64,000 nt of DNA from Lacunisphaera limnophila (lineage in GTDB: Bacteria; Verrucomicrobiota; Verrucomicrobiia; Opitutales; Opitutaceae): positions 3,797,501 through 3,861,500 of the forward strand of contig NZ_CP016094.1 in NCBI RefSeq assembly GCF_001746835.1, given 5' to 3'. The stretch's first letter is position 1. Each line of letters starts with the position of its first letter. Below the pieces are notes generated by a model. It worked only from the letters and a program-made list of their open reading frames with translations, was not told the DNA's origin and did no database searches. The position numbers and the translations under genes are program-made. Positions 1-64,000 of this stretch are shown here, one piece after another.

Positions 1-635
1 GCACGGGCCTTCCATTCTGCTATTTTGGGCTTTCCGCGTTTGTATGAAAACCCTGACGGAAAGAAAACATCTTCAAAGCATGTATCCTTTGCCTCCAGCT
101 TTTGCCCGATATCAGCCAATGCCTCCTGCAGAGCTTCAATATCTGGCTCGTGTGCCATTTGACTCCCGAGGTACTTGGCAAGCGCGCCAGCGATTTCCAA
201 ATCGTCTAATTGTACACGAACATGGTCTTCCGCGGTATATGTGGCAGGAATTACATCAAGGAGCGTTCGGTCGCTCTCGTTGATGGCAACATCCAGCGAA
301 ACCTCATGAGGCCTCGCTTTTGTAGCCTTAGGTTTCCGCTCAATGGGCAGTTGGCTCGCGATAATATCGCGGAAATACGGAATGCTTTCAGCAACAATGA
401 AATCTTCTGCTTCATCACAGTCACGCTCGTCGAGCTCCTGACTTCGCTTCTTAAATATCTCACTGATGGCCATTCTAACGCTCTTAGCTCGCGATGCTTC
501 AGTTTCCATCAAGCGTTGAAATATCTCGGTCACAATAGCACGGGCATCGCCCACGCCTTGGCAGCGTACGGTTTTAATCACTATCCGTTGAGCGATCTGC
601 GCGGATCTGAAGACGCGGAGCTCTAGAGGTTCCAT
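1..635 (-). CDS. Unknown protein, last gene of the leftward island operon (3' end outside window)
   Basis: I do not recognise this protein. An open frame of 211 codons runs from an ATG at 635 to the window edge without a stop. The start lies 28 nt after the stop of the receiver-like gene, with an AAGG about 12 nt upstream. The visible part is charged and mostly helical. Around residues 111-130 it reads VSLDVAINESDRTLLDVIPA, which resembles the region 3/4 linker of sigma-70 factors (SLD...ED..LLD.IPD). The preceding 110 residues do not look like a convincing sigma region 2, so I leave it unnamed. Codon use and base composition match the other island genes. Confidence 0.75.
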   Translation of the reverse strand, partial: MEPLELRVFRSAQIAQRIVIKTVRCQGVGDARAIVTEIFQRLMETEASRAKSVRMAISEIFKKRSQELDERDCDEAEDFIVAESIPYFRDIIASQLPIERKPKATKARPHEVSLDVAINESDRTLLDVIPATYTAEDHVRVQLDDLEIAGALAKYLGSQMAHEPDIEALQEALADIGQKLEAKDTCFEDVFFPSGFSYKRGKPKIAEWKAR

Positions 636-663
636 GGTAGTTTTAGCCTTAAATTTGGTTAAC

Positions 664-2364
664 TTATGTCGACAGTAGCCCCTTGTTCTTCTCGGAGAAG
701 CGAACCCTGACTGGGCTTAGCTTCCCGGCAGCTGACTCATAAAGCTCACTGAGCTCCCGCCAGCCGTCCATACGGGGCAACACATGTTGGCGCAGCTGGG
801 AGCGGAGAGAAGCAACGCATTCGTTTCCGTCAGGGATCTGCTTAAGCAGCAGATGCGCTTCGTTGATATTGTGGATCGCTAGCTTTACATTTGATCCCCA
901 ACGACGAAGTGCTGTGACTAGACTCTTTTTAGCATCATCATCTACATTCTCCGATTGCATCAAGGAATCGACGTTTTCAGCCAGAATTTCCAGCAACTCT
1001 AAATGGTCTTGGTCGTTTTTCCACGCATCCCAAACTGCTCGCAAGTCTTGCCCAGGATTCTGCCTGTACCTGTCGGCAACGACCATGGCTTCAATGTATG
1101 GACAGGACACTACAGTCATCGGGTCAACTTGAAGCGCCCAATAAATTGTGGGTTTAGACTTTCTTACTATGCGAATCCTAGCCTCCGGATTCCAATCCTT
1201 TCGCTCGATTGAAAAAACACCTGGCTGTCTTAATGCAGCTGGTAGCGCGGTGCTATTCTCCTTCTTTAATTCCCCCCACAGTTTGGTGGAGAGATTTGAG
1301 TTCAAGGAATTGAATAATGACCATTCACTAGGTGTTCGTTCCAACACCTCCAATCCGAGTGCCTTCAAGTCAGTGATGGTTTTGTGAGGATTGCTGAGCT
1401 GGGTGCTCGAGCTGATATTCGCTTCAAGCAGGTAGAAGTCGGCGAACGAAAGCCCAGACAGTGCCTTACCCTTCACTACCCCCAGGCGCTTGCTGCATGT
1501 GGCGAGGCTGCCCCGTTGACCATACCTCAGGAAAGCTCTCAACACAGTGGCTGATTCTCCACATTTGGAACTAACAGCAGGAATTTGAATTAATCGGGTA
1601 TCAAAATGCGCCTTCCACATTTCAAGGACGCGATGAGGGTTTACGAGCGCGTGATTGGCAAACCGCAGGTACGGCCAGGCGATATCCGCTAGCCGAAATC
1701 CATCAATCTCCTCGTTCTCGCATGCACCAAGAAAGTCACTAAGAATAAGGTTTTCGTCCGATTTGCGCCGTGCATGAGCTCTAGTTGATGCGATCAAGGC
1801 TTCACCCATCAATTTTGGGCCTGCCTTCTTTAATATCGATCCCGCAATCGAATCATACGCGCTGAATAGCGTGCTCACGACTTCGAGCGAAGCCTCGTGA
1901 TTAAATCCAAAGATCAACTCATCGATATTTTCTTCGCCCTGCTTTTTCCACAACCGCACATTACTATATACCAAGTCCTGACGTGTATTTGAATAAAACA
2001 GGATATGAATACTCTTTGAATTCAGTTCATCCCTGAGGCAGATCAAATCATGGGCGAGCTCGACCCCGTAGGACATTTTTTCCTGCATTGATACACCCTC
2101 GAACCCCGGCGTTCCTGCAGGTATCTGATCCCAGTTCACATCGACTAAAAAGATCGTGTTCTCCCAATCAGACTGAGGAGTAGCCTCAAGGTCAGCCGGC
2201 AAAATGGTCCGAAACTGAACCCCTAAAGAGTCATCTTGGGCCGTCGCCTCAACGCCACTGGGCGAAGGAAGCCACCGATTGTTCATAAATCCGAAGTGGT
2301 CTAGCTTCGGAATACCGGATGCTTCCGGCCGGTCGTCGAGCATTACTATTTGGATGCGTTTCAT
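664..2364 (-). CDS. Response-regulator-like protein: N-terminal receiver-like domain plus large unknown C-terminal domain
   Basis: 566 aa. The N-terminal ~150 residues have the skeleton of a phosphoacceptor receiver: acidic pair D10-D11 after a hydrophobic strand (QIVMLDDR), a candidate phosphoacceptor D75 in IFLVDVNWD, and a S/T-containing strand ILFYSNT (about 122-127). The loop between strands is longer than in CheY-like receivers. The remaining ~400 residues are mainly helical with no HTH or enzyme motif that I recognise, so the output is unknown. I chose the ATG at 2364 because it follows the kinase-like stop by 4 nt and has GAGAAG upstream; an in-frame ATG at 2403 would overlap the kinase gene. 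Probable partner of the upstream kinase-like protein. Confidence 0.75.
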   Translation of the reverse strand: MKRIQIVMLDDRPEASGIPKLDHFGFMNNRWLPSPSGVEATAQDDSLGVQFRTILPADLEATPQSDWENTIFLVDVNWDQIPAGTPGFEGVSMQEKMSYGVELAHDLICLRDELNSKSIHILFYSNTRQDLVYSNVRLWKKQGEENIDELIFGFNHEASLEVVSTLFSAYDSIAGSILKKAGPKLMGEALIASTRAHARRKSDENLILSDFLGACENEEIDGFRLADIAWPYLRFANHALVNPHRVLEMWKAHFDTRLIQIPAVSSKCGESATVLRAFLRYGQRGSLATCSKRLGVVKGKALSGLSFADFYLLEANISSSTQLSNPHKTITDLKALGLEVLERTPSEWSLFNSLNSNLSTKLWGELKKENSTALPAALRQPGVFSIERKDWNPEARIRIVRKSKPTIYWALQVDPMTVVSCPYIEAMVVADRYRQNPGQDLRAVWDAWKNDQDHLELLEILAENVDSLMQSENVDDDAKKSLVTALRRWGSNVKLAIHNINEAHLLLKQIPDGNECVASLRSQLRQHVLPRMDGWRELSELYESAAGKLSPVRVRFSEKNKGLLST

Positions 2365-2368
2365 GTGT

Positions 2369-4102
2369 TTATTTCTTCTCGCATGCTGGATGCCGATACT
2401 CAAACCCGCGGGTGCCTACATTTCCCGGGATTTGAAGAGTGGTTCTGATTCGGGGTGATGCGCTCGTCGTTTGGAACAGTTCGTACTCTGGGCCTTGCCA
2501 CTGTGCGGTCGCCGCAATCCGCTGGGCATAACCCAAGCCAGTGTTTGCGCTACCAGTTTCATCTGCGAGCTGCTTTTGGAGCTCCAAAGCGCCATCCATA
2601 TCTGTTTCGTTGTGCCAGGTAATTTTCAAACTGTTGGCTGTTGTTATTTCAGCATAGACCCAGACAATTGACTGATGCTTTTTGTGAAAGGCCGCGTTTC
2701 GCATCGCCGCGCTTAGAGCAAACTCTATGTCCCCCGGGTAACCTAGAAAGCTAGCGTTCCAATTCGCGCCCTGTGGCTCATGTAGCTTAAGCTCATCGGG
2801 ATCGTAAACTAGCCAAAGGCCCCAGACATCACTCAGGATTTTGCTAAGACTCGACCAAACAGGCTTTGCCCCCCCTTCTCGTCTTCCACCGACGCTGACG
2901 TAGAATGCCCTCGCCTTGAAAGCAGCAGCCTGGGCTAGTGACGAAACTCTAGCAGGATCAACCAACGCACCCGAGATAGAATAGTCGAGATCCGCCAGTG
3001 TTTGCCCAGTTGATACGCCGCGCTGCCTAATGGATTTCAGAAGGGAGTGGGCTTCATGCAGTTTATTTATACCAAGCGAAGTTTTGATTCGGCCTAAATC
3101 ATTGACGATTTCGTGCATCATCTGCCTTGCGGTTTCTCGCATACCCGCGTTTTCGCCTGCCAATCTGCTCTGCTTAGCGACAAATACAGCTGTATTAAGC
3201 AATGAGCTTAGGCGGTCTGCGACATTGTAGCAGCGACGAATCACAAAATCATCGATCGGTGCTTCCGGGTCGATCACCACCGTCAATCCTGAATTGCCCA
3301 GTTGCTCGCCAAGAATCTCTCGCTTAACGGCCCATAGCGGCCTCGGCATCACCAATAGGATGTTCCCCAAGGGCAGCAGGGCGGCAACGTCGTTGAGGTA
3401 TTCTTTATCATTTCCTACGGACGCTGCTACAATATCGATCTGGAGCGCTTCCTCCGCGTCCTGTACCTTCCCTTTTGGAAGTCCCGAGCAAGTGATACTG
3501 ACATCACGCTTGGCCCGCTTTGCACTGGCGGTTTTTTTCAGGACAGCCGTCCAATTGGATTCTTGCTCGAGAATATCGACTGATTTCCATTCGCCGTCGC
3601 CATCAAGTGTTGGTTCGGCAATTTCATCTAGCATTCGCCCTTCATCAGAGGCCGTTGCAGTGGAGATGCCCACCTCTACGAGGAAAAGATTTTGATCCTC
3701 ACTTAGCTTTCTTTGGGCGGGTTTTTTTGAACTGAAGGTTAACGCGGCCGAGCTCTTGCCACTATAGTGGTTGGCTACTTTTTGATAAAATGACTCCCCG
3801 CGATTTCGAGCGGATAAAGTCACGTAACCGAACCTTTTGATCATCCGCAAATGGTCAGTACCCTGACCACAGTTCACTAATGCCGGACTGCGGATGTCTA
3901 GGCCGTGGGCTTTGGGTGAAATGGCGGCATATAGAACTAAACGGATTGTCGGAGGCAGGTACCCCTCACGAAGACAGCGGATCAGGAACGCGTTCGCGAT
4001 ACCTGGCGCTCTGGCGGCGATATCCTCAATGCCCCTGATGTCGGCCGGTAACTCCAGCGGTTGGTGATAAACCCAAAGGTCGTCCTTTATGGTCGCCGAC
4101 AT
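2369..4102 (-). CDS. Atypical sensor histidine-kinase-like ATPase
   Basis: 577 aa, no membrane segment apparent, so probably cytoplasmic. Residues 1-300 form a sensor or partner domain that I do not recognise. A histidine-phosphotransfer-like helix follows (ARQMMHEIVNDLG, H330). A GHKL-type ATPase occupies about 415-565: N-box around N469 (AAMRNAAFHKK), D/N-rich segment ITWHNETD (about 494-501) and G-box TGLGYA (521-526). The spacing between the H-box and N-box, and the weak H-box, are unlike classical kinases. The gene starts 38 nt after the ABC permease stop and is followed 4 nt later by the receiver-like gene, so the pair is probably co-transcribed with the transporter. Confidence 0.75.
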   Translation of the reverse strand: MSATIKDDLWVYHQPLELPADIRGIEDIAARAPGIANAFLIRCLREGYLPPTIRLVLYAAISPKAHGLDIRSPALVNCGQGTDHLRMIKRFGYVTLSARNRGESFYQKVANHYSGKSSAALTFSSKKPAQRKLSEDQNLFLVEVGISTATASDEGRMLDEIAEPTLDGDGEWKSVDILEQESNWTAVLKKTASAKRAKRDVSITCSGLPKGKVQDAEEALQIDIVAASVGNDKEYLNDVAALLPLGNILLVMPRPLWAVKREILGEQLGNSGLTVVIDPEAPIDDFVIRRCYNVADRLSSLLNTAVFVAKQSRLAGENAGMRETARQMMHEIVNDLGRIKTSLGINKLHEAHSLLKSIRQRGVSTGQTLADLDYSISGALVDPARVSSLAQAAAFKARAFYVSVGGRREGGAKPVWSSLSKILSDVWGLWLVYDPDELKLHEPQGANWNASFLGYPGDIEFALSAAMRNAAFHKKHQSIVWVYAEITTANSLKITWHNETDMDGALELQKQLADETGSANTGLGYAQRIAATAQWQGPEYELFQTTSASPRIRTTLQIPGNVGTRGFEYRHPACEKK

Positions 4103-4140
4103 TACTAAATGCCTACCGCCGACCCGGATTCATGGCGAGC

Positions 4141-4917
4141 TTACTGTTCATGAGACGCCATTGGGAGCCAACGCAGGAGCCGGCGCTCAGCCACCGTGAC
4201 AAGTTGGTTCAATGTGATACCAACGGAACCGGTAACTAAGATGGCCGCATAGGTTTCCGGTATCCGGTACGCTGATTGAAAGTCGTAGATCTTACGCCCG
4301 AGGCCATTTTCACTGATGCCGATAAACATCTCGCCAGCTATGCTGAGTGCCAACCCGTAGCCTGCTGCTATCCTGATGCCGGCAAGGATATGAGGGAGTG
4401 CCTCCCAAAACAGAACTTGGGTGCCGGTTGCCCATGCTCCCAGGCCAAGAATCTTAGCCTGCTGCAAGCGTCGGCGGTTGGCTAATCGGGCGCCACTGAT
4501 CGTATTGATCAGGATAACCAACAACGCAGGGTATGCCGCCATCGCCACGAGAGATCCTTGCCCGACGCCTACCAATATCAAAAAGAGCGGGAATAATGCT
4601 GTGGGGGGAACCGAACGCATCGCGTGAAGCGGCCCTTCGATCGCCGCATATATGCGCTCATGATAGCCAAGCCATAGTCCGAACGGGATCCCGAAAGCGG
4701 TCGCAATGACCAACGCCATCAAAAGGCGCAGGAGGGTTGCCACGAGATCAATCAACAACCCAGACGGCGTTAACAGTTCGACTAAGGCCCCGGCAACACT
4801 CAACGGGGTTGGCAGGATTATCGGATCGACGAACTTACCTGCCGTGAGCCCGAACCAGATGATCAGGATACACGCAAATGTGGCCAAAGCACGAAGGGGA
4901 CTTCTAGAGATGGCCAT
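4141..4917 (-). CDS. ABC transporter permease, NitT/TauT (SsuC/TauC) type
   Basis: 258 aa integral membrane protein of the binding-protein-dependent transport family, forming the inner-membrane channel of the island importer. About six hydrophobic segments are visible. The EAA-like loop lies around AKILGLGAWATGTQVLFWEALPHILAGIRIA, in the position expected for coupling to the ATPase. The ATG at 4917 overlaps the end of the ATPase gene by 14 nt; an ATG at 4974 would add 19 polar residues deep inside that gene and is less likely. The substrate cannot be read from the sequence; relatives carry nitrate, sulfonates, taurine or thiamine precursors. Confidence 0.85.
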   Translation of the reverse strand: MAISRSPLRALATFACILIIWFGLTAGKFVDPIILPTPLSVAGALVELLTPSGLLIDLVATLLRLLMALVIATAFGIPFGLWLGYHERIYAAIEGPLHAMRSVPPTALFPLFLILVGVGQGSLVAMAAYPALLVILINTISGARLANRRRLQQAKILGLGAWATGTQVLFWEALPHILAGIRIAAGYGLALSIAGEMFIGISENGLGRKIYDFQSAYRIPETYAAILVTGSVGITLNQLVTVAERRLLRWLPMASHEQ

Positions 4918-5677
4918 GGCGTAGGATCTCGATAAGTGGTTCTTGGGCTTCCTGATATTCACGCGATTCCTCATTCCGAGGGAACGCGAGAGGAACTGAA
5001 AAGTCTCCCAAGACTCGGACGGGGCGTTGCCCGATAATTATGCAACGATCCGCAAGTGCCATCGCATCAGAAAGATTATGCGTGATAAGCAGAATAGTCA
5101 TCTGACCACGGGTGGAGAGCTGACGCAGGCCATGGGTGATTACATCCTTGGTCCGTCGATCCAGCATCGAGAAATTCTCGTCTAGAATTAGGCACTTGGG
5201 CTTCCAGGAGAGGCTGCGCGCGACTGCCAAGCGCTGAAGTTCTCCTCCAGATACGTGGGCCGGAAAGCTGTTGGCCAGATGTTGAAGCCCAAATAATTCG
5301 AGCAATTCATCAGTACGGCTATCAATCTCGGTCTTGTTCCAGCCCAGCGACTCCAAGGGCCACATGATATTCTTGCGAATCGAATGCCAGGGGAAGACCG
5401 CATTCATGGGTGCTTGGTCAATGTAAACGATATCGGACAACCGATCCGTAAAGTCTGTCCGCCACGTGATCGCAGCAGGCTCGTGCGTGAGCGTCCCGGC
5501 CAGCAGTTTGGCGAAGGTGCTTTTCCCACTTCCACTGCCGCCCATGAGGGCGACGAACTGACCTGCCATCAATTTTAAAGAGAAATCCCTAAAGAGCAGA
5601 TCGTGATCATCAACCAGCTTTGACTTGTAGCCAAAACTGAGTCTTTCGACCACGACTGCGGGCGCAGCGGGATTCAT
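4904..5677 (-). CDS. ABC transporter ATP-binding protein, NitT/TauT type
   Basis: 257 aa ATPase of the island importer. Walker A GGSGSGKS is at 46-53, followed by the ABC signature VSGGELQRLAVARS, Walker B LILDENFSMLD and a switch-histidine region LLITHNLSDAMALADR, all intact. The length is usual for SsuB/TauB. The start codon overlaps the stop of the binding-protein gene in an ATGA, and the end overlaps the permease start, which supports translational coupling. Base composition is clearly lower in G+C than the nitrate transporter ATPases further right, so this set is a separate acquisition, not a local duplicate. Confidence 0.9.
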   Translation of the reverse strand: MNPAAPAVVVERLSFGYKSKLVDDHDLLFRDFSLKLMAGQFVALMGGSGSGKSTFAKLLAGTLTHEPAAITWRTDFTDRLSDIVYIDQAPMNAVFPWHSIRKNIMWPLESLGWNKTEIDSRTDELLELFGLQHLANSFPAHVSGGELQRLAVARSLSWKPKCLILDENFSMLDRRTKDVITHGLRQLSTRGQMTILLITHNLSDAMALADRCIIIGQRPVRVLGDFSVPLAFPRNEESREYQEAQEPLIEILRHGHL

Positions 5678-6648
5678 TTTGTCGGCGCCAAAAGGGCAGC
5701 GGCATCCACCGACTTCGGCAGTTCGCCAATTTCTCTCATCAGATCACTGAATTGCTGCACGTTCTTAAGGTCAGTTTCCGTGGGCAAAACATCAGCGACA
5801 AGGTTGACATGTGGTATGACCTCGGGGGCTAGCTTGGTAAATCCGGAAAGCGAGTTCCGTGCCCCAGCCGGATCGTTGCGTGCGAGTAAAACCGCCTGTC
5901 CCAATGTTTCACTGAAACGCTTGGCGGCTTCCGGGTGTTCAGTCTCGAATTTGCGAGAAATCACAGAGCATGAGATCGGGCTGGGCTCGAGCATGGCGAC
6001 GTAGACAGAGCCGAAAAGCTTGCGGTATTCTTTTTGCTTAAGGAGCGCCGTGAGTGTGGGCTCATAGGCAAACAACGCGTCAATGGCACCCGATTGTAGA
6101 GCTGAAATATGGCTGGATGGCGGGAGCTGAATCAATTCGACGGATGCTGGATCAATTCCGCGGCTTTTCAGGAAGGCTTTGAGCAAATTTAGCGCCGTAG
6201 TCCCGGGATAAAGGCCGACCTTATGACCCTTAAGGTCATCCAGTTTCTTCAAGGCACTGTCCGCTCGGGTAACGATACTATCGTACGGGGAAGCCTCGCT
6301 CATTTTGCTGTGCAGGATGATTCGCACTCGCCCTGGAAATTGTGCCTCCAGGTTGAGAATGGGCACCATGGAAACCCCAGTTACCGCATCAACCTGATTA
6401 GCCACCAATGCGTTGATCATCTCGTTCGCGCTGGTGAAGAGTTTGGCTTCGACCTCGATACCGTTGCTTTTGAACAGACCCTGTGTCTGGCCCAAGAATA
6501 ACGGCACATTCAACACCACAGGTGCGTACGCCACTTTGATTGATACTGGCGGTTGGCTATCAGCAGGCAAAGCTTGTTGCCCAAAGGCCTGCCAAGCGGA
6601 TCCAAGCCAAAGGGTGATGGCCAATAATGAATGCGATAGTTTTTTCAT
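5674..6648 (-). CDS. Periplasmic substrate-binding protein, NMT1/SsuA-like
   Basis: 324 aa. A signal peptide is evident (KKLSHSLLAITLWLGSAWQAFG, cleavage near residue 24), so it is exported. The mature part follows the NMT1/THI5-like pattern: strand VSIKVAYAPVVLNVPLFLGQTQGLF, hinge segment LDDLKGHKVGLYPGTTALNLL, and LQSGAIDALFAYEPTLTALL. It captures the ligand for the adjacent permease and ATPase. The ligand is unknown; the family spans nitrate, sulfonates, pyrimidine precursors and aromatic acids. It begins 11 nt after the SRPBCC gene and overlaps the ATPase start by 4 nt. Confidence 0.85.
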   Translation of the reverse strand: MKKLSHSLLAITLWLGSAWQAFGQQALPADSQPPVSIKVAYAPVVLNVPLFLGQTQGLFKSNGIEVEAKLFTSANEMINALVANQVDAVTGVSMVPILNLEAQFPGRVRIILHSKMSEASPYDSIVTRADSALKKLDDLKGHKVGLYPGTTALNLLKAFLKSRGIDPASVELIQLPPSSHISALQSGAIDALFAYEPTLTALLKQKEYRKLFGSVYVAMLEPSPISCSVISRKFETEHPEAAKRFSETLGQAVLLARNDPAGARNSLSGFTKLAPEVIPHVNLVADVLPTETDLKNVQQFSDLMREIGELPKSVDAAALLAPTK

Positions 6649-6659
6649 ACTGTGTGAGG

Positions 6660-7154
6660 CTATGACTGCGTTACCGCGGCGGAATCTGAATCATTCGCGG
6701 CTTGCGACCGGCTGATGTTCATCCGTGCAGCATCAAATACCTTGGCGATTGCTCGCTTCATGTACCATTCCACCAGATTCGAGATCAGTGGCAGGCCGAG
6801 GATCCCCAGACAATCGAACCGGCAGCTCACCCGAAGCTGGCTTCCACGACCATCGGGCTCAAATTCGTACATTACATCGTGAGGTAATGGGAGTGGCCCA
6901 CGCTCAGCAGGACTGCTGCTCATGCCCCAAGTCTGACCTTCGGCATAGTGTGTGATATGCCCGAGGTATTTTTGCGGCCAACCAAGGATCGTGTGGGTCT
7001 CCGCAACCGGCGTGCCGATTCTTAAGGTAGTCGGGGCAAAAAAAGAACGCAGCATCGGTACATTGCCCGAGACCAGCCTAGGGTGCCCTGCGGCGTGCCA
7101 GAGACCTGCCACGCCCGTGTCAAATCGCTGAGATAGTGTTACGCTTTTCTGCAT
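6660..7154 (-). CDS. SRPBCC (START-like) domain protein, first gene of the island operon
   Basis: 164 aa. The pattern of a start-domain fold is recognisable: an N-terminal strand MQKSVTLSQRFDTGVAGLW, a middle sheet with HDVMYEFEPDGRGSQLRVSCRFDC, and a C-terminal helix LISNLVEWYMKRAIAKVFDAARMN. Such proteins bind hydrophobic or aromatic ligands, so it may handle what the adjacent ABC importer brings in (inference). I chose the ATG at 7154; upstream in-frame codons to 7265 would run through the 22-bp palindrome at 7233-7254 and encode a non-domain-like, Cys-rich stretch. No Shine-Dalgarno sequence is apparent. Confidence 0.7.
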   Translation of the reverse strand: MQKSVTLSQRFDTGVAGLWHAAGHPRLVSGNVPMLRSFFAPTTLRIGTPVAETHTILGWPQKYLGHITHYAEGQTWGMSSSPAERGPLPLPHDVMYEFEPDGRGSQLRVSCRFDCLGILGLPLISNLVEWYMKRAIAKVFDAARMNISRSQAANDSDSAAVTQS

Positions 7155-7232
7155 TTTAACGCGAAATAGCCGCCAACAGTTTGCCGAGGTCGGCCCCGAG
7201 CATTGAGAGGCAGTGATACAACATATGGGTAA

Positions 7233-7254
7233 GGCGCAGACAATTGTCTGCGCC
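7233..7254. promoter_or_regulatory. Perfect 22-bp palindrome, putative operator copy 1
   Basis: Perfect inverted repeat with core GACAATTGTC, flanked by GGCGCA on the left and TGCGCC on the right. It lies 79 nt upstream of the SRPBCC start, the head of the leftward operon. Two related copies stand before the other two island units. A dimeric regulator site is the simplest reading; no T-tract follows, so it is not a terminator. Confidence 0.6.
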
Positions 7255-7327
7255 CCGTATGGCAACCCATTTTGATCAAATGATACTTACGTATTCGTTG
7301 ATTTCGTGTTACTTATGAGTGAATCGA

Positions 7328-7651
7328 TCACCAGGTAATCGGCGGCGGCATGCGCGGCAGTTCAATGGGTTTAAGCATACCATTGAAGTTGGAAGCGAGG
7401 AGGCGCCCAGAAACGGGATCCTCCAGGTACCCACCCTTCATCACACCGCACGAGTTGCCAAAGGAGTCTTTGACGGCACCGCCAGCGTGCTCGAACAATT
7501 TCACGGTGGGACTCACATAGTGAACTTTGGGAAACACGGGCGCGAGCATGGAGAGAGGGCTCAGGTCGATGGTCTCGTTGGTAGACTTCTTGCGAATGCG
7601 ACTGGCAGGAGGGTTCAGGCTTTCGAGGAGTTCTTGATAGTTGTAGCTCAT
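7328..7651 (-). CDS. Orphan 107-aa protein of the island regulon
   Basis: I do not recognise this protein. It starts MSYNYQELLESLNPPASRIR and ends in a proline-rich tail LPRMPPPITW. The middle carries a glycine/cysteine segment (AGGAVKDSFGNSCGVMKGG). It has no signal peptide or membrane span. The stop lies 173 nt upstream of the SRPBCC start, on the same strand. A palindrome related to the operon operator sits 37 nt upstream of the start (7688-7699). Coding character is supported by a clean frame and amino-acid composition, but no ribosome-binding site is obvious. Roles as peptide precursor, chaperone or small regulator are all possible and unproven. Confidence 0.6.
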   Translation of the reverse strand: MSYNYQELLESLNPPASRIRKKSTNETIDLSPLSMLAPVFPKVHYVSPTVKLFEHAGGAVKDSFGNSCGVMKGGYLEDPVSGRLLASNFNGMLKPIELPRMPPPITW

Positions 7652-7687
7652 AGAGGTGAGGGTTGAATTGTTACCAGCCTGAGGCCC

Positions 7688-7699
7688 GGATAATTGTCC
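7688..7699. promoter_or_regulatory. GGATAATTGTCC imperfect palindrome, putative operator copy 2
   Basis: A 12-bp near-palindrome sharing AATTGTCCG with the 7866 copy and the GACAATT core (as GGACAATTATCC on the other strand) with both copies. It is 37 nt upstream of the leftward 107-aa gene and 196 nt before the rightward small-gene unit, so it could serve the former. Confidence 0.5.
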
Positions 7700-7865
7700 G
7701 TTCTGTTTTTCATGCAGATTGGCCCAAAGGATGTGTGGTACGCACCTTACCCCCAGGCCGCGTCAACCAGCCGACACCGGCGTAGTGAGCACACCTGTAC
7801 GAGGCCAAGCGCCCGGAACATCAACCATCCGAATTGCCTACCCATCTCGGGCGTCGAGGTGGGGA

Positions 7866-7881
7866 GACAATTGTCCGCGCC
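7866..7881. promoter_or_regulatory. GACAATTGTC operator copy 3, before the small-peptide unit
   Basis: Ten-base palindrome GACAATTGTC followed by CGCGCC, matching the right half of the 7233 copy at 15 of 16 positions. It ends 14 nt before the start codon at 7896, so a bound protein would block transcription or the site lies in the leader. Confidence 0.55.
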
Positions 7882-7895
7882 ATAGTAAGGACACC

Positions 7896-8051
7896 ATGAA
7901 GCAACGGATCTCTAATCGCCCTGCGACCCTCTTGGACGAGGAGGAGAACGAGACTAATCTCGTGGTGCAAATAGAGGAAAGCGGAGACCGCGACACCAAC
8001 TTTGAAACTCAGCCTTGTGAAGCCTCAGCCCCACAAGACGAAGCCCTATAG
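7896..8051 (+). CDS. Small acidic protein (51 aa), first gene of the small-peptide unit
   Basis: 51 aa, starting MKQRISNRPATLLDEEENET and strongly acidic thereafter (LVVQIEESGDRDTNFETQPCEASAPQDEAL). It has one cysteine and no membrane span. An AAGG 5-8 nt upstream and the immediately preceding operator copy support the ATG at 7896 over an in-frame ATG at 7719, whose extension reads as low-complexity basic sequence. No family recognised. It could be a leader or immunity-like partner of the Cys-rich peptide 81 nt downstream, but this is only positional inference. Confidence 0.5.
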   Translation: MKQRISNRPATLLDEEENETNLVVQIEESGDRDTNFETQPCEASAPQDEAL

Positions 8052-8132
8052 CGAATTTGTAGTCTTCCGTTCGACCTGAATGAGCGGACACAGCAAAGCC
8101 CCGAAACCTAAATCATAAATACAGGAGATCCG

Positions 8133-8231
8133 ATGAACCTCGATCACACGACCCCACTGTCGCCTACTCGCAACTGCGATGGCAACTGCGGCTCCGGCGG
8201 CAGCGCCTGTGACGGCGACTGCGACGGCTGA
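8133..8231 (+). CDS. Cys-rich 32-aa peptide with two C-D-G-x-C motifs
   Basis: A very short gene with unusually strong signals: AGGAG 7 nt before the ATG at 8133, and a good intrinsic terminator 24 nt after the stop. The product begins MNLDHTTPLSPTRN and ends with the core CDGNCGSGGSACDGDCDG. Four cysteines in two CDGxC pairs with a glycine-rich spacer suggest a metal-binding peptide or a ribosomally made, modified peptide precursor. No maturation enzyme (radical SAM, YcaO, LanB/M) is visible in the window. It probably shares a transcript with the 51-aa gene. Confidence concerns existence, not function. Confidence 0.6.
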   Translation: MNLDHTTPLSPTRNCDGNCGSGGSACDGDCDG

Positions 8232-8254
8232 AGGCCCTGAAGTGAAATAGTCCG

Positions 8255-8291
8255 CCACACCTCCGCTGTGCGAAGGTGTGGCTTTTTAATT
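8255..8291 (+). terminator. Intrinsic terminator of the small-peptide unit
   Basis: Stem CCACACCT (8255-8262) pairs perfectly with AGGTGTGG (8274-8281), with an 11-nt loop, followed by CTTTTTAATT. It closes the transcript carrying the 51-aa and 32-aa genes. Confidence 0.8.
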
Positions 8292-8512
8292 GTGCTAGTT
8301 GGCTTGAGCTCGATGACCTGTGGGCTGCAGCACTGCCTTGAAAATGCTTGGCTGCCTGGTGGATGGGCCACCCGATATTCGCTACGCTTCGAGCTCCCAG
8401 GAGGCACATGAACCCGTGCCCCACCCCTCCTGCGGAAAGTTCACACCAGGTGCAAAGATAGCTTACCAGATCCTGAATCGGCATGCCGGATGCCGCCAAT
8501 TGGCTAATGTCC

Positions 8513-8543
8513 AAAAAAAATCCCCGGATGATTAATCCGGGGA
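8513..8543 (-). terminator. Intrinsic terminator after tRNA-Glu
   Basis: On the minus strand the hairpin formed by TCCCCGGAT (8521-8529) and ATCCGGGGA (8535-8543) is followed by eight T residues (A8513-8520 on the plus strand). It lies 45 nt downstream of the tRNA 3' end and should end its transcript. Confidence 0.8.
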
Positions 8544-8588
8544 AATCTGTGTGGGATTTGTGTGGAGAACCTAGCTCTCCTCTGAAAT

Positions 8589-8663
8589 TGGTGCCCCCAC
8601 GGGGAATCGAACCCCGGTTTGAAGAATGAGAATCTCCTGTCCTAGCCGCTAGACGATAGGGGC
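8589..8663 (-). tRNA. tRNA-Glu, anticodon CUC
   Basis: 75 nt including an encoded CCA end. Acceptor arm GCCCCTA pairs with TGGGGGC (one G-U pair). The D-arm is GTCTAGCGGCTAGGAC. Anticodon stem GGAGA/TCTTC encloses loop TTCTCAT, giving anticodon CUC for GAG codons. T-arm CGGGG-TTCGATT-CCCCG is perfect. The 3' end faces the lower-G+C region, consistent with use as an island integration site. Confidence 0.95.
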
Positions 8664-8723
8664 AAAAAACTGAAAGAACCAAAAAGCGCACCAGACGGCC
8701 GGCCGTCAAGCGCGCAGTCAAAA

Positions 8724-9143
8724 TCAGACGTTGAACAATTCCTCGGCCTTGAAGAAGCGCGCCAGCTCGATCTTGGCGTTTTCGTCGCTGTCCGAGGCAT
8801 GGACCACGTTCTTCATCATCTCGGTGCCAAAATCACCGCGGATGGTGCCCTTGGCCGCCTTGCGGGAGTCCGTGGGCCCGAGCAGGTCACGCACTTTCGC
8901 CACGATGTTGTCGCCCTCGAGCGCCATCATGATGACGGGACGCGAGCTCATGAAGCCCTCGATCTCCGGGTAAAACGGCTTGCTCGCCACATGCGCGTAG
9001 TGCTCGCGCAGCAGGGCGGGCGTCAGGACGCCCATTTTGCAACCGACGACGGTGAAACCGGCGCTCTCGAAGCGGCTAAGGACTTCGCCGACGTGGCGCT
9101 GGGCCATACAGTCAGGCTTAAAGATAACGAATGTTCTCTGCAT
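8724..9143 (-). CDS. ndk: Nucleoside diphosphate kinase
   Basis: 139 aa, the usual length. It transfers the gamma phosphate of ATP to NDPs through a phosphohistidine. The sequence shows QRTFVIFKPD at the N-terminus (ATP-binding Lys), the Kpn-loop region PEIEGFMSSRPVIMMALEG, and the active-site motif NVVHASDS with the catalytic His. The ATG at 9143 places MQRTFVIF at the family's normal start; an upstream ATG at 9164 would add seven atypical residues. It stands alone between the tRNA and the photolyase operon. Confidence 0.95.
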   Translation of the reverse strand: MQRTFVIFKPDCMAQRHVGEVLSRFESAGFTVVGCKMGVLTPALLREHYAHVASKPFYPEIEGFMSSRPVIMMALEGDNIVAKVRDLLGPTDSRKAAKGTIRGDFGTEMMKNVVHASDSDENAKIELARFFKAEELFNV

Positions 9144-9201
9144 AATAAGCTCTCCACCATACAAACGCAGGGTGCCTTGGAAAGTCCCGATTTATATTTC
9201 T

Positions 9202-9354
9202 TTAACCCTTGGCCCCCCGTCGCTTGCGACACCCATCGGAGCAATAACGGACCTCGTCCCACACCTTCTCCCACTTTTTCCGCCAGGTGAAGGGGCGGCC
9301 GCAGACGACACAGTCCTTCACCGGCAGATCAGACTTCTTCCGCATCCGGGGCAT
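9202..9354 (-). CDS. DUF2256 small zinc-ribbon-like protein
   Basis: 50 aa, beginning [20 protein letters not shown], with CxxC (VCG following DC) and YCSDGC forming a four-cysteine metal-binding knuckle, plus the family signature [23 protein letters not shown]2256 genes are frequently found beside cryptochrome/photolyase genes. The ATG is 5 nt after the stop of the Fe-S photolyase, so the two are probably one operon. The biochemical role is unknown. Confidence 0.85.
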
Positions 9355-9359
9355 GATGG

Positions 9360-10949
9360 TCAGGTAAGCGCCAACAATCCCGGTTCACCCGGCCCCACGG
9401 GTGGCACCCCGCCATTCGCCCGGATCGCCCCCGCCTGTTGCCTGATCGCCGCGAGCTCGGCCGGCTTCAGTCGCGCGAGATTTTTGACCTGCAGCGCCAT
9501 GCGCGGATTCGCCGCCAGCCGTTTTTCGTGACGCTGCAGAAAATCCCAGTAGAGCGTCGTAAACGGACACGCCTCCGGCCCCGTCGCCTTGGCCGGATCA
9601 AACCGGCAGCCCGCACAATAATTGCTCATCCGCTGGATGTACTTCCCCGTCGCGACATACGGCTTCGAGGCCATGATGCCGCCATCGGCGTATTGCGACA
9701 TGCCGAGCGTGTTGGGCAGCTCAACCCACTCCACGGCGTCCACATAAACGGCCAGGTACCACTCGTGCACCTTGCGCGGTTCCACCCCCAGCATCAACCC
9801 ATAGAGCCCCGTGACCATCAGCCGCTGGATGTGATGGGCGTACCCGAGTTCCAGTGACTGGCGGATCGCCTGGCTGAGGCACACCATGGGTACATCCCCC
9901 GTCCAGTAGAATTGCGGCAAGGCGCCGTGCGCCTCGAGCGCATTCAACTCCACGTAACCCGGCATGGATCGCCAGTACACCCCGCGCACGTACTCCCGCC
10001 ACCCGAGGATCTGCCGGATGAATCCCTCGGCCGCCGCCAACGGCACCCGTCCCTTCCTCCACGCCTGTTCTGCAGCGCCGACCACTTCCCGCGGATCGAG
10101 CAGCTTCAGGTTCATCGCCGCCGCCAACCGCGAATGATAAAGCCACGCCTCCTCGGTCCACATGGCATCCTGATACTGGCCGAATTTCTCCAACCGGTGC
10201 GCAATGAAATCCTGCAGCGCCACCCGCGCCTCCACCGTCGTCACCGGCCAGTCAAACTGGTCCAGCTTGCCCGGATGATCCGCGAACACCCGGTTCACCA
10301 GGTCGATCACCCCGCGGGTGATCGCGTCCGGCTCGAATTTCACCGGTGCCTTCAGCCCCGCCGGTCCGCCCGCCAGCAGGCTGCCCCGGTTCTCCGGATC
10401 AAAATTCCACTGCCCACCCTCCGGCTCGCCCGCCGCATCGAGCAGCACCCCGTGCTTCCGCCGCATCTCCCGATAAAAATATTCCATCCGCAGCTGCTTG
10501 CGCCCGCGCGCATGCGTGGCGAAATCCGCGCGCGTGGCGTAGAAGTGCCGGTCATCCCGCACCTCCAGCGGACACCCCGCGGCCTTCGCCGCCTGCACCA
10601 GCGCCTCCCCCACCCGCCAGTCGCCCGGCTCCGTCAGGATCAGCCGCTGCGGCTTCAGCCGCGCGATCGCGCGCGTCAGCTCCTCCGCCAGCCCGCCGCC
10701 CTTCCCGCTTTCCTCGAGCTCACGATAATGCACCGTGCGGCCGGCCGCGCGCAGCGCCTCCCGGTGATGCCGCATCGCGGACAAAAACAACGCAATGCGC
10801 GGCCGGCCGGACCACACGTGCGTGGATTCCTCCGCGACTTCCGCCATCCACACGGCGTCCTGCGCGCAATCAAAGCCGTCGAATGCCGAAGCGGCGAGGT
10901 CGAGCTGGTCGCCGAGCACCAGAATCAGATGACGAAGCGGTCGGGGCAT
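9360..10949 (-). CDS. Fe-S cluster bacterial cryptochrome/(6-4) photolyase (PhrB-like)
   Basis: 529 aa, family length. It belongs to the deoxyribodipyrimidine photolyase-related group that repairs (6-4) photoproducts using FAD and carries a [4Fe-4S] cluster. The N-terminal Rossmann part starts [13 protein letters not shown]. The FAD-binding part has [32 protein letters not shown] and [17 protein letters not shown]. Cluster ligands are the expected cysteines: one in [10 protein letters not shown] and three in [11 protein letters not shown]...[12 protein letters not shown]. It follows the second photolyase on the same strand after a 6-nt spacer and precedes the DUF2256 gene. Confidence 0.9.
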
Positions 10950-10955
10950 GCGACG

Positions 10956-12422
10956 CTAGGGCTTGGCCCGCCGGATGGTCGCCAGCGCCGCCAAGGCCGC
11001 ATCCCGCGCCTCGCCATGGTCGACCAGCGGATGCGGATAGGTCCGCCCCAAGGTCACCCCCGCGGAGGCCAGCACATCCATCGGCGCTTCCCAGGGTTGG
11101 TGGATAAACTCCGCCGGCAGCCGCGCCAGCTCCGGCACCCACCGGCGCACATAGTCGCCCTCGGGATCAAATTTCAGACCCTGGAGGATCGGGTTGAAGA
11201 TCCGGAAATACGGCGCGGCATCCGCCCCGCACCCGGCCGTCCACTGCCAGCCGAGCGTGTTGCTCGCCAGATCGGCGTCCACGAGCGTGTCCCAAAACCA
11301 GTCCGCGCCGGCCTGCCAGGAGATCCGCAGGTGCTTCACGAGAAACGACGCCACGATCATCCGCACGCGGTTGTGCATCCACCCGGTCGCCCAGAGCTGG
11401 CGCATGCCGGCATCCACGATCGGGTAACCCGTCCGGCCCTGCTGCCAGGCGCGCAGTTTTACCGAGTCCTGCACCCACGGGAACGCCGCAAAATCCATCC
11501 GCAACGGCGCCTCGGGCGTGTGCGGAAAATGAAACAGCAGGTGATGCGCGAACTCCCGCCAACCCACCTCGCTCAGGAAAACCTGCGCCCCGCGATTCGG
11601 CGGAAAAACGCCGCTGCCCTTCGTTGTCGCCTTCACCGCCGCCCAGATCTGGCGCGGGCCGATGTCCCCGAAATGCAAATGCGCCGACAGCGCCGAGGTC
11701 CCCAGCACATCGGGCCGGTTGCGCCGGTCGGCATAGTCATCCATCGCCCCGGCCGTGAATTGCTTCAACCGGGACATCGCCCCCGCTTCACCCGGCGCCG
11801 CGGCTGCCGCAAATCCCCCGTCCCACGGGATCTTCGGGAGCAACCCGAGGGCCCCCAGTTCCAAGGAGCGCGGCCATGACATCGGGCTCGGCAGGTCCCC
11901 GCCTCGCAGCTTCACGGGTTCCTCCACGGCCAAGGTCAGGCAATGCTTCCAGAAGGGCGTGAAGACCTGGAACGGGGCCCCCGCCTTGTTCCGGATCGTG
12001 TGCGGCTCGAACAGCAGGGCCGAGTTGAAACTCAGGGCTTCGACGTCGAGCCCCGCTTTCAAACCCTTGTCCCGCGCAATCACCGCTGGCTCGTACCGCC
12101 GGTTCCAGTAAACCGCGTCCGCCCCCGTGGCCTTGATCAAATCGCGCAGCACCGCCCCGCTCTCACCGCGAGCCAGCACCAGGCGCGATCCGCGCGACCG
12201 CAGCGCCTGATCCAGCGCTGCCAACGAGTGATGCAACCACCACCGGGACGCGCCACCCATCGGCCACCGCCCCTCGCCGGCGTCATCCAAAATATACACC
12301 GGAATCACCGGACGCCCCCGCGTCACCGCCGCCGCCAGCGCTGGGTTGTCCTGCACCCGCAGATCCTGCCGGAACCACACAAGCGTGGCCGGCTGGGGGG
12401 TGGACGTTGCAGCGGAGGTCAT
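10956..12422 (-). CDS. phrB: CPD photolyase (deoxyribodipyrimidine photolyase)
   Basis: 488 aa. It splits cyclobutane pyrimidine dimers with light via FADH-. The antenna-domain start is ATLVWFRQDLRVQDNPALAAA. The catalytic domain carries LSEVGWREFAHHLLFHFPH, GRTGYPIVDAGMRQLWATGWMHNRVRM and DADLASNTLGWQWTAGCG, which are the FAD and DNA contact segments of class I enzymes. The ATG at 12422 is preferred: the in-frame extension to 12620 runs through a REP-type repeat pair and is not domain-like. Forms a light-repair cluster with the downstream genes. Confidence 0.92.
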   Translation of the reverse strand: MTSAATSTPQPATLVWFRQDLRVQDNPALAAAVTRGRPVIPVYILDDAGEGRWPMGGASRWWLHHSLAALDQALRSRGSRLVLARGESGAVLRDLIKATGADAVYWNRRYEPAVIARDKGLKAGLDVEALSFNSALLFEPHTIRNKAGAPFQVFTPFWKHCLTLAVEEPVKLRGGDLPSPMSWPRSLELGALGLLPKIPWDGGFAAAAAPGEAGAMSRLKQFTAGAMDDYADRRNRPDVLGTSALSAHLHFGDIGPRQIWAAVKATTKGSGVFPPNRGAQVFLSEVGWREFAHHLLFHFPHTPEAPLRMDFAAFPWVQDSVKLRAWQQGRTGYPIVDAGMRQLWATGWMHNRVRMIVASFLVKHLRISWQAGADWFWDTLVDADLASNTLGWQWTAGCGADAAPYFRIFNPILQGLKFDPEGDYVRRWVPELARLPAEFIHQPWEAPMDVLASAGVTLGRTYPHPLVDHGEARDAALAALATIRRAKP

Positions 12423-12546
12423 TGTCTGTAAAACGATTGGGGCAACGCGCCGGACGCAATTAATGTCACGTGAGTGCACCTTCCCCAATTTGTGGGCAGC
12501 CCGCTCGCGGGCGCTTGACCGGGACGCGCCTCCCGATCGCCAAACT

Positions 12547-12625
12547 GTAGGGCGGGGTCGCCGAACCCCGCCTTTGTTCGATCGCGGTATCACCCTCAAG
12601 TCGGGGTTCGGCGACCCCACCCTAC
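12547..12625. repeat. REPIN-like pair, family A (GTAGGGCGGGGTC...)
   Basis: One copy of the 26-bp family A element (12547-12572, arms GGCGGGGT and ACCCCGCC) is followed by an inverted copy (12601-12625). The pair lies between the photolyase start and the glgA end, the usual intergenic placement. Related copies occur at 18380, 41784 and 47931. Confidence 0.85.
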
Positions 12626-12632
12626 ACCCCGA

Positions 12633-14147
12633 TCACAGCGCGTTCGTGTAAAGCTCCTCGTACGCGGCGACCGCCGTCTTCCACGAAAAATCCCGGCGCA
12701 TCGCCCGGCGCTGGACGTCCGCATACTTCACCGGATCCGCATAGAGCGCGAGCGCCCGCCGCAACGCCTGGTTGAAGGCTTCCTGCGTGGGCGGGAACAT
12801 GATACCCGTGCCCGCCTCCGGCGAGGCGTCCACATCCACCACCGTGTCCACCAACCCGCCCACCCGCGACACCAGCGGCACCGTGCCGTAGGTCTGGCTG
12901 TACATCTGGTTGAGCCCGCAGGGCTCGAACAGCGAGGGCATCAGGAAAAAATCCGACCCCGCCTCGACCAGGTGGCTCATCGCCTCGTCTAGGCGCACAC
13001 ACACCGCGATCTTGCCGGGATGCCGTGCCGCCAGCGCGCGCACCGCGTCCTCGTAGCGTCGCTCTCCGCCGCCGAGCACCACCAGGCGACAATCCTCCGT
13101 GGCAAAAAAATCCTCGGCCCCGAGCAGCAGGTCGAGGCCCTTGCTCACGGTAAAGCGGCAGACCATGCCGAACACCGGCCCCTTGAACCCGCCGTTCGCT
13201 GGCGCGGCCACCGGCAGCCCGGGATTCGTGTTGCCGGCGCGGCGCTTGGCCGCCGGCGGCTTCGGACTCCACCCGAATTCCTGCAGCAGCCGCTCCCGGC
13301 ACAGGGCCTTGCCGGCCATGTTCTCGACGCTGAACTGCGCCGGCAGGCTGGCATCCGTCGCGGGATTCCACACCGCCGTGTCGATGCCATTGATGAAACC
13401 GTGCAGGTCCGCGAGGCGCGTGCCGATCACCCCGTCCATGCCGTTGCCAAACTCCGGGGTCTGGATCTCCTGCGCGTAACGCGGGCTCACCGTGGTCACC
13501 AGGTCGGCGAAAACGATCCCGGCCTTCATCATACACATCTGGTCGTAGTACTCGAGGCCGTCGATCGACAGCAGCTCCTCCGGCAGGTTGGCCAGCGCGA
13601 AGGACTTCCGTGGAAAGATGCCCTGGTACGCGATGTTGTGGATCGTGAACACCGTCTTGAGCGCGAGCGTCGTGCCGTAGCGTTGCTCGGCGTCGCGCAG
13701 GAACAGCGGCAGCATGCCCGTCTGCCAGTCATGACAGTGGACGATGTCGGCCTTGAAATCCGTCAGGCGCAGCAGCTCGGTCACGGCTTTCTGGAAGTAA
13801 ATGAAGCGCGCGTCGTTGTCGTCATAGTCCCGCTCGCCCGTCCAGTACGGCAGCTTGCGGTCGAAGAATTCCTCCCGCCCGATGAAATAGATCGTCAGCC
13901 CCGCCCGCGGGCTGAGCGTGTACACATCACCGGGCAGAAACGAGTCGCCCATCTCGATCTTGAGCCGGTGCGACAGCTCGGCCCCCTTGAAATGCGGGCC
14001 GTCCAACACCGAGCGGTAACCCGGCATGAAGAGCGCCACCTCATGACCGCGTTCGGCCAGTACTCCGGTCAGCGCCGCCACCATGTCGGCCAGGCCGCCG
14101 GTCTTGAGGTAGGGAAACACTTCGCTGGCGGCGTGGGCAATTCGCAT
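12633..14147 (-). CDS. glgA: Glycogen synthase (ADP-glucose type)
   Basis: 504 aa GT5 glucosyltransferase that extends glycogen from ADP-glucose. The N-terminal ADP-glucose motif KTGGLADM is at 15-22, with HCHDWQTGMLPLFL, NIAYQGIFPR and the C-terminal FEPCGLNQMYSQTYGTVPLVSRVGGLVDTV loop carrying the retaining glucosyltransferase residues. An extra basic, proline/alanine-rich stretch of about 25 residues (KPPAAKRRAGNTNPGLPVAA) interrupts the region just before the second Rossmann domain (GMVCRFTVSKGLDLL). It stands alone on this strand. Confidence 0.93.
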   Translation of the reverse strand: MRIAHAASEVFPYLKTGGLADMVAALTGVLAERGHEVALFMPGYRSVLDGPHFKGAELSHRLKIEMGDSFLPGDVYTLSPRAGLTIYFIGREEFFDRKLPYWTGERDYDDNDARFIYFQKAVTELLRLTDFKADIVHCHDWQTGMLPLFLRDAEQRYGTTLALKTVFTIHNIAYQGIFPRKSFALANLPEELLSIDGLEYYDQMCMMKAGIVFADLVTTVSPRYAQEIQTPEFGNGMDGVIGTRLADLHGFINGIDTAVWNPATDASLPAQFSVENMAGKALCRERLLQEFGWSPKPPAAKRRAGNTNPGLPVAAPANGGFKGPVFGMVCRFTVSKGLDLLLGAEDFFATEDCRLVVLGGGERRYEDAVRALAARHPGKIAVCVRLDEAMSHLVEAGSDFFLMPSLFEPCGLNQMYSQTYGTVPLVSRVGGLVDTVVDVDASPEAGTGIMFPPTQEAFNQALRRALALYADPVKYADVQRRAMRRDFSWKTAVAAYEELYTNAL

Positions 14148-14395
14148 GTTGCAACCCTACAACCCCATGCGCACGGTGCGACTAGAAAAATGCTGCTTTT
14201 GCTCCCGTCCGTTCATCAGCACGCTTCTGCTCCGGCCGACTGGCCCCGGCTTTTCTTGAGCATCGGCAACCGATGCCGTGCAGTTCGGTCAATGAGGGAG
14301 GGGCTTTGCGCCCCGACCCGAACCACGTGCCGGCCGCGCCCTGTCTAACTCACCTTTTTTCCCTTTTACCCACGCCCGCTGGCATCCCTGCCGCC

Positions 14396-16618
14396 ATGAA
14401 AAACCATTCCGAAAGACTCTTCGCCCACCTCTCCCGCAAGCAATACGTCCCCGTCCCCGCCGCGGTCATCGCCAAGGAGTGGAAACTCGACAAGAAGCGC
14501 CGCGTCGCCTTCTTCGCCGAGATCGCCCAGCTCGTGCGCTCCGGCCAGCTCACGCTCATCAAGAACGACCGCGTCTGCCTGCCCAAGGTCGCCGACCTCG
14601 TGACCGGCACGATCAACTTCCGCCAGAAGGGCTCCGCCATGGTCGCCCCCGAGGTCCGCGTCACCGAGCCCCGCAAGCCGGCCATCTACATCGACGCCGC
14701 CGACACCGGCACCGCCCTCCAGGGCGACAAGGTCGTCGTCCGCCTCCGCTCCCCGCGCGAGCGCGACTTCCCGTTCTTCCTGAAACCCGGCGAGCAGGCC
14801 GGCCGCGTCATCGAGATCATCGAGCGCGGCGCGGCCACCCTCACCGGCACGCTCCACCGCGGCCGCACCTATTTCTACGTCACCCCCGACGATCCCCGCA
14901 TCCCCCACGACATCATCGTGCCCGACCCCGCCGCCGCCGGTCTCAAGCCGCCCGCCCTGGTCGGCGACAAGGTCGTCGTGAAACTCAACGAGTGGAAGGA
15001 GCGCCACCAGGCCCCCGACGGCGAGGTCACCCAGCGTCTCGGCCGCGCCTTCGAGCCCCGCGCGGAACTCGCCGCGATCTACCACAAATACAATCTGGCG
15101 ACTTCCTTCCCCGATCCCGTCGTCCGCGAAGCCGCCGCCATCCTGCCCGAGGTCCAGCCCTCCGACCTCGCCGGCCGCCGCGACTTCCGCGATATCCCGA
15201 CGTTCACCATCGACCCCGACGACGCCAAGGATTTCGACGACGCCCTCTCCATCGAATACCTCGACCACGGCGAGATCCGTGTCGGCGTGCACATTGCCGA
15301 TGTCAGCCACTACGTGAAGCCAGGCACTGCCCTCGACAAGGAGGCCCAGCTCCGCGGCAACTCCACCTACCTCGTCGGCACCGTCGTACCCATGCTGCCG
15401 GAGAAACTCTCCAACGGCCTCTGCTCCCTCGTCGAGGCCAAGGACCGCCTGACCAAGGCCGCGATCTTCACGTTCAACCGCCACGGCGCCATCAAGACCG
15501 TCGAGTTCGCCAACACCGTCATCCGCAGCCGCAAGCGCCTGACCTACAAGCAGGCCTACGCCCTCATGTTCGAGGACGACCTGAACAAAATCCGCCAACT
15601 CCCCCTGCCCGGCGCCCACCAGACCGGCTCCACCGGCCGCGCGCTCAACGAACTTTCCCACACCGAGCTGACCGACCTCCAGACCTGGGTCCGCCAACTC
15701 TGGGCCATCGGCTCGAAAATCCGCCAGGCCCGCATGGCCGACGGATCCCTCGACCTCGACATGCCCGAGACCAAGATCTTCGTCGACGCCGAGGGCTACG
15801 CCGACCGCATCGAGAAGATCGAGAACGACGAGAGCCACCAGCTCATCGAGGAATACATGCTTCTCGCCAACGAGGCCGTCGCCCGCCTCACCCGCACCAA
15901 CCGCCTGCCCTCGCTCTACCGCGTGCACGACGACCCCGACGAGGCCCGCCTCGGCGAACTCCGCCAGTTCCTCATGACGTTCAACGTGAAGTCCGGCGAC
16001 CTCATGAACCGCGACGAGGTCGTGCGCCTGCTCGCCACCCTCAAGCACCACCCGCAGGGCTTCGTCCTCCGCACCCAGCTCCTCCGCTCCATGCGCAAGG
16101 CCTGCTACCGGCCCAGCCACGACGGCCACTACGGCCTGAACAAGAAGGACTACACCCACTTCACCTCTCCCATCCGCCGCTATGCCGACCTTGTCGTGCA
16201 CCGCGTCCTCGGTGCCTGGCTCGCCAAGCAGCCCGGCTACCGCGCCACACACACCGATCAGCTCGCCGAGCACCTCAGCCTCACCGAGATCAATAGCACC
16301 GAGGCCGAGCGCGATTCCGTGAAGGTGAAGCTCATGGAGTACTTCGACCGCGAGGCCGAGCGGAAGAAAAAGACCGTCTTCAACGCCATCATCACCGACG
16401 TCCGCAACCACGGCTTCTTCATCGAGCTCTCCGACGCCGGCGCCTTTGGCATGGTGCCCATCTCCTCCCTCCGCGACGACTTCTACGTCCTCAACGGCCC
16501 CGGCACCGCCTTCATCGGCCGCAAAACCAAGCGCAAGTTCGAGCTCGGCCATACCATCCAGGTCATCGTCGCCAAGGTCGACCGCCAGAAACGCCTCATC
16601 GACTTCACGGTCCCGTAA
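14396..16618 (+). CDS. rnr: Ribonuclease R (RNB-family 3'-5' exoribonuclease)
   Basis: 740 aa. Domains in order: N-terminal helical/HTH region (1-60), cold-shock domains (about 65-215), RNB catalytic domain with the Mg-binding motif TIDPDDAKDFDDA (271-283), and C-terminal S1 RNA-binding domain (about 650-740). It degrades structured RNA processively. The ATG at 14396 (MKNHSERLFAHLSRKQYVP) fits the family; the upstream in-frame ATG at 14273 adds non-domain sequence. A REP-like repeat follows the gene. Confidence 0.93.
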   Translation: MKNHSERLFAHLSRKQYVPVPAAVIAKEWKLDKKRRVAFFAEIAQLVRSGQLTLIKNDRVCLPKVADLVTGTINFRQKGSAMVAPEVRVTEPRKPAIYIDAADTGTALQGDKVVVRLRSPRERDFPFFLKPGEQAGRVIEIIERGAATLTGTLHRGRTYFYVTPDDPRIPHDIIVPDPAAAGLKPPALVGDKVVVKLNEWKERHQAPDGEVTQRLGRAFEPRAELAAIYHKYNLATSFPDPVVREAAAILPEVQPSDLAGRRDFRDIPTFTIDPDDAKDFDDALSIEYLDHGEIRVGVHIADVSHYVKPGTALDKEAQLRGNSTYLVGTVVPMLPEKLSNGLCSLVEAKDRLTKAAIFTFNRHGAIKTVEFANTVIRSRKRLTYKQAYALMFEDDLNKIRQLPLPGAHQTGSTGRALNELSHTELTDLQTWVRQLWAIGSKIRQARMADGSLDLDMPETKIFVDAEGYADRIEKIENDESHQLIEEYMLLANEAVARLTRTNRLPSLYRVHDDPDEARLGELRQFLMTFNVKSGDLMNRDEVVRLLATLKHHPQGFVLRTQLLRSMRKACYRPSHDGHYGLNKKDYTHFTSPIRRYADLVVHRVLGAWLAKQPGYRATHTDQLAEHLSLTEINSTEAERDSVKVKLMEYFDREAERKKKTVFNAIITDVRNHGFFIELSDAGAFGMVPISSLRDDFYVLNGPGTAFIGRKTKRKFELGHTIQVIVAKVDRQKRLIDFTVP

Positions 16619-16622
16619 ACTC

Positions 16623-16648
16623 CCTGTGGGCCAGCTCGCTCGCTCGCA
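16623..16648. repeat. REP-like element, family B variant
   Basis: CCTGTGGGCCAGCTCGCTCG directly after the RNase R stop resembles the GTGGGAGCGAGCTCGC elements at 42937 and 43434. Single copy, weakly palindromic. Confidence 0.5.
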
Positions 16649-16781
16649 CTCTTCGCGGTTAACTCCTGCCATGGATGCATTTTGCTCGGGGTGACTCAGG
16701 TCCAGCCGAGGTAAAATCCACCACGCCCGGAACCGCCCCCAGTTTTTGTTTGAGCTTCATCCCGGCGGGAGTATTTCGTTC

Positions 16782-18365
16782 ATGGCAACGATGCCTAAGC
16801 CTGTTGCCAAAACCACGAGCGATTCGGAGTATTACCTGCCCGCCGAGCGCTTCTTCCCCGCCAATCTGCCGAGCGCGCTGACCTTCGACGACGTCTCGCT
16901 CGCCACGCTCTACTCCGAGGTCCTGCCCAAGGATACCGATCTCTCGACATCCCTCTCCGAGCGCCTGCCCCTGCAGATCCCGATCATCTCGTCCGACATG
17001 GACACCGTCACCGAGTCGCGCATGGCCATCGCCATGGCCCTCAACGGCGGTCTTGGCCTCATCCACTACAATCTCCCGGCCAAGGAACAGATCAAGGAGG
17101 TCGCCCGCGTGAAGCACCACGTCCACGGCCTCATCCAGGACCCGATGACGGTGAAACCCACCGCCACCATCGCCGATGTCCTCGAGATGATCGATCTCCG
17201 CCGCTTCGACTTCCGCACCTTCCCCGTCGTCGACGAGGCCGGCAAGCTCGTCGGCCTGCTCCCCGGCAACGTCGTCCGCGAGCGTTACAAGGCCCTCAAG
17301 GTCGCCGCCGTGATGACCCCGCGCAAACAGCTCCTCACCGTCGAGGAGAAGCGCATCGCCAACGACCCCATCAAGGTCGCCGACCGCTTCTTCACGGAGA
17401 ACATCGGCATCCACAAGATCCTCGTCGTCGATGCCGCCGACCGCCTCCGCGGCCTCATCACCAGCTCCGACGTCGAACGCATCACCGGCGAGGCCAAGTC
17501 CCGCCGCAAGCCCGCCCGCGACGCCCATTTCCGCCTCGTCGTCGGCGCCGCCATCTCCCCGGTCCGCACGCCCGACGGCAAGCTCGACCGCGACCGCATC
17601 ATCGCCCACGTCGGCGAGCTCATGCAGGAGGCCGTCGACGCCGTCGCCATCTCCACCGCCCACGGCCACACGGCCGGGGTCGGTGACATGGTGAAACTCA
17701 TCCGCGGCGAATTCAAGGATCTGACCATCATCGCCGGCAACGTCACCAGCGGCGAGGGCGTGGAGTTCCTCGCCCGCTGTGGCGCCGATGCCATCAAGGT
17801 CGGCCAGGGCCCCGGCTCGATCTGCACCACCCGCATCGTCGCGGGCGTCGGCATCCCGCAGCTCACCGCCCTGCACGCCGCCGGCCGCGGCGCGGCGAAG
17901 AAGGGAGTCCGCCTCATCGCCGACGGCGGCATCACCAAGTCGGGCGACATCGTCAAGGCCCTCACCCTCGCCGACACCGTCATCCTCGGCGGCCTCCTCG
18001 CCGGCTGCCGTGAGGCCCCGGGCGAGATCATGGAAATCTCGGGCAAACTCTACAAACAGTACCGCGGCATGGGCTCCCACGCCGCCATGAAGGCCGGCTC
18101 CGCCGCCCGCTACGGCCACGACAAAAATGACGCCGTCCGCAAGGTCGCCGCCGAGGGCATCGAGGCCCTCAAGGAAGTCTCCGGCTCGGTCGACGACGTC
18201 CTCGGCGCCCTCATCGGTGGCGTGCAGAGTGGTATGGGCTACCTCGGGGCGAAGAACCTGCCCGAGCTGCGCCAGAAGGCCCGCTACATCCGCGTGACGC
18301 CCGCCGGCCAGAAGGAAGCCTCGCCGCACGACGTGATCGAGGTCGCCACCCGCAGCGGCGGCTGA
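16782..18365 (+). CDS. guaB: IMP dehydrogenase-like enzyme with divergent active-site residues
   Basis: 527 aa with the complete IMPDH layout: barrel start LTFDDVSL, two CBS domains (about 112-235), barrel resumed, Cys loop GPGSICTTR (Cys348), IADGGI, and flap region [12 protein letters not shown]. It would oxidise IMP to XMP for GMP synthesis. Three usually invariant places differ: the NAD-ribose Asp of IDSxHGH is Ser291 (AISTAHGH), GIGPGS is GQGPGS, and GNVAT is GNVTS. So it is either a lineage variant of GuaB or a paralogue with altered cofactor use. GGGAG about 12 nt upstream supports the ATG at 16782. Confidence 0.8.
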
Positions 18366-18379
18366 GCCGGGATTGGACG

Positions 18380-18405
18380 GTAGGGCGGGGTCTCCGCACC
18401 CCGCC
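18380..18405. repeat. REP element, family A
   Basis: GTAGGGCGGGGTC followed by TCCGCACCCCGCC, arms GGCGGGG (18384-18390) and CCCCGCC (18399-18405). Single copy 14 nt after the IMPDH stop. Confidence 0.75.
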
Positions 18406-18507
18406 TGCACGGCGCTGGCCGTCCGCCGCCGGGTTCGCATTTGCCAAACTTGCGCCTTCGCGTTGTTTTAACGCAACCAAGTCCGCGCGCCCTTTTCTCA
18501 CCTCCCC

Positions 18508-19125
18508 ATGAAGTGTAGCCGATTATCCCTCCTGCTGGTGGTACTCACGCTGCCGGGATTATTTTCCTTGGCCCGGGGCACGACCATCATCGCCCCCGAT
18601 TTCGACCAGCTCGTCAACTCGGCCGACTACGTGGTCCGCGCCACCGTCAAGTCCGTCACCTCGGAGTGGCGGCAGAACCCCGACAACCCCCGGAAGCCCT
18701 ACATCGGCACCCAGGTCGAACTCGAGGTCCTGGAGGTCATCAGCGGCACCCCGCCTTCGCCGCTCATCCTCGACCTCGTGGGCGGTCGCATCGGCGACAA
18801 GCAGCTCGTGGTCGACGGCGCGCCCCGCTTTGAGCCTGGTCAGGAAAGCATCCTCTTCATCCAGGGCAACGGACGCCAGATTGTGCCGCTGGTCGGCATG
18901 AAACACGGCCACTACCCCGTGCGCCGCGATCCGCGCACCGGCGACAACCAGGTCATGCGCAGCGGCGGCAAATTCCTCTACCACGAGGCCGAGGTCGCCC
19001 TGCCCACGGCGGCCGCCAGCGCCGCCCCCGCCCGCGACCCGCGCGCCCGGCCGCTCAACACATCCGAGTTCGCCACCCGCATCCGCTCCCATGTCAAGCC
19101 GCACGACCGTGAGCGCCATCAGTAA
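18508..19125 (+). CDS. Secreted protein of unknown function, beside a matrixin
   Basis: 205 aa. It has a clear signal peptide (MKCSRLSLLLVVLTLPGLFSLARG) and then a beta-rich domain beginning TTIIAPDFDQLVNSADYVVRATVKSV. That pattern (surface adhesion-like: 'function of unknown, ADYVVRGTV...') recurs in secreted proteins next to metalloproteases in related genomes, but I assign no function. The C-terminal ~40 residues are low-complexity alanine/arginine-rich. The stop lies 35 nt inside the following matrixin gene, so the two are probably translationally coupled. Confidence 0.75.
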   Translation: MKCSRLSLLLVVLTLPGLFSLARGTTIIAPDFDQLVNSADYVVRATVKSVTSEWRQNPDNPRKPYIGTQVELEVLEVISGTPPSPLILDLVGGRIGDKQLVVDGAPRFEPGQESILFIQGNGRQIVPLVGMKHGHYPVRRDPRTGDNQVMRSGGKFLYHEAEVALPTAAASAAPARDPRARPLNTSEFATRIRSHVKPHDRERHQ

Positions 19126-20620
19126 CCCACTGCGCCGCGCCGCCCTGCCCCTCTTGCTGCTAAGCGCGGTCTCGGCCGCACTGGCCTTCACCTTTACGCT
19201 GAACAAAACCAGCCCGCCCCCCAACGGCACCGGGCTGCCCTTGAAATGGCCCGCCGGCACCATCCGGCTCCGCCTGCTCCTCGGTGACGCCGCCACCCTC
19301 GCCGATGGCTCCAGCTACAATCAGAGTGCCCGCGCCGCCGCGCTCACCTGGAACGCGGTACTCGGCTCCGCCCAGTTCCAGACCGAGACCGCCACCGGCA
19401 ACCCGGTCGCCGACAACGAGGTCAACGAGCTCGCATTCGGCTCCACGATTTACGGACGCGACTTCGGCGGCACCACCCTCGCCGTCACCACCGGCTACAG
19501 CACCGGCAACGAGCGCATCGAGGCCGATATCATCTTCAACACCCGCTACTCCTGGGATTCGTACCGCGGCAACGCCCGCTTCAACGGGAACACCCTTCTG
19601 CCCGACATCCAGCGCGTCGCCCTGCACGAACTGGGTCATGTGCTTGGCCTCGACCATCCCGATGAGGCCGGCCAGTCCGTCCCCGCGATCATGAACAGCA
19701 CCATCGACAATCGCGATCAGTTGGCGAGCGACGACACCGAGGGCGCTCAATCCCTCTACGGTCCACCGGGCGCCCCCGCCAACGACAACTTCAGCAACGC
19801 CATCGTCCTCCGCCTCGGCAACACGCGCACGCTTGCCGTCAAGGGCTACAACACCAACGCCACCAAGGAAACCGGCGAACCAAGCCATGCCGATGATGGC
19901 GGCACGAATCCCAAGCCCAATCCCGGTGGTCGCTCCGTCTGGTGGCGCTGGACCTCGCCCGCCGCTGGCGGGGTCACGCTCGACACCCGCGGCAGCTACT
20001 TCGACTCCCTCCTCGGCGTTTACACCGGCACCAGCCTCGGCAGTCTGACCCGCATCGCCAGCAGTGACGACATCAACCCCGGCGTGGTCCAGGCCAGCAC
20101 CGTCACGTTTAACGCCACCGCGGGCACCACCTACCAGATCGCCGTGGACGGTTTCAACAATGACGACGGCCTCGGCGCGGACAACGCCGGCATCACCCTG
20201 AACCTCACCTTTGACGGCGAGCTTGGCTCCGCCCCCGGCATCACCACCCACCCCGCCGACGCCACGGTCACCCGCGGCGGATCCGTGTCGTTTTCCGTCA
20301 CCGCCACCGGTACCGCCCCGTTGGCCTACCAGTGGTTCTTCGGAGACAGCCCCATCGACGGCGCGACCAGCGCGACCTACTCGCTTTCCAACGTCACCGC
20401 GTCCCAGGCTGGAGCCTACCGCGTGACCGTGAGCAACGCCACTGGCCTCGTCACCAGCAACACGGCCACACTCACGGTTAACACCCCCGCACCCGCCCCG
20501 GCCCCGCCCGGCGGCGGAGGAGGCGGTGGCGGCGCCCCCAGTCTGGCCTTTATCGCCCTGCTCGCCGCCCTCGGAATCACACGGTTTTGCCTAAGTCGCC
20601 ATTCGGGACCCTGCCGCTGA
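19091..20620 (+). CDS. Secreted matrixin-type metalloprotease with Ig-like domain and GlyGly-CTERM sorting tail
   Basis: 509 aa. Signal peptide at 1-32. Peptidase M10-like domain with zinc motif HELGHVLGLDH at 179-189 and Met-turn AIMNS at 199-203. A pre-peptidase C-terminal-like beta domain follows (about 225-375), then an Ig-like domain (about 378-465, PADATVTRGGSVSFSV ... YQWFFGDSPIDGAT). The C-terminus has eight glycines, APS, a hydrophobic helix (LAFIALLAALGI) and basic residues, the layout of a GlyGly-CTERM signal. The next gene, 4 nt downstream, is the matching rhombosortase, so the protein is probably cleaved there and placed on or released from the cell surface. Confidence 0.88.
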   Translation: MSSRTTVSAISNPLRRAALPLLLLSAVSAALAFTFTLNKTSPPPNGTGLPLKWPAGTIRLRLLLGDAATLADGSSYNQSARAAALTWNAVLGSAQFQTETATGNPVADNEVNELAFGSTIYGRDFGGTTLAVTTGYSTGNERIEADIIFNTRYSWDSYRGNARFNGNTLLPDIQRVALHELGHVLGLDHPDEAGQSVPAIMNSTIDNRDQLASDDTEGAQSLYGPPGAPANDNFSNAIVLRLGNTRTLAVKGYNTNATKETGEPSHADDGGTNPKPNPGGRSVWWRWTSPAAGGVTLDTRGSYFDSLLGVYTGTSLGSLTRIASSDDINPGVVQASTVTFNATAGTTYQIAVDGFNNDDGLGADNAGITLNLTFDGELGSAPGITTHPADATVTRGGSVSFSVTATGTAPLAYQWFFGDSPIDGATSATYSLSNVTASQAGAYRVTVSNATGLVTSNTATLTVNTPAPAPAPPGGGGGGGGAPSLAFIALLAALGITRFCLSRHSGPCR

Positions 20621-20624
20621 GTCC

Positions 20625-21248
20625 ATGTCCGGCTCGCCCGCAAAAACTCCGGTCGCAGAACTCCAGACTCAGGTCCTTCTCCGCCCCGCCACCTTTCTCT
20701 TCGCGCTGCTGGCCCTTGTCGTGCAACTCGTGCCCGCCTGGCGGGCCGGCCTGCTGTATGACCGGCCGGCGCTCGCCGCCGGCGAACTCTGGCGGCTTTG
20801 GACCGGCCATCTCGTGCATTTCGGCTGGCCCCACTTTCTCGTCGACGCCGGTCTGCTGCTCATCGTCGGCTGGTTTGCGGAGTCGCGCCACCCCGCCTTT
20901 ACGCGCCTTGGCCTGTGGCTGATGCCCGCCTTCGTCTCCGGCTGCCTGTACGCCTTCGAGCCGGCCATGCTCCGCTACGGTGGACTGAGCGCCTTGAACC
21001 TCGGGCTGCTCGTCTACGTGGCCGCGCAGGGCTGGCGCCGCGACTGGACCGACTGGTTCTGGCCCGCCGTCCTGCTCGCCTACGTCGCGGAACTGTTTTT
21101 CGAGCATTACCGCGGGGGCACCGGCGGCGGCACCATCCGCTTCGACGACCCTGGCATCCGCGTCGCCACCGGCGCCCACCTCGCCAGCGCCGCCTACGCC
21201 CTCCTCGCCCTCGGCGCCTCGCGCCTCCGGCCCCGGCGCACCCTGTAG
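20625..21248 (+). CDS. rrtA: Rhombosortase (GlyGly-CTERM processing rhomboid protease)
   Basis: 207 aa with about six hydrophobic segments, the short length of the rhombosortase branch of rhomboid proteases. The catalytic serine is in GGLSALN (Ser122) and the histidine in TGAHLASA (His185); the conserved early segment WRLWTGHLVHFGWPHFLVD is at 56-73. It cuts GlyGly-CTERM proteins within the membrane. The start is 4 nt after the stop of a protein bearing such a tail, giving a dedicated substrate-protease pair. Confidence 0.85.
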   Translation: MSGSPAKTPVAELQTQVLLRPATFLFALLALVVQLVPAWRAGLLYDRPALAAGELWRLWTGHLVHFGWPHFLVDAGLLLIVGWFAESRHPAFTRLGLWLMPAFVSGCLYAFEPAMLRYGGLSALNLGLLVYVAAQGWRRDWTDWFWPAVLLAYVAELFFEHYRGGTGGGTIRFDDPGIRVATGAHLASAAYALLALGASRLRPRRTL

Positions 21249-21443
21249 CCGCGGTCGCTCACCCCGGTCCGGCGCGCCACGCCGCCCTGCCTCACCAACC
21301 CAAGGTTAGCAACCCCGGCCGGAAGCGGCCATAGTCATCCCTGCGCCTCCCTGCGCCACCGCATGACTCAATTTGCCGTTGCCGCCCTGTCCTCCGTCCT
21401 CTGTTCTGCGATCTCCGACTCCCGAACACCGTAATCCGACCCG

Positions 21444-22967
21444 ATGCCCCTCTCTCCTTTCCGCAGCCAGCTCATCGCCGATGTCGGCATCTCCTTCGGT
21501 GACGAAGGCAAAGGCCGCCTCATCCCCGAGGTCATCGAGGAGCTCCGCCCCACCCCGGCCTCGGTCTCCGTCGTCTTCAAGGTCAACGGCGGCTCCAACT
21601 CCGGCCACACCGCCGGTGGCCTGAAGCTAAATCTCCTGCCCGCGGGCGTCGTCGCCCAGGCCGTCCCCCACCTCGGCATCGGCGCGGGCGTCGTCGCCGA
21701 TCCCCGCAAGTTCCTCTGGGAAGGCCGGCCGCTGGAGCAGAAGGGTTACGCCATCTTCTCCCGCCTCGTCATCGACGAGCGCACCCTGGTCACGGACCTC
21801 AGCCACCGCCTCCTCGACCTCGCCTGGGAGGATTACCGCGTCAACGTGCTCCAGGAGGAGGCCCGCGGCTCCACCGGCCGCGGCATCACCCCGGCCTACC
21901 AGGACGAAACCGGCCAGTGGCAGATCACCTTCGCCGATTTCCTCGGCGGCCCGAATTTCTTCGCCCGCAAGCTCGCCGCCCGCGCCGAGCGCGCCTGCCG
22001 CACCATCCAGCACGTCTGCCGCGTCAACGGGGACACGTGGAACAGCTTCTTCGCCAAGCTCACCGCCGCCGAGACCAAGGCTAACGCCGAGGCGGTCCAG
22101 CTCGGCCTGTTCGAGGCGGCCGAATTCGACTTTCACCAGTTCATGGGGCCCACCCCGTTCACCCTGAACATCCCCCAGCTGACCGCGGTCTACTGGGAGG
22201 CTGGCCAGGCCCTCCGCGCCAATATCGGCGAGCTGCGCGAGCTGGTGCTCCGCGAACTCGCCGCCGGCCACAGCATCATCGGCGAATTCGGCCAGTCCTA
22301 CTGGCTCGACAAACGCCACGGCTACTCGCCCAACGTCACCGCCTCCCACACGTTCACACCTGAGTTCTTCGAGAGCGCCGGCATCCCCGTGCAGCCGATC
22401 CACACCTTCGGCGTCGCCAAGGCCTACGACACCAAGGTCGGCACCCACACCTTCCTCACGCAGATGCCGGACGACCTCCCGCTCTGCCAGAGCCTCAAGA
22501 AGCTGGAATTCGGCGTCACCACCGGCCGCCAGCGCATGGTCGGCTGGTACGACGCCGTCGAGAAGGGCGACGCCCTGCGCTACGGCGGCTACCAGGACCT
22601 GATGATCAACAAAATCGACGCCCTCTCCGGCGCGACCGAGTTGCAGATCTGCACCGCCTACGCCGACGCCAGCGGCAAACGCTACGGCCACGTCCCCCGC
22701 AACGAGGCCCTGCGCAAGACCCTTCATCCCGTCTACTCGAAGCATGCCGGCTGGGCCGAGGACATCTCCGGCGTCCGCCACTTCGCCGACCTGCCCCGGA
22801 ATGCGCAGCGTTACACCGCCGCCATGGTCCGCAGCCTCATCGCCGTCGCTTATCCGGACAAACTCCCCGCCGTCCTCCCCAACCTCCGCTACCTCGGCGT
22901 CGGCCCCGACCCCTCCCAAATCATCAAGGACGTCCCGGCCACCACCGAGCTCCTGTCGTTGGCCTGA
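21444..22967 (+). CDS. purA: Divergent adenylosuccinate synthetase
   Basis: 507 aa against about 430 for typical PurA. It would join IMP and aspartate using GTP in AMP synthesis. The phosphate loop is [10 protein letters not shown] (16-25; usually QWGDEGKGK) and the catalytic His loop [12 protein letters not shown] (usually GPNAGHT). Further motifs are [24 protein letters not shown] and a C-terminal INKIDALSG in place of the usual KLDVLdg. Catalytic Asp and His are kept. Extra length lies in the middle and C-terminus. It belongs to a distinct PurA branch; a different amino acid or nucleotide substrate cannot be excluded. Confidence 0.75.
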
Positions 22968-23001
22968 CCGGTCGCGTCCGGCGACGCAGCTGCCTCATCC
23001 C

Positions 23002-23292
23002 GTGAACGAATACATTGTACTGATCCAGGACAACGAGAAGTCCGCCGCCGTCCCGGAGTCGTGGGATCGTTTCTTTCAGGCCGCCCGGGCCAGCGGCCTG
23101 TTTCAGGGCGGTAGCGAAATCGGCCGGCGCGAGATAGTCGGCGACCCGCAGACCGCCCTTTCGACGAAGCACGTCGTGGGGTACATGCGTTTTGACGCCC
23201 CGGACAAATCCCGCCTCCTGGATCTGCTCCAGCTTCATCCGGTCGTGCTCGCGGGTGGTTCCATCGAGCTGTGCGAACTGCCCCGTTCATGA
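23002..23292 (+). CDS. YCII-related protein
   Basis: 96 aa starting at GTG (VNEYIVLIQDNEKSA). The pattern EYIVLIQD, a central TKHVVGYMRFDAPDKSRLLDLLQLHPVVLAGGSIELCEL and the LHPV motif match the YCII-related ferredoxin-like fold (PF03795). In-frame upstream codons belong to the shadow of purA, so the GTG is the logical start, 34 nt after the purA stop. Function is unknown; fused relatives occur in sigma-factor operons. Confidence 0.7.
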   Translation: MNEYIVLIQDNEKSAAVPESWDRFFQAARASGLFQGGSEIGRREIVGDPQTALSTKHVVGYMRFDAPDKSRLLDLLQLHPVVLAGGSIELCELPRS

Positions 23293-23355
23293 AAAATCCC
23301 GGGCCCGCCCTTGGCGTGCGGCCACCGCCGGGCTGATGCCGCGACCACCTCGCCC

Positions 23356-23850
23356 ATGCCCCGCATCGAACTTGAGCTCCTGATCCGCGCGCCGATCCAG
23401 ATCGTGTTCGATCTGGCCCGCAGCATCGACGCCCATCAGGCCAGCCAATCGCAACACGCCGAGCGCGCCGTGGCGGGCCGGACCACCGGCTTGATCCAAC
23501 TCGGCGAATCCGTCACGTGGGAAGCGGTGCACCTCGGGGTGCGCCAGCGGCTCACCAGCCGGATCGTGGCGATGACGGCCCCGCTTCACTTTCGCGATTC
23601 CATGGTGGCCGGGGCGTTTCGACGCTTCGATCATGATCACCTCTTCGCCACCGTGCCGGGTGGCACGCGGATGAGCGATGTCTTCGATTACACTGCCCCG
23701 CTCGGGCGGCTCGGGCGCCTCGCCGACCGGCTCTTCCTGCAGCGCTACATGACGCGGCTGCTGGCGGCGCGCAACCAGACCCTGAAGCAACTGGCCGAGA
23801 GCGGCGACTTCGCCCGCTACCTCCCGCCGCCGTCCAGCGGCAAAATCTGA
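23356..23850 (+). CDS. SRPBCC family protein
   Basis: 164 aa. It begins MPRIELELLIRAPIQIVFDLARSIDAHQAS, a typical start-domain opening, and continues with strand ESVTWEAVHLGVRQRLTSRIVAM, FDHDHLFATVPGGTRMSDVFDYTAPLG and a C-terminal helix RYMTRLLAARNQTLKQLAES, the pattern of uncharacterised ligand-binding 'cell division inhibitor/SRPBCC' proteins. Start at 23356; the upstream in-frame ATG at 23311 overlaps no gene but adds non-domain residues. Unrelated in sequence to the island SRPBCC protein. Confidence 0.8.
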   Translation: MPRIELELLIRAPIQIVFDLARSIDAHQASQSQHAERAVAGRTTGLIQLGESVTWEAVHLGVRQRLTSRIVAMTAPLHFRDSMVAGAFRRFDHDHLFATVPGGTRMSDVFDYTAPLGRLGRLADRLFLQRYMTRLLAARNQTLKQLAESGDFARYLPPPSSGKI

Positions 23851-24028
23851 AGGGTGGCCCGCTTCATCTTGTAGCCGCTCGGGGAGGCGGACCACCCACC
23901 CTCACCCAGTCATCAGGGATTGACTGATAAAGCCTATTAGCCCTCCAACGCCTTCATGGCCGTCCTGACACAAGGGTTGTATGCCGGGGGGCTTCGTTGC
24001 AAACTTCCGCCATGTGCCCCGGCCCGCC

Positions 24029-25795
24029 ATGAGCAAACCTGACTCCACCGGCCTCCGGCCCACGGCGGCTTTCAAGTTTCGCCCGCGCTTCCTCGCGCTG
24101 CTGCAACAAGGCTACACCCGCCAGCAGGCGGTGACCGATGTGTTCTCCGGCATGACCGTGGGGCTCATTGCCCTGCCCCTCGCGCTCGCCCTGGGGGTGG
24201 CCAGCATCCCGGCGGGTGTCCTGACGCCGTTTCCCGCCCCGGCGATCGGTATCTTCACCGCCATCATCGGCGGTTTCATTGTCTCCCTGCTCGGCGGCAG
24301 CCGCGTCCAGATATCCGGCCCGACCGCCGCCTTCGTCACCGTCATTCTGCTCGTGGTGGAGAAACATGGCTATGACGGCCTGCTCCTCGCCACCGTTATG
24401 GCCGGCATCATCCTCGTCCTCATGGGGGCCAGCGGCCTGGGCACGCTGATCAAATTCATTCCCTACCCGGTCACCAGCGGCTTCACCACCGGCATCGCCG
24501 TGGCCATCATGCTCGGCCAGGCGCCCCAGTTTCTCGGCCTGCGCGGCGCGGAGGCCGTCCCGAGCGAGTTCGGGGAAAAAATCCCCTGGATCTTCGCCCA
24601 TCTCCCGGCGCTCAACCTGCCGACCCTGCTCATCGCCACCAGTTGCGCGCTCTTCATCCACCTCTGGCCCAAATACCGGGCCCGCCTCCACGCCGAGCGC
24701 ATCCCCGGCGCCATCATTGCCATGGTTGTGTCGGCCGTCGCCGTCCTCTGGCTCGGCTGGGCGCAGTCCGCCGGCGTGGCCACAATCGGCACCCAGTTCG
24801 GCCCCGACGCCATCCCGCACGGCCTGCCCCCCTTCGTCTGGCCGGAAATCAGCCTCAGCCGCATCCGCGACCTCATCGGTCCCGCCACCACCATCGCCGT
24901 GCTCGGCGCCATCGAGTCGCTGCTCTCCGCCGTCGTCGCCGACGGCCTCATCAACGACCGGCACGATTCCAACACCGAGCTCATCGCCCAGGGTGTGGCC
25001 AACATCGTCTGCCCGTTCTTCTGCGGCATGCCCGTCACCGGCGCCATCGCCCGCACTTCCGCCAACGTCAAGGCCGGCGGCCGCACCCCCGTCGCCGGCC
25101 TGGTCCACGCCGTCACCCTGCTGCTCATCGTCCTCTTCTTCTCCTCCTACGCCCGGTTTGTCCCGATGGCCGCCATCGCCGCCGTCCTGGTGATCGTCGC
25201 CTTCCGCATGGGCGAATGGCACGAACTGCGCCGCCTCCACCGCATGCCCCGTAGCGACGCCCTCGTCCTCCTCACCACCATGGGACTCACCGTGGTCTTC
25301 GACCTCGTGATCGCCGTCGAGGTCGGCCTCATCCTCGCCGCCATCCTCTTCATCAAGCGCATGGCCGAGACCACCGAGATCGCCCAGGTGACCGACCGCG
25401 ACGAGTTGGAAACCACCGAGCAGATCGCCCACGGCAAGGCCATCCCCGAGGGCGTCGTGGTCTTCCGGATCTTTGGCCCGTTCTTTTTCGGCGCGGCCGA
25501 GAAGATGGAGGATGCGCTGCAGCGTGTCGGCACCCTGCCGCGCGTGCTCATCCTCCGTATGCAGCTCGTGCCCGCCATGGACGCCACCGCCCTGAATGCA
25601 CTCGAGAGCATCGTGGAGCGCATGCAGGCCGCCGGCGGCACCGTCATCCTCAGCGGTCCCCACCGCCAACCCCTCGACATGATGGTGCAGGCCGGCTTCA
25701 TCGAGAAGCTCGGCCGCCGCAATATCCGCGCCCACTTCGACGCCGCCCTCGTCCGGGCCCGCGAGATCCTCGCCTCCCCTGCCTCCCACCCATGA
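24029..25795 (+). CDS. SulP/SLC26-family anion transporter with STAS domain
   Basis: 588 aa inner-membrane transporter for sulfate, bicarbonate or other anions. The membrane part (about 25-430) shows DVFSGMTVGLIALPLALALGVAS, the GGSRVQISGPTAAFV signature, and NIVCPFFCGMPVTGAIARTSANVKAGGRTP. A cytoplasmic STAS domain (about 465-575) begins VVFRIFGPFFFGAAEKMEDAL and includes LRMQLVPAMDATALNALE. The ATG at 24029 is used; a 16-residue upstream extension lacks signals. The stop overlaps the next gene's start (ATGA), so the two are coupled. Confidence 0.92.
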   Translation: MSKPDSTGLRPTAAFKFRPRFLALLQQGYTRQQAVTDVFSGMTVGLIALPLALALGVASIPAGVLTPFPAPAIGIFTAIIGGFIVSLLGGSRVQISGPTAAFVTVILLVVEKHGYDGLLLATVMAGIILVLMGASGLGTLIKFIPYPVTSGFTTGIAVAIMLGQAPQFLGLRGAEAVPSEFGEKIPWIFAHLPALNLPTLLIATSCALFIHLWPKYRARLHAERIPGAIIAMVVSAVAVLWLGWAQSAGVATIGTQFGPDAIPHGLPPFVWPEISLSRIRDLIGPATTIAVLGAIESLLSAVVADGLINDRHDSNTELIAQGVANIVCPFFCGMPVTGAIARTSANVKAGGRTPVAGLVHAVTLLLIVLFFSSYARFVPMAAIAAVLVIVAFRMGEWHELRRLHRMPRSDALVLLTTMGLTVVFDLVIAVEVGLILAAILFIKRMAETTEIAQVTDRDELETTEQIAHGKAIPEGVVVFRIFGPFFFGAAEKMEDALQRVGTLPRVLILRMQLVPAMDATALNALESIVERMQAAGGTVILSGPHRQPLDMMVQAGFIEKLGRRNIRAHFDAALVRAREILASPASHP

Positions 25796-26490
25796 TCCGC
25801 CATCAAACCCCCGCCTGGGTCTACTTCGGCGGCCTCACGCTCGCCACCATCGCGGGCACGATCAATTCCGTCGGCTTCCTCGGCCAGCACCACCAGGCCC
25901 TCAGCCACATGACCGGCACCGTGACCGTGCTGGGCTATGAGCTGGCCCGCGCCGGCTACGGGGTGGCCCTCCACGCGCTCGCCATTCTCACGGCGTTCTT
26001 CCTCGGCTGCCTCGTCAGCGGCGCCCTCATCCGCCAGAGCTCACTGCGCCTCGGCCGCCGCTACGGGGTCGCCCTCTCGGTCGAGTCCGTCCTTCTGCTG
26101 GCGGCGGTTTATTTCCTGCGCCGGGGCGCCAATGTCGGTGACTACCTGGCCGCCGCGGCCTGCGGCCTCCAGAACGCGATGGTCAGCACCTACAGCGGCT
26201 CCACCATGCGCACGACCCACATCACCGGCATGGTCACCGACCTCGGCATCGCCTGCGGTCACTTCCTGCGCCGCGCCGAGGTCGACTGGTTCCGCTTCCG
26301 CATCTATGGCGTTCTCCTGCTCGGTTACTTCGCCGGCGCCGTCCTCGGCGGCATCGGCTACGGCCAGTGGGGTTACGACACCCTGCTCTTTCCCGCCGTA
26401 CTCAGCGGCGTGACCGGGGTCGGCTACACCGCCATCAAGCACTACGAGCGCCGGCGCCACGCGCACGCCAAACATCCCGCCGGCCCGTAG
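25792..26490 (+). CDS. DUF1275 (YoaK-like) membrane protein
   Basis: 232 aa with six hydrophobic segments. It has the DUF1275 pattern: AGTINSVGFLGQHHQALSHMTGTVTVLG near the N-terminus, ACGLQNAMVSTYSGSTMRTTHITGMVTDLG in the middle. The family's transport role is not established. The start overlaps the SulP stop by 4 nt, which suggests a shared function in anion handling, but this is positional only. Confidence 0.88.
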   Translation: MIRHQTPAWVYFGGLTLATIAGTINSVGFLGQHHQALSHMTGTVTVLGYELARAGYGVALHALAILTAFFLGCLVSGALIRQSSLRLGRRYGVALSVESVLLLAAVYFLRRGANVGDYLAAAACGLQNAMVSTYSGSTMRTTHITGMVTDLGIACGHFLRRAEVDWFRFRIYGVLLLGYFAGAVLGGIGYGQWGYDTLLFPAVLSGVTGVGYTAIKHYERRRHAHAKHPAGP

Positions 26491-26589
26491 CGGTTAGAGG
26501 TGGAACCTGACCTTCATCCTTCGCCCAGCCTTCGGACGACAGGCCGGGCCGGTTGGATCAATTCTGGGTGAGCCCGCCGCGCCGCCGGC

Positions 26590-27168
26590 TCACTCGCGCC
26601 ACGTCAACGCATGGCACAGCGCCACGCCCGCGGCGTCGGCTTCATCGTAGGCCAGCGGGCGGCCGTGCCCCAGCATGGCCATGACCGTGCGGGCCATCTG
26701 CTCCTTGCTGGCCCGACCCGCCCCCACCACCGCCTGCTTCACCCGCAGCGGGGCGTACTCGAAAACGGCCACGTCGTGCAACGCCGCCGCCGCGATGGCC
26801 GCGCCCCGCGCCGCGCCGAGGATCTGCGCGGTCTGGAAATTCTGCACGTAGATCGTCTGCTCCAGCGCCACGTGCCGCGGGGTGAAATCCGCCATGAACG
26901 CCGTCACCGCCCGGTGGATCTCCGCCAGGCAACGCGGCATCGCATGCTTCGCCGGGATCTTCAGGGTCTGGCAGCGCAGCAGCACCGCGGGCCGGCCCGG
27001 CGTGAACTCCAGCAGCGCCAGGCCCGTCCCGCGCAAACTGGGATCAACCCCGAGCACCCGGCCCTGGAACGCCGGCCGCTGCAGCGTCGGCGCCGCCGGC
27101 CACGACGGGGCCGCGAGCTTGCCCTCGAGCTTCGCCTTCCAGAGTTGTCGAACCGATGTGCGTGCCAT
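26590..27168 (-). CDS. ruvC: Holliday junction endonuclease RuvC
   Basis: 192 aa. It resolves Holliday junctions as a dimer with two Mg ions. Catalytic acids are visible: Asp in LGVDPSLRGTG, Glu in LEQTIYVQNFQTAQ, and the C-terminal EADAAGVALCHAL. The N-terminus carries about 35 residues before the first core strand, longer than E. coli RuvC (173 aa total). ATG 27168 (MARTSVRQLWKAKLEG) is preferred to 27225. No ruvA/ruvB neighbours here. Confidence 0.92.
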   Translation of the reverse strand: MARTSVRQLWKAKLEGKLAAPSWPAAPTLQRPAFQGRVLGVDPSLRGTGLALLEFTPGRPAVLLRCQTLKIPAKHAMPRCLAEIHRAVTAFMADFTPRHVALEQTIYVQNFQTAQILGAARGAAIAAAALHDVAVFEYAPLRVKQAVVGAGRASKEQMARTVMAMLGHGRPLAYDEADAAGVALCHALTWRE

Positions 27169-27276
27169 GATGCGAAACCGGCATACAGGATCGGGGCTAA
27201 AGCAGAAGCGGAATATGCGCGCCACCCGGTCTCCATGCTTGTTTCACCGCCGCCCGCCGGTTCACACTGGCGCCCC

Positions 27277-29103
27277 ATGAAGCCGCGCCCGATCCGCTCC
27301 CCCGGGAGCAACGAACGCACCCAGCCCCCCTTCCGGCCGGGCCGCTGGCAGCGCTGGCGCGATGCCTGGGACCACTTCCACCTGCGCGACGCCTGGTGGC
27401 GTCTGCTGGATTTCTTCGAGGCCAGCCGCGCGGCGCGCCTCGGGCTCTACCTCACGGCGACCGGCCTCGTGCTGGGCGGCGTCCTCTGGTTCGGGTTCTA
27501 CCCGGCCTGGCAGAAACGCAACGCCGTCAAGATCGCCCGCGACTGGCTCGACGCCGGACAGCTGCGCTACGCCGCGGAGGCCGCCCAACGGGCCGCCGTC
27601 ATCGATCCGACCAATCCCGAGCCCTGGCTCATCGCCGCCCAACTCGCCCGGATCGGCGGCCAGCAGGACGTGGCCCGTGACTATGCGCGCCGCGCCGCGG
27701 CGCTCGCCCCTGACAATCCCGACATCGTCATCGGCTGGGCCGCCGCCGCCCTGCGCGCCGACCAGGCGGATGAGGCGGATGAAGCCCTCGACACCCTCTC
27801 CGTGGAAGTGCAGGCGGCCTCACCGCATGTGCAACGCCTCCGTGGCGAGCTGGCCCGCCGGTCGTCGCGGCTGACCGCGGCGCGCAATTTCTTCGAGGCG
27901 GCCCGTCGCCTCGAGGGTCCGGGCGCCGTCAACGAGGTGCCCCTCGGGCTTATCCTCCTGCAGTCGACCGACCCGGCCGAACGTCGCCGCGGCGTCGACT
28001 TGCTCTCCCCCTGGACCGCCGATGCCGAATGGGGTGCCACCGCCCTCCGGACGCTGCTCGCCCACGCCCTCGATCGCGGCGACCAACCGGCCATGCTCCG
28101 CTGGGCCGAGGCCCTGCGCAGCCATCCGGGCTGCACCGTCGCCGACATGACCCAATGCCTGCTGGCCCTCGCCACCGCGGATAGGGCGCGCTACACTGTG
28201 GTGTTGGACGGCTTGAAGCGCGACCACGCCGTCACGCCGCAGGCGGCCGCCCAGCTCCTGAGTTGGCTCAATGCCATCGGCCGCGGTGCCGACGCTGTAG
28301 CCTGGATGGCCACACTCCCTGCGGCCGGCATGCAGCGGCCGCCGCTCGCCGTGGTCGGGGCCGAGGCCCTGCGCCAGGCGGGCGACTGGGCCGCCCTGCG
28401 CACTTGGACCTCCGGGCACGCCTGGGGCGAGGACGCCGATTTCCTCCGCTGGGCCTACGGTCTGGAGGCGGCGCTGCAACTCGGGGACAACCGGCCGGCC
28501 GATGAACTGCGCCTCACCCTTTACAGCCATGCCGAACTCAACAGCGCCCACGCCCTGTTCTCCGGTTCACTGCTCTACGGCTGGGGCCGGACCGCGGAGG
28601 CGGTCGAACTCTGGTGGCACGCCACCCACCAGGAGGGCCCGTCCGCCATCGATGCCCTGGGTTCGCTCGCGCGGCATTTCCAGGTGCAGCGCGACGCCGA
28701 GGGCCAGTACCGCGTTTTCCGCCAGTTGCACCTGCTCCGTCCCGCAGACGCCGCGATCGGCAACAACTACGCCTTTTTCGCCACCCTGACCGGGCGCGAC
28801 CAACGTCTGGCCGAGCAGATCGCCCGCGCCAACCTCACCGCCGACCCGCGCAACGTGATTTACGTGGCCACCGCCGCCTTCGTTCACTTCCGCCAGAACC
28901 GCCTCGCGGAAGCCCGCCGGCTACTCGAGACCGTCGCCAGCGAGGTGCCGCAATCGCCGGCGCTCGCCTTCAGCTACGGCCTGGTGCTGGCGGCTGACGG
29001 CGGTTCCACCAAGGGCCGTCAGCTGCTGGATGGATTGCCTCCCGACACGCTCACCACCGCCGAGGTGGAGCTGATCCGCGCCACGCTGAAGCAGACCAAG
29101 TGA
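27277..29103 (+). CDS. Membrane-anchored TPR-repeat protein
   Basis: 608 aa. A basic cytoplasmic N-terminus is followed by one membrane segment (about 58-80, LGLYLTATGLVLGGVLWFGFYPAW), then TPR-like helical repeats, e.g. AGQLRYAAEAAQRAAVIDPTNPEPW and DVARDYARRAAALAPDNPDIV, and near the C-terminus AIGNNYAFFATLTGRDQRLAEQIARAN. It probably scaffolds protein-protein contacts at the outer face of the membrane; the partner is unknown. The ATG at 27277 is chosen because upstream codons run antisense through ruvC. Confidence 0.82.
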   Translation: MKPRPIRSPGSNERTQPPFRPGRWQRWRDAWDHFHLRDAWWRLLDFFEASRAARLGLYLTATGLVLGGVLWFGFYPAWQKRNAVKIARDWLDAGQLRYAAEAAQRAAVIDPTNPEPWLIAAQLARIGGQQDVARDYARRAAALAPDNPDIVIGWAAAALRADQADEADEALDTLSVEVQAASPHVQRLRGELARRSSRLTAARNFFEAARRLEGPGAVNEVPLGLILLQSTDPAERRRGVDLLSPWTADAEWGATALRTLLAHALDRGDQPAMLRWAEALRSHPGCTVADMTQCLLALATADRARYTVVLDGLKRDHAVTPQAAAQLLSWLNAIGRGADAVAWMATLPAAGMQRPPLAVVGAEALRQAGDWAALRTWTSGHAWGEDADFLRWAYGLEAALQLGDNRPADELRLTLYSHAELNSAHALFSGSLLYGWGRTAEAVELWWHATHQEGPSAIDALGSLARHFQVQRDAEGQYRVFRQLHLLRPADAAIGNNYAFFATLTGRDQRLAEQIARANLTADPRNVIYVATAAFVHFRQNRLAEARRLLETVASEVPQSPALAFSYGLVLAADGGSTKGRQLLDGLPPDTLTTAEVELIRATLKQTK

Positions 29104-29192
29104 AAAGGCCGCCGGGAGCGGGCCGCGCCGACGTATTTTGTGCGTCGCAAAAACCAAACCGGGTCACCGACCACGGGATTTCCTAAAATGAC

Positions 29193-30098
29193 TTAGGCCG
29201 CCGACGGCGGACCGACGACCGGTGGCTTGCGCCACCGCCGCCAGGCAAAGAGGCCGAGCGCCGCCAGCACCGGCAGCATCGTGCCAGCCTCCGGCACCGG
29301 CGTGCCGTCAATCGTGACGCCGGAACCAACCTGATAGACCAACAGGCCGCTGGGATTGAGTGTAGTCGAGCCGTTACTGCCCGTCTGGCTGTTGGTGTTG
29401 GCCACGACCACGTAAATGTAGTTCGTGCCGATGCGGAAGGTGGAGTTGTTGACGCCGCCGCCCGTCGTGCTGTTGCCGAGGGCAAAGGAACTCGTGTTGT
29501 TCCAAGCCGAGGTGCCACTGGCCGAGGCCGCCGTGCCCCCCGTGCTGATCACGCCGCTGTTGTTGACCGTGGGTGAGTTGGTCGGGTTGACGTAGACGGT
29601 ATAGGCGTCGTCCGCCGCGATCGTCATCGAGATCTGGATGTTGTTGGTCACCGTGCCCGTGCCGGTGCCGGTGATGGTGAAGGCCAGCCGGTAAACGTAA
29701 TACGCACTGTTGGTGCCGGTCGTGCCGTTGCCCGGCAGGTAGTCGCCGCCAATGTTGGCTGTGCCGCCGGTCGCGGCGGTGCGCGCCCCAGGCGCCGTGA
29801 TCCACTGCGCCGTCGAGGTGTTCGCCACATAGGCCGCATCAATGTAGCTGCTGCTCAGGACGTAGGCGCTGCCGGTGTACGTGCTGGTGCCGGTATAATT
29901 TGAGCCGTTCACCCGCGCATAGGTGACCGCCCAGTTTGCATCCTGCCCGCCGCCAGCCACCAGGCCGCCCGTGGAATTGGTGCCGGTGTAGTACAGCCCG
30001 GCGACATTGGTCGCCGATCCCGCCCACGCCGTCGCACCCATCACCCAGCCGAGGCCGGTGATCAGCAGCAGATTTCGCAGGAGTCGGAAAACGGTCAT
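29193..30098 (-). CDS. PEP-CTERM anchored extracellular protein
   Basis: 301 aa. Signal peptide 1-26 (LLLITGLGWVMGATAWAG), then a Gly/Thr/Ser/Asn-rich beta domain (GTGTGTVTNNIQISMTIAADDAYTVYVN, possibly sugar- or matrix-associated), and a PEP-CTERM tail: VPEAGT, hydrophobic helix MLPVLAALGLFAW and RRWRK. Such proteins are processed by an exosortase, not found in this window, and usually go to the cell surface or exopolysaccharide. About 90 bp of AT-rich DNA upstream probably holds its promoter. Confidence 0.85.
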   Translation of the reverse strand: MTVFRLLRNLLLITGLGWVMGATAWAGSATNVAGLYYTGTNSTGGLVAGGGQDANWAVTYARVNGSNYTGTSTYTGSAYVLSSSYIDAAYVANTSTAQWITAPGARTAATGGTANIGGDYLPGNGTTGTNSAYYVYRLAFTITGTGTGTVTNNIQISMTIAADDAYTVYVNPTNSPTVNNSGVISTGGTAASASGTSAWNNTSSFALGNSTTGGGVNNSTFRIGTNYIYVVVANTNSQTGSNGSTTLNPSGLLVYQVGSGVTIDGTPVPEAGTMLPVLAALGLFAWRRWRKPPVVGPPSAA

Positions 30099-30193
30099 TA
30101 GGGCTAACTTAGGGTGTATTACCTATATTTCAATAGGCATCTTGTCATCTATGCTATGCTTTTCGGGCCGTGGTACTTAAGAATGATTATCGA

Positions 30194-30934
30194 CTAAAAG
30201 AACAACAACTTGATCGCCGTTAATGCCGCGAGTCCCAGGGCGATATTTTCGAACCAACGCTGATTGACCCGCTCCACCAAAGGCCGACCCAGCAGAGCCC
30301 CCACGGCCACCGCAGGCAGCAACCACAGGTTGAGAATTAAACTGGCCGGCGTGATCAAGCCAAGGTGCACGGCAAAGGGCACCTTGATCCAGTTGATCAC
30401 CAGGAAAAATGCCGCGCCCGTGCCGAGGAACTCCAGTTTGCTCAGTCGCATCGCCAGCAAGTAAAGCGTCATCACCGGCCCCGCGGCGTTCGCGATCATG
30501 GTGGTCACGCCGGCAAACACCCCCATCGCCGGCCCGAACCAGGCCGGGGCCTGGGTAGCGAGCCGTTCCGCGTTTTTCCGCTGCCGCCAGACATGCAGCC
30601 CCAGCATCAGCGCGATGATGCCGCCCACCACCTGCGCCGTCTGCTCGTTGTTGATCCGTCCGAGCGCAAACCAACCGGCCACCACGCCGCCCACCGCCCA
30701 GGGCAGCAACCGGCCGACCCGGCGCCACTCCAGGTTTTTGCGGTAGATGAAGAACGCGAATCCATCGGCGAAGATGAGCATCGGCAGTACCACGCCCGTC
30801 GCCTGCTGCGCCGGCATCAGGTTCGCCAGGATCCCGACCGATACCATCGAGATCCCCGGGATCCCGGTCTTGGAAAGCCCGAAGAACAGCGCCGCCACCG
30901 CCAGCAGCACCCATTGCCAGGATTCAAAGTGCAT
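30194..30934 (-). CDS. TauE/SafE family sulfite/anion exporter
   Basis: 246 aa with about eight hydrophobic segments. It opens ALFFGLSKTGIPGISMVSVGILANLMPAQQATGVVLPMLIFAD, the hallmark of the family, and has the second half-repeat GVFAGVTTMIANAAGPVMTLYLLAM. Members export sulfite, sulfoacetate or related anions. The ATG at 30934 gives a normal N-terminus; the 31030 ATG adds 32 arginine/glycine residues and is unlikely. Confidence 0.88.
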   Translation of the reverse strand: MHFESWQWVLLAVAALFFGLSKTGIPGISMVSVGILANLMPAQQATGVVLPMLIFADGFAFFIYRKNLEWRRVGRLLPWAVGGVVAGWFALGRINNEQTAQVVGGIIALMLGLHVWRQRKNAERLATQAPAWFGPAMGVFAGVTTMIANAAGPVMTLYLLAMRLSKLEFLGTGAAFFLVINWIKVPFAVHLGLITPASLILNLWLLPAVAVGALLGRPLVERVNQRWFENIALGLAALTAIKLLFF

Positions 30935-31078
30935 GGAAATGCATCCCTCTTGCCTCGCGCGACCGCCGCGGAGACCGCCACGCCATCCACCGGATCCTTT
31001 GCGCCCTTGGCGTCCTCTGCGCGAGGCCATCCGCCTGCCTTGGCCGGACCACCCCTAATCCTCCCGTAAGACCAACGC

Positions 31079-32185
31079 TCACGAGAGCACCCTCCCGTTT
31101 TCCACCTGCAGCACTTGCCACCCGTCCGCGTCCGCCGGGAGGCTCGTTCCCGTCGCGATCACCTGCGGGTCGTGCTCGAGCGAGGCCCAGAAGCGCTCGC
31201 GCCGTGAGGGATCGAGTTCGCCGAGCACATCGTCACACAACAGCACCGGCGTGACCCCGCCCTTCGCCTTGAAGTACGCCGCCTGCGCCAGCCGCAACGC
31301 GATCACCAGGCAGCGCTGCTGGCCCTCCGAGGCGAACTGCCGCGCCGGCCGGCCGTTGAGCAACAGCTCGATGTCGTCCCGATGCGGTCCCCGCTCCGTG
31401 GATTTCAACAGCTGGTCGCGCGGCCGGTTTTTCGCCTGCAACGCGGCAAATTCCGACGCCGTGGCCGCCGTCGTATCCGGCGCGTAGACCAGCCCCGCCG
31501 TTTCCGCCTCCGGCACCAGCCGCTGGTGCGCCGCATGAAAGAGCGCGCTGATCGCCTCCACCCCCGCCCGGCGCCCCGCCACCAGCACCGCCGCGTGCAC
31601 CCCCAGTTCGTGCTCGAAGGCCTCCAGCGTGCCCGCATCGCCGCGGCCTTGCTTGAGCAACATGTTCCGTTCGGCCACGGCTCGCGTGTAGGACTGCAGC
31701 GCTTGCAGGTAGACCGGATCCATCGCGGCCAGCGTCAGGTCGAGCCAGCGCCGTCGCAACGCCGGCGCCCCCCGCAGGAATTGGTTGTCCTGCGACCAGA
31801 ACGCCACCGTGGGAAACCGCCCGATGAAATCCCCCAGCCGGGTCACCCGGCCCTGCTCCCACATCACCTCGCGGGCCGCGGGCTTCAGGGTGATCATGAT
31901 CCGGCTCGCCCCCAGGGTCTCGTGCTCCAGGCCAAAGGCCAGCCCCGCCTGCGCCTGCCCGTGCCCGATCAGCGCCCGCGTCTCCGCGCCGCGGAACGAA
32001 CGCAGGGCCGTCACATAACCCAGCGCCTCGAGGAAATTGGTCTTACCCTGCGCGTTAGCCCCACACAGAAACGTCCGCCGGCCGGCGAGTTCCACCTCGC
32101 AGAGCGGCAGGTTCCGGAAGCCCTGCAGGGTGACCTTTTGGAAACGCACGCCGCCAGTGAGGCGGGGCCGCCGCGTCCTGTCCAT
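31079..32185 (-). CDS. recF: DNA replication/repair protein RecF
   Basis: 368 aa ABC/SMC-like ATPase that helps load RecA at gaps. Walker A is GANAQGKT in the segment FLCGANAQGKTNFLEALGYV; RecF-specific LQGFRNL precedes it. The C-terminal half has the signature-like ASEGQQRCLVIALRLAQA and Walker B PVLLCDDVLGELD. Start at 32185 is my choice among several in-frame ATGs; the longer form (32275) adds proline/glycine-rich residues and would overlap the divergent cyclophilin start. dnaA/dnaN are not adjacent in this window. Confidence 0.9.
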   Translation of the reverse strand: MDRTRRPRLTGGVRFQKVTLQGFRNLPLCEVELAGRRTFLCGANAQGKTNFLEALGYVTALRSFRGAETRALIGHGQAQAGLAFGLEHETLGASRIMITLKPAAREVMWEQGRVTRLGDFIGRFPTVAFWSQDNQFLRGAPALRRRWLDLTLAAMDPVYLQALQSYTRAVAERNMLLKQGRGDAGTLEAFEHELGVHAAVLVAGRRAGVEAISALFHAAHQRLVPEAETAGLVYAPDTTAATASEFAALQAKNRPRDQLLKSTERGPHRDDIELLLNGRPARQFASEGQQRCLVIALRLAQAAYFKAKGGVTPVLLCDDVLGELDPSRRERFWASLEHDPQVIATGTSLPADADGWQVLQVENGRVLS

Positions 32186-32231
32186 TTGGTTCTTGCAGCC
32201 CCCCGGGCGGCTGGGCTTGTTGGCGGATTCC

Positions 32232-32753
32232 ATGAGCACCTCCTCCCCTCTCCCCGAAGTCGCCGTACTCACCACCAGCTATGGCGATCTCGTCATCAGC
32301 TTCTGGTCCGACGTGGCCCCGAAGACCGTTGAAAACTTCAAGAAGCTCGCGCGCGACGGCTTCTACGACGGCACCGCCTTCCACCGCATCATCAAGGATT
32401 TCATGATCCAGGGCGGCTGCCCCAACACCAAGGCCGGCGAGACGGGCCAGCCCGGCACCGGCAGCCCCGGCTACAAGATCAAGGCCGAGTTCAACGCCAA
32501 GTCCCACGTGCGCGGCGTCATCTCCATGGCCCGCTCCTCCCACCCGGACTCCGCCGGCTCCCAGTTCTTCATTTGCCACGGCGACGCCAAGTTCCTCGAC
32601 CGTCAGTACACCGCCTTCGGCCAGCTGATCGAGGGTGACGACGTCCTCGAGCGCATCGCCAACGTCCCGACCAAGAGCGGTGGCGGCGGCGAGAAAAGCA
32701 CCCCGATCGACCGCATCGAGCTCGTCAGCGTGAAGATCATGGTGAAGGGCTGA
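32232..32753 (+). CDS. Peptidyl-prolyl cis-trans isomerase, cyclophilin type
   Basis: 173 aa, single cyclophilin domain, no signal peptide, so cytoplasmic. The core motifs are FYDGTAFHRIIKDFMIQGGCP (active-site Arg in FHRI), GVISMARSSHPDSAGSQFFICHGDA (GSQFFI) and LDRQYTAFGQLIEGDDVLE. The usual W of the cyclosporin pocket is replaced by Y in DRQYTAFG, typical for bacterial forms. A strong terminator follows. Confidence 0.93.
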   Translation: MSTSSPLPEVAVLTTSYGDLVISFWSDVAPKTVENFKKLARDGFYDGTAFHRIIKDFMIQGGCPNTKAGETGQPGTGSPGYKIKAEFNAKSHVRGVISMARSSHPDSAGSQFFICHGDAKFLDRQYTAFGQLIEGDDVLERIANVPTKSGGGGEKSTPIDRIELVSVKIMVKG

Positions 32754-32784
32754 GCCCCGCCCCCGCTTCCAACCGCAACTTTTC

Positions 32785-32815
32785 GCCCGCGCCTTTCCCG
32801 GCGCGGGCTTTTTTT
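32785..32815 (+). terminator. Intrinsic terminator of the cyclophilin gene
   Basis: GCCCGCGCC (32785-32793) pairs perfectly with GGCGCGGGC (32800-32808), loop TTTCCC, then seven T residues. Confidence 0.88.
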
Positions 32816-32840
32816 CATCTATCTCGGACGGGCTTACCTT

Positions 32841-32911
32841 GTGGGCGGCCAGCTTGCTGGCGCCACGAGCGACCCCTGAGAACCGTGGCGTGAGCAAGCT
32901 CACCGCCCACA
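32841..32911. repeat. REPIN-like pair, family B variant
   Basis: GTGGGCGGCCAGCTTGCTGG (from 32841) and an inverted copy ending CACCGCCCACAG (to 32911) face each other between the cyclophilin terminator and the LysR gene. The heads GTGGG and CCCAC are typical of REP elements mobilised by RAYT transposases; none is encoded here. Confidence 0.75.
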
Positions 32912-32933
32912 GGAGTTAAATCTGCCCCGCCCC

Positions 32934-33863
32934 TCACGCCACCGCCACGGCCCGCCCGCCGATCTCCGAAGACACGCTCTGGCACAGGCCGACGAAGGTT
33001 TCCTCACCCAACGACAACCGCCGCCCCCGCAGGGAGGCGACGCCCCACCGCCGCTTCAATTTGCGGCGGCCCAAAGGTAGCGACACCAGCGCACCCGACT
33101 CGATCTCCGGACGCGCCACCCACGGCGCCAGCATGCCCACGCCGAGGCCGATCTTCACCAGCTCCTTGATGGCCTCCATGCTGCCCAGCTCCAGGATGTT
33201 GGTCAGCGGGAGATCCTCGGTCCGGAAATAATCCTGCACCAGGCGGAACGTGTAGCTCGTGTGACTGTACACGATCAGCGTCTCCTCGGCGAAACCCTCC
33301 CGCACCACCCGGCCCTCCCGCGCCCACGGATGCCCGGGTGCCACCAGAAATCGCATCTCATCCTCGAACAGCGGCACGAAGTTCAGCTCCTTGTTGCCCT
33401 CCGGCTCCAGCATCAGGGCGAGGTCGATGCTCGCCCCCAGCAGCTGCTCCATCTGTCGCGCATGGTCGCCCGGATCGATCGAGATCACGCACTTGGGAAA
33501 ACTTTGCTTAAACTCCCGCAGCACCGTCGGCAGGATGTACTGGCACGCCGTCGTGCTTGCCCCCAGCCGCAGCCGGCCATGCCCCCAGCGCGACAATTCG
33601 TCGAGCCCGCGCCGCGCCGTCTTCATCTCGGCCATGATCTTTTCCACGTGCCGCAAAAACTGCTCGCCGGACTGCGTCAGCGCCACCCGCCGGCCCGCCC
33701 GCTCAAACAACCGGCAGCCCGCCTGCTCTTCCAACGCCTTGATGGCGTGACTCACCGCCCCCTGAGTCAGGTAAAGCTCCTGGGCGGCACGGGTGAAGCT
33801 GCCCAACCTCGCCAAGGTGGCAAAGGCGAGCAGCTGACGCGTATCAAAAACGTTGTTCTTCAT
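32934..33863 (-). CDS. LysR-type regulator of the nitrate locus
   Basis: 309 aa. N-terminal winged HTH: FDTRQLLAFATLARLGSFTRAAQELYLTQGAVSHAIKALEEQAGCRLFER (about 6-56), then the effector-binding domain (about 90-295). It is divergent from the nitrate transport and reduction operon, and the intergenic region holds a symmetric GCATGAAC-CCG-GTTCATGC site. It probably activates the operon in response to nitrogen status or nitrate/nitrite, like NtcB/Nac/CysB-type proteins (inference). Start at 33863. Confidence 0.85.
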   Translation of the reverse strand: MKNNVFDTRQLLAFATLARLGSFTRAAQELYLTQGAVSHAIKALEEQAGCRLFERAGRRVALTQSGEQFLRHVEKIMAEMKTARRGLDELSRWGHGRLRLGASTTACQYILPTVLREFKQSFPKCVISIDPGDHARQMEQLLGASIDLALMLEPEGNKELNFVPLFEDEMRFLVAPGHPWAREGRVVREGFAEETLIVYSHTSYTFRLVQDYFRTEDLPLTNILELGSMEAIKELVKIGLGVGMLAPWVARPEIESGALVSLPLGRRKLKRRWGVASLRGRRLSLGEETFVGLCQSVSSEIGGRAVAVA

Positions 33864-33881
33864 GCGGCGTGGAAACGGCTC

Positions 33882-33900
33882 GCATGAACCCGGTTCATGC
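33882..33900. promoter_or_regulatory. Inverted repeat, putative LysR operator
   Basis: GCATGAAC (33882-33889), spacer CCG, GTTCATGC (33893-33900), perfect. A further half-like CATGAATTC lies just right of it. It sits 19 nt from the LysR start codon and 75 nt from the first gene of the divergent operon, the place expected for a LysR site controlling both directions. Confidence 0.6.
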
Positions 33901-33974
33901 CAGCCATGAATTCTTTGCAGAGCAGTAATCGGGCCAACGGCGCCAGCTGGCATGTCACGGGCTAATTCCCCCCC

Positions 33975-35069
33975 ATGCCCGCCGCCCGTCCGACTTCCGC
34001 CACTCCCCGCCCGCTCCGCCTCGGCTTCATCTCCTTGACCGACGCGGCGCCGCTCATCGCGGCCCAGGAACTGGGCTGCTTCGCCCGCCGGGGCCTGGCC
34101 GTCGAGCTCTGCCGCGAGGTTGGCTGGGCCACCATCCGGGACAAGGTCACCTATGGCGAACTCGACGGCGCCCATGCGCCGGCCCCCATGCTCTGGGCCA
34201 CCAAGCTCGGACTCGGCTGCGCCCCCGCCGATGTCTCGACCGGGTTCATCTTCAATCTCCACGGCAACGCGATCACCCTCAGCGTCCGCCTCTGGGAGGC
34301 GGGCGTGCGCGACGCCGCCAGCCTGCGCGAGGACGCCCTCCGCCGCCGCGGGGAAAACAAGCTCATGTTCGGCATCGTTTTTCCCCACTCGATGCACCAC
34401 CTGCTCCTCCTGCATTGGCTCCGCGCGGCGCGGCTCGATCCCGAACGCGACGTCCGCATCGCCGTCGTGCCCCCCGCGCAGATGTTCCGGAACCTCGTGG
34501 CCGGGACCCTCGACGGCTACTGCGCCGGTGAACCCTGGAACACCCTCGCCGTCCAGCAGAACCAAGGCTGGTGCCCCGCCTGGAGTTCCTCCCTCGCCCC
34601 CGGCCACGTCGAAAAGGTCCTGATGGTGCGCAACGCCTTCGCCGAGCACCGCGCCCCCGAGCACGCCGCGCTGATCGCCGCCCTCGCGGAGGCCGCCGCC
34701 TGGTGCGACCAGCCCGCCAACCGCGCCGCCCTCGCCGGCCTGCTCGCCGCCCCGGCTTACCTGAATCTGCCCGCCGCCGTGATCGAACCCGCCCTCGTCG
34801 GCCGCTTCTCCCCGCGCGCCGGGGTCACCGAGACCGTCCCGGACTTCCTCGTCTTTAATCGCGGCGACGCCAACGCCCCCACCGCCGAACGCGCCGCCAC
34901 GCTGCAAAACGACCTCGTCGTCGCCGGCCTCATCCCCCGCTCCCTCCTCAACGCCAGCCTGCCCCGCCGCCTTTTTCGCGAAGACCTCTACCGCGAAGCC
35001 ACCACCAACCTCGACCCTCATGCCCACCAGCAACTCAAACTACCCGACGGGACATTTGTCTCCGCTTAA
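33975..35069 (+). CDS. Signal-less NrtA-like protein, possible NasS-type nitrate sensor
   Basis: 364 aa NrtA/CmpA-type binding-protein fold with no signal peptide: the N-terminus MPAARPTSATPRPLRLGFISLTDAAPL is short and polar. Motifs shared with the next gene include GFISLTD...PLIAAQELGCFARRGL, TGFIFNLHGNAITL and LVAGTLDGYCAGEPWNTLA. A cytoplasmic NrtA-like protein at the head of a nitrate operon resembles NasS, which senses nitrate and holds the antiterminator NasT. No NasT (ANTAR) gene is in the window, so the role is uncertain. The end overlaps the nrtA start by 50 nt. Confidence 0.75.
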   Translation: MPAARPTSATPRPLRLGFISLTDAAPLIAAQELGCFARRGLAVELCREVGWATIRDKVTYGELDGAHAPAPMLWATKLGLGCAPADVSTGFIFNLHGNAITLSVRLWEAGVRDAASLREDALRRRGENKLMFGIVFPHSMHHLLLLHWLRAARLDPERDVRIAVVPPAQMFRNLVAGTLDGYCAGEPWNTLAVQQNQGWCPAWSSSLAPGHVEKVLMVRNAFAEHRAPEHAALIAALAEAAAWCDQPANRAALAGLLAAPAYLNLPAAVIEPALVGRFSPRAGVTETVPDFLVFNRGDANAPTAERAATLQNDLVVAGLIPRSLLNASLPRRLFREDLYREATTNLDPHAHQQLKLPDGTFVSA

Positions 35070-36318
35070 CCGCCGCCAGTTCATCGCCCAGGGCGCGCGC
35101 CTCACCGGCGCCGCCGCCCTCTGGGCTGCCCTCGGCCACCGCAGCTGGGCCGCCACCACCGGCTCGGCCTCCGATGCCCCGGAGACGCCGGACATCAATT
35201 TCGGCATGATCGCCCTGACCGACTGCTCGCCCATCGTCATCGCGCACGAGAAGGGCTTCTTCAAGAAATACGGCATCAACTCCACCGTCACGAAGGGCGC
35301 CAACTGGGCCGCCATCCGCGACAACCTCTCCACCGGCTCCATCCAAGCCACCCACATGCTCATCGGCATGCCGCTCGCCTCCACCATGGGCCTGGCCGGC
35401 TCCCCCAAGAAACCGATGGTCATCCCGTGGATCCTGAACCGCAACGGCCAGGCCATCACCCTCAAGGCCGACTGGAAGGGCAAGGTCGGCGCCGATCCGA
35501 AGGCCCTCAAGCCTTTTGTCGACCAAGCCAACAAGCTCGGTGAACCCCTCACCTTTGCCCAGACCTTCCCGCCCGGCACCCACGCCATGTGGATGCGCTA
35601 CTACCTCGCCGCCGGCGGCATCAACCCCGACAAAGACGTCACCCTCATCACCGTCCCGCCCCCGCAGATGGTCGCCAACATGAAGATCGGCAAAATGGAC
35701 GGCTACTGCGTCGGGGAACCTTGGAATGCCCGCGCCATCGCTGACGGCATCGGCTTCACCTCCGTCACCACCCAGGACATCTGGAAGGATCATCCCGAGA
35801 AGGTCTGCGCCTTCACCGAGGAGTTCGCCGAGAAGAATCCCAAGACCGTCAAGGCTGTCCTCAAGGCCCTGCATGAGGCCAGCGTCTGGCTCGACGTCAT
35901 GGAAAACCGCGCGGAACAGTGCGAGATCGTCTCCAAGGCCACCTACATCAACTGCAAGAAGGAAGTCATTCTGGGCCGCCTCCTGGGCGAACTCGACTAC
36001 GGCGACGGCCGCGTGGTGAAAGACGAACTCTACATGCACTACAGCAAGCGGAACTGCAATTACCCGCAGGCCAAGCACGCCAAGTGGTTCCTCTCCCAAT
36101 ACCGCCGCTGGGGCATGGTCACCGGCACGCCGGACTACGAGGGGGTCGCCAAGCGCGTCATGCGCGCCGATCTCTATGTGGAAGCGATGAAGGAGATCGG
36201 CTACGCCCACGGCGGCGCCGACGCCTCCCCCGAGACCCTCTTCGACGGTCTCACCTTCGATCCCGCCAACCCTGAGGCCTACGCCACCGGCGCCGCGGTC
36301 AAGAATCTCAAGGGCTGA
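35020..36318 (+). CDS. nrtA: Nitrate ABC transporter substrate-binding protein NrtA (Tat-exported)
   Basis: 432 aa. A twin-arginine signal (LNRRQFIAQGARLTGAAALWAALG, about 16-39) sends it to the periplasm. The mature domain has INFGMIALTDCSPIVIAHEKGFFKKYGI, TKGANWAAIRDNLSTGSIQATHML and KIGKMDGYCVGEPWN, matching NrtA/CmpA. It binds nitrate or nitrite for the NrtB-ATPase complex encoded next. The start lies inside the preceding paralogue, which suggests duplication with division of labour between sensing and transport. Confidence 0.9.
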   Translation: MPTSNSNYPTGHLSPLNRRQFIAQGARLTGAAALWAALGHRSWAATTGSASDAPETPDINFGMIALTDCSPIVIAHEKGFFKKYGINSTVTKGANWAAIRDNLSTGSIQATHMLIGMPLASTMGLAGSPKKPMVIPWILNRNGQAITLKADWKGKVGADPKALKPFVDQANKLGEPLTFAQTFPPGTHAMWMRYYLAAGGINPDKDVTLITVPPPQMVANMKIGKMDGYCVGEPWNARAIADGIGFTSVTTQDIWKDHPEKVCAFTEEFAEKNPKTVKAVLKALHEASVWLDVMENRAEQCEIVSKATYINCKKEVILGRLLGELDYGDGRVVKDELYMHYSKRNCNYPQAKHAKWFLSQYRRWGMVTGTPDYEGVAKRVMRADLYVEAMKEIGYAHGGADASPETLFDGLTFDPANPEAYATGAAVKNLKG

Positions 36319-36326
36319 CCTTCGTC

Positions 36327-36584
36327 ATGAGCACCACCACGAGCCCGCGCCTGCCCTACTGGCAGGCCTGCCGCCAGCCGGCGGTCTGGGCCCGGGCCAC
36401 CAAGCTCGGGCTCGTGGTCGGTCTCATCCAGGTCTCCCTCAACCAGGGCGACTACTGGCTCAGCGGCCAGGTCACCCCGCTCATCGTCATCAAATCCATC
36501 CTCTCCCCGCTTCTGTCCTTCGGCATCGCCTTCGCCTCCGCCGTCGCGACTCAGGCCGAGCATCTCTCCCGCTCCTCCTCATGA
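36327..36584 (+). CDS. Small membrane protein, NrtS-like nitrate/nitrite transporter
   Basis: 85 aa with two hydrophobic helices: TKLGLVVGLIQVSLNQGDYWLSG and VIKSILSPLLSFGIAFASAVA. The LNQGD between the helices and the short length match the NrtS family of small nitrate/nitrite transporters known from cyanobacteria. It begins 8 nt after nrtA and overlaps nrtB in an ATGA, so it is in the transport operon. It could act alone as an oligomeric carrier or as an accessory to the ABC system. Confidence 0.65.
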   Translation: MSTTTSPRLPYWQACRQPAVWARATKLGLVVGLIQVSLNQGDYWLSGQVTPLIVIKSILSPLLSFGIAFASAVATQAEHLSRSSS

Positions 36585-37366
36585 AATCCTTTAAATTCGA
36601 CTGGCTCGTCCTCCCGCTCGTCGGCTTCGCCGCCGTCCTCGCGCTGTGGTCAATCTCCAGCAAGACGTGGGCGACCAACCTCCCGTCCCCTTCGCAAACT
36701 TGGCTCGCCAGCCGGGACTACGTGCTCGAGCCCTTCGCCAAGCGCGGCGAGATGGACCAGGGCATCCTGCGCTTCACCTGGTACTCGCTGATCCTGGTCG
36801 CGCAGGGTTACGGCATCGCCCTCGTCATCGGCACCCCGCTCGGCTTCTGCCTCGGGCTCTCGAAGACCTTCACGAAGATCATGGATCCCATCATCCAGAT
36901 CCTGCGTCCGGTCTCGCCCCTCGCCTGGCTGCCGCTCGGCCTTGTGCTCTTCATGAACACGGGCAAGGAGGCCGGCACCTACGGCGCCCTCTTCACCATC
37001 GCCCTCTGCGCCATGTGGCCGACGGTGCTCAACACCGCCGTCGGCGTCCGCGCCGTGCCCCAGGATTTCCTCAACGTCGGCAAGGTCCTCAAGCTCTCCC
37101 GCTGGAAGACCCTCACCAAGATTCTCATCCCGGCCACCCTACCCTACATGTTCACCGGCTTCCGCCTTTCGCTCGGCATCGCCTGGCTCGCCATCGTCGC
37201 CGCCGAGATGCTCACCGGCCGCCCCGGCGCCGGCGGCTTCCTCTGGCAGGAATACAACGCGCTCATCTACGAGCACATCATCCTCTCGATCATCACCATC
37301 GGCCTCGTCGGCTTCGTCCTCGACCGCCTCATGGGTCTCCTCGAACGGCGCTTCAAGAGCGTTTGA
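36581..37366 (+). CDS. nrtB: Nitrate ABC transporter permease NrtB
   Basis: 261 aa with about six hydrophobic segments. The EAA loop is FLNVGKVLKLSRWKTLTKILIPATLPYMFTGFRLSLGIAWL, and RPVSPLAWLPLGLVLFMNTGKEAG is characteristic of NrtB/SsuC permeases. Inner-membrane channel for nitrate. It overlaps the small NrtS-like gene by 4 nt. Confidence 0.92.
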   Translation: MKSFKFDWLVLPLVGFAAVLALWSISSKTWATNLPSPSQTWLASRDYVLEPFAKRGEMDQGILRFTWYSLILVAQGYGIALVIGTPLGFCLGLSKTFTKIMDPIIQILRPVSPLAWLPLGLVLFMNTGKEAGTYGALFTIALCAMWPTVLNTAVGVRAVPQDFLNVGKVLKLSRWKTLTKILIPATLPYMFTGFRLSLGIAWLAIVAAEMLTGRPGAGGFLWQEYNALIYEHIILSIITIGLVGFVLDRLMGLLERRFKSV

Positions 37367-37411
37367 TTCACGTCAAGGCCGTCGCGTCGCGACTTCCCTC
37401 CTCTTCCCCTC

Positions 37412-38311
37412 ATGGCTTTCCTCGAACTCACCAACGTCTGCAAGGCCTTCGGCGGCCCGCCGGTGCTCAGCAACGTCAACCTCACCCTCGAGCGCGGTGA
37501 GTTTGTCGCCATCGTCGGCTACTCCGGCTCCGGCAAGACCACCCTGATCTCCCTCATCGCCGGCCTCACCCGCCCCGACACCGGCACGGTGAAACTCAAC
37601 GACCTCGAGATCACCGCGCCCGGCCCCGACCGCGGCATCGTGTTCCAGAACTACTCGCTGCTGCCCTGGCTCACCGTCACGGAGAACATCGCCCTCGCGG
37701 TCGACCAGGTCTTCCCCAACCACGCCGCGGAAAAGCGGCGGCATATCATCGCCACCGCCATCGCCACCGTCAACCTGACCCCCGCCCGCGACAAGTTCCC
37801 GCGCGAACTCTCCGGCGGCATGCGCCAGCGCGTGTCCGTGGCCCGCGCCCTCGCCATGGATCCGCAGATCCTCCTGCTCGACGAGCCGCTCTCCGCCCTT
37901 GACGCCCTCACCCGCGCCACCCTGCAGGACGAGTTCGAGCGCATCTGGGCGAAGGACAAGAAAACCGTCGTCCTCATCACCAACGACGTGGACGAGGCCC
38001 TCCTCCTCGCCGACCGCATCATCCCGCTCACGCCCGGTCCTGGCGCCACCCTCGGGCCTTCGTTCCCGGTCTCGCTCGACCGACCGCGCGACCGCAAGGC
38101 CCTGAACCACGACCCGGAATTCAAGCGCCTCCGCGCCCTCATCACCAACGAGCTCCTCGGCTACAACGAGCGCCGCAAGGCCACCGTGAAGCAGAAGCTC
38201 ATCCTGCCTGACATCCTGCCCGAGAATCTCGACCTCCCCCGCGTCACCCGCCGCCCCCTCCGCCTGAGCGAGATCAAGGAAGAGACTATCGCTGTGGCCA
38301 GTAGCCAGTAG
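37412..38311 (+). CDS. Nitrate ABC transporter ATPase 1 (NrtD/NasD-like)
   Basis: 299 aa. Walker A GYSGSGKT at 36-43, Q-loop [13 protein letters not shown], signature [15 protein letters not shown], Walker [13 protein letters not shown]. In the switch position it reads [14 protein letters not shown], with Asn where the catalytic His (usually THD) is expected, so this subunit may hydrolyse ATP poorly. It carries a C-terminal extension of about 60 residues. The stop codon TAG falls inside a GTAGC-type repeat, so the last residues (AVASSQ) come from the repeat. Confidence 0.88.
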
Positions 38312-38373
38312 CGAGTAGCGAGCATCCCAATAGCTACCGCCTACTCACTACCCGCTACTCACTCCTCGCTACT
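38300..38373. repeat. Inverted AGTAGCGAGTAGCGAG repeat between the two ATPase genes
   Basis: AGTAGCCAGTAGCGAGTAGC on the left faces CTACTCACTACCCGCTACTC...CTCGCTACT on the right, forming a large imperfect hairpin. It starts inside the 3' end of ATPase 1 and ends just before ATPase 2, and it fills the whole spacer. Confidence 0.75.
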
Positions 38374-38379
38374 ATCAAA

Positions 38380-39255
38380 ATGTCCTCCTTCCTCGAAATC
38401 TCCCAGCTCGGCAAAGTCTACCCCACGCCCAAGGGTCCCGCCGTCATCGTCGAGAACTTCGACCTCCGGATCCGCAAGGGCGAGTTCATCACCCTTATCG
38501 GCCACTCCGGCTGCGGCAAGTCCACCGTGCTCTCCATGGTGGCCGGCCTGACCGATGTCACCCAGGGCGGTATCGTGCTCGCCGGCAAGGAGGTCACCGG
38601 CGCCGGCCCCGACCGCGGCGTGGTCTTCCAAGCGCCCTGCCTCCTGCCCTGGCTCACCGCCTTTGAGAATGTCCTGCTCGGCGTGGACCAGGTCTATTAC
38701 ACCGCCGACGTCGCGGAACGCCGCCAGATCGTCGAGTATTACCTCACCGTCGTCGGCCTCGGCGACGCCATGCACCAGAAGCCGTCCGAGCTCTCCCAAG
38801 GCATGCGCCAGCGCTGCGGCATCGCCCGCGCCTTCGCCCTCTCCCCCAAGATGCTCCTCCTCGACGAGCCCTTCGGCATGCTCGACTCGCTCACCCGCGT
38901 CGAGCTCCAGCAGGTCCTCATCGACCTCTGGCAGAAGGACCAGAAGACCGCCCTCATGGTCACCCACGACGTGGATGAGGCCCTCTTCCTTTCCGACCGG
39001 ATCGTCATGATGACCAGCGGCCCCGCCGCCACCGTTGGCGAGATCCTCGAGATCAAGTTTCCCCGCCCGCGCTCCCGCAAGCAGCTGCTCGAGGATCCCG
39101 AATATTACCGCCTCCGCGAGGAGCTCATCGGTTTTCTCAACGAGCGCTCCCACCACCGCCCCGCCCGACCCGCGCCGACCCCATCCGGTCCGCCGCCGCA
39201 ACGGGGCAACGCCTCCGCCTTTTCGCGTCTGATGACCGCGTTCACCACCGCCTGA
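38380..39255 (+). CDS. Nitrate ABC transporter ATPase 2 (NrtD-like)
   Basis: 291 aa. Walker [10 protein letters not shown]-loop [18 protein letters not shown], signature [16 protein letters not shown] (Gln for Gly in LSGG), Walker [13 protein letters not shown], and an intact switch [15 protein letters not shown]. Paired with ATPase 1 it would give a heterodimer in which the two sites differ. About 35 C-terminal residues are proline/alanine-rich. Confidence 0.9.
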
Positions 39256-39283
39256 TATCGCTCCTCCCAACGACCACTGCACC

Positions 39284-40804
39284 ATGAACTCCCTCACTCG
39301 AATCGCCGCGCTCCTCGCGCTCACTTGTACCGTCCTCCCGGCGGTCCACGCCCAATACACGCCGCCGCCACCGGCCCGGCCTTTCCCGGGCTTCGCCAAT
39401 GAACGCCTCCGCGCCGACAATGTCTACGCCAGCGCCTGGGACCTCGGCGTCAACGTCCGCTACCGCTACGAGGCCAAGGCCGGCGCCGGCTTCACCGACG
39501 CGGGTTCCAACTGGGATTTCTCCGAGCGCCCGCAGGATGACAACGACAACGCCTACCACCTCACCCGCGTGATGCCGCGCGTCGGCTACACCGCCAAGCT
39601 CTGGAACTTCCTCGTCGAGGGCCGATCCAGCTACTCGCTCGCCGACGAGCGCTACGCCCCGGCCGCCGCCGGCCAGGGCCTTGCCGAGCGTGACGGCCCG
39701 ATCGACCTCCACCAGGCCTTCCTCTTCCTCGGCAACCACAAGGAGTTTCCGGTCTCCCTCAAGCTCGGACGCCAGGAACTCGTCTACGGCGACCAGCGCC
39801 TCCTCGGCCACCTGCGCTGGAACAACAACGCCCGCACCTTCGACGCCATCAAGGCCCGTTGGCAAAACAGGTTTTTTGGCGTGGACGCCTTCACCGGCGG
39901 CCTCGTCTACAACAACCACCTCAACTTCAACCGGTCCAATTCCAAGGACGTGTTCTCCGGCCTCTACTTCAACTTCCCCACGCTCGCCAAGAACGAGATC
40001 GTCGAGGCCTACGTCTTCAACCGTACGGTCGACCGCAGCATCGCCCGCGACAACTGGGCCGGCATCTCCGCCCCCTTCCGCTTCCCCGGCGCGCAGGACC
40101 TCTCCACCGCCGGCCTGCGCATCCGCTCCAAGCCGCTCGCCTACAATGCCTGGGATTACGGCGTCGAGCTGATGCACCAGTTCGGCGACCGCACCACCGT
40201 CGCGCCCGCCGCCACCGTGGCCGCCGCCCTCGCCGCCCCGCGCCTCGATCAGGACGCCTGGGCCCTCGTGCTGCAGGGCGGCTACACTTGGACCGAACAC
40301 TCGTGGCAGCCCCGCTTCGGCCTGCTCTACAGCTTCGCCTCGGGCGACAAGAACGCCGCCGACGGCACCAGCCAGACTTTCCAAAATCTCTTCGCCACCA
40401 CCCATCTGCATTACGGCTACATGGACCTGAACAGCCTGCAGAACCTCCACGATGTGCGCCTCGTGCTCTCGGCCAAGCCCCGCAGCAACATCAGCCTCGC
40501 CGCCGAGGTGCACTTCCAGTTCCTCGATGAGACGACCGACTTCTGGTACAACGTCGCCGGCGTGCCCCGCAACTTCACCGGCGCCGCCGTCGGCAGCGGC
40601 CGCGGCTACCGCATCAACCCGGCCTACGATAGCACCCTCGGCACCGAGGTCGACCTCGTCGCCGCCTGGACCTTCCGCCCCTACGCCCAGATCGAGGCCT
40701 CCGTCGCCCGCTACTTCCGCGGCGACTACATCAAGCAATCCCTCGCCACCGTCGGCTCGAAGGACGCCACCTACTTCTACCTCCAACTGACCCTGAATCT
40801 GTAA
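39284..40804 (+). CDS. Outer-membrane porin of the alginate-export type, nitrate locus
   Basis: 506 aa. Signal peptide 1-23 (LLALTCTVLPAVHA), then a beta-barrel with alternating pattern strands such as WDLGVNVRYRYEAKAGAGF, VSLKLGRQELVYGDQRLLGHLRWNNNARTFDAIKARW, and a C-terminal strand ending in aromatic/leucine ATYFYLQLTLNL. Residues GRQELVYGDQRLLG are the signature of the alginate_exp family. In this context it probably lets nitrate cross the outer membrane. It is followed by a good terminator, so it ends the transport transcript. Confidence 0.85.
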   Translation: MNSLTRIAALLALTCTVLPAVHAQYTPPPPARPFPGFANERLRADNVYASAWDLGVNVRYRYEAKAGAGFTDAGSNWDFSERPQDDNDNAYHLTRVMPRVGYTAKLWNFLVEGRSSYSLADERYAPAAAGQGLAERDGPIDLHQAFLFLGNHKEFPVSLKLGRQELVYGDQRLLGHLRWNNNARTFDAIKARWQNRFFGVDAFTGGLVYNNHLNFNRSNSKDVFSGLYFNFPTLAKNEIVEAYVFNRTVDRSIARDNWAGISAPFRFPGAQDLSTAGLRIRSKPLAYNAWDYGVELMHQFGDRTTVAPAATVAAALAAPRLDQDAWALVLQGGYTWTEHSWQPRFGLLYSFASGDKNAADGTSQTFQNLFATTHLHYGYMDLNSLQNLHDVRLVLSAKPRSNISLAAEVHFQFLDETTDFWYNVAGVPRNFTGAAVGSGRGYRINPAYDSTLGTEVDLVAAWTFRPYAQIEASVARYFRGDYIKQSLATVGSKDATYFYLQLTLNL

Positions 40805-40829
40805 AGCACGTCCCCTCGACCGCTTCCAA

Positions 40830-40858
40830 CGCCGCCCACCCCCATGGGCGGCGTTTTT
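40830..40858 (+). terminator. Intrinsic terminator after the porin gene
   Basis: CGCCGCCCA (40830-40838) pairs perfectly with TGGGCGGCG (40845-40853) and is followed by TTTTT. It separates the transport genes from the reductase genes, which therefore need their own promoter; the AT-rich stretch 40859-40915 is the likely place. Confidence 0.88.
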
Positions 40859-40951
40859 CATGTGAATGGAATTAATGACTAGCACGAATTATTTTGCTGC
40901 CACTAATACGCCAGCCGCCCGCCGCTGGCACCTGCCTTGCTAAACTCTGGC

Positions 40952-42790
40952 ATGGTTCCCTCCGCCCCGGTTCAGCCGCCCACCGGCCCCTTCTCCTCCG
41001 ACCAAAAGGAATACCTGCAGGGCTTCATGGCCGGCGTGCTCGCCAGCGGCCAGTACGCCTACGTCGGCGCCACCGCCAGCGGCCAGCTCACCGGCTCGCC
41101 CGCCGCCTCCGCCACCGGCAACCTTGCCGCTCCGCCTGCCCTGAGCGAAGTCGAAGGGGGCTTCGGCACCCCGTTCGCCGACCTCTCCAAACCCGAGCGC
41201 TGGAAACACGAGCAGAACGGCCTTGATGTCTGGGAAAAACTCGTCGCCCACGCTGCCGCCGACAAGTTCCCCGACGAACCCGACACCTTCCGTTTCAAGT
41301 TCCACGGCCTCTTCCACGTCGCGCCCGCCCAGGACAGCTTCATGATGCGCCTGCGCATCCCCGCCGGCGAGATAACCTCCCACCAACTCCGCGGCCTCGC
41401 CGGACTCGCCGACGAGATCGGCAACGGCGCCACCGACATCACGACCCGCGCCAACCTCCAGCTCCGCGAGCTGCCGCCGCGCTCGATCGTCCGCGCCCTC
41501 ACCCGTGTGCAGGAACTCGGCCTGACCTCCCGCGGCTCCGGCGCCGACAACATCCGCAATGTCACCGCCACGCCCACGAGCGGCTTCGACCGCGACGAGC
41601 TCATCGACGTCCGCCCCTACGCGCACGGCCTCCACCATTACATCCTCAATCACCGCGACCTCTACGGCCTCCCCCGCAAGTTCAACATCGCCTTCGACTC
41701 CGGCGGCGCCGTCTCGTCCGCCGTCGACACCAACGACATCGGCTTCTTCGCCGTCCGGGTAACCGAGAAATCTCTGTCCGACTGTAGGGCGGGGTCGCCG
41801 AACCCCGCCTTTCCGGGGATCGAACCCGGCATCTATTTTCGCTGCGAACTCGGCGGCATCACCGGCCACAAGGATTTCGCCCGGGACACCGGCCTCCTCC
41901 TCCGGCCCGCCGAGCTCGTCCCCGTCGCCGCCGCCATGGTCCGCGTCTTCCGCGAGCACGGCGACCGCACCGACCGCAAGAAGGCCCGCCTGAAATACCT
42001 CCTCGAGAAATGGGGCGGCTTCCCGCGCTTCCTCGAGGAAACGCAGAAGAAACTCGCCTTCCCCCTCCTCTTCGCGCCCCGCACCTGCGCCGAGCCCCGC
42101 CGCCCCGTCCTCAAGCACGGCCACCTCGGCGTCTACAAACAGACCCAGCCCGGCCTCAACTACGTCGGCCTCGGCGTCCCCGTCGGCCGCATGAACGCGC
42201 AGCAGATGCGCCGCCTGTCCGACCTCGCCGACCACTACGGCCAGGGCGAGCTCCGCCTCACCGTCTGGCAGAGCGTCATCATCCCCCACGTCCCTGACGC
42301 CTTCACCGCCACCCTCGTCCGCGCTGTCCACCGCCTGGGCTTCTTCACCGAGGCCCACGCCGCCGCCGGCTGCGTCATCGCCTGCACCGGCAGCAAGGGC
42401 TGCAAATACGCCGCCGCCGACACCAAGGGCCACGCCCGCGCCGTCATGGCCCACCTGCGGAAAAACGATCCCGCCCTCGACCAGCCCGTCAATATCCACC
42501 TCACCGGCTGCAACCACTCCTGCGCCCAGCACTACTGCGGCGACATCGGCGGCATCGCCACCAAGCTCGCCGACGGACGCGAAGGCTACCACGTCGTCCT
42601 CGGCGGCGGCATGGACCACGAGCAGGGCATCGCCCGCGAGATCTTCCGCGGCATCGCCGCCGACGAGCTCCCCGCCCTGACCGAGAAGGTCCTCGTCACC
42701 TACCGCACCCGCTGCACCCCCGGCGAATCCTTCGTTCAATGGACCCGCCGCCATAGCGTGAAGGAACTCCAGGAGATGCTCAGCTCCTGA
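40952..42790 (+). CDS. nirA: Assimilatory nitrite reductase NirA (siroheme, ferredoxin-type) with repeat insertions
   Basis: 612 aa. It reduces nitrite to ammonium with siroheme and a [4Fe-4S] cluster. The binding cysteines lie in IACTGSKGCKYAAADTKGHA and LTGCNHSCAQHYCGDIG (C-x5-C and C-x3-C). Two halves of the sulfite/nitrite reductase ferredoxin-like fold are seen (FHGLFHVAPAQDSFMMRLRIPAGEI; YVGLGVPVGRMNAQQMRRL). The N-terminus has PFSSDQKEYLQGFMAGV, a helix shared with the next gene. Two insertions come from DNA repeats: ALSEVEG (41137-41162) and CRAGSPNPA (41784-41809), both in frame. ATG 40952 is chosen over a TTG at 40937. Confidence 0.9.
   Translation: MVPSAPVQPPTGPFSSDQKEYLQGFMAGVLASGQYAYVGATASGQLTGSPAASATGNLAAPPALSEVEGGFGTPFADLSKPERWKHEQNGLDVWEKLVAHAAADKFPDEPDTFRFKFHGLFHVAPAQDSFMMRLRIPAGEITSHQLRGLAGLADEIGNGATDITTRANLQLRELPPRSIVRALTRVQELGLTSRGSGADNIRNVTATPTSGFDRDELIDVRPYAHGLHHYILNHRDLYGLPRKFNIAFDSGGAVSSAVDTNDIGFFAVRVTEKSLSDCRAGSPNPAFPGIEPGIYFRCELGGITGHKDFARDTGLLLRPAELVPVAAAMVRVFREHGDRTDRKKARLKYLLEKWGGFPRFLEETQKKLAFPLLFAPRTCAEPRRPVLKHGHLGVYKQTQPGLNYVGLGVPVGRMNAQQMRRLSDLADHYGQGELRLTVWQSVIIPHVPDAFTATLVRAVHRLGFFTEAHAAAGCVIACTGSKGCKYAAADTKGHARAVMAHLRKNDPALDQPVNIHLTGCNHSCAQHYCGDIGGIATKLADGREGYHVVLGGGMDHEQGIAREIFRGIAADELPALTEKVLVTYRTRCTPGESFVQWTRRHSVKELQEMLSS
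41137..41162 (+). repeat. CCCTGAGCGAAGTCGAAGGG-type repeat inside nirA
   Basis: CTGAGCGAAGTCGAAGG with CCCT/AGGG ends, a common genomic interspersed repeat, translated as LSEVEG. It lies in the N-terminal linker before the catalytic core. Confidence 0.65.
41784..41809 (+). repeat. REP element, family A, inside nirA
   Basis: A copy identical to the first arm of the 12547 pair, from GTAGGGCGGGGTCGCC to AACCCCGCC. It is read in the frame TGT-AGG-GCG, giving CRAGSPNPA, and so avoids the TAG stop that another frame would meet. Confidence 0.9.
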
Positions 42791-42827
42791 TCGTTCTTCT
42801 TCTCCTAATCATAATCGTTCTCCCGCA

Positions 42828-44603
42828 GTGAATCCCGCCCCCCTCATTCCCGACACCGCCCCCTTCACGCCCGAGCAGCGCGCCTGGCTCAACGGCTTCC
42901 TCGCCGGTGTCTTCTCCCGCTCCGCCGTTGCCTCCCCTGTGGGAGCGAGCTCGCTCGCGACTCCGGCGCTCGCGCCGCTGACGATCCTCTTCGGCACCCA
43001 GACCGGCACCGCCGAGACCCTCGCCAAAAAAGCCGCCAAGGAAGCCGGCAAGCGCGGCTTCGCCCCCATCATCTTCGACCTGGCCCAGACCGACCTCGCC
43101 AAACTCGCCCAGGAGAAAAACGTCCTGATCATCACCAGCACCTACGGCGACGGCGAGCCCCCCGACACCGTCAAGGCCCTGCACACCGCCCTAAAATCTG
43201 AAATCTCCAATCTGAAATCTCCCATGTGCACGGCGCTCAGCGCCGTGCGCTATTCGGTCTGCGCCCTCGGCGATACCAACTACGCCCAGTTCTGCCAATG
43301 CGGCAAGGACCTCGACACCTGGCTCGGGCAACTCGGCGCCACCCGCACCACCCCGCGCACCGACTGCGACCTCGACTACGACGCCCCCTTCACCGCCTGG
43401 CTCGACCAGGCGCTCGCGGCTTTGGGTTCCGCCCCTGTGGGAGCGAGCTCGCTCGCGACTGGGTCTCCCGAGGTCACGACCAAGGTCGCTCCCACCCATG
43501 AGGAAATCACCTACACCAAACAAAACCCCTTCCCCGCCTCCGTCCTCACCGTCCGCCACCTCAACGGCCCCGGTTCAGGCAAGGAGGTCAACCACGTCGA
43601 GTTCTCCCTCGCCGGCTCCGGGTTAACCTACGAGGCCGGCGACGCCCTCGGAGTGCTGCCGCAAAACTGCCCCCAACTCGTCGCGGACATCCTGTCCCTC
43701 CTCGGCTGCGACGGCGAGGAAGCCGTCCCGACGCCCGGCGGAGAACTTCCGCTCCGCCGCGCCCTCACCGAGTGTTACGACCTCGGCAAGCCCACGCCCG
43801 AGCTCCTTGCGCTGCTGGCCGGCGTGCCCGTCACTGGAGCCGGGGCGCCCCCGCCCCGGGAGACATCAGCGCCCCACCACGTCATCGACGTACTCCTCGC
43901 CGCGCCCGCGAAACCCGTTCCCGCCGACTTCATTGCCAAGCTGAAGAAACTCCAGCCGCGCCTCTACTCGATCTCCTCCTCCCCCCGGGCGCACCCCGGC
44001 CAGGTCCACCTTACCGTCGGGGCCGTGCGCTACGACCGGGACGGCCGGCCGCGCAAGGGTGTGTGCTCCACCTTCCTCGCCGAGCGCGGGCTTGCCGCCG
44101 GCAAGGTCGGCGTGTTCGTCCACGCCAACAAGTCCTTCCGCCCGCCCGCGGCGCCGGACCTGCCGATGATCATGGTCGGCCCCGGCACCGGCATCGCCCC
44201 TTTCCGGGCCTTCCTCGAGGAACGCCGCGCTACCGGCGCCAAGGGCCGGAACTGGCTCTTCTTCGGCGACCAGAAGGCCTCCGCCGATTTCCTCTACCGC
44301 GAGGAACTGCTCGGCCTGCAGGAATCCGGCGTGCTCACCCGCCTCGACCTCGCCTTCTCCCGCGACCAGGCCGAAAAAATCTACGTCCAGCACCGCATGC
44401 TCGAAAATGCTGCCGAACTCTACGCCTGGCTCGAGGCCGGCGCGCACTTCTACGTGTGCGGCGACGCCTCCCGCATGGCCAAGGACGTCGACCTCGCGCT
44501 CCACCAGGTCATTGAAAAAGCCGCCGGAAAATCCCCCGACCAAGCTGCCGCCTATGTGCAGGCCCTTAAGTCCGCGAAGCGCTACCAACGCGATGTTTAC
44601 TGA
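42828..44603 (+). CDS. Diflavin reductase (CysJ-like) of the nitrate locus, carrying several repeat insertions
   Basis: 591 aa. Flavodoxin domain (about 50-195, FGTQTGTAETLAKKAA, STYGDGEPPD, LGDTNYAQFC) and a ferredoxin-NADP reductase-like domain (about 225-590, RLYSISSSPRAHPGQ, GPGTGIAPFRAFLEERR, FFGDQ, YVCGDASRMAKDV) ending in the typical aromatic YQRDVY. It should pass electrons from NADPH via FAD and FMN to the siroheme enzyme NirA encoded 37 nt upstream. GTG start at 42828. PVGASSLAT appears twice, and LKSEISNLKSP plus CTALSAV appear once, all encoded by palindromic repeats placed in linkers or loops. Confidence 0.88.
   Translation: MNPAPLIPDTAPFTPEQRAWLNGFLAGVFSRSAVASPVGASSLATPALAPLTILFGTQTGTAETLAKKAAKEAGKRGFAPIIFDLAQTDLAKLAQEKNVLIITSTYGDGEPPDTVKALHTALKSEISNLKSPMCTALSAVRYSVCALGDTNYAQFCQCGKDLDTWLGQLGATRTTPRTDCDLDYDAPFTAWLDQALAALGSAPVGASSLATGSPEVTTKVAPTHEEITYTKQNPFPASVLTVRHLNGPGSGKEVNHVEFSLAGSGLTYEAGDALGVLPQNCPQLVADILSLLGCDGEEAVPTPGGELPLRRALTECYDLGKPTPELLALLAGVPVTGAGAPPPRETSAPHHVIDVLLAAPAKPVPADFIAKLKKLQPRLYSISSSPRAHPGQVHLTVGAVRYDRDGRPRKGVCSTFLAERGLAAGKVGVFVHANKSFRPPAAPDLPMIMVGPGTGIAPFRAFLEERRATGAKGRNWLFFGDQKASADFLYREELLGLQESGVLTRLDLAFSRDQAEKIYVQHRMLENAAELYAWLEAGAHFYVCGDASRMAKDVDLALHQVIEKAAGKSPDQAAAYVQALKSAKRYQRDVY
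42937..42961 (+). repeat. REP element, family B, inside the diflavin reductase gene
   Basis: CTGTGGGAGCGAGCTCGCTC then GCGAC: the palindrome GAGCGAGCTCGCTC sits behind a GTGGG head. Translated as PVGASSLAT ahead of the flavodoxin domain. Confidence 0.88.
43193..43248 (+). repeat. AAATCTGAAATCT tandem repeat plus GCACGGCGC hairpin inside the diflavin reductase gene
   Basis: AAATCTGAAATCTCCAATCT and so on (43193-43221), then a perfect hairpin GCACGGCGC-TCA-GCGCCGTGC (43228-43248). Translated as KSEISNLKSPMCTALSAV in the flavodoxin domain, in a surface-loop position between two strands. Confidence 0.75.
43434..43497 (+). repeat. REPIN-like pair, family B, between the two domains of the diflavin reductase
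   Basis: First arm GTGGGAGCGAGCTCGCTCGC (from 43434 with its CCT) and an inverted second arm GACCAAGGTCGCTCCCAC ending at 43497. Translated as PVGASSLATGSPEVTTKVAP in the linker between the flavodoxin and FAD domains. Confidence 0.85.
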
Positions 44604-44614
44604 GCTCTCATCCC

Positions 44615-44643
44615 ATAGGCCCTATAAGTCGTATAGGGCCTAT
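44615..44643. repeat. Perfect ATAGGCCCTATA hairpin between two reductase genes
   Basis: ATAGGCCCTATA (44615-44626), loop AGTCG, TATAGGGCCTAT (44632-44643). Each arm is itself nearly palindromic. It lies in the 48-nt spacer before the DmsB-DmsC fusion; without a T-tract it is more likely a repeat than a terminator. Confidence 0.75.
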
Positions 44644-44651
44644 TCCGAATA

Positions 44652-46199
44652 ATGGTCGCCCGACGGAAACAACCTCCGCTGCTCAATTTGGTCGAGGAGT
44701 TGCTCGCCGAGCAAAGCCGCCTGCAAACCCCGGTGGCCCGCGCGAGCATCGCCCACGACCAGCTCTCAAGTCTCAGGTCTCAAATCTCAAATTACCAGAG
44801 CCTCATCCCGCTCTCTACCCCCGGTCCCGGCGAACAATACGCCTTCGAGGTGGATCTCGATGCCTGCTCCGGCTGCAAGGCCTGCGTCGTCGCCTGCCAT
44901 TCCCTCAACGGTCTCGATGACGGCGAGGCCTGGCGCGATGTCGGCCTCGTGGCCGGCGGCTCTGGCGCCGCGCCCTACCAGCAGACCATCACCACCGCCT
45001 GCCACCACTGCGCCGATCCCGCCTGCCTCAACGGCTGTCCGGTGCTGGCCTACGAGAAGGCCCCCCTCACCGGCATCGTCCGTCACCTCGATGACCAGTG
45101 CATCGGCTGCCAGTATTGCATTCTGAAATGTCCCTACGATGTGCCGAAATACAACGAGCGCCTCGGCATCGTGCGGAAATGCGACCTGTGCCACCAGCGC
45201 CTCGCCGTCGGCGAGGCCCCCGCCTGCGCCCAAGCCTGCCCCACCCACGCCATCAAGATCGTGACGGTCACCGTTTCCCCCATCGCAAATCTTAAATCTG
45301 AGATTTCAAATCCTGATTTCCTCCCCTCCGCCCCCGACCCGTCCTACACCCAACCCACGACGCGTTACGTCACGCAGCGTCCCGTGCCCGCCAACACCCG
45401 GGCCGCCGACGCCACCCTGCTGCGCCCGCAACCAGCCCACTGGCCGCTGGTCATCCTGCTCACGCTGCTGCCCTTCGCCATTTGCCTGCAGACTGTCTTG
45501 CTCACCCCGCTCGCCGCCGGGGCACCGGCCCTGCTGCGCTGGCTGCCTCTTGCGCTCGGCGCCACCGGCCTCGGCGCCGCCACGCTTCACCTCGGCCAGC
45601 CGCTGCGGGCGTGGCGCGTCTTTCTCGGCCTGCGCCGCTCCTGGTTCAGCCGTGAGGCCGTCCTCTTCGGCGCCTGGTTCGGCCTCACCGGGGCGGCGGC
45701 CCTGTTGCCTTTCGTACTCCCCCGGCCCGGGCTGACGGATTCCCTCGCCCTCGCGGCCGCAGTCACCGGGCTCCTCGGCCTGGGTTGTTCGGTCATGATC
45801 TATGTGGACACCCGTCGGCAATTCTGGCGCCTGAGCCACACGGCCCCCCGCCTGCTCGGCACTGGTCTGGTCCTGGCCCTGGCCACGGTGGCACCGGTGA
45901 CCGCCGCGCTCGTCCTATTCGCCAAATTAGTCATCGAGTCCCTCAGTCTGCCCGGCGCCAGCACCTCCGCCCGCCTGCTCCGCGGCCCGCTGCGCCGCGC
46001 CACGATCCTGCGCTACACCCTCGGCCTGCTCGCCTTCCTCGCCCTGCTCGCCCGATCCACCCCCGAACACGTCACTTATTACGTGACAGTGGCTGGGCTT
46101 CTCGCCGGCGAGGGGGTCGAGCGCTCCCTGTTCTTCCGCGCCGTCGACGCCCCCAAGATGCCCGGCCAGCCCGACCCCCGCCGGCCCGGTCACCCATGA
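44652..46199 (+). CDS. DmsB-DmsC fusion: four-cluster ferredoxin plus membrane anchor, electron donor for nitrate reductase
   Basis: 515 aa. The N-terminal half (about 60-210) holds four [4Fe-4S] motifs: [37 protein letters not shown] and CDLCHQ...CAQACP. The C-terminal half (about 255-495) has about eight membrane helices of the DmsC/YnfH type, joined by a linker that contains repeat-derived LKSEISN. It would take electrons from the quinone pool, through the clusters, to the nitrate reductase encoded next (overlap ATGA). No Tat signal is present, so the Fe-S part is probably cytoplasmic. Another repeat-derived segment (LRSQISN) lies before the first cluster. Confidence 0.85.
44763..44792 (+). 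repeat. AAATCTCAAATT-type repeat inside the DmsB-DmsC gene, copy 1
   Basis: Repeated units CTCAAGTCTCAGGTCTCAAA and ATCTCAAATT, translated as [10 protein letters not shown], upstream of the first cluster motif. Confidence 0.6.
45287..45312 (+). repeat. AAATCTTAAATCT/AGATTTCAAAT inverted repeat inside the DmsB-DmsC gene, copy 2
   Basis: Left arm AAATCTTAAATCT and right arm AGATTTCAAAT. Translated as NLKSEISN in the linker between the ferredoxin and membrane halves, in the same frame as the copy in the diflavin reductase. Confidence 0.7.
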
Positions 46200-48469
46200 A
46201 CACCCTCGACGATCTCCTGCACGCCCGTACCGGGCCAATGACGAGCGAGCTCGTGCAACGCCCCGGCGACTTCGGCCTCGGCCAGCTCCCCGCTCGACTC
46301 GCGCCCGCCGGTACGGCCAAATCCATCTGCGGCTACTGCAGCACCGGGTGCTCGCTGCAGATCCACCTAAACGCCGCGGGCGAAGCCATCAACCTCACCC
46401 CGGACCCGGACCACCCGGTCAACCTGGGCATGGCCTGCCCGAAAGGCTGGGAGTCCCTCGCCCCGCTCGCGGCCCCCGACCGCTGCACCACCCCGTTGCT
46501 CCGCGACGCCACCGGCGTCCTCCAACCCGTCACCTGGCCCGAGGCCCTCGCCGTTTTCACCGACCGCCTGAAGGCCATCCAAGCCCAACACGGTCCGGGC
46601 TCGGTCGCCGTCCTCAGCACCGGCCAGATCATGACCGAGGAAATGGCCCTGCTCGGCGCGCTGACGAAGTTCGGCATGGGCATCGCCGACCTCGACAGCA
46701 ATACGCGTCAGTGCATGGCCACCTCGCACGTGGCCTACAAGCAGTCCTATGGTTTCGACGCCCCGCCCTTCACCTACGCTGACTTCGAAGAAAGCGATGT
46801 CCTGGTCTTTGTCGGCGCCAACCCCTGCATCGCCCACCCGATCATGTGGCAACGCGTGATGCGAAACCGGCGCCAGCCCACCCTCATCGTCGTCGACCCG
46901 CGCCGCACGGAAACCGCCATGGCCGCGACCCTGCACCTGCCCGCCTACCCCAAGAGCGACCTCACCCTGCTCTACGGCCTCGCCCGCGAGGTCATCCGCC
47001 GGGGCGCCGTGGACGCGGCCTTCGTCGCCGCGCACACCACGGGCTTCGCCGCCTTCGCCACCTTCGTCGAAGCCTTCACCCCGGCCCGCGTCAGCGCCGA
47101 AACCGGCCTGTCGACCGCGGATTTAGACCGGGCCGCGGCCGCGATCTGCCGCCCGGGCGCCCGCGTTTCCTACTGGTGGACGATGGGCGTGAACCAAAGC
47201 CACCAGGCCACCCGCACCGCCCAGGCCCTCATCAACCTCTCGCTCATGGCCGGACAGATCGGGAAACCCGGCACCGGCGCCAACTCGATCACCGGCCAGT
47301 GCAATGCCATGGGCTCGCGTCTCTTTGGCAACGCGACCTCGCTCGTCGGCGGTTACGACTTCGCCAATGCGGCCCATCGCACCCATGTCGCCGGCATCCT
47401 CGGGATCGACGCGGCCCTGATCCCCGCGCAACCCAGTCGCGCCTATGACCGCATCCTCGACGCCGTCGAGACCGGCGAGATTCGCGCCCTCTGGATCATC
47501 GCCACCAACACCGCGCATTCCTGGATCAACTCAGGCAAATTCGCCCGCCTGCGTGACCAGCTCGATTTCCTCGTGGTGCAAGACATGTACGCCACGACCG
47601 AGACCGCCCAGCAGGCCGACCTCGTGCTGCCCGCCGCCGGCTGGGGCGAGAAGCAGGGCGTGTTCATCAACAGCGAGCGCCGCCTCGGCTACGCCCGGAA
47701 GGTCGCCCGGGCTCCCGGCCTGGCCCTCAGCGATTTCTCGATCTTCAAGCTCGTGGCCGAGGCTTGGGGCTGCGGCCCGCTGTTCACCCGCTGGTCGTCG
47801 CCCGCCGCCGCGCTGCAAATCCTGAAGGACCTCTCCCGCGGCCAGCCCTGCGACTTCACCGGCATCCGCGACCACGACCACATCGAGGAACAAGGAGGCA
47901 TCCAGTGGCCCTATCCGGATTCTACTTTTTGTAGGGCGGGATCGCCGAATCCCGCCGCGCCCGAGGCGGGGTTCGGCGACCCCGCCGTACCCCCACCCGA
48001 CCGCGAGCGCCGCCTTTTTGCCGACGGCCAATTCCCCACCCCTGATGGACGCGCCCGGTTCCTCTTCGACGAGCCCGCGCCGCTGCCGGAGCCGGTCGAC
48101 GCCGCCTACCCGTTCCTCCTGAACACCGGCCGCGGCTCCTCCGCCCAATGGCACACCGGTTCGCGCACGGACAAGAGCGCCGTCCTCCGCCAACTCGCCC
48201 CCACCGTGCCGTGGATCGAGATCCATCCCACCGACGCCACCGCCCTCGGCCTCAGCACCGGCCAGACGGTCGCCATCCGCTCCCGTCGCGGTGAGACCAC
48301 CGCGCTGGCGGTCGTCACTCCCATCGTGCAACCGCGCCAGGTCTTCATGCCAATGCATTTCCCGGAAGTGAACCGCCTCACCTTCCCCGCGTACGATCCC
48401 CACTCCCGCCAACCAGCCTACAAAGCCTGCGCGGTATCATTGGCTTCGGTGAATGATAGTTCAGCCTGA
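46196..48469 (+). CDS. nasA: Assimilatory nitrate reductase, molybdopterin catalytic subunit, with an in-frame REPIN
   Basis: 757 aa. N-terminal [4Fe-4S] motif [12 protein letters not shown]...CPKGWE, then Mo-bis-MGD domains with [21 protein letters not shown] (Mo-ligand Cys in RQCM), [33 protein letters not shown] and a C-terminal cofactor-binding domain ([18 protein letters not shown]...[10 protein letters not shown]). It reduces nitrate to nitrite. No Tat signal, so cytoplasmic. The stretch [18 protein letters not shown], between the catalytic and C-terminal domains, is encoded by a REPIN. ATG 46196 overlaps the preceding stop. Confidence 0.92.
47931..47990 (+). repeat. REPIN (two inverted family A elements) inside nasA
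   Basis: GTAGGGCGGGATCGCC...CCCGCC (47931-47956) followed by the inverted GGCGGGGTTCGGCGACCCC...GTAC (to 47990). The whole 60-bp element is translated in frame, 20 codons, inside the nitrate reductase. Confidence 0.9.
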
Positions 48470-48560
48470 AAATCCATGATACTTCCGCTTCGTGCCGTGC
48501 CTCAGCGCCGGATTTGTGTCCACTCGTGTACATTCTTGGTTACATCCCCTTAGGACCGCC

Positions 48561-49049
48561 ATGCCCCTGACCCTAACCACCGTGCTGAGCCTGAACCGGA
48601 TTTTCATTTCCGAGGGACACAGTTTTTTCGGCCGGCATGGCCTGGGTTCACTCAACCATCCCGTCCGGGAGGTGCCACAGATCGAGTGTATCGCCGGCCG
48701 CGGCCTTAAGGGCGACCGTTTCTTCGACCACCAACCCGACTACAAGGGTCAGGTCACCCTTTTCTCCACCGAGGTGTTCGCTGAACTTCGCGCCGCCGTG
48801 AATCTGCCTGAGGCCAGTCCCGCCGCCCTTCGGCGCAACCTGCTGGTGACCGGCGCCGACCTGAACGAACTCATCGGGGCGGAATTCGAACTGCAGGGCG
48901 TGCGGCTCCTCGGCACCGAGGAATGCCGTCCCTGCTATTGGATGGACGAGGCCCTCGGCCCCGGCGCCGAGGCCTGGCTGAGAGGCCGCGGCGGCCTGCG
49001 GTGCCGGATCCTGTCCGACGGCTGGCTGCGGGCCCAGCCCGCCCGGTAG
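48561..49049 (+). CDS. MOSC-domain protein
   Basis: 162 aa, a single MOSC domain: IECIAGRGLKGDRFFDHQPDYKGQVTLFSTEVF, RRNLLVTGADLNELIGAEFELQGVRLLGTEECRPCYWMD, with the conserved Cys in ECRPC. MOSC domains bind the molybdenum cofactor or sulfur carriers, which fits the location after nasA and before mobA. The stop TAG (49047-49049) lies inside the GTAGG head of a REP-like repeat. ATG 48561 starts MPLTLTTVLSLNRIFISEG. Confidence 0.88.
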   Translation: MPLTLTTVLSLNRIFISEGHSFFGRHGLGSLNHPVREVPQIECIAGRGLKGDRFFDHQPDYKGQVTLFSTEVFAELRAAVNLPEASPAALRRNLLVTGADLNELIGAEFELQGVRLLGTEECRPCYWMDEALGPGAEAWLRGRGGLRCRILSDGWLRAQPAR

Positions 49050-49110
49050 GAGCCGGCTTGCAGGCTACCCGGCTGCCGGCTAATCCTCACCGCGCCTGCC
49101 CGCAGGCTGC
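49046..49110. repeat. GTAGGAGCCGGCTTGC REP-like pair overlapping the MOSC stop
   Basis: GTAGGAGCCGGCTTGCAGGC followed by GGCTGCCGGC and CCTGCCCGCAGGCTGC. The GTAGG head supplies the TAG stop codon of the MOSC gene. Confidence 0.65.
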
Positions 49111-49121
49111 ATCCATCCGGC

Positions 49122-49745
49122 ATGATCCCCGCCAATCAACTCACCGGCGCCGTGCTCGCGGGCGGACATTCCCGCCGCATGGGCCGCGACAAGGCCACGC
49201 TCGCCCACGAGGGCCGGCCGCTGTGGGAGCGCCAGGCCGCCGTGCTGCGCGACGCCGGGTGCGCGTTCGTCGGGGTCGTCCGTCAGCCGGGCCAGGCGCC
49301 GCTCGGTCTGCCCGAACCGGTGTTGCTCTGGCACGATGCGGTCGCCGACGCCGGCCCGCTCGCCGGCTTGCACGCCGCGCTGAGTTCCTCCCGCACGCTC
49401 CTCGTCGCCGTGCTCGCGGTCGACATGCCGCGCATCGATGCCTGGTGGTACCACTGGCTGGGCAGCTACTGCGGCAGCAACATCGGGGCCGTGGCCTGCC
49501 GGCCCGACGGCAGCTATGAACCGCTCGCGGCGATTTACCCCCGCACCGCGCTCGTCGAGGCCACCGCGCGCTTGGCCGGCCCCGACCGCTCCCTGCAGGC
49601 CCTGGCCGGGGCCCTGATGACCCGTCATCTCCTGCGCAGTGTGCCGCTGCCCGAGGGCGAACTCTGGCGCGTGGCCAACTGGAACACGCCCGCCGACCGC
49701 GTCAGCGGGCCGGATCCACACCCGGAGTCGTCTCCGTTGGCGTGA
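49122..49745 (+). CDS. mobA: Molybdenum cofactor guanylyltransferase MobA
   Basis: 207 aa. It attaches GMP to molybdopterin to form MGD, the cofactor of NasA. The nucleotide-binding start is LTGAVLAGGHSRRMGRDKATL, followed by DAGPLAGLHAAL and AVDMPRID. The last ~15 residues overlap the convergent hybrid kinase gene (end 49702). Its place next to nasA fits cofactor supply for nitrate reduction. Confidence 0.92.
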   Translation: MIPANQLTGAVLAGGHSRRMGRDKATLAHEGRPLWERQAAVLRDAGCAFVGVVRQPGQAPLGLPEPVLLWHDAVADAGPLAGLHAALSSSRTLLVAVLAVDMPRIDAWWYHWLGSYCGSNIGAVACRPDGSYEPLAAIYPRTALVEATARLAGPDRSLQALAGALMTRHLLRSVPLPEGELWRVANWNTPADRVSGPDPHPESSPLA

Positions 49746-52212
49746 GCTGCCGCTTCACCGCCGCCATCAGGTCGCTCATTTCATAGGGCTTGCTCAGCAC
49801 CTCGCTGAATCCGAGCCGCGCCAATTCTGCCAGGCGATAGCGCTGATCCAAACCGGACACCCCGATGATCCGCACGCCTGGTGACAAGGCGAGCAAGCGT
49901 GGCACCAAGGTCGGTCCGTCCATCTCGGGCATCGAAAAATCGGTGATGACCAACGCCACCTCCGCCCGGTGCTGCTTCAGCATTTCGAGTGCTTGCGCCC
50001 CGCCCGTCGCCGTGAGCACGGGATGGCCCATGCGCTCCAGCAATCGCCCCGTCACCAATCGCACCGCGGGATCATCGTCCACGATCAGCACGTGCGCTCC
50101 GGTCGGGGTCACCGCCTGGATGCTCGGGGTAGCCGCCGGGCTCGAGCCCGGCAGACCCGACCAGACCGGCAGGAACACGCGGAACGTCGTCCCCTGCCCC
50201 GGTTGGCTGGCGACGCGGACGAAGCCGTGATGGTCTTTCACGATGCCGTGCACGGTCGCGAGCCCCAGACCGGTGCCCTTGCCCAGGGGCTTGGTTGTGA
50301 AGAAGGGATCGAAGATCCGTTCCATGATTTCCGGCGGAATGCCATGGCCGGTGTCGGCGACGCTCAGCACCACGTGCGGCCCGTCTTTGGCTCCGGCGAC
50401 CCCGCTCACGTCCGCCCGCTCCAAGCCCAGGGTGATCGTCCCGCCCGCGCTGATGGCGTCGCGCGCATTCACACAGAGATTCATGAGCACCTGGTGCAGC
50501 TGGTTGGGTTCCGCCTCGATCAGCCCGGCGGTTTCACCCGCCTGTTCCACGATGGAGATTCCCTTGGGCAACGTCGCGCGCATGAGCTGCGCCATGTCCC
50601 GCAACAACTGCCGCGGGTCCAGGGGCACGCGTTCCTGGGCCAGGTTCCGGCTGAAGGCCAGCAGCTGGCGCACGATCGCCGCGCCCCGGCGCCCGCCATC
50701 GTCGAGCAGGCCCATCAGTTCACGGTCGCGGGCGTCGGCGAGCTTGTCGCGGAGGATGCCGCTCGCCATCAGCATCGGGGTGAGGATGTTGTTCAGATCA
50801 TGGGCCACGCCGCTGGCGAGCGTCCCCACGGCCTCGAGCCGCTGGCTGTGCAGCAGCTGCGCCTCCAGCTCCTTGCGCTCAGTGATGTCGGTATGCGTGC
50901 CCATGACCCGCACCGGCTGGCCGGCGGGATCGCGTTCCACCACCTTCGCGACCGACCGGAACCATTTCCACCCGCCAGCCTTCGTTTTCTGCCGGTATTC
51001 TATGGATTCGATTTTCCCCGTCTGCATTCCACCCCGGTATCCTTGCAGCGCGGCATCGCGGTCGGCGGGGTGGAGCCGCTCGATCCATGCCGCCAGGCTG
51101 GACTGAAATTCCGCTGGTTCGTAGCCGAGCATCCGGACATATTCCGTGCTGGATATCGTCTCACCGGTCGGCACGTTCACCTCGAACCAACCCTGGTGGC
51201 TGGCTTCCATCGCCAGCCGCAGGCGCTCCTCGTTCAAGCGCAGCGCCTCCTGCGCGTCCTTGCGGCCGGAGATATCCCGGATCGCCGCCACCACCCGATC
51301 GCCCTCCCCGCCCTGCCAGGCCCGCAGCGCCACCTCCGACCAGAAGAGTTCCCCGGAAGCCCGCTTGCTCCGCCATTCGATCAGCTGCGGCTCGCCACGC
51401 AACGCCCGCTGCAGCTTCGCGTGCGCCTCCTGCGCCGAGTACGGGCTCTGGCCCAGGCTGACATCCTCCACCGCCCGCCCGATCAGCCCGGCCCGGTCCG
51501 TCCCGAACAGGGCGCAGGCCTGTTCGTTCACATCCAGGATGCGACCATCAGCCCCGTGCACCATGAGCCCGTCACTCGTGGAGTTGAAGATCTCCCGGTA
51601 GTTGGCCTCGCTCGCCACCAGGCGCGCGGCGGTCTCGCGCACGCGACGCTGTTCGCGGTTGTAACTGGCCAGGATGAACCACGAGACCGAGCCCAGCGCC
51701 AGGAAGCTGCACAGGATGCCGGTCTCCAGATCCACCAGCCGGTCCAGCCGGTTTTGGAACGGCGTGACCCAGTGCGGGAACCGCTGCTCGAGGACGAACA
51801 GCAGACCGACGTTCACCCAGACACCCACGGCCAGCACCCAGCGGGTCCAACCGGTGAACAGCGTGATGACAAAAAGCATCACCGGGTAAAAATAATGCGT
51901 GACGCTGCCATCGGAGCCGGCGTTTAAAAACCAGATGACATCGAGCAGGACCACCAGCACGAACAGAAAGAGGGCGAAGTGGTGCCGGCCGCGCCGCGAA
52001 CGCCAATAGCAGATGGCTCCGGCCAAACCGAGCACCACATTGCCCAGATGCACGCCCCACGGCAGGTTCTGCAGTGCATTCAGCGGCGCGACTACCAGCA
52101 GGCAGAGCACGGCAGTCAGGCCGCAGGTCAGCTGAAAAATACGTATCCGCAGTAGCGTCGCGCCGTCGCTGGCGGGATTTTCCGCGAGGCCCGTGGTCGG
52201 CGGCGCAGTCAT
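49702..52212 (-). CDS. Membrane hybrid histidine kinase (PAS-PAS-HK-REC)
   Basis: 836 aa. About five to six membrane helices occupy residues 28-185. Two PAS domains follow (about 198-318 and 325-447), then the HisKA domain with H471 in [12 protein letters not shown], a GHKL ATPase (NARDA around 583, DTGHGIP, GTGLGLA at 646-652), and a C-terminal receiver (about 706-820) with VDDD and phosphoacceptor D758 in [12 protein letters not shown]. No output partner is adjacent, so signalling is presumably through an unlinked protein. It ends convergently over the end of mobA. Confidence 0.93.
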
Positions 52213-52280
52213 GCACTAAATAAAATAGCCGCCCCGGTGGTCGGGGCAAGCCCCCAGAGTCCGGCCGGTGACGGCCGGGT

Positions 52281-53372
52281 TTACGCTTCGAAGCCCAGCG
52301 CCAGTGCCACCGCGTCGTAGGTGATGCGGCCGCCGCGCGTGTTCACGCCCCGGCCCAGGCCCGGATGCTCGACGAGCGCGCGTTCCACCCCTTTCTGCAC
52401 CATCAACGCGATGAACGGCTCGGTCGCCTGCGTCAGCCCCATGGTCGAGGTCCGCCCGACGAGCGCGGGCATGTTGGGCACGGCATAATGAATCACCCCG
52501 TGCTCCTCGTAGGTCGGCTCCTCGTGCGAGGTCGGGCGGATCGTCTCCACGCAACCACCCTGGTCGATCGCGATGTCCACGATCACGCTGCCCGGGCGCA
52601 TCTGCCGCACCACCTTCCGGCTCACCACGATCGGTGCCCGCGCGGCGGGAATCAGCACCGCACCGATCAGGAGGTCGGCATCCGCCACTTCCGAGGCGAT
52701 GTTGGCGGGATTGGACATGAGCGTCACGACGCGGCCGCGATATTCCTGGTCAAGGGCCTCCAGCTTGCGCGTGTCGAGGTCGAGCACGGTGACCCGCGCC
52801 CCCATGCCGACCGCCATTTGCACCGCATGCGCACCGGAGTTGCCCGCCCCGATCACCACCACGTGACCAGGCATCGAGCCCGGGATGCCGCCGAGCAGCA
52901 CCCCCGAGCCCCCAAGTTGCGACTGCAACCGGTAGGCACCGATCTGGATCGAGAGCCGGCCCGCCACCTGTGACATGGGCTTGAGCAGCGGGAAAGATCC
53001 ATCCGCGCCCTCGACCGTCTCATACGCAATGCCCAGGATGTTTTTCCGGCACAGCTCCTTCGCCAGCTCCGGGCACGCCGCGAGATGAAGGTAGGTGAAC
53101 AGCGTCTGTCCCTCCTGCATCAGCGCAAACTCGCCAGCCTGCGGCTCCTTCACCTTGAGGATGAAGTCCGACTCCTTCCACACGCGCGCGGCCGAGGCCA
53201 CGACGGTGGCGCCGGCGGCCTTGTATTCGTCATCCGTGAAGCCGGCGCTGCGGCCCGCCCCTTTTTCGAACAGTACGTCGCCCCCGAGCGCGATCACGCG
53301 GCGGCAGAGATTGGGCGTCAGGGAGACGCGGGTTTCACCGATTTTGATTTCTTTGGGTACGCCGATAGTCAT
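52281..53372 (-). CDS. ald: Alanine dehydrogenase
   Basis: 363 aa, family length. NAD-dependent interconversion of L-alanine and pyruvate plus ammonia. The N-terminal motif is GVPKEIKIGETRVSLTP, followed by EKGAGRSAGFTDDEY and KVKEPQ, TLFTYLHLAA, the NAD-binding HVVVIGAGNSGAHAVQMAVGMGARVTVLD, and DIAIDQGGCVETIRPTSHEEP. It could link ammonium from the nitrate pathway to amino acids, though it is a separate transcript. ATG at 53372. Confidence 0.95.
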   Translation of the reverse strand: MTIGVPKEIKIGETRVSLTPNLCRRVIALGGDVLFEKGAGRSAGFTDDEYKAAGATVVASAARVWKESDFILKVKEPQAGEFALMQEGQTLFTYLHLAACPELAKELCRKNILGIAYETVEGADGSFPLLKPMSQVAGRLSIQIGAYRLQSQLGGSGVLLGGIPGSMPGHVVVIGAGNSGAHAVQMAVGMGARVTVLDLDTRKLEALDQEYRGRVVTLMSNPANIASEVADADLLIGAVLIPAARAPIVVSRKVVRQMRPGSVIVDIAIDQGGCVETIRPTSHEEPTYEEHGVIHYAVPNMPALVGRTSTMGLTQATEPFIALMVQKGVERALVEHPGLGRGVNTRGGRITYDAVALALGFEA

Positions 53373-53506
53373 TTGCGCGTTATGACACGGGCAAAGTCGG
53401 CGGCTGGCAATGCCGGAAGCGCCGGCCGGCGACCACTCCAGCCTAGTTCGAAAACGAGGTTTGCCTGCCACGCCTCACCTTGGAATGTCTTCCTCCGTCC
53501 CCCGTC

Positions 53507-53998
53507 ATGCCCCATCCCATCGAACTGATCGTCGCCTGTGCCGAAAACCGCATCATCGGCCGCGCCGGCCGCCTCCCGTTCGACATCCCGGAGGACAAGC
53601 AGTGGTTCCACGACCAGACGGCCAACCATACCGTGGTCCTGGGCCGCATCTGCTACGAGACCTGGCCCCACGTGCGGGCCGACGGCCGCCAGCCGGTCGT
53701 GATCACCTCCGACCGGTCCCTGGCCCGTCCCGGGGTCCTGGTCGCGGCGAACGTGCCGGAAGCCCTGGCCCTCGCCCAAAAACTGCCCGGACGCCTGCTG
53801 GTGTGCGGCGGCCAGCGGATCTATGAGGAAACCCTGCCGCTCGCCGACCGCCTGATCCTCACCCAGGTCCATGCCCCGGTGGAAGGAGACACGTGGTTTC
53901 CCGAATGGCGGCACCTGTCCTGGCGGGAAACCTGGAAACGCGAGGGCGCGGACCGGAATTTCCGCTACACCTTCTCCGTTCTGGAACGGGTGCGTTAG
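53507..53998 (+). CDS. folA: Dihydrofolate reductase
   Basis: 163 aa. It reduces dihydrofolate with NADPH. Motifs: LIVACAENRIIGRAGRLPFDIPEDKQWFHDQT (catalytic acid in PED; Phe replaces the common Trp of LPW), HTVVLGRICYETWP, VVITSDRSL, and LLVCGGQRIYEETLPLADRLILTQV. All usual DHFR elements are present. ATG 53507 (MPHPIELIVACA). Confidence 0.88.
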   Translation: MPHPIELIVACAENRIIGRAGRLPFDIPEDKQWFHDQTANHTVVLGRICYETWPHVRADGRQPVVITSDRSLARPGVLVAANVPEALALAQKLPGRLLVCGGQRIYEETLPLADRLILTQVHAPVEGDTWFPEWRHLSWRETWKREGADRNFRYTFSVLERVR

Positions 53999-54052
53999 CC
54001 CACCCGGGGCCGCGTCACGCCCGCGGCGCTCCGGCCCGGTCCTCGGCCGGCC

Positions 54053-54241
54053 TCAATGGTCGCAAGCCGTGGTGTCGATATGCAGGATCGCATAGAGCGG
54101 ACAATACCCGCATACGGCGGTCAGGATTGGCGGCAGGGCGATCAGTCCCCACAGGTTTTCCGCCGAGACTCCCCAGAGGGCGATGATGCAGCCCCCGACA
54201 AAACGCAGCCCGATATCATATGATCCGATGTTGGTTTTCAT
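54053..54241 (-). CDS. DUF2892 small membrane protein
   Basis: 62 aa. It begins MKTNIGSYDIGLRFVGGCII with two hydrophobic helices (VGGCIIALWGVSAENLWGLIALPPILTAVCGYCPLYAIL). The pattern NIG..D...R...G and CP.Y..L is typical of DUF2892/YgaP-type inner-membrane proteins. Function unknown. ATG 54241; the 54307 start adds 22 residues without support. Confidence 0.82.
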   Translation of the reverse strand: MKTNIGSYDIGLRFVGGCIIALWGVSAENLWGLIALPPILTAVCGYCPLYAILHIDTTACDH

Positions 54242-54328
54242 GGCAGCTCCTTTGATGCCACCAGTGTACCCCACCGGTCTCAGGCCGGCTCCGCATATCT
54301 TGGCCAAAGTCCGTGCGAATCGGACCGG

Positions 54329-54856
54329 CTAGCCCAGCCGCGCCGCATGTGCCTTGGCCACTTCGACGTATTTCTCCGCCCAAGCCCGCAGGCCCTGCAG
54401 CTCCGTCTCCTTCAGCGGCCGGACCACCTTGGCGGGTGAGCCCAGGATCATGGAGCCCGCGGGGGCGACGAAACGCTGCGTCACGAGGGCATTCGCCCCG
54501 ACGATGCAATGGTCCCCGATGACCGCCCCGTCGAGGATCGTGGCCCCCATGCCAATCAGGCATTCGTCGCCAATCGTGCAGGCATGGATGATGGCGCTGT
54601 GTCCGATGGTGGTGTAGTTGCCCACTTTAACCCCATAGTCATCCGCCAGGTGGACCATCGCCAGGTCCTGGATGTTCGAGCCCTCGCCGATCTCAATCGT
54701 GTTGATATCGCCGCGCAGCACACAGCCGTACCACACACTGCTGAGCGCGCCGAGCTTCACGTCGCCATGCACGGTGGCGTTGGGTGCCACGAAAGCCGCC
54801 GCGCTGATGTTGGGGGTTTTGCCCAGGTGCCGGGCGAGTCTTTCCTTGATGTCCAT
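54329..54856 (-). CDS. Gamma-class carbonic anhydrase family protein (YrdA/PaaY-like)
   Basis: 175 aa left-handed beta-helix. Hexapeptide repeats begin APNATVHGDVKLGALSSVWYGCVLRGDINTIEIGEGSNIQD. Zinc-ligand histidines are in LAMVHLADD, GHSAIIHACTIGDE (two His). Active carbonic anhydrase or acyltransferase-like activity cannot be told apart from sequence. Confidence 0.88.
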   Translation of the reverse strand: MDIKERLARHLGKTPNISAAAFVAPNATVHGDVKLGALSSVWYGCVLRGDINTIEIGEGSNIQDLAMVHLADDYGVKVGNYTTIGHSAIIHACTIGDECLIGMGATILDGAVIGDHCIVGANALVTQRFVAPAGSMILGSPAKVVRPLKETELQGLRAWAEKYVEVAKAHAARLG

Positions 54857-54865
54857 GCCCGCAGC

Positions 54866-55015
54866 CTAGGACTTTCGGCTGGCAGGGCAAACCTCACTTG
54901 CCCGCTTTTCCGGGCCGCCCGCGAACCAGACCACCAGGCAGACCACGCCCCCCGCCATCACCGCGGCCGCAGCAGTCATGCCGGCCACCAGCAGGATTAG
55001 GTCGAGGGCATTCAT
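54866..55015 (-). CDS. Possible small single-span membrane protein
   Basis: 49 aa, beginning MNALDLILLVAGMTAAAAVM, with one long hydrophobic segment (about 5-31) and a polar tail GGPEKRASEVCPASRKS. It ends 9 nt before the carbonic-anhydrase-like gene on the same strand, so it could be co-transcribed. No Shine-Dalgarno is clear and no family is recognised. Existence is uncertain. Confidence 0.35.
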   Translation of the reverse strand: MNALDLILLVAGMTAAAAVMAGGVVCLVVWFAGGPEKRASEVCPASRKS

Positions 55016-55147
55016 GCGAGTAAGTGACCGCTTAGACGCGCCGAAGTGCCGGGAGTTTCCTGCCGGAAAACTTTCTCGCCGCAGGCCTTCTTCCTGCTCA
55101 CCCTCGCGTTCCGTAGCTTCCCCCCCCGCTCATCCCCTTCTTCTTCC

Positions 55148-56443
55148 ATGGAGCAACTCACCCACATTCTGCGCGGCTTGTTAGGCATCACTGTTTTCGT
55201 GGGCCTCGCCGTCCTCTTCAGCGAAAACCGCCGGGCCATCAACTGGCGCGTGGTCACGATTGGCCTGCTGCTGCAGTTCGTCTTCGCCGGGCTGGTCATC
55301 TACGCGCCACCGGTGCGCTATGCCGTCGAGTTGGTGGGCAACTTCTTCGTCAAGCTCCTCGCCTTCACCAACGAGGGCACGAAATTCGTCTTCGGCTCGC
55401 TGGTGGACCAGGAAAAGCACGGCGTGGTCTTCGGCCTGAGCATCCTCCCGTCCATCATTTTCTTCTCTGCCTTCACCTCGGCGCTCTACTACCTCGGCAT
55501 CCTCCAGAAGATCGTCTGGGTCTTCGCCTGGGTGATGACCAAGACCATGCGCCTCTCCGGCCCGGAGACCCTCAGCGCCTCCGCCAATATCTTTCTCGGC
55601 CAGACCGAGGCGCCGCTCCTGATCAAGCCCTACCTCAACACCATGACGCGCTCGGAAATCCTTTGCGTCATGATCGGCGGCATGGCCACGGTCGCCGGCG
55701 CCGTGATGATCGCCTACATCAGCTTCCTCGGCGGCACCGACCCGGCGCAGCAGGTGATCTTCGCCACCCACCTGATCACCAAGTCCGTCATCTCCGCCCC
55801 CGCCGCCCTGCTCATTGCCAAGATCCTCGTGCCGCAGACGGAGGCCGTCAGCACCGAACTCGCGGTCAACAAGGAGAAGATCGGCTCCAACCTGCTCGAC
55901 GCCATCTGCCTCGGCACGACCGACGGCCTCAAGCTCTGCGTCAACGTCGGCGCCATGCTGATCGTCTTCACCGCCCTCGTCGCGTTGGTGAACTATGTGC
56001 TCAGCGGCTGGCTCGGTGATCCGCTCGGGCTGAACACCTGGGTCGCCACCGCCACCGGCGGCGTGTTCAAGTCCTTCTCGCTCGATTTCCTGCTCGGCAT
56101 GCTCTTCGCCCCTGTCGCCTGGCTGATGGGCATCAGCAACGACGCCCTGCTCCAGTCCGGCGCCCTCCTCGGCACCCGCACCGTGCTCAACGAATTCGTC
56201 GCCTTCATCGATCTCGCCCGCCTCAAGGACACCGGCCTCTACACCGACAGCCGCAATCTCATGATCATGACCTACGCGCTCTGCGGCTTTGCCAACATCG
56301 TCTCCATCGGCATTCAGATCGGCGGCATCGGCGCCATCGCCCCGGCCCAACGCGAAAACCTCGCCAAGCTCGGCGTGAAGGCCCTCCTCGGCGGCAGCCT
56401 CGCCTGCTTCATGGCCGCCGCGATCGCCGGCATGCTCGTCTAA
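55148..56443 (+). CDS. NupC-type concentrative nucleoside transporter
   Basis: 431 aa with about ten hydrophobic segments. CNT-family motifs: GTKFVFGSLVD, FGLSILPSIIFFSAFTSALYYLGILQ, ESLSASANIFLGQTEAPL in the form ETLSASANIFLGQTEAPLLI, and NEFVAFIDLAR plus CGFANIVSIGIQIGGIGAIAP. It imports nucleosides with Na+ or H+. ATG 55148 places MEQLTHILRGLLG at the start, the family's usual beginning. Confidence 0.93.
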   Translation: MEQLTHILRGLLGITVFVGLAVLFSENRRAINWRVVTIGLLLQFVFAGLVIYAPPVRYAVELVGNFFVKLLAFTNEGTKFVFGSLVDQEKHGVVFGLSILPSIIFFSAFTSALYYLGILQKIVWVFAWVMTKTMRLSGPETLSASANIFLGQTEAPLLIKPYLNTMTRSEILCVMIGGMATVAGAVMIAYISFLGGTDPAQQVIFATHLITKSVISAPAALLIAKILVPQTEAVSTELAVNKEKIGSNLLDAICLGTTDGLKLCVNVGAMLIVFTALVALVNYVLSGWLGDPLGLNTWVATATGGVFKSFSLDFLLGMLFAPVAWLMGISNDALLQSGALLGTRTVLNEFVAFIDLARLKDTGLYTDSRNLMIMTYALCGFANIVSIGIQIGGIGAIAPAQRENLAKLGVKALLGGSLACFMAAAIAGMLV

Positions 56444-56973
56444 GCCACCACCTCCGCCCGGGGCATCCCACAATCGGGACCGGGTGATGTCATTTTCAGG
56501 GCAAATCCGAGGGAAGACAGAGGGTCGGCATTCCTTAGCCGTTGTTCCCGTTGACTTAACAACTGTGGCGAACGTTGGCATGCACCATGCAAATGCCCGC
56601 ACATGCCGCTCGCCACGCACACGCTTTCCTTCCGGGATCACTCGCGTGTTTTCCTAACCCTCGGAGTTGCGCTCGCCGTTGCCGCAACCTTCCTCGTTTC
56701 GCTGCTCGGCCTTCTCCCCTGATCCGCCATGGCCGGCACCGCGCACCCTTGGATTTTCCGTAGTTCGCTGGCCCGCGCCAGCCAGCTCACGCTCCTGGTC
56801 GTCGCCCTGGGCCTCGCCACCGTCTCCTGGCCTCATCCCGGCCTCCCCGCCTCCCTCGCCCTCGCGCTCAACCCGCCTGTGCCCGCGGTCACGGCCGACG
56901 CGGCGCCGTCCGGCGAGTGGCCGCGCGCCGCCCTCCGCCTCTGGTTCCTCCTGCCCCAAATCCTTCCACGCCC
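56444..56973. other. 530-bp stretch without a secure gene
   Basis: Between nupC and the first permease. It contains two small open frames with hydrophobic segments: 56603-56722 (39 aa, MPLATHTLSFRDHSRVFLTL...) and 56729-56977 (82 aa, MAGTAHPWIFRSSLARASQL...). Neither has a clear ribosome-binding site or a recognised family, and the second overlaps the permease start. I treat them as unproven. A promoter for the permease array is likely here. Confidence 0.4.
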
Positions 56974-59496
56974 ATGATCATTGAAACCTTTCTCCAGGAC
57001 CTGCGCATCGGTCTCCGCGTCCTCATCAAGGAAAAATCCTTCTGCGCGCTCGCCATCTTCGTCCTCTCGCTCGGCATCTGCGCCGTCACCACCCAGTTCA
57101 GCGTGGTCAACGGCGTGATGCTGCGCGGCTTCTCGTTCCCGAACGCCAGCCGCCTCGTGAGCGTCCAGCTTATCGACCCGACCTCCGTGAATTTCTTCGG
57201 CGTGAACAGCCAGATGTTCTCCCAGGACTTTCTCGACCTTGAGGCCGAGCAAAAGTCGCTCGAGCACCTGGGGGCCTACATCAACGGCTCCACCGTCAAC
57301 ATGACCATCGGCGCCGACGCCCAGCGCTTCACCGGCGCCTACGTCTCCGACGGTTTCATGCCGGCCCTCGGCGTCACCCCGGTCATGGGCCGCGGCTTCA
57401 CGCGCGAGGACAACACCCCCGGCGCCCCCAAGGTCACCATCATCGGCTACGAGCTCTGGCAGCGGCATTTCGGCGGCGCGCCCGATATCCTCGGCCGCAG
57501 CGTCCGCCTCAACGGCAAGCCGGCCACCGTGATCGGGGTCATGGCCCCGGGCTTCGCCTTCCCGCAAAACGAACAGCTCTGGATCCCCGTCTTCAACGAG
57601 TTCCCGCCGCAGGACCGCAACAACCAGAACGCCGCCGGCAACGGCGTGCAACTCCTCGCGTCCCTCAAGCCCGGCGTCTCCGTCGACCAGGCCCAGCTGG
57701 AGTTCTCCGCCTTCGCCCGCCGCTTCGCCGAGACCTACCCCGACACCAACAAGGTCTTCAACACCGCCCTGGTCGAGCCGCTCATCAAGGCCTTCACGCC
57801 CGCCGCCCTCAGCGGCCAGCTCCTCGTCATGCTCGCCTTCTGCTTCGGCGTCCTCCTCCTCGCCTGCGTCAACGTGATGAACATGCAGTTCGCCCGCGCC
57901 ACCCTGCGCGCCAAGGAACTCGCCATCCGCTCCTCCCTGGGCGCCACGCGGGTCCGCCTCATCCGGCAGATGCTGACCGAGAGCCTGCTCGTGGCCGTCC
58001 TCGGCGCCATCCTCGGCGTCGGCCTCTCCTACTGGGCCGTCGACCTCCTCACGGCGACGGTCAAGAACCTCGCCAACCCCATCCCGGCCTACATCACCTT
58101 CGACATCGACGGCCGCGTCCTCGCCTTCACCGTCGGCGCCACCCTCGTCGCCGCGCTCGTCTCCGGCCTCATCCCGGCCTGGATGTCCTCCCGCGCCAGC
58201 GCCGCCGAGGCCCTCAAGGACAGCGGCCGCGGCACCACCAGCCGCGCCGTCAACCTCATCACCCGCGGCCTCGTCGTCGGCCAGCTGTTCGTCACCTGCA
58301 TCCTGCTCATCGGGTCGCTGCTCCAGCTGCGCTCCATCCTCAACCAGCAGTCCCTCGACTACGGTTACGACACGTCCGCCGTGCTCGCCGGCCGCATGGG
58401 CCTGATGGACGGCGACTACCCGACCAATGAGGCGCGCCAGCTCTTCTACGAGCGCCTGCTCGCCCAGGTCCGCACCAACCCCGCCGTCGAGGCGGTCGCC
58501 CTCACCAACCGCTTCCGCATGGTTTTCTCCGGCGCCACCGCCATCGAGATCGAGGGCCGCGCCTACAAGGAGGAAAAAGACCGCCCCAACGCCAGCTTCG
58601 AGCAGGTCTCCGACGGCTACTTTGGCGTCACCGCCCAAAAGCTGCTCGAGGGCCGGGATTTCAACGGCGACGACACCGATGCCCGGCTCCCCGTCGCCAT
58701 CGTCAACGCGGCCTTCGCCCGGAAACACTACGGCCTCGAGAGCGCCCTCGGCCGCCGCTTCCGCCTCAGTCTCAACAACGGCGCGTCGTTCACCCCCTGG
58801 CGCACGATCGTCGGGGTCGTGTCCGACGTCCGCATGGTCGGCCCCTTCCCCAACGCCAATGTCGACGATTCCGGCTTCTACGTGCCCTTCTTTGCCACGC
58901 TGTTCAGCCCGGTCGCGGCGGCGGAACCGTCGGCGCCGCAATTCGGCACCATCGCCCTCCGGGCCCGCGGCGGCCAGCGCGGCACCGCCCTCCTGGAGGT
59001 CCTCCGCAGCGAGGCCCGCAAGGCCGACCCCAACCTGCCGCTGTACTTTGTCGGCACCCCCAAGGACAGCATCGAGGTCTTCACCGGCGCCAACAAGGTT
59101 ATCGCCACCATGTTCACCCTTTTCGGTGCCGTCGCCATGGTGCTCGCCTCGGTCGGGCTGTACGGCGTGACGTCCTTCTCGGTCAACCAGCGCACGCAGG
59201 AGTTCGGCGTCCGCATGGCCCTCGGCGCGGACCAAGGCCGCATCCTCGGCATGGTGATGAAACAGGGCTCCTGGCAGCTCGGCCTCGGCCTGGGCATCGG
59301 TCTCTTGCTCTCCGCCGGCCTGGCCGTCGCTTTTGGCGCCCAGATCCAGAACTTCCTCATCGGGATCACCGCCCTCGACCCGCTCACCTACCTCGCCGTC
59401 ACCGTCGTCCTCTCCGTCGTCTCCCTCATCGCCACGCTCATCCCCGCCCGCCGTGCCACCCGCGTCGACCCCATGGTCGCCCTCCGCTCCGAGTAA
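56974..59496 (+). CDS. MacB/FtsX-type permease, ADOP-like, copy 1
   Basis: 840 aa. The arrangement is that of Acidobacterial-duplicated-orphan-permease-like proteins: an N-terminal membrane helix (about 22-45), a periplasmic MacB-type core domain (about 50-270), three helices with FtsX signature (LACVNVMNMQFARATLRAKELAIRSSLGATRVRLIRQMLTESLLVAVLG), a second periplasmic core, and three final helices ending ARRATRVDPMVALRSE. No dedicated ATPase is adjacent. Probably part of an export or envelope-stress system; substrate unknown. Confidence 0.88.
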   Translation: MIIETFLQDLRIGLRVLIKEKSFCALAIFVLSLGICAVTTQFSVVNGVMLRGFSFPNASRLVSVQLIDPTSVNFFGVNSQMFSQDFLDLEAEQKSLEHLGAYINGSTVNMTIGADAQRFTGAYVSDGFMPALGVTPVMGRGFTREDNTPGAPKVTIIGYELWQRHFGGAPDILGRSVRLNGKPATVIGVMAPGFAFPQNEQLWIPVFNEFPPQDRNNQNAAGNGVQLLASLKPGVSVDQAQLEFSAFARRFAETYPDTNKVFNTALVEPLIKAFTPAALSGQLLVMLAFCFGVLLLACVNVMNMQFARATLRAKELAIRSSLGATRVRLIRQMLTESLLVAVLGAILGVGLSYWAVDLLTATVKNLANPIPAYITFDIDGRVLAFTVGATLVAALVSGLIPAWMSSRASAAEALKDSGRGTTSRAVNLITRGLVVGQLFVTCILLIGSLLQLRSILNQQSLDYGYDTSAVLAGRMGLMDGDYPTNEARQLFYERLLAQVRTNPAVEAVALTNRFRMVFSGATAIEIEGRAYKEEKDRPNASFEQVSDGYFGVTAQKLLEGRDFNGDDTDARLPVAIVNAAFARKHYGLESALGRRFRLSLNNGASFTPWRTIVGVVSDVRMVGPFPNANVDDSGFYVPFFATLFSPVAAAEPSAPQFGTIALRARGGQRGTALLEVLRSEARKADPNLPLYFVGTPKDSIEVFTGANKVIATMFTLFGAVAMVLASVGLYGVTSFSVNQRTQEFGVRMALGADQGRILGMVMKQGSWQLGLGLGIGLLLSAGLAVAFGAQIQNFLIGITALDPLTYLAVTVVLSVVSLIATLIPARRATRVDPMVALRSE

Positions 59497-59581
59497 GGAA
59501 GAAGGATGAATTATGCATTAAGAAGTTCCCAGCCCGCCAACCTCACCGCCGTTTTCTTAATTCTTCCTGCTTAATTCTTAG
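59497..59581. repeat. AT-rich TTAATTCTT repeats between permease genes 1 and 2
   Basis: Left arm AGGATGAATTATGCATTAAG and right arm TTCTTAATTCTTCCTGCTTA then ATTCTTAG form an imperfect inverted repeat in a 91-bp spacer whose composition contrasts strongly with the flanking genes. Confidence 0.6.
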
Positions 59582-59587
59582 TTCCCC

Positions 59588-61996
59588 ATGAACGACCTCC
59601 GCTTCGCCCTGCGCCAGCTCGCCAAGGCCCCCGGCTACACCTTCGTGATGGTCGCCACCCTGGCCCTCGGCATCGGCCTGAACACCTCGATGTTCAGCAT
59701 CCTGAACCTGCTGCTGCTGCGGCCGCTCCCCTACCCGGAAAAGGACAACCTCGTCCGCGTCTACCGCACGACCAAGCAGGATCCGCGCGGCGGCCACAGC
59801 GCGGCGTCCTTCCTGGATCTCCGGCGCGAAACGGCCGGCTTCGCCCGCCTCATTGGCTTCCGCCAGTGGGGTTACACGCTCACGCAGCCGGGCCGCAGCC
59901 CCGAGAATCTCAACGGCGTGCGCGTCTCCACCGATTTCTTCAGCGTGCTCGGCCTGCCCCCGGCGCTCGGCCGCAGCTTCTCGGCCGCGGAGGACCACGC
60001 CGGCAATCAGGTGATGATCATCAGCCACAAGGCCTGGCTCGCCCATTTCGGCGGCGACCCCGCCATCGTCGGCCAGAGCGTTTTACTGGACAGCCAGCCG
60101 GTCACCATCATCGGCGTCCTGCCCGCGGAGTTCGCCAACCTCTTCCTGTGGGGTCCAGGCGACGTCTTCCGCCCGATGGGGCTCAACGAGCAGGAGAAGG
60201 CCACCCACGACGACAACTCCCTCCAGCTCATCACGCGTCTCGAGGGGGGCCTTTCCCTCGACCAGCTCAACACCCGGCTCGCCTCCGTGGCCGTCAACCT
60301 CGCGCCCACCCGGCCTCGCGAGCAGAGTGAGGACGGCCTCCGCGCCCACCCGCTCCAGTCCACGCTCATGCCGCCGGGCACCGCCGCCGGCCCCATCTTC
60401 CTCCTCGGCCTGGCCGGTATCGTCCTCCTCATCATCTGCGACAATCTCGCCAGCCTGCAGCTGGCCCGCGCCACCTCCCGCACCCGCGAGTTCGCCATCC
60501 GGGCCGCCCTCGGCGCCTCCCGCAGCCATCTGCTCAAACCGCTGCTGCTGGAAAGCCTCCTGCTCGCCGGCGTCGGCGGACTCCTCGGCATCCTCGTCAC
60601 CGTCTGGGGCAACGCCTGGATCGCCCATACCATGTCGGCTACTTTCCCGATCGAGCTGGATATCAGCATCGACGGCCGCGTGCTGGCCTTCGCGCTCGTC
60701 GTCTCCGTGCTCACCGGGATCATGTTCGGCCTCGCTCCCGCGTGGCTCTCCGCCCGCGTCAACGTCAACGACACCCTCAAGAGCGGCGCCCGCGGCGCCA
60801 CCGGTGATCGCTCGCACCTCCGCTTCCGCAATCTGCTCATCGTTTTCCAGTTTGCCGCCGTCCTCGTCCAGCTCAGCTGCACCGGTTTCTTCATCCGCGG
60901 CATGCAGACCCTCCAGCAGCGCGACATCGGCTGGAACACCGCCGGCCTCACCCAGGGCATTGTGAACCTGCCGCAGGCCCGCTACGCATCGGAAGAACAG
61001 GTGCGCGGCTTCTATCACGAGCTCGAACAGCGCCTGCGCGCGCTGCCCGGCGTGGAAAATGTCGCGATCGGCTGGACCGCCCCGCTCTACCAGCTGCTCA
61101 CCACCCGTACCTACGTCGTCGAGGGCCGGGAACCGCCCGTGCCGGGCCAGGAACCCATCGCCTTCCTCAATGCGGTTTCGCCGTCCTTCCTCGACACCCT
61201 GCAGATCCGCCTGCTCGCCGGCCGTTCGTTCACCGCGGCGGATCGCGCCGGCGCGCCGCCCGTCGTTCTGATCAACGAGGCCATGGCCCGCGCCCTCTTC
61301 CCGGGCCAGGAACCCGTTGGCCAGCGCCTGCGCACGGGCTCCGGTGAGACCGCCGTCGTCGCCGAGATCGTCGGCGTCTTCAAGGACGTCGGCCTGGCCG
61401 GCAACCCCGCCCCCCAGTCCACGCCCTATCAGGTCTTCAAACCGCTCGCCCAGGAAACCTGGAACTATGTCACCATCGTCGTGCGCGCCGGCGCCACGCC
61501 CATGACCGAGCCGCTGCGCCGCACCGTCGCGGAGCTCGATCCCAACGTCCCCGTCCAGCTCCTCAACACCATGGACGAACTCGCCAAGACCAGCACTCGC
61601 ACCATGGAACTCATCACCACGATTTTCGCCGGCTTCAGCGTGCTCAGCCTGCTGCTCGCCGCCATGGGCCTGTACGGCGTCATCGCCCGCCTCGTCGCCC
61701 AGCGCACGGCCGAGATCGGGGTGCGCCTCGCCCTCGGCGCCCAGCTGCGTGATATCCTCCGCCTGGTCATGGGCGCCGGCTTCCGCCTCGCCCTGCTCGG
61801 AGCCGGCCTTGGCCTGCTCGGCGCCATTCTGGCCAATCTCGCCATCGCCCAGATCTTCAACGGCAAACCCTCCCTCGACCTCGTCATCCTGCCGGCCATG
61901 ACCGTCACGCTGGTGTTGGTCGCGCTCCTCGCCAGCTACCTGCCGGCCCGGCGCGCCACCCGCATCGACCCCATGACGGCGCTCCGCGCCGACTGA
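59588..61996 (+). CDS. MacB/FtsX-type permease, ADOP-like, copy 2
   Basis: 802 aa with the same architecture as copy 1: MNDLRFALRQLAKAPGYTFVMVATLALGIGLNTSMFSILN at the start, MacB-type periplasmic core, middle FtsX helices with QLARATSRTREFAIRAALGASRSHLLKPLLLESLLLAGVGGLLG, second core, and final ARRATRIDPMTALRAD. Sequence divergence from copies 1 and 3 is high, so the array is old or was assembled from different sources. Confidence 0.9.
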   Translation: MNDLRFALRQLAKAPGYTFVMVATLALGIGLNTSMFSILNLLLLRPLPYPEKDNLVRVYRTTKQDPRGGHSAASFLDLRRETAGFARLIGFRQWGYTLTQPGRSPENLNGVRVSTDFFSVLGLPPALGRSFSAAEDHAGNQVMIISHKAWLAHFGGDPAIVGQSVLLDSQPVTIIGVLPAEFANLFLWGPGDVFRPMGLNEQEKATHDDNSLQLITRLEGGLSLDQLNTRLASVAVNLAPTRPREQSEDGLRAHPLQSTLMPPGTAAGPIFLLGLAGIVLLIICDNLASLQLARATSRTREFAIRAALGASRSHLLKPLLLESLLLAGVGGLLGILVTVWGNAWIAHTMSATFPIELDISIDGRVLAFALVVSVLTGIMFGLAPAWLSARVNVNDTLKSGARGATGDRSHLRFRNLLIVFQFAAVLVQLSCTGFFIRGMQTLQQRDIGWNTAGLTQGIVNLPQARYASEEQVRGFYHELEQRLRALPGVENVAIGWTAPLYQLLTTRTYVVEGREPPVPGQEPIAFLNAVSPSFLDTLQIRLLAGRSFTAADRAGAPPVVLINEAMARALFPGQEPVGQRLRTGSGETAVVAEIVGVFKDVGLAGNPAPQSTPYQVFKPLAQETWNYVTIVVRAGATPMTEPLRRTVAELDPNVPVQLLNTMDELAKTSTRTMELITTIFAGFSVLSLLLAAMGLYGVIARLVAQRTAEIGVRLALGAQLRDILRLVMGAGFRLALLGAGLGLLGAILANLAIAQIFNGKPSLDLVILPAMTVTLVLVALLASYLPARRATRIDPMTALRAD

Positions 61997-62003
61997 AGCC
62001 GCC

Positions 62004-64000
62004 ATGCCGCCCCTCCTTCGTTTCGCCCTGCGCCAGCTGCTCAAGAACCCCGGCTTCACCGCCACGGTCACCCTCGTGCTGGCCCTCGGCATCGGCGCCA
62101 CGACGGCGATCTTCAGCGTCGTTCACGCCGTCCTCCTCAACCCCTTCCCCTACCAGGACGGCAACCAGATCCTCTTCGTCGGTTCCAGCCGGCTCGACCA
62201 GCCCGGCAGCCAGATGCCGGTTGCCTACCCGGACTACCTCGAGTGGCGCCAGCAGGTGAAGACCGTCGAGCACCTTGGCTTCGCCAGCGGCAGCGCCGTC
62301 ACCCTCACCGGCATCCCCGAACCGGCCGTCTTGCGCAACGGTGCCATCTCCGCCGCCGTATGGCCCCTGCTCGGCCTCCCGCCCGTGCTGGGCCGCGTGT
62401 TCACCGAGGCCGAGGACGCGGTCGGCGCCGCCCCGGTCGCCGTGCTCAGTCACGCCACCTGGCAGCGGCGCTTCCAGGGTGACCCGGGCGTCCTCGGCCG
62501 GCTTATCATCCTCGATGGCAAATCCTACACCGTCATCGGCGTGATGCCCCCCGTCTTCAAGTTCTGGGCGGCCGACGTCTGGACCCCCGTCGGGCTCCAA
62601 GCCGACACCGACATCATGCGCAGCCGGCTCATGCGCATGGACACCTGGGTCGTCACCCGCGCCCGGCCCGGCCTGGGCAAGGACGATGTGCAGACGGAAC
62701 TCGACCTGCTCGCCCGCCAGCTGGCGCTGCAGTTCCCCGAAACCAACAAGGATGTCGGCGTGGCCATCCGCTTCCTCGCGGAGTCCGTCGCCGGCCCGTT
62801 CCGCGACCCACTGCTGGGGCTGCTCTTTGCCGTGGCCTGCGTGCTTCTCATCGCGTGCGCCAACGTTGCCAACCTGCTGCTGGCGCGCACCAGCGCCCGC
62901 CGCCGCGAGTACGCGGTGCGCGCCGCCTTGGGCGCCAGCCGAGGCCAGCTCCTCCGGCAGACCCTCGTCGAGAGCCTGCCCCTCGCTCTGCTCGGCGGGG
63001 GCGCCGGCCTCGTCGTCGCCGTCTGGGGCCTCGACGGCCTGCTCGCCATCCTGCCTCAGGACGCTGTGCCGGCCGAGGCGCAGATCCGCGTCAACGGCCC
63101 GGTCATGCTCTTTTCCCTCGCCGTCACCCTTGGGACGCTGCTGCTCTTCGCCCTCTTCCCGGCGCTGGAAGGCTCCCGCGCCGCCGTCAGCCCCGCCCTC
63201 TCCGAGGGCAGCCGCGGCACGGCCAGCCGGGCCACGGGTCGGATCCGCGCCGGCCTCATCATCGCGGAGGTTGCCCTCTCCCTCATGCTGCTGGTCGGGG
63301 CCGGCCTGCTTATCCGCAGCCTGCAGCAAATCAGCGCGGTCGATGTCGGCTTCGACCGGCACAACCTCCTCGCCATCCCCCTCCAGCTCCCCGAGGCGCG
63401 TTACGCCGGCAGCGAGCAGGCCACGACCTTCTTCGAGGACGCCGTGACCCGCCTGCAGGACCTGCCCGCAATCGCCGCGGTCGCCGCGACCACAAACGCA
63501 CCCTTTATCGGCGGCTCGGGCATGCCGCTGGCCGTCGAGGGCCGGGCCTACCAGGACCTCAACGAGATCCGCGGCGTTCAGTTCTCGCTCGTGACCCGCG
63601 ACTACTTCCGCGCCCAGGGCCTGCCGCTGCGCCGCGGCCGCGTGTTCGATGACACCGACCGGGCCGGCTCCCAGCCGGTGATCATCCTCAACGAGGCCGC
63701 CGCGAAGGAATTCCTCCCCGGGGTCGACCCCCTCGGCAAGCGCGTGATGCTCGGCGCCCCCGAGCATCTGCTCACGCCTGGCATGCTCCCGCCCGGATTC
63801 GATACTTTCCAATGGGCCACCGTCGTCGGCGTTGTGCGCGACGCCCGTCATTTCGGCCAAGCCGGCGATCCGCCGCCCGCCGCCTTCATCCCCGTGCGGC
63901 AGGGCTGGGACTACCCGCAGATGCGCCGCTTCATGATCTTGCTCATCCGCACCCACGGCGAGCCCACCGCCGCCGTGCCCGTCCTGCGCGAGATTCTCAA
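62004..64000 (+). CDS. MacB/FtsX-type permease, ADOP-like, copy 3 (cut by window edge)
   Basis: 665 codons are visible with no stop before the window end. It starts MPPLLRFALRQLLKNPGFTA at 62004, 7 nt after the stop of copy 2. It has the N-terminal helix, first MacB-type core, FtsX signature ACANVANLLLARTSARRREYAVRAALGASRGQLLRQTLVESLPLALLG and most of the second core. The terminal helices lie outside the window. Close spacing suggests co-transcription with copy 2. Confidence 0.9.
   Translation, partial: MPPLLRFALRQLLKNPGFTATVTLVLALGIGATTAIFSVVHAVLLNPFPYQDGNQILFVGSSRLDQPGSQMPVAYPDYLEWRQQVKTVEHLGFASGSAVTLTGIPEPAVLRNGAISAAVWPLLGLPPVLGRVFTEAEDAVGAAPVAVLSHATWQRRFQGDPGVLGRLIILDGKSYTVIGVMPPVFKFWAADVWTPVGLQADTDIMRSRLMRMDTWVVTRARPGLGKDDVQTELDLLARQLALQFPETNKDVGVAIRFLAESVAGPFRDPLLGLLFAVACVLLIACANVANLLLARTSARRREYAVRAALGASRGQLLRQTLVESLPLALLGGGAGLVVAVWGLDGLLAILPQDAVPAEAQIRVNGPVMLFSLAVTLGTLLLFALFPALEGSRAAVSPALSEGSRGTASRATGRIRAGLIIAEVALSLMLLVGAGLLIRSLQQISAVDVGFDRHNLLAIPLQLPEARYAGSEQATTFFEDAVTRLQDLPAIAAVAATTNAPFIGGSGMPLAVEGRAYQDLNEIRGVQFSLVTRDYFRAQGLPLRRGRVFDDTDRAGSQPVIILNEAAAKEFLPGVDPLGKRVMLGAPEHLLTPGMLPPGFDTFQWATVVGVVRDARHFGQAGDPPPAAFIPVRQGWDYPQMRRFMILLIRTHGEPTAAVPVLREIL

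Follow-up and report, generated by a model that had tools for sequence, protein, structure and literature searches.

The window analysed here, a 64,000-nucleotide stretch of DNA from the pond bacterium Lacunisphaera limnophila, begins with seven open frames (window 1..7154), all on the minus strand and in the order in which they were first described (Table 1). The initial annotation had presented them as co-directional genes separated by tiny gaps or overlaps, and its spacings were reproduced from the open frames, which give 11 nt between the gene of the SRPBCC-like protein (gene 1) and that of the substrate-binding protein (gene 2), a stop-start overlap at 5674-5677 between the latter and the ATPase gene (gene 3), an overlap of the ATPase and permease genes at 4904-4917 (given a permease start at 4917, an ATG at 4974 being open too), then 38 nt from the permease gene (gene 4) to the kinase-like gene 5, 4 nt from gene 5 to the receiver-like gene 6, and 28 nt from gene 6 to gene 7. 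The run does not, as had been supposed, end at seven genes: gene 7 extends 106 nt past the left window edge and overlaps by 4 nt an eighth gene, coding for an SDR oxidoreductase (PF13561, 2e-52), so that the operon would comprise at least eight genes. Their tight spacing favours a single operon and makes co-transcription probable. The third-position GC content (GC3) is 0.58-0.62 in the importer block vs 0.49-0.54 in the pair (genes 5 and 6) and the two genes downstream. Upstream of gene 1, a 107-aa gene lies 173 nt away in the same direction.

Table 1. Features of the operon end of the window (window positions unless stated otherwise).
Feature	Position	Strand	Basis and remarks
Gene 7, 246 aa	1..635 in window; genome 3797395-3798135	-	open frame
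Gene 6, P0001, receiver-like, 566 aa	664..2364	-	motifs
Gene 5, P0002, kinase-like, 577 aa	2369..4102	-	motifs
Gene 4, ABC permease	4141..4917 (or start 4974)	-	PF00528, 4.7e-14
Gene 3, ABC ATPase, 257 aa	4904..5677	-	PF00005, 1.2e-23
Gene 2, substrate-binding protein, NMT1/SsuA type, 324 aa	5674..6648	-	Pfam, NCBIfam
Gene 1, SRPBCC-like, 164 aa	6660..7154	-	open frame; weak label; TTG start at 7265 also open
Palindromic site A	7238..7249	-	83 nt before gene 1 ATG
107-aa upstream gene	7328..7651	-	open frame; NCBIfam E=0.26, chance level
Palindromic site B	7688..7699	-	36 nt before 107-aa gene
Palindromic site C	7865..7876	+	19 nt before 51-aa gene
51-aa divergent small gene	7896..8051	+	AAGGA before ATG; longer TTG frame from 7719 also open
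32-aa Cys-rich peptide ORF	8133..8231	+	AGGAG upstream; four Cys; DG-/GG-rich
Island end, 20-bp repeat of tRNA-Glu 3' end	8589..8608	.	second copy at genome 3719659, 86,430 bp away
tRNA-Glu (CTC), likely integration site	8589..8663	-	tRNA call

Judged by its sequence, the importer is an ordinary one. The substrate-binding protein (PF13379, 7.2e-20; PF09084, 1e-18), the ATPase, and the permease all score above the Pfam cut-offs, as members of a NitT/TauT ABC importer, the ATPase and permease families being general ones. In NCBIfam, the substrate-binding protein matches TIGR01728 (SsuA_fam) at 1.5e-34, with 119.5 bits, under the cut-off of 163.5. The Pfam match of gene 1, PF10604 (E=0.05), scores 14.3 bits where the cut-off is 27.4; NCBIfam yields no match for it, and plasmid records just four weak ones (E 3-10). 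The importer label given at the outset is backed by family matches; the names 'kinase', 'receiver', and 'SRPBCC' were read from motifs, not from family matches.

The kinase reading of P0002 comes from an H-box-like HEIVND at residue 330, an N-box-like RNAAFH at 468, and a G-box-like NTGLGYA at 520, from which a kinase activity may be proposed. The trio occurs in this order in 15 of 5000 shuffles, in 19 of the 30 known HATPase_c proteins used (out of 73 matches), and in none of the 38 other ORFs of at least 250 aa picked in the island region. These counts refer to a pattern written post hoc, after P0002 had been seen, and loosened from an earlier one that caught just two of the 30 known proteins. 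It is insensitive, because it misses 11 of these 30 and, with no match in the 61 other long frames of the window, also the known HATPase_c match that the window holds. P0002 has no Pfam match at E<=5, is absent among the genome's 73 PF02518 matches at E<=10, and ranks among shuffles against a profile built from 30 of these 73; its N-terminus of about 300 residues remained without matches in profile searches, and no sensor, DHp, or HATPase_c domain was recognised. AlphaFold models of P0002 and P0001, computed without relatives, have a pLDDT of 36-37, too poor to use. The modelled order in P0002 (helices 319-342, 349-364, and 456-472; strands 478-486 and 492-499; helices 502-515 and 522-530; strand 551-558) would suit a DHp domain followed by a Bergerat one, at a confidence too low for it to count.

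In P0001, the corresponding motifs are VMLDDR at residue 7, FLVDVN at 72, and ILFYSN at 121; a candidate acidic pair, phospho-Asp, and Ser/Thr position follow one another within residues 7-125, and the conserved lysine is, by eye, absent at its usual place. The receiver pattern is found in seven of eight canonical receivers and in three other island ORFs. It occurs anywhere in 361 of 5000 shuffles and, if tied to the N-terminus, in none of 5000; the receiver-like motifs are above chance only by their N-terminal position. P0001 has no Pfam match at E<=5 and is absent among the genome's 104 PF00072 matches at E<=0.001; a profile from eight of these 104 receivers gave a chance match alone (residues 496-537), no better than shuffles. 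Its C-terminus of about 400 residues stayed without matches in profile searches, and Foldseek with the low-confidence P0001 model found none at E<=0.001 (best 0.25). Overall, searches of both proteins against Pfam, NCBIfam, PADLOC, PHROGs, and PDB sequences returned nothing or chance matches.

Gene 7 contains a sigma-70-linker-like phrase, and was rejected as a sigma factor: 23 of 300 shuffles scored above it against a sigma-70 profile made from 23 of the 27 genome hits (the four weakest being dropped), which gave a 192-aa island ORF outside the profile, the positive control, 42.6 bits. Plasmids contain six weak records for gene 7 (E 2-9), and IMG/VR no confirmed relative.

The set of genes had been called unusual, and it was indeed found in no other genome searched. 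Each protein of the pair found itself only among 194 genomes of the phylum, and again among 387, at E<=0.001 for P0002 and E<=0.01 for P0001. When the threshold was relaxed to E<=1, P0002 matched 29 of the 387 genomes; the 28 non-self matches (E 0.018 to 0.74) are short pieces, several with stops, and were judged to be chance after translation of six loci. Searching the fetched loci alone, a tiny search space, gave a best E of 4e-4 over 37 residues (locus L065). Scans of GTDB contigs yielded 19 and 9 pattern stretches, none of them confirmed, such single-protein scans reaching close relatives only. IMG/VR held no confirmed relative of either protein, phages no match at E<=1, and plasmids nothing at E<=0.01, with one weak record each at E<=10 (E 0.5 and 2).

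The region upstream of the operon carries the palindrome RGACAATTRTCY, present at five places in the 4.2 Mb genome, three of which (sites A-C) fall within 639 bp. Each of the three precedes a gene, with GSGCC following in that gene's direction; the other two places lie inside long open frames. The pattern was derived from the same three sites that were then counted; its reversed form has no match, and the family was also recovered unprompted by a repeat finder. With one mismatch allowed, the window holds six strand-wise matches vs a shuffle mean of 0.19 (largest 2). With the longer TTG starts of gene 1 and of the 51-aa gene, sites A and C would be coding. The clustering of three rare palindromes upstream of the operon, the 107-aa gene, and the 51-aa/32-aa pair suggests that these form one regulon, in which the palindrome would be the operator. 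A hairpin followed by a T-run lies at 8254-8282, 3' of the 32-aa ORF. Promoter-like and terminator-like sites show no excess in window 1-9200 (6 vs 7.0, and 11 vs 9.5, sd 2.9, in shuffles). An upstream riboswitch was discarded, as the tRNA alone passes the gathering score in window 6500-8800. The one viral contig (L102) with the 17-nt site was set aside as well. A phylum-wide family of the Cys-rich peptide was likewise dropped: besides self, matches at E<=0.01 occur in two of 288 genomes, both judged to be chance.

An integrated island of about 86 kb reaches into the window, where positions 1-8588 form its tRNA-Glu end. It is inserted at the tRNA end and bounded by the 20-bp repeat of that end, a repeat that an integrase-like ORF adjoins. 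In a same-genus genome (G207), the site is empty: the two flanks align there 78 bp apart. The left edge can be placed to within about 1 kb, the alignable flank stopping 1,000 bp before the repeat. The GC content in 4-kb bins is 0.51-0.64 inside the island vs 0.60-0.71 outside, in the stretch sampled. A Dpd cluster lies in the integrase-side half of the island, some 37 kb away from the closer end of the operon. Nine of the ten proteins scanned there were recognised as Dpd proteins (DpdA, two DpdB, DpdC, DpdD, DpdE, DpdG, DpdH, and a fused DpdJ-DpdK); the scan showed no DpdF or DpdI. DpdA and DpdB are found here together with restriction-type genes and with preQ0 genes (FolE2, QueC, a QueD-type PTPS, and a QueE-type radical-SAM protein). 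At E<=1, PADLOC has no match for any of the four operon proteins scanned (P0001, P0002, gene 1 read from the longer start, and gene 7 as far as it lies in the window), and a 549-aa island ORF did not match PADLOC either.

Taken together, a self-contained regulon at the island end, in which uptake is linked to regulation by a very divergent two-component-like pair, is the reading that we tentatively prefer, with somewhat less than even confidence. It builds on the gene order, the island, the palindrome cluster, and the importer and SDR families. The terminal block of the island would consist of the eight-gene operon, the 107-aa gene, and the 51-aa/32-aa pair, behind a common palindromic operator. 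A small organic solute would enter through the importer and be bound or altered by the SRPBCC-like protein and the SDR; P0002 would read the solute or its product and signal to P0001, and P0001, alone or with gene 7, would set transcription through the operator. Both the relay between the two proteins and the ligand are inferred. That the genes act together, as had been suggested initially, gains support because the upstream palindrome is shared, and is weakened because the base composition steps between the importer block and the pair. It is somewhat unlikely that this is an uptake operon of the ordinary kind, with two orphan, non-signalling proteins co-transcribed by chance and their kinase and receiver motifs fortuitous. 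Such a reading accords with the want of a profile match for either protein and with a receiver motif that only its position lifts above chance, but the rarity of the kinase trio in shuffles and its absence from the other long island-region ORFs argue against it, as would the modelled layout of P0002 were it not too weak to count.

The pair, perhaps with gene 7, could also form a module for defence or conflict that came to lie behind an importer operon unrelated to it, on an island that bears defence genes. The Dpd cluster on the same island, the failure to find the pair in any other genome searched, and its GC3 below that of the importer genes point that way. Nevertheless, the common palindrome precedes the importer operon and not the pair, Pfam recognises no toxic or nuclease domain, PADLOC is silent, and the cluster is distant; we consider this module unlikely, and the 'defence-like' character proposed earlier keeps a circumstantial footing in the shared island. 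A peptide cluster, in which the 51-aa/32-aa genes make a modified or metal-binding peptide that the importer takes up and the pair senses, appears very unlikely. The Cys-rich 32-aa ORF, with its Shine-Dalgarno-like sequence and its hairpin and T-run behind the common palindrome, invites the idea, but no peptide-modifying enzyme is recognised alongside, NCBIfam has no match at E<=5, the two phylum matches were judged to be chance, terminator-like sites are no commoner than in shuffles, and the importer is of a small-molecule type. The boldest reading is distinctly doubtful: that genes 5-7, carried by a mobile island with a Dpd cluster, are the first members of a new signalling family, in which a kinase-like protein and a receiver-like protein that lacks the lysine and has a new output domain act via a dedicated GGACAATTGTCC-type operator on the importer operon that encodes them and on the divergent Cys-rich peptide.

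If the pair truly signals, two-component-type regulation would reach proteins that the profiles used do not detect, and would be linked to uptake that a mobile element encodes. The palindrome with its three sites points to a small regulon that is directly testable. The island itself shows a Verrucomicrobium that carries a Dpd DNA-modification cluster, and a relative in which the site is naturally empty.

The locus can be set beside three known systems. Like two-component systems, it has adjacent kinase-like and receiver-like genes, H-, N-, and G-box-like motifs in order in the one protein, and DD/D/S-like motifs at the N-terminus of the other; unlike them, the pair has no profile match, none of the sensor, DHp, HATPase_c, and REC domains is recognised in it, and P0001 lacks the receiver lysine and ends in an output domain that matches nothing in the profiles. 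With SsuA/TauT-type (NitT/TauT) importers, the operon shares a substrate-binding protein, ATPase, and permease of general families, the first coming closest to SsuA models and to proteins whose annotation is sulfonate binding. The substrate-binding protein does not reach the cut-off of any of the models named for SsuA, TauA, and SaoX, and the importer is here joined by two orphan proteins and an SDR. Finally, although the operon proteins scanned have no Dpd match, the island resembles Dpd (7-deazaguanine-in-DNA) islands in carrying a Dpd cluster.

Re-examination of the open frames bore out the arrangement of the seven minus-strand genes in the window as it had been annotated initially, and an eighth gene, an SDR oxidoreductase (PF13561, 2e-52) overlapping gene 7 by 4 nt, lies just outside it. 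The GC3 of genes 1-4 (SRPBCC-like protein and ABC importer) is 0.58-0.62 and that of genes 5-8 (beginning with the kinase-like and receiver-like pair) is 0.49-0.54, and the operon may, therefore, be a composite of two blocks. The difference argues mildly against a long shared history of these blocks.

Several lines of evidence concern the origin of this DNA. The Lacunisphaera limnophila genome is a single contig of 4,199,284 bases. In 1-kb bins, GC is 0.48-0.56 across window 1-9000 and 0.61-0.72 further on; in 4-kb bins of the sampled stretch, it is 0.51-0.64 in the island and 0.60-0.71 outside. The contrast is, thus, clear at the tRNA-Glu end and weaker in the part carrying the Dpd genes. In a genome of the same genus (G207), only 78 bp separate the counterparts of the flanks at genome 3718659 and 3806079, and in a second comparison genome (G122) a gap of about 4 kb separates the closest sides that align (genome 3713650 and 3806086). 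The 3' end of the tRNA-Glu is repeated as a 20-bp copy at genome 3719659, 86,430 bp from the copy at window 8589. As this repeat sits 1,000 bp inside the last aligned base of the left flank, the predicted left boundary can be placed only to within about 1 kb. A 472-aa ORF adjoins the repeat; it resembles a tyrosine recombinase by motif and has no match in Pfam (E<=0.001) or NCBIfam (E<=5). Taken together, GC, flank comparison, the tRNA-end repeat and the Dpd genes indicate that the operon lies in acquired DNA, which can account for the absence of the gene set from relatives. The substrate-binding protein has matches at E<=1e-10 in 3/38 genomes; one of these is its own genome, and the other two matches have 33% and 28% identity.

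Coordinates of features on and beside the tRNA-Glu island
Feature	Position	Strand	Remarks
Dpd DNA-modification cluster	genome 3732868-3759657 (loci L095, L096)		on the operon's island
192-aa sigma factor-like ORF	genome 3769655-3770233		42.6 bits against a profile of the genome's own sigma factors; below Pfam cut-off
ADP-ribosylglycohydrolase-like ORFs	genome 3771243-3772226, 3777159-3778265		by eye; PnuC- and Nudix-like ORFs at a distance of some kilobases (by eye)
Phosphonate biosynthesis-like genes	genome 3786043-3790673 (L009 1543-6173)		by eye; PEP mutase-, phosphonopyruvate decarboxylase-, aminotransferase-like, HAD protein
Palindrome site A	window 7238-7249		83 nt before gene 1 ATG
Palindrome site B	window 7688-7699		36 nt before ATG of 107-aa gene
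Palindrome site C	window 7865-7876		19 nt before ATG of 51-aa gene
51-aa gene		plus	followed by 32-aa ORF
32-aa Cys-rich ORF	window 8133-8231	plus	behind the common palindrome
Photolyase/cryptochrome-like genes	window 9360-12620		two neighbours just beyond the island; by eye

The palindrome RGACAATTRTCY, a pattern composed from the very sites it counts, occurs at five places (seven strand-wise rows) in a whole-genome search, and the reversed pattern at none. Sites A, B and C, each followed by G(C/G)GCC when read towards its own gene, lie between genes provided that the ATG starts are correct; A and C would fall within the longer frames that begin at TTG. The remaining two places fall within long open frames. 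With one mismatch, the 64-kb window holds 6 strand-wise matches, compared with a mean of 0.19 and a maximum of 2 in shuffles, and a repeat finder recovered the family unprompted. Promoter-like sites were no more frequent than in shuffles in a consensus scan. The palindrome is the best evidence for a single regulon comprising the importer operon and the small genes, and it does not point to a particular binding protein. The 32-aa ORF carries four cysteines within a tail rich in DG and GG, is preceded by a Shine-Dalgarno-like AGGAG and has a hairpin plus T-run behind it. It matched 3 of 288 phylum genomes (E<=0.01), its own included; the other two were put down to chance after reading the matches.

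Neither the kinase-like P0002 (gene 5) nor the receiver-like P0001 (gene 6) matches Pfam or PHROGs (E<=5), NCBIfam or PADLOC (E<=1), and PDB sequences gave weak matches only (E 0.27 and 0.77, respectively). They are absent from the genome's 73 HATPase_c and 104 Response_reg matches, respectively, and profiles built from 30 and 8 of these did not distinguish the pair from shuffles. A three-motif kinase pattern, devised once P0002 had been seen, is present in it, in 0/38 other ORFs of at least 250 aa picked in the island region, in 19/30 known proteins used and in 15/5000 shuffles. P0002 is its sole match among 62 long window frames despite a known HATPase_c match there, and the pattern is, therefore, insensitive. 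A receiver-type pattern occurs anywhere in 361/5000 shuffles and three other island ORFs, and at the N-terminus in 0/5000 shuffles; P0001 lacks the usual receiver lysine. Given the lack of family matches and the mixed motif tests, these proteins should be called kinase-like and receiver-like, and no more. No relatives were confirmed in phylum genomes, GTDB contig scans (which reach close relatives only), plasmids, phages or IMG/VR.

The initial annotation had the SRPBCC-like protein, importer and pair acting together, for example in uptake-coupled signalling or a defence-like relay. Its observations mostly stand and its interpretation does so in part: the gene set is uncommon, island-borne and uptake-linked, and probably one regulon, and the pair consists of two orphan proteins with a possible signalling function. 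Strain IG16b is a freshwater Verrucomicrobium (PMC5303756), for which the available text mentions predicted genomic islands in general and not the tRNA-Glu island. The accessible open-licence literature on such combinations or the strain yielded no description of a joint signalling and importer set, which is weak evidence of absence. Of the island proteins scanned, 9/10 match Dpd families (A, B twice, C, D, E, G, H and a J-K fusion), and FolE2, QueC, a PTPS and a radical-SAM gene are also found on the island. This Dpd cluster has two DpdB copies, a 1709-aa DpdJ-DpdK fusion and preQ0-type genes of its own.
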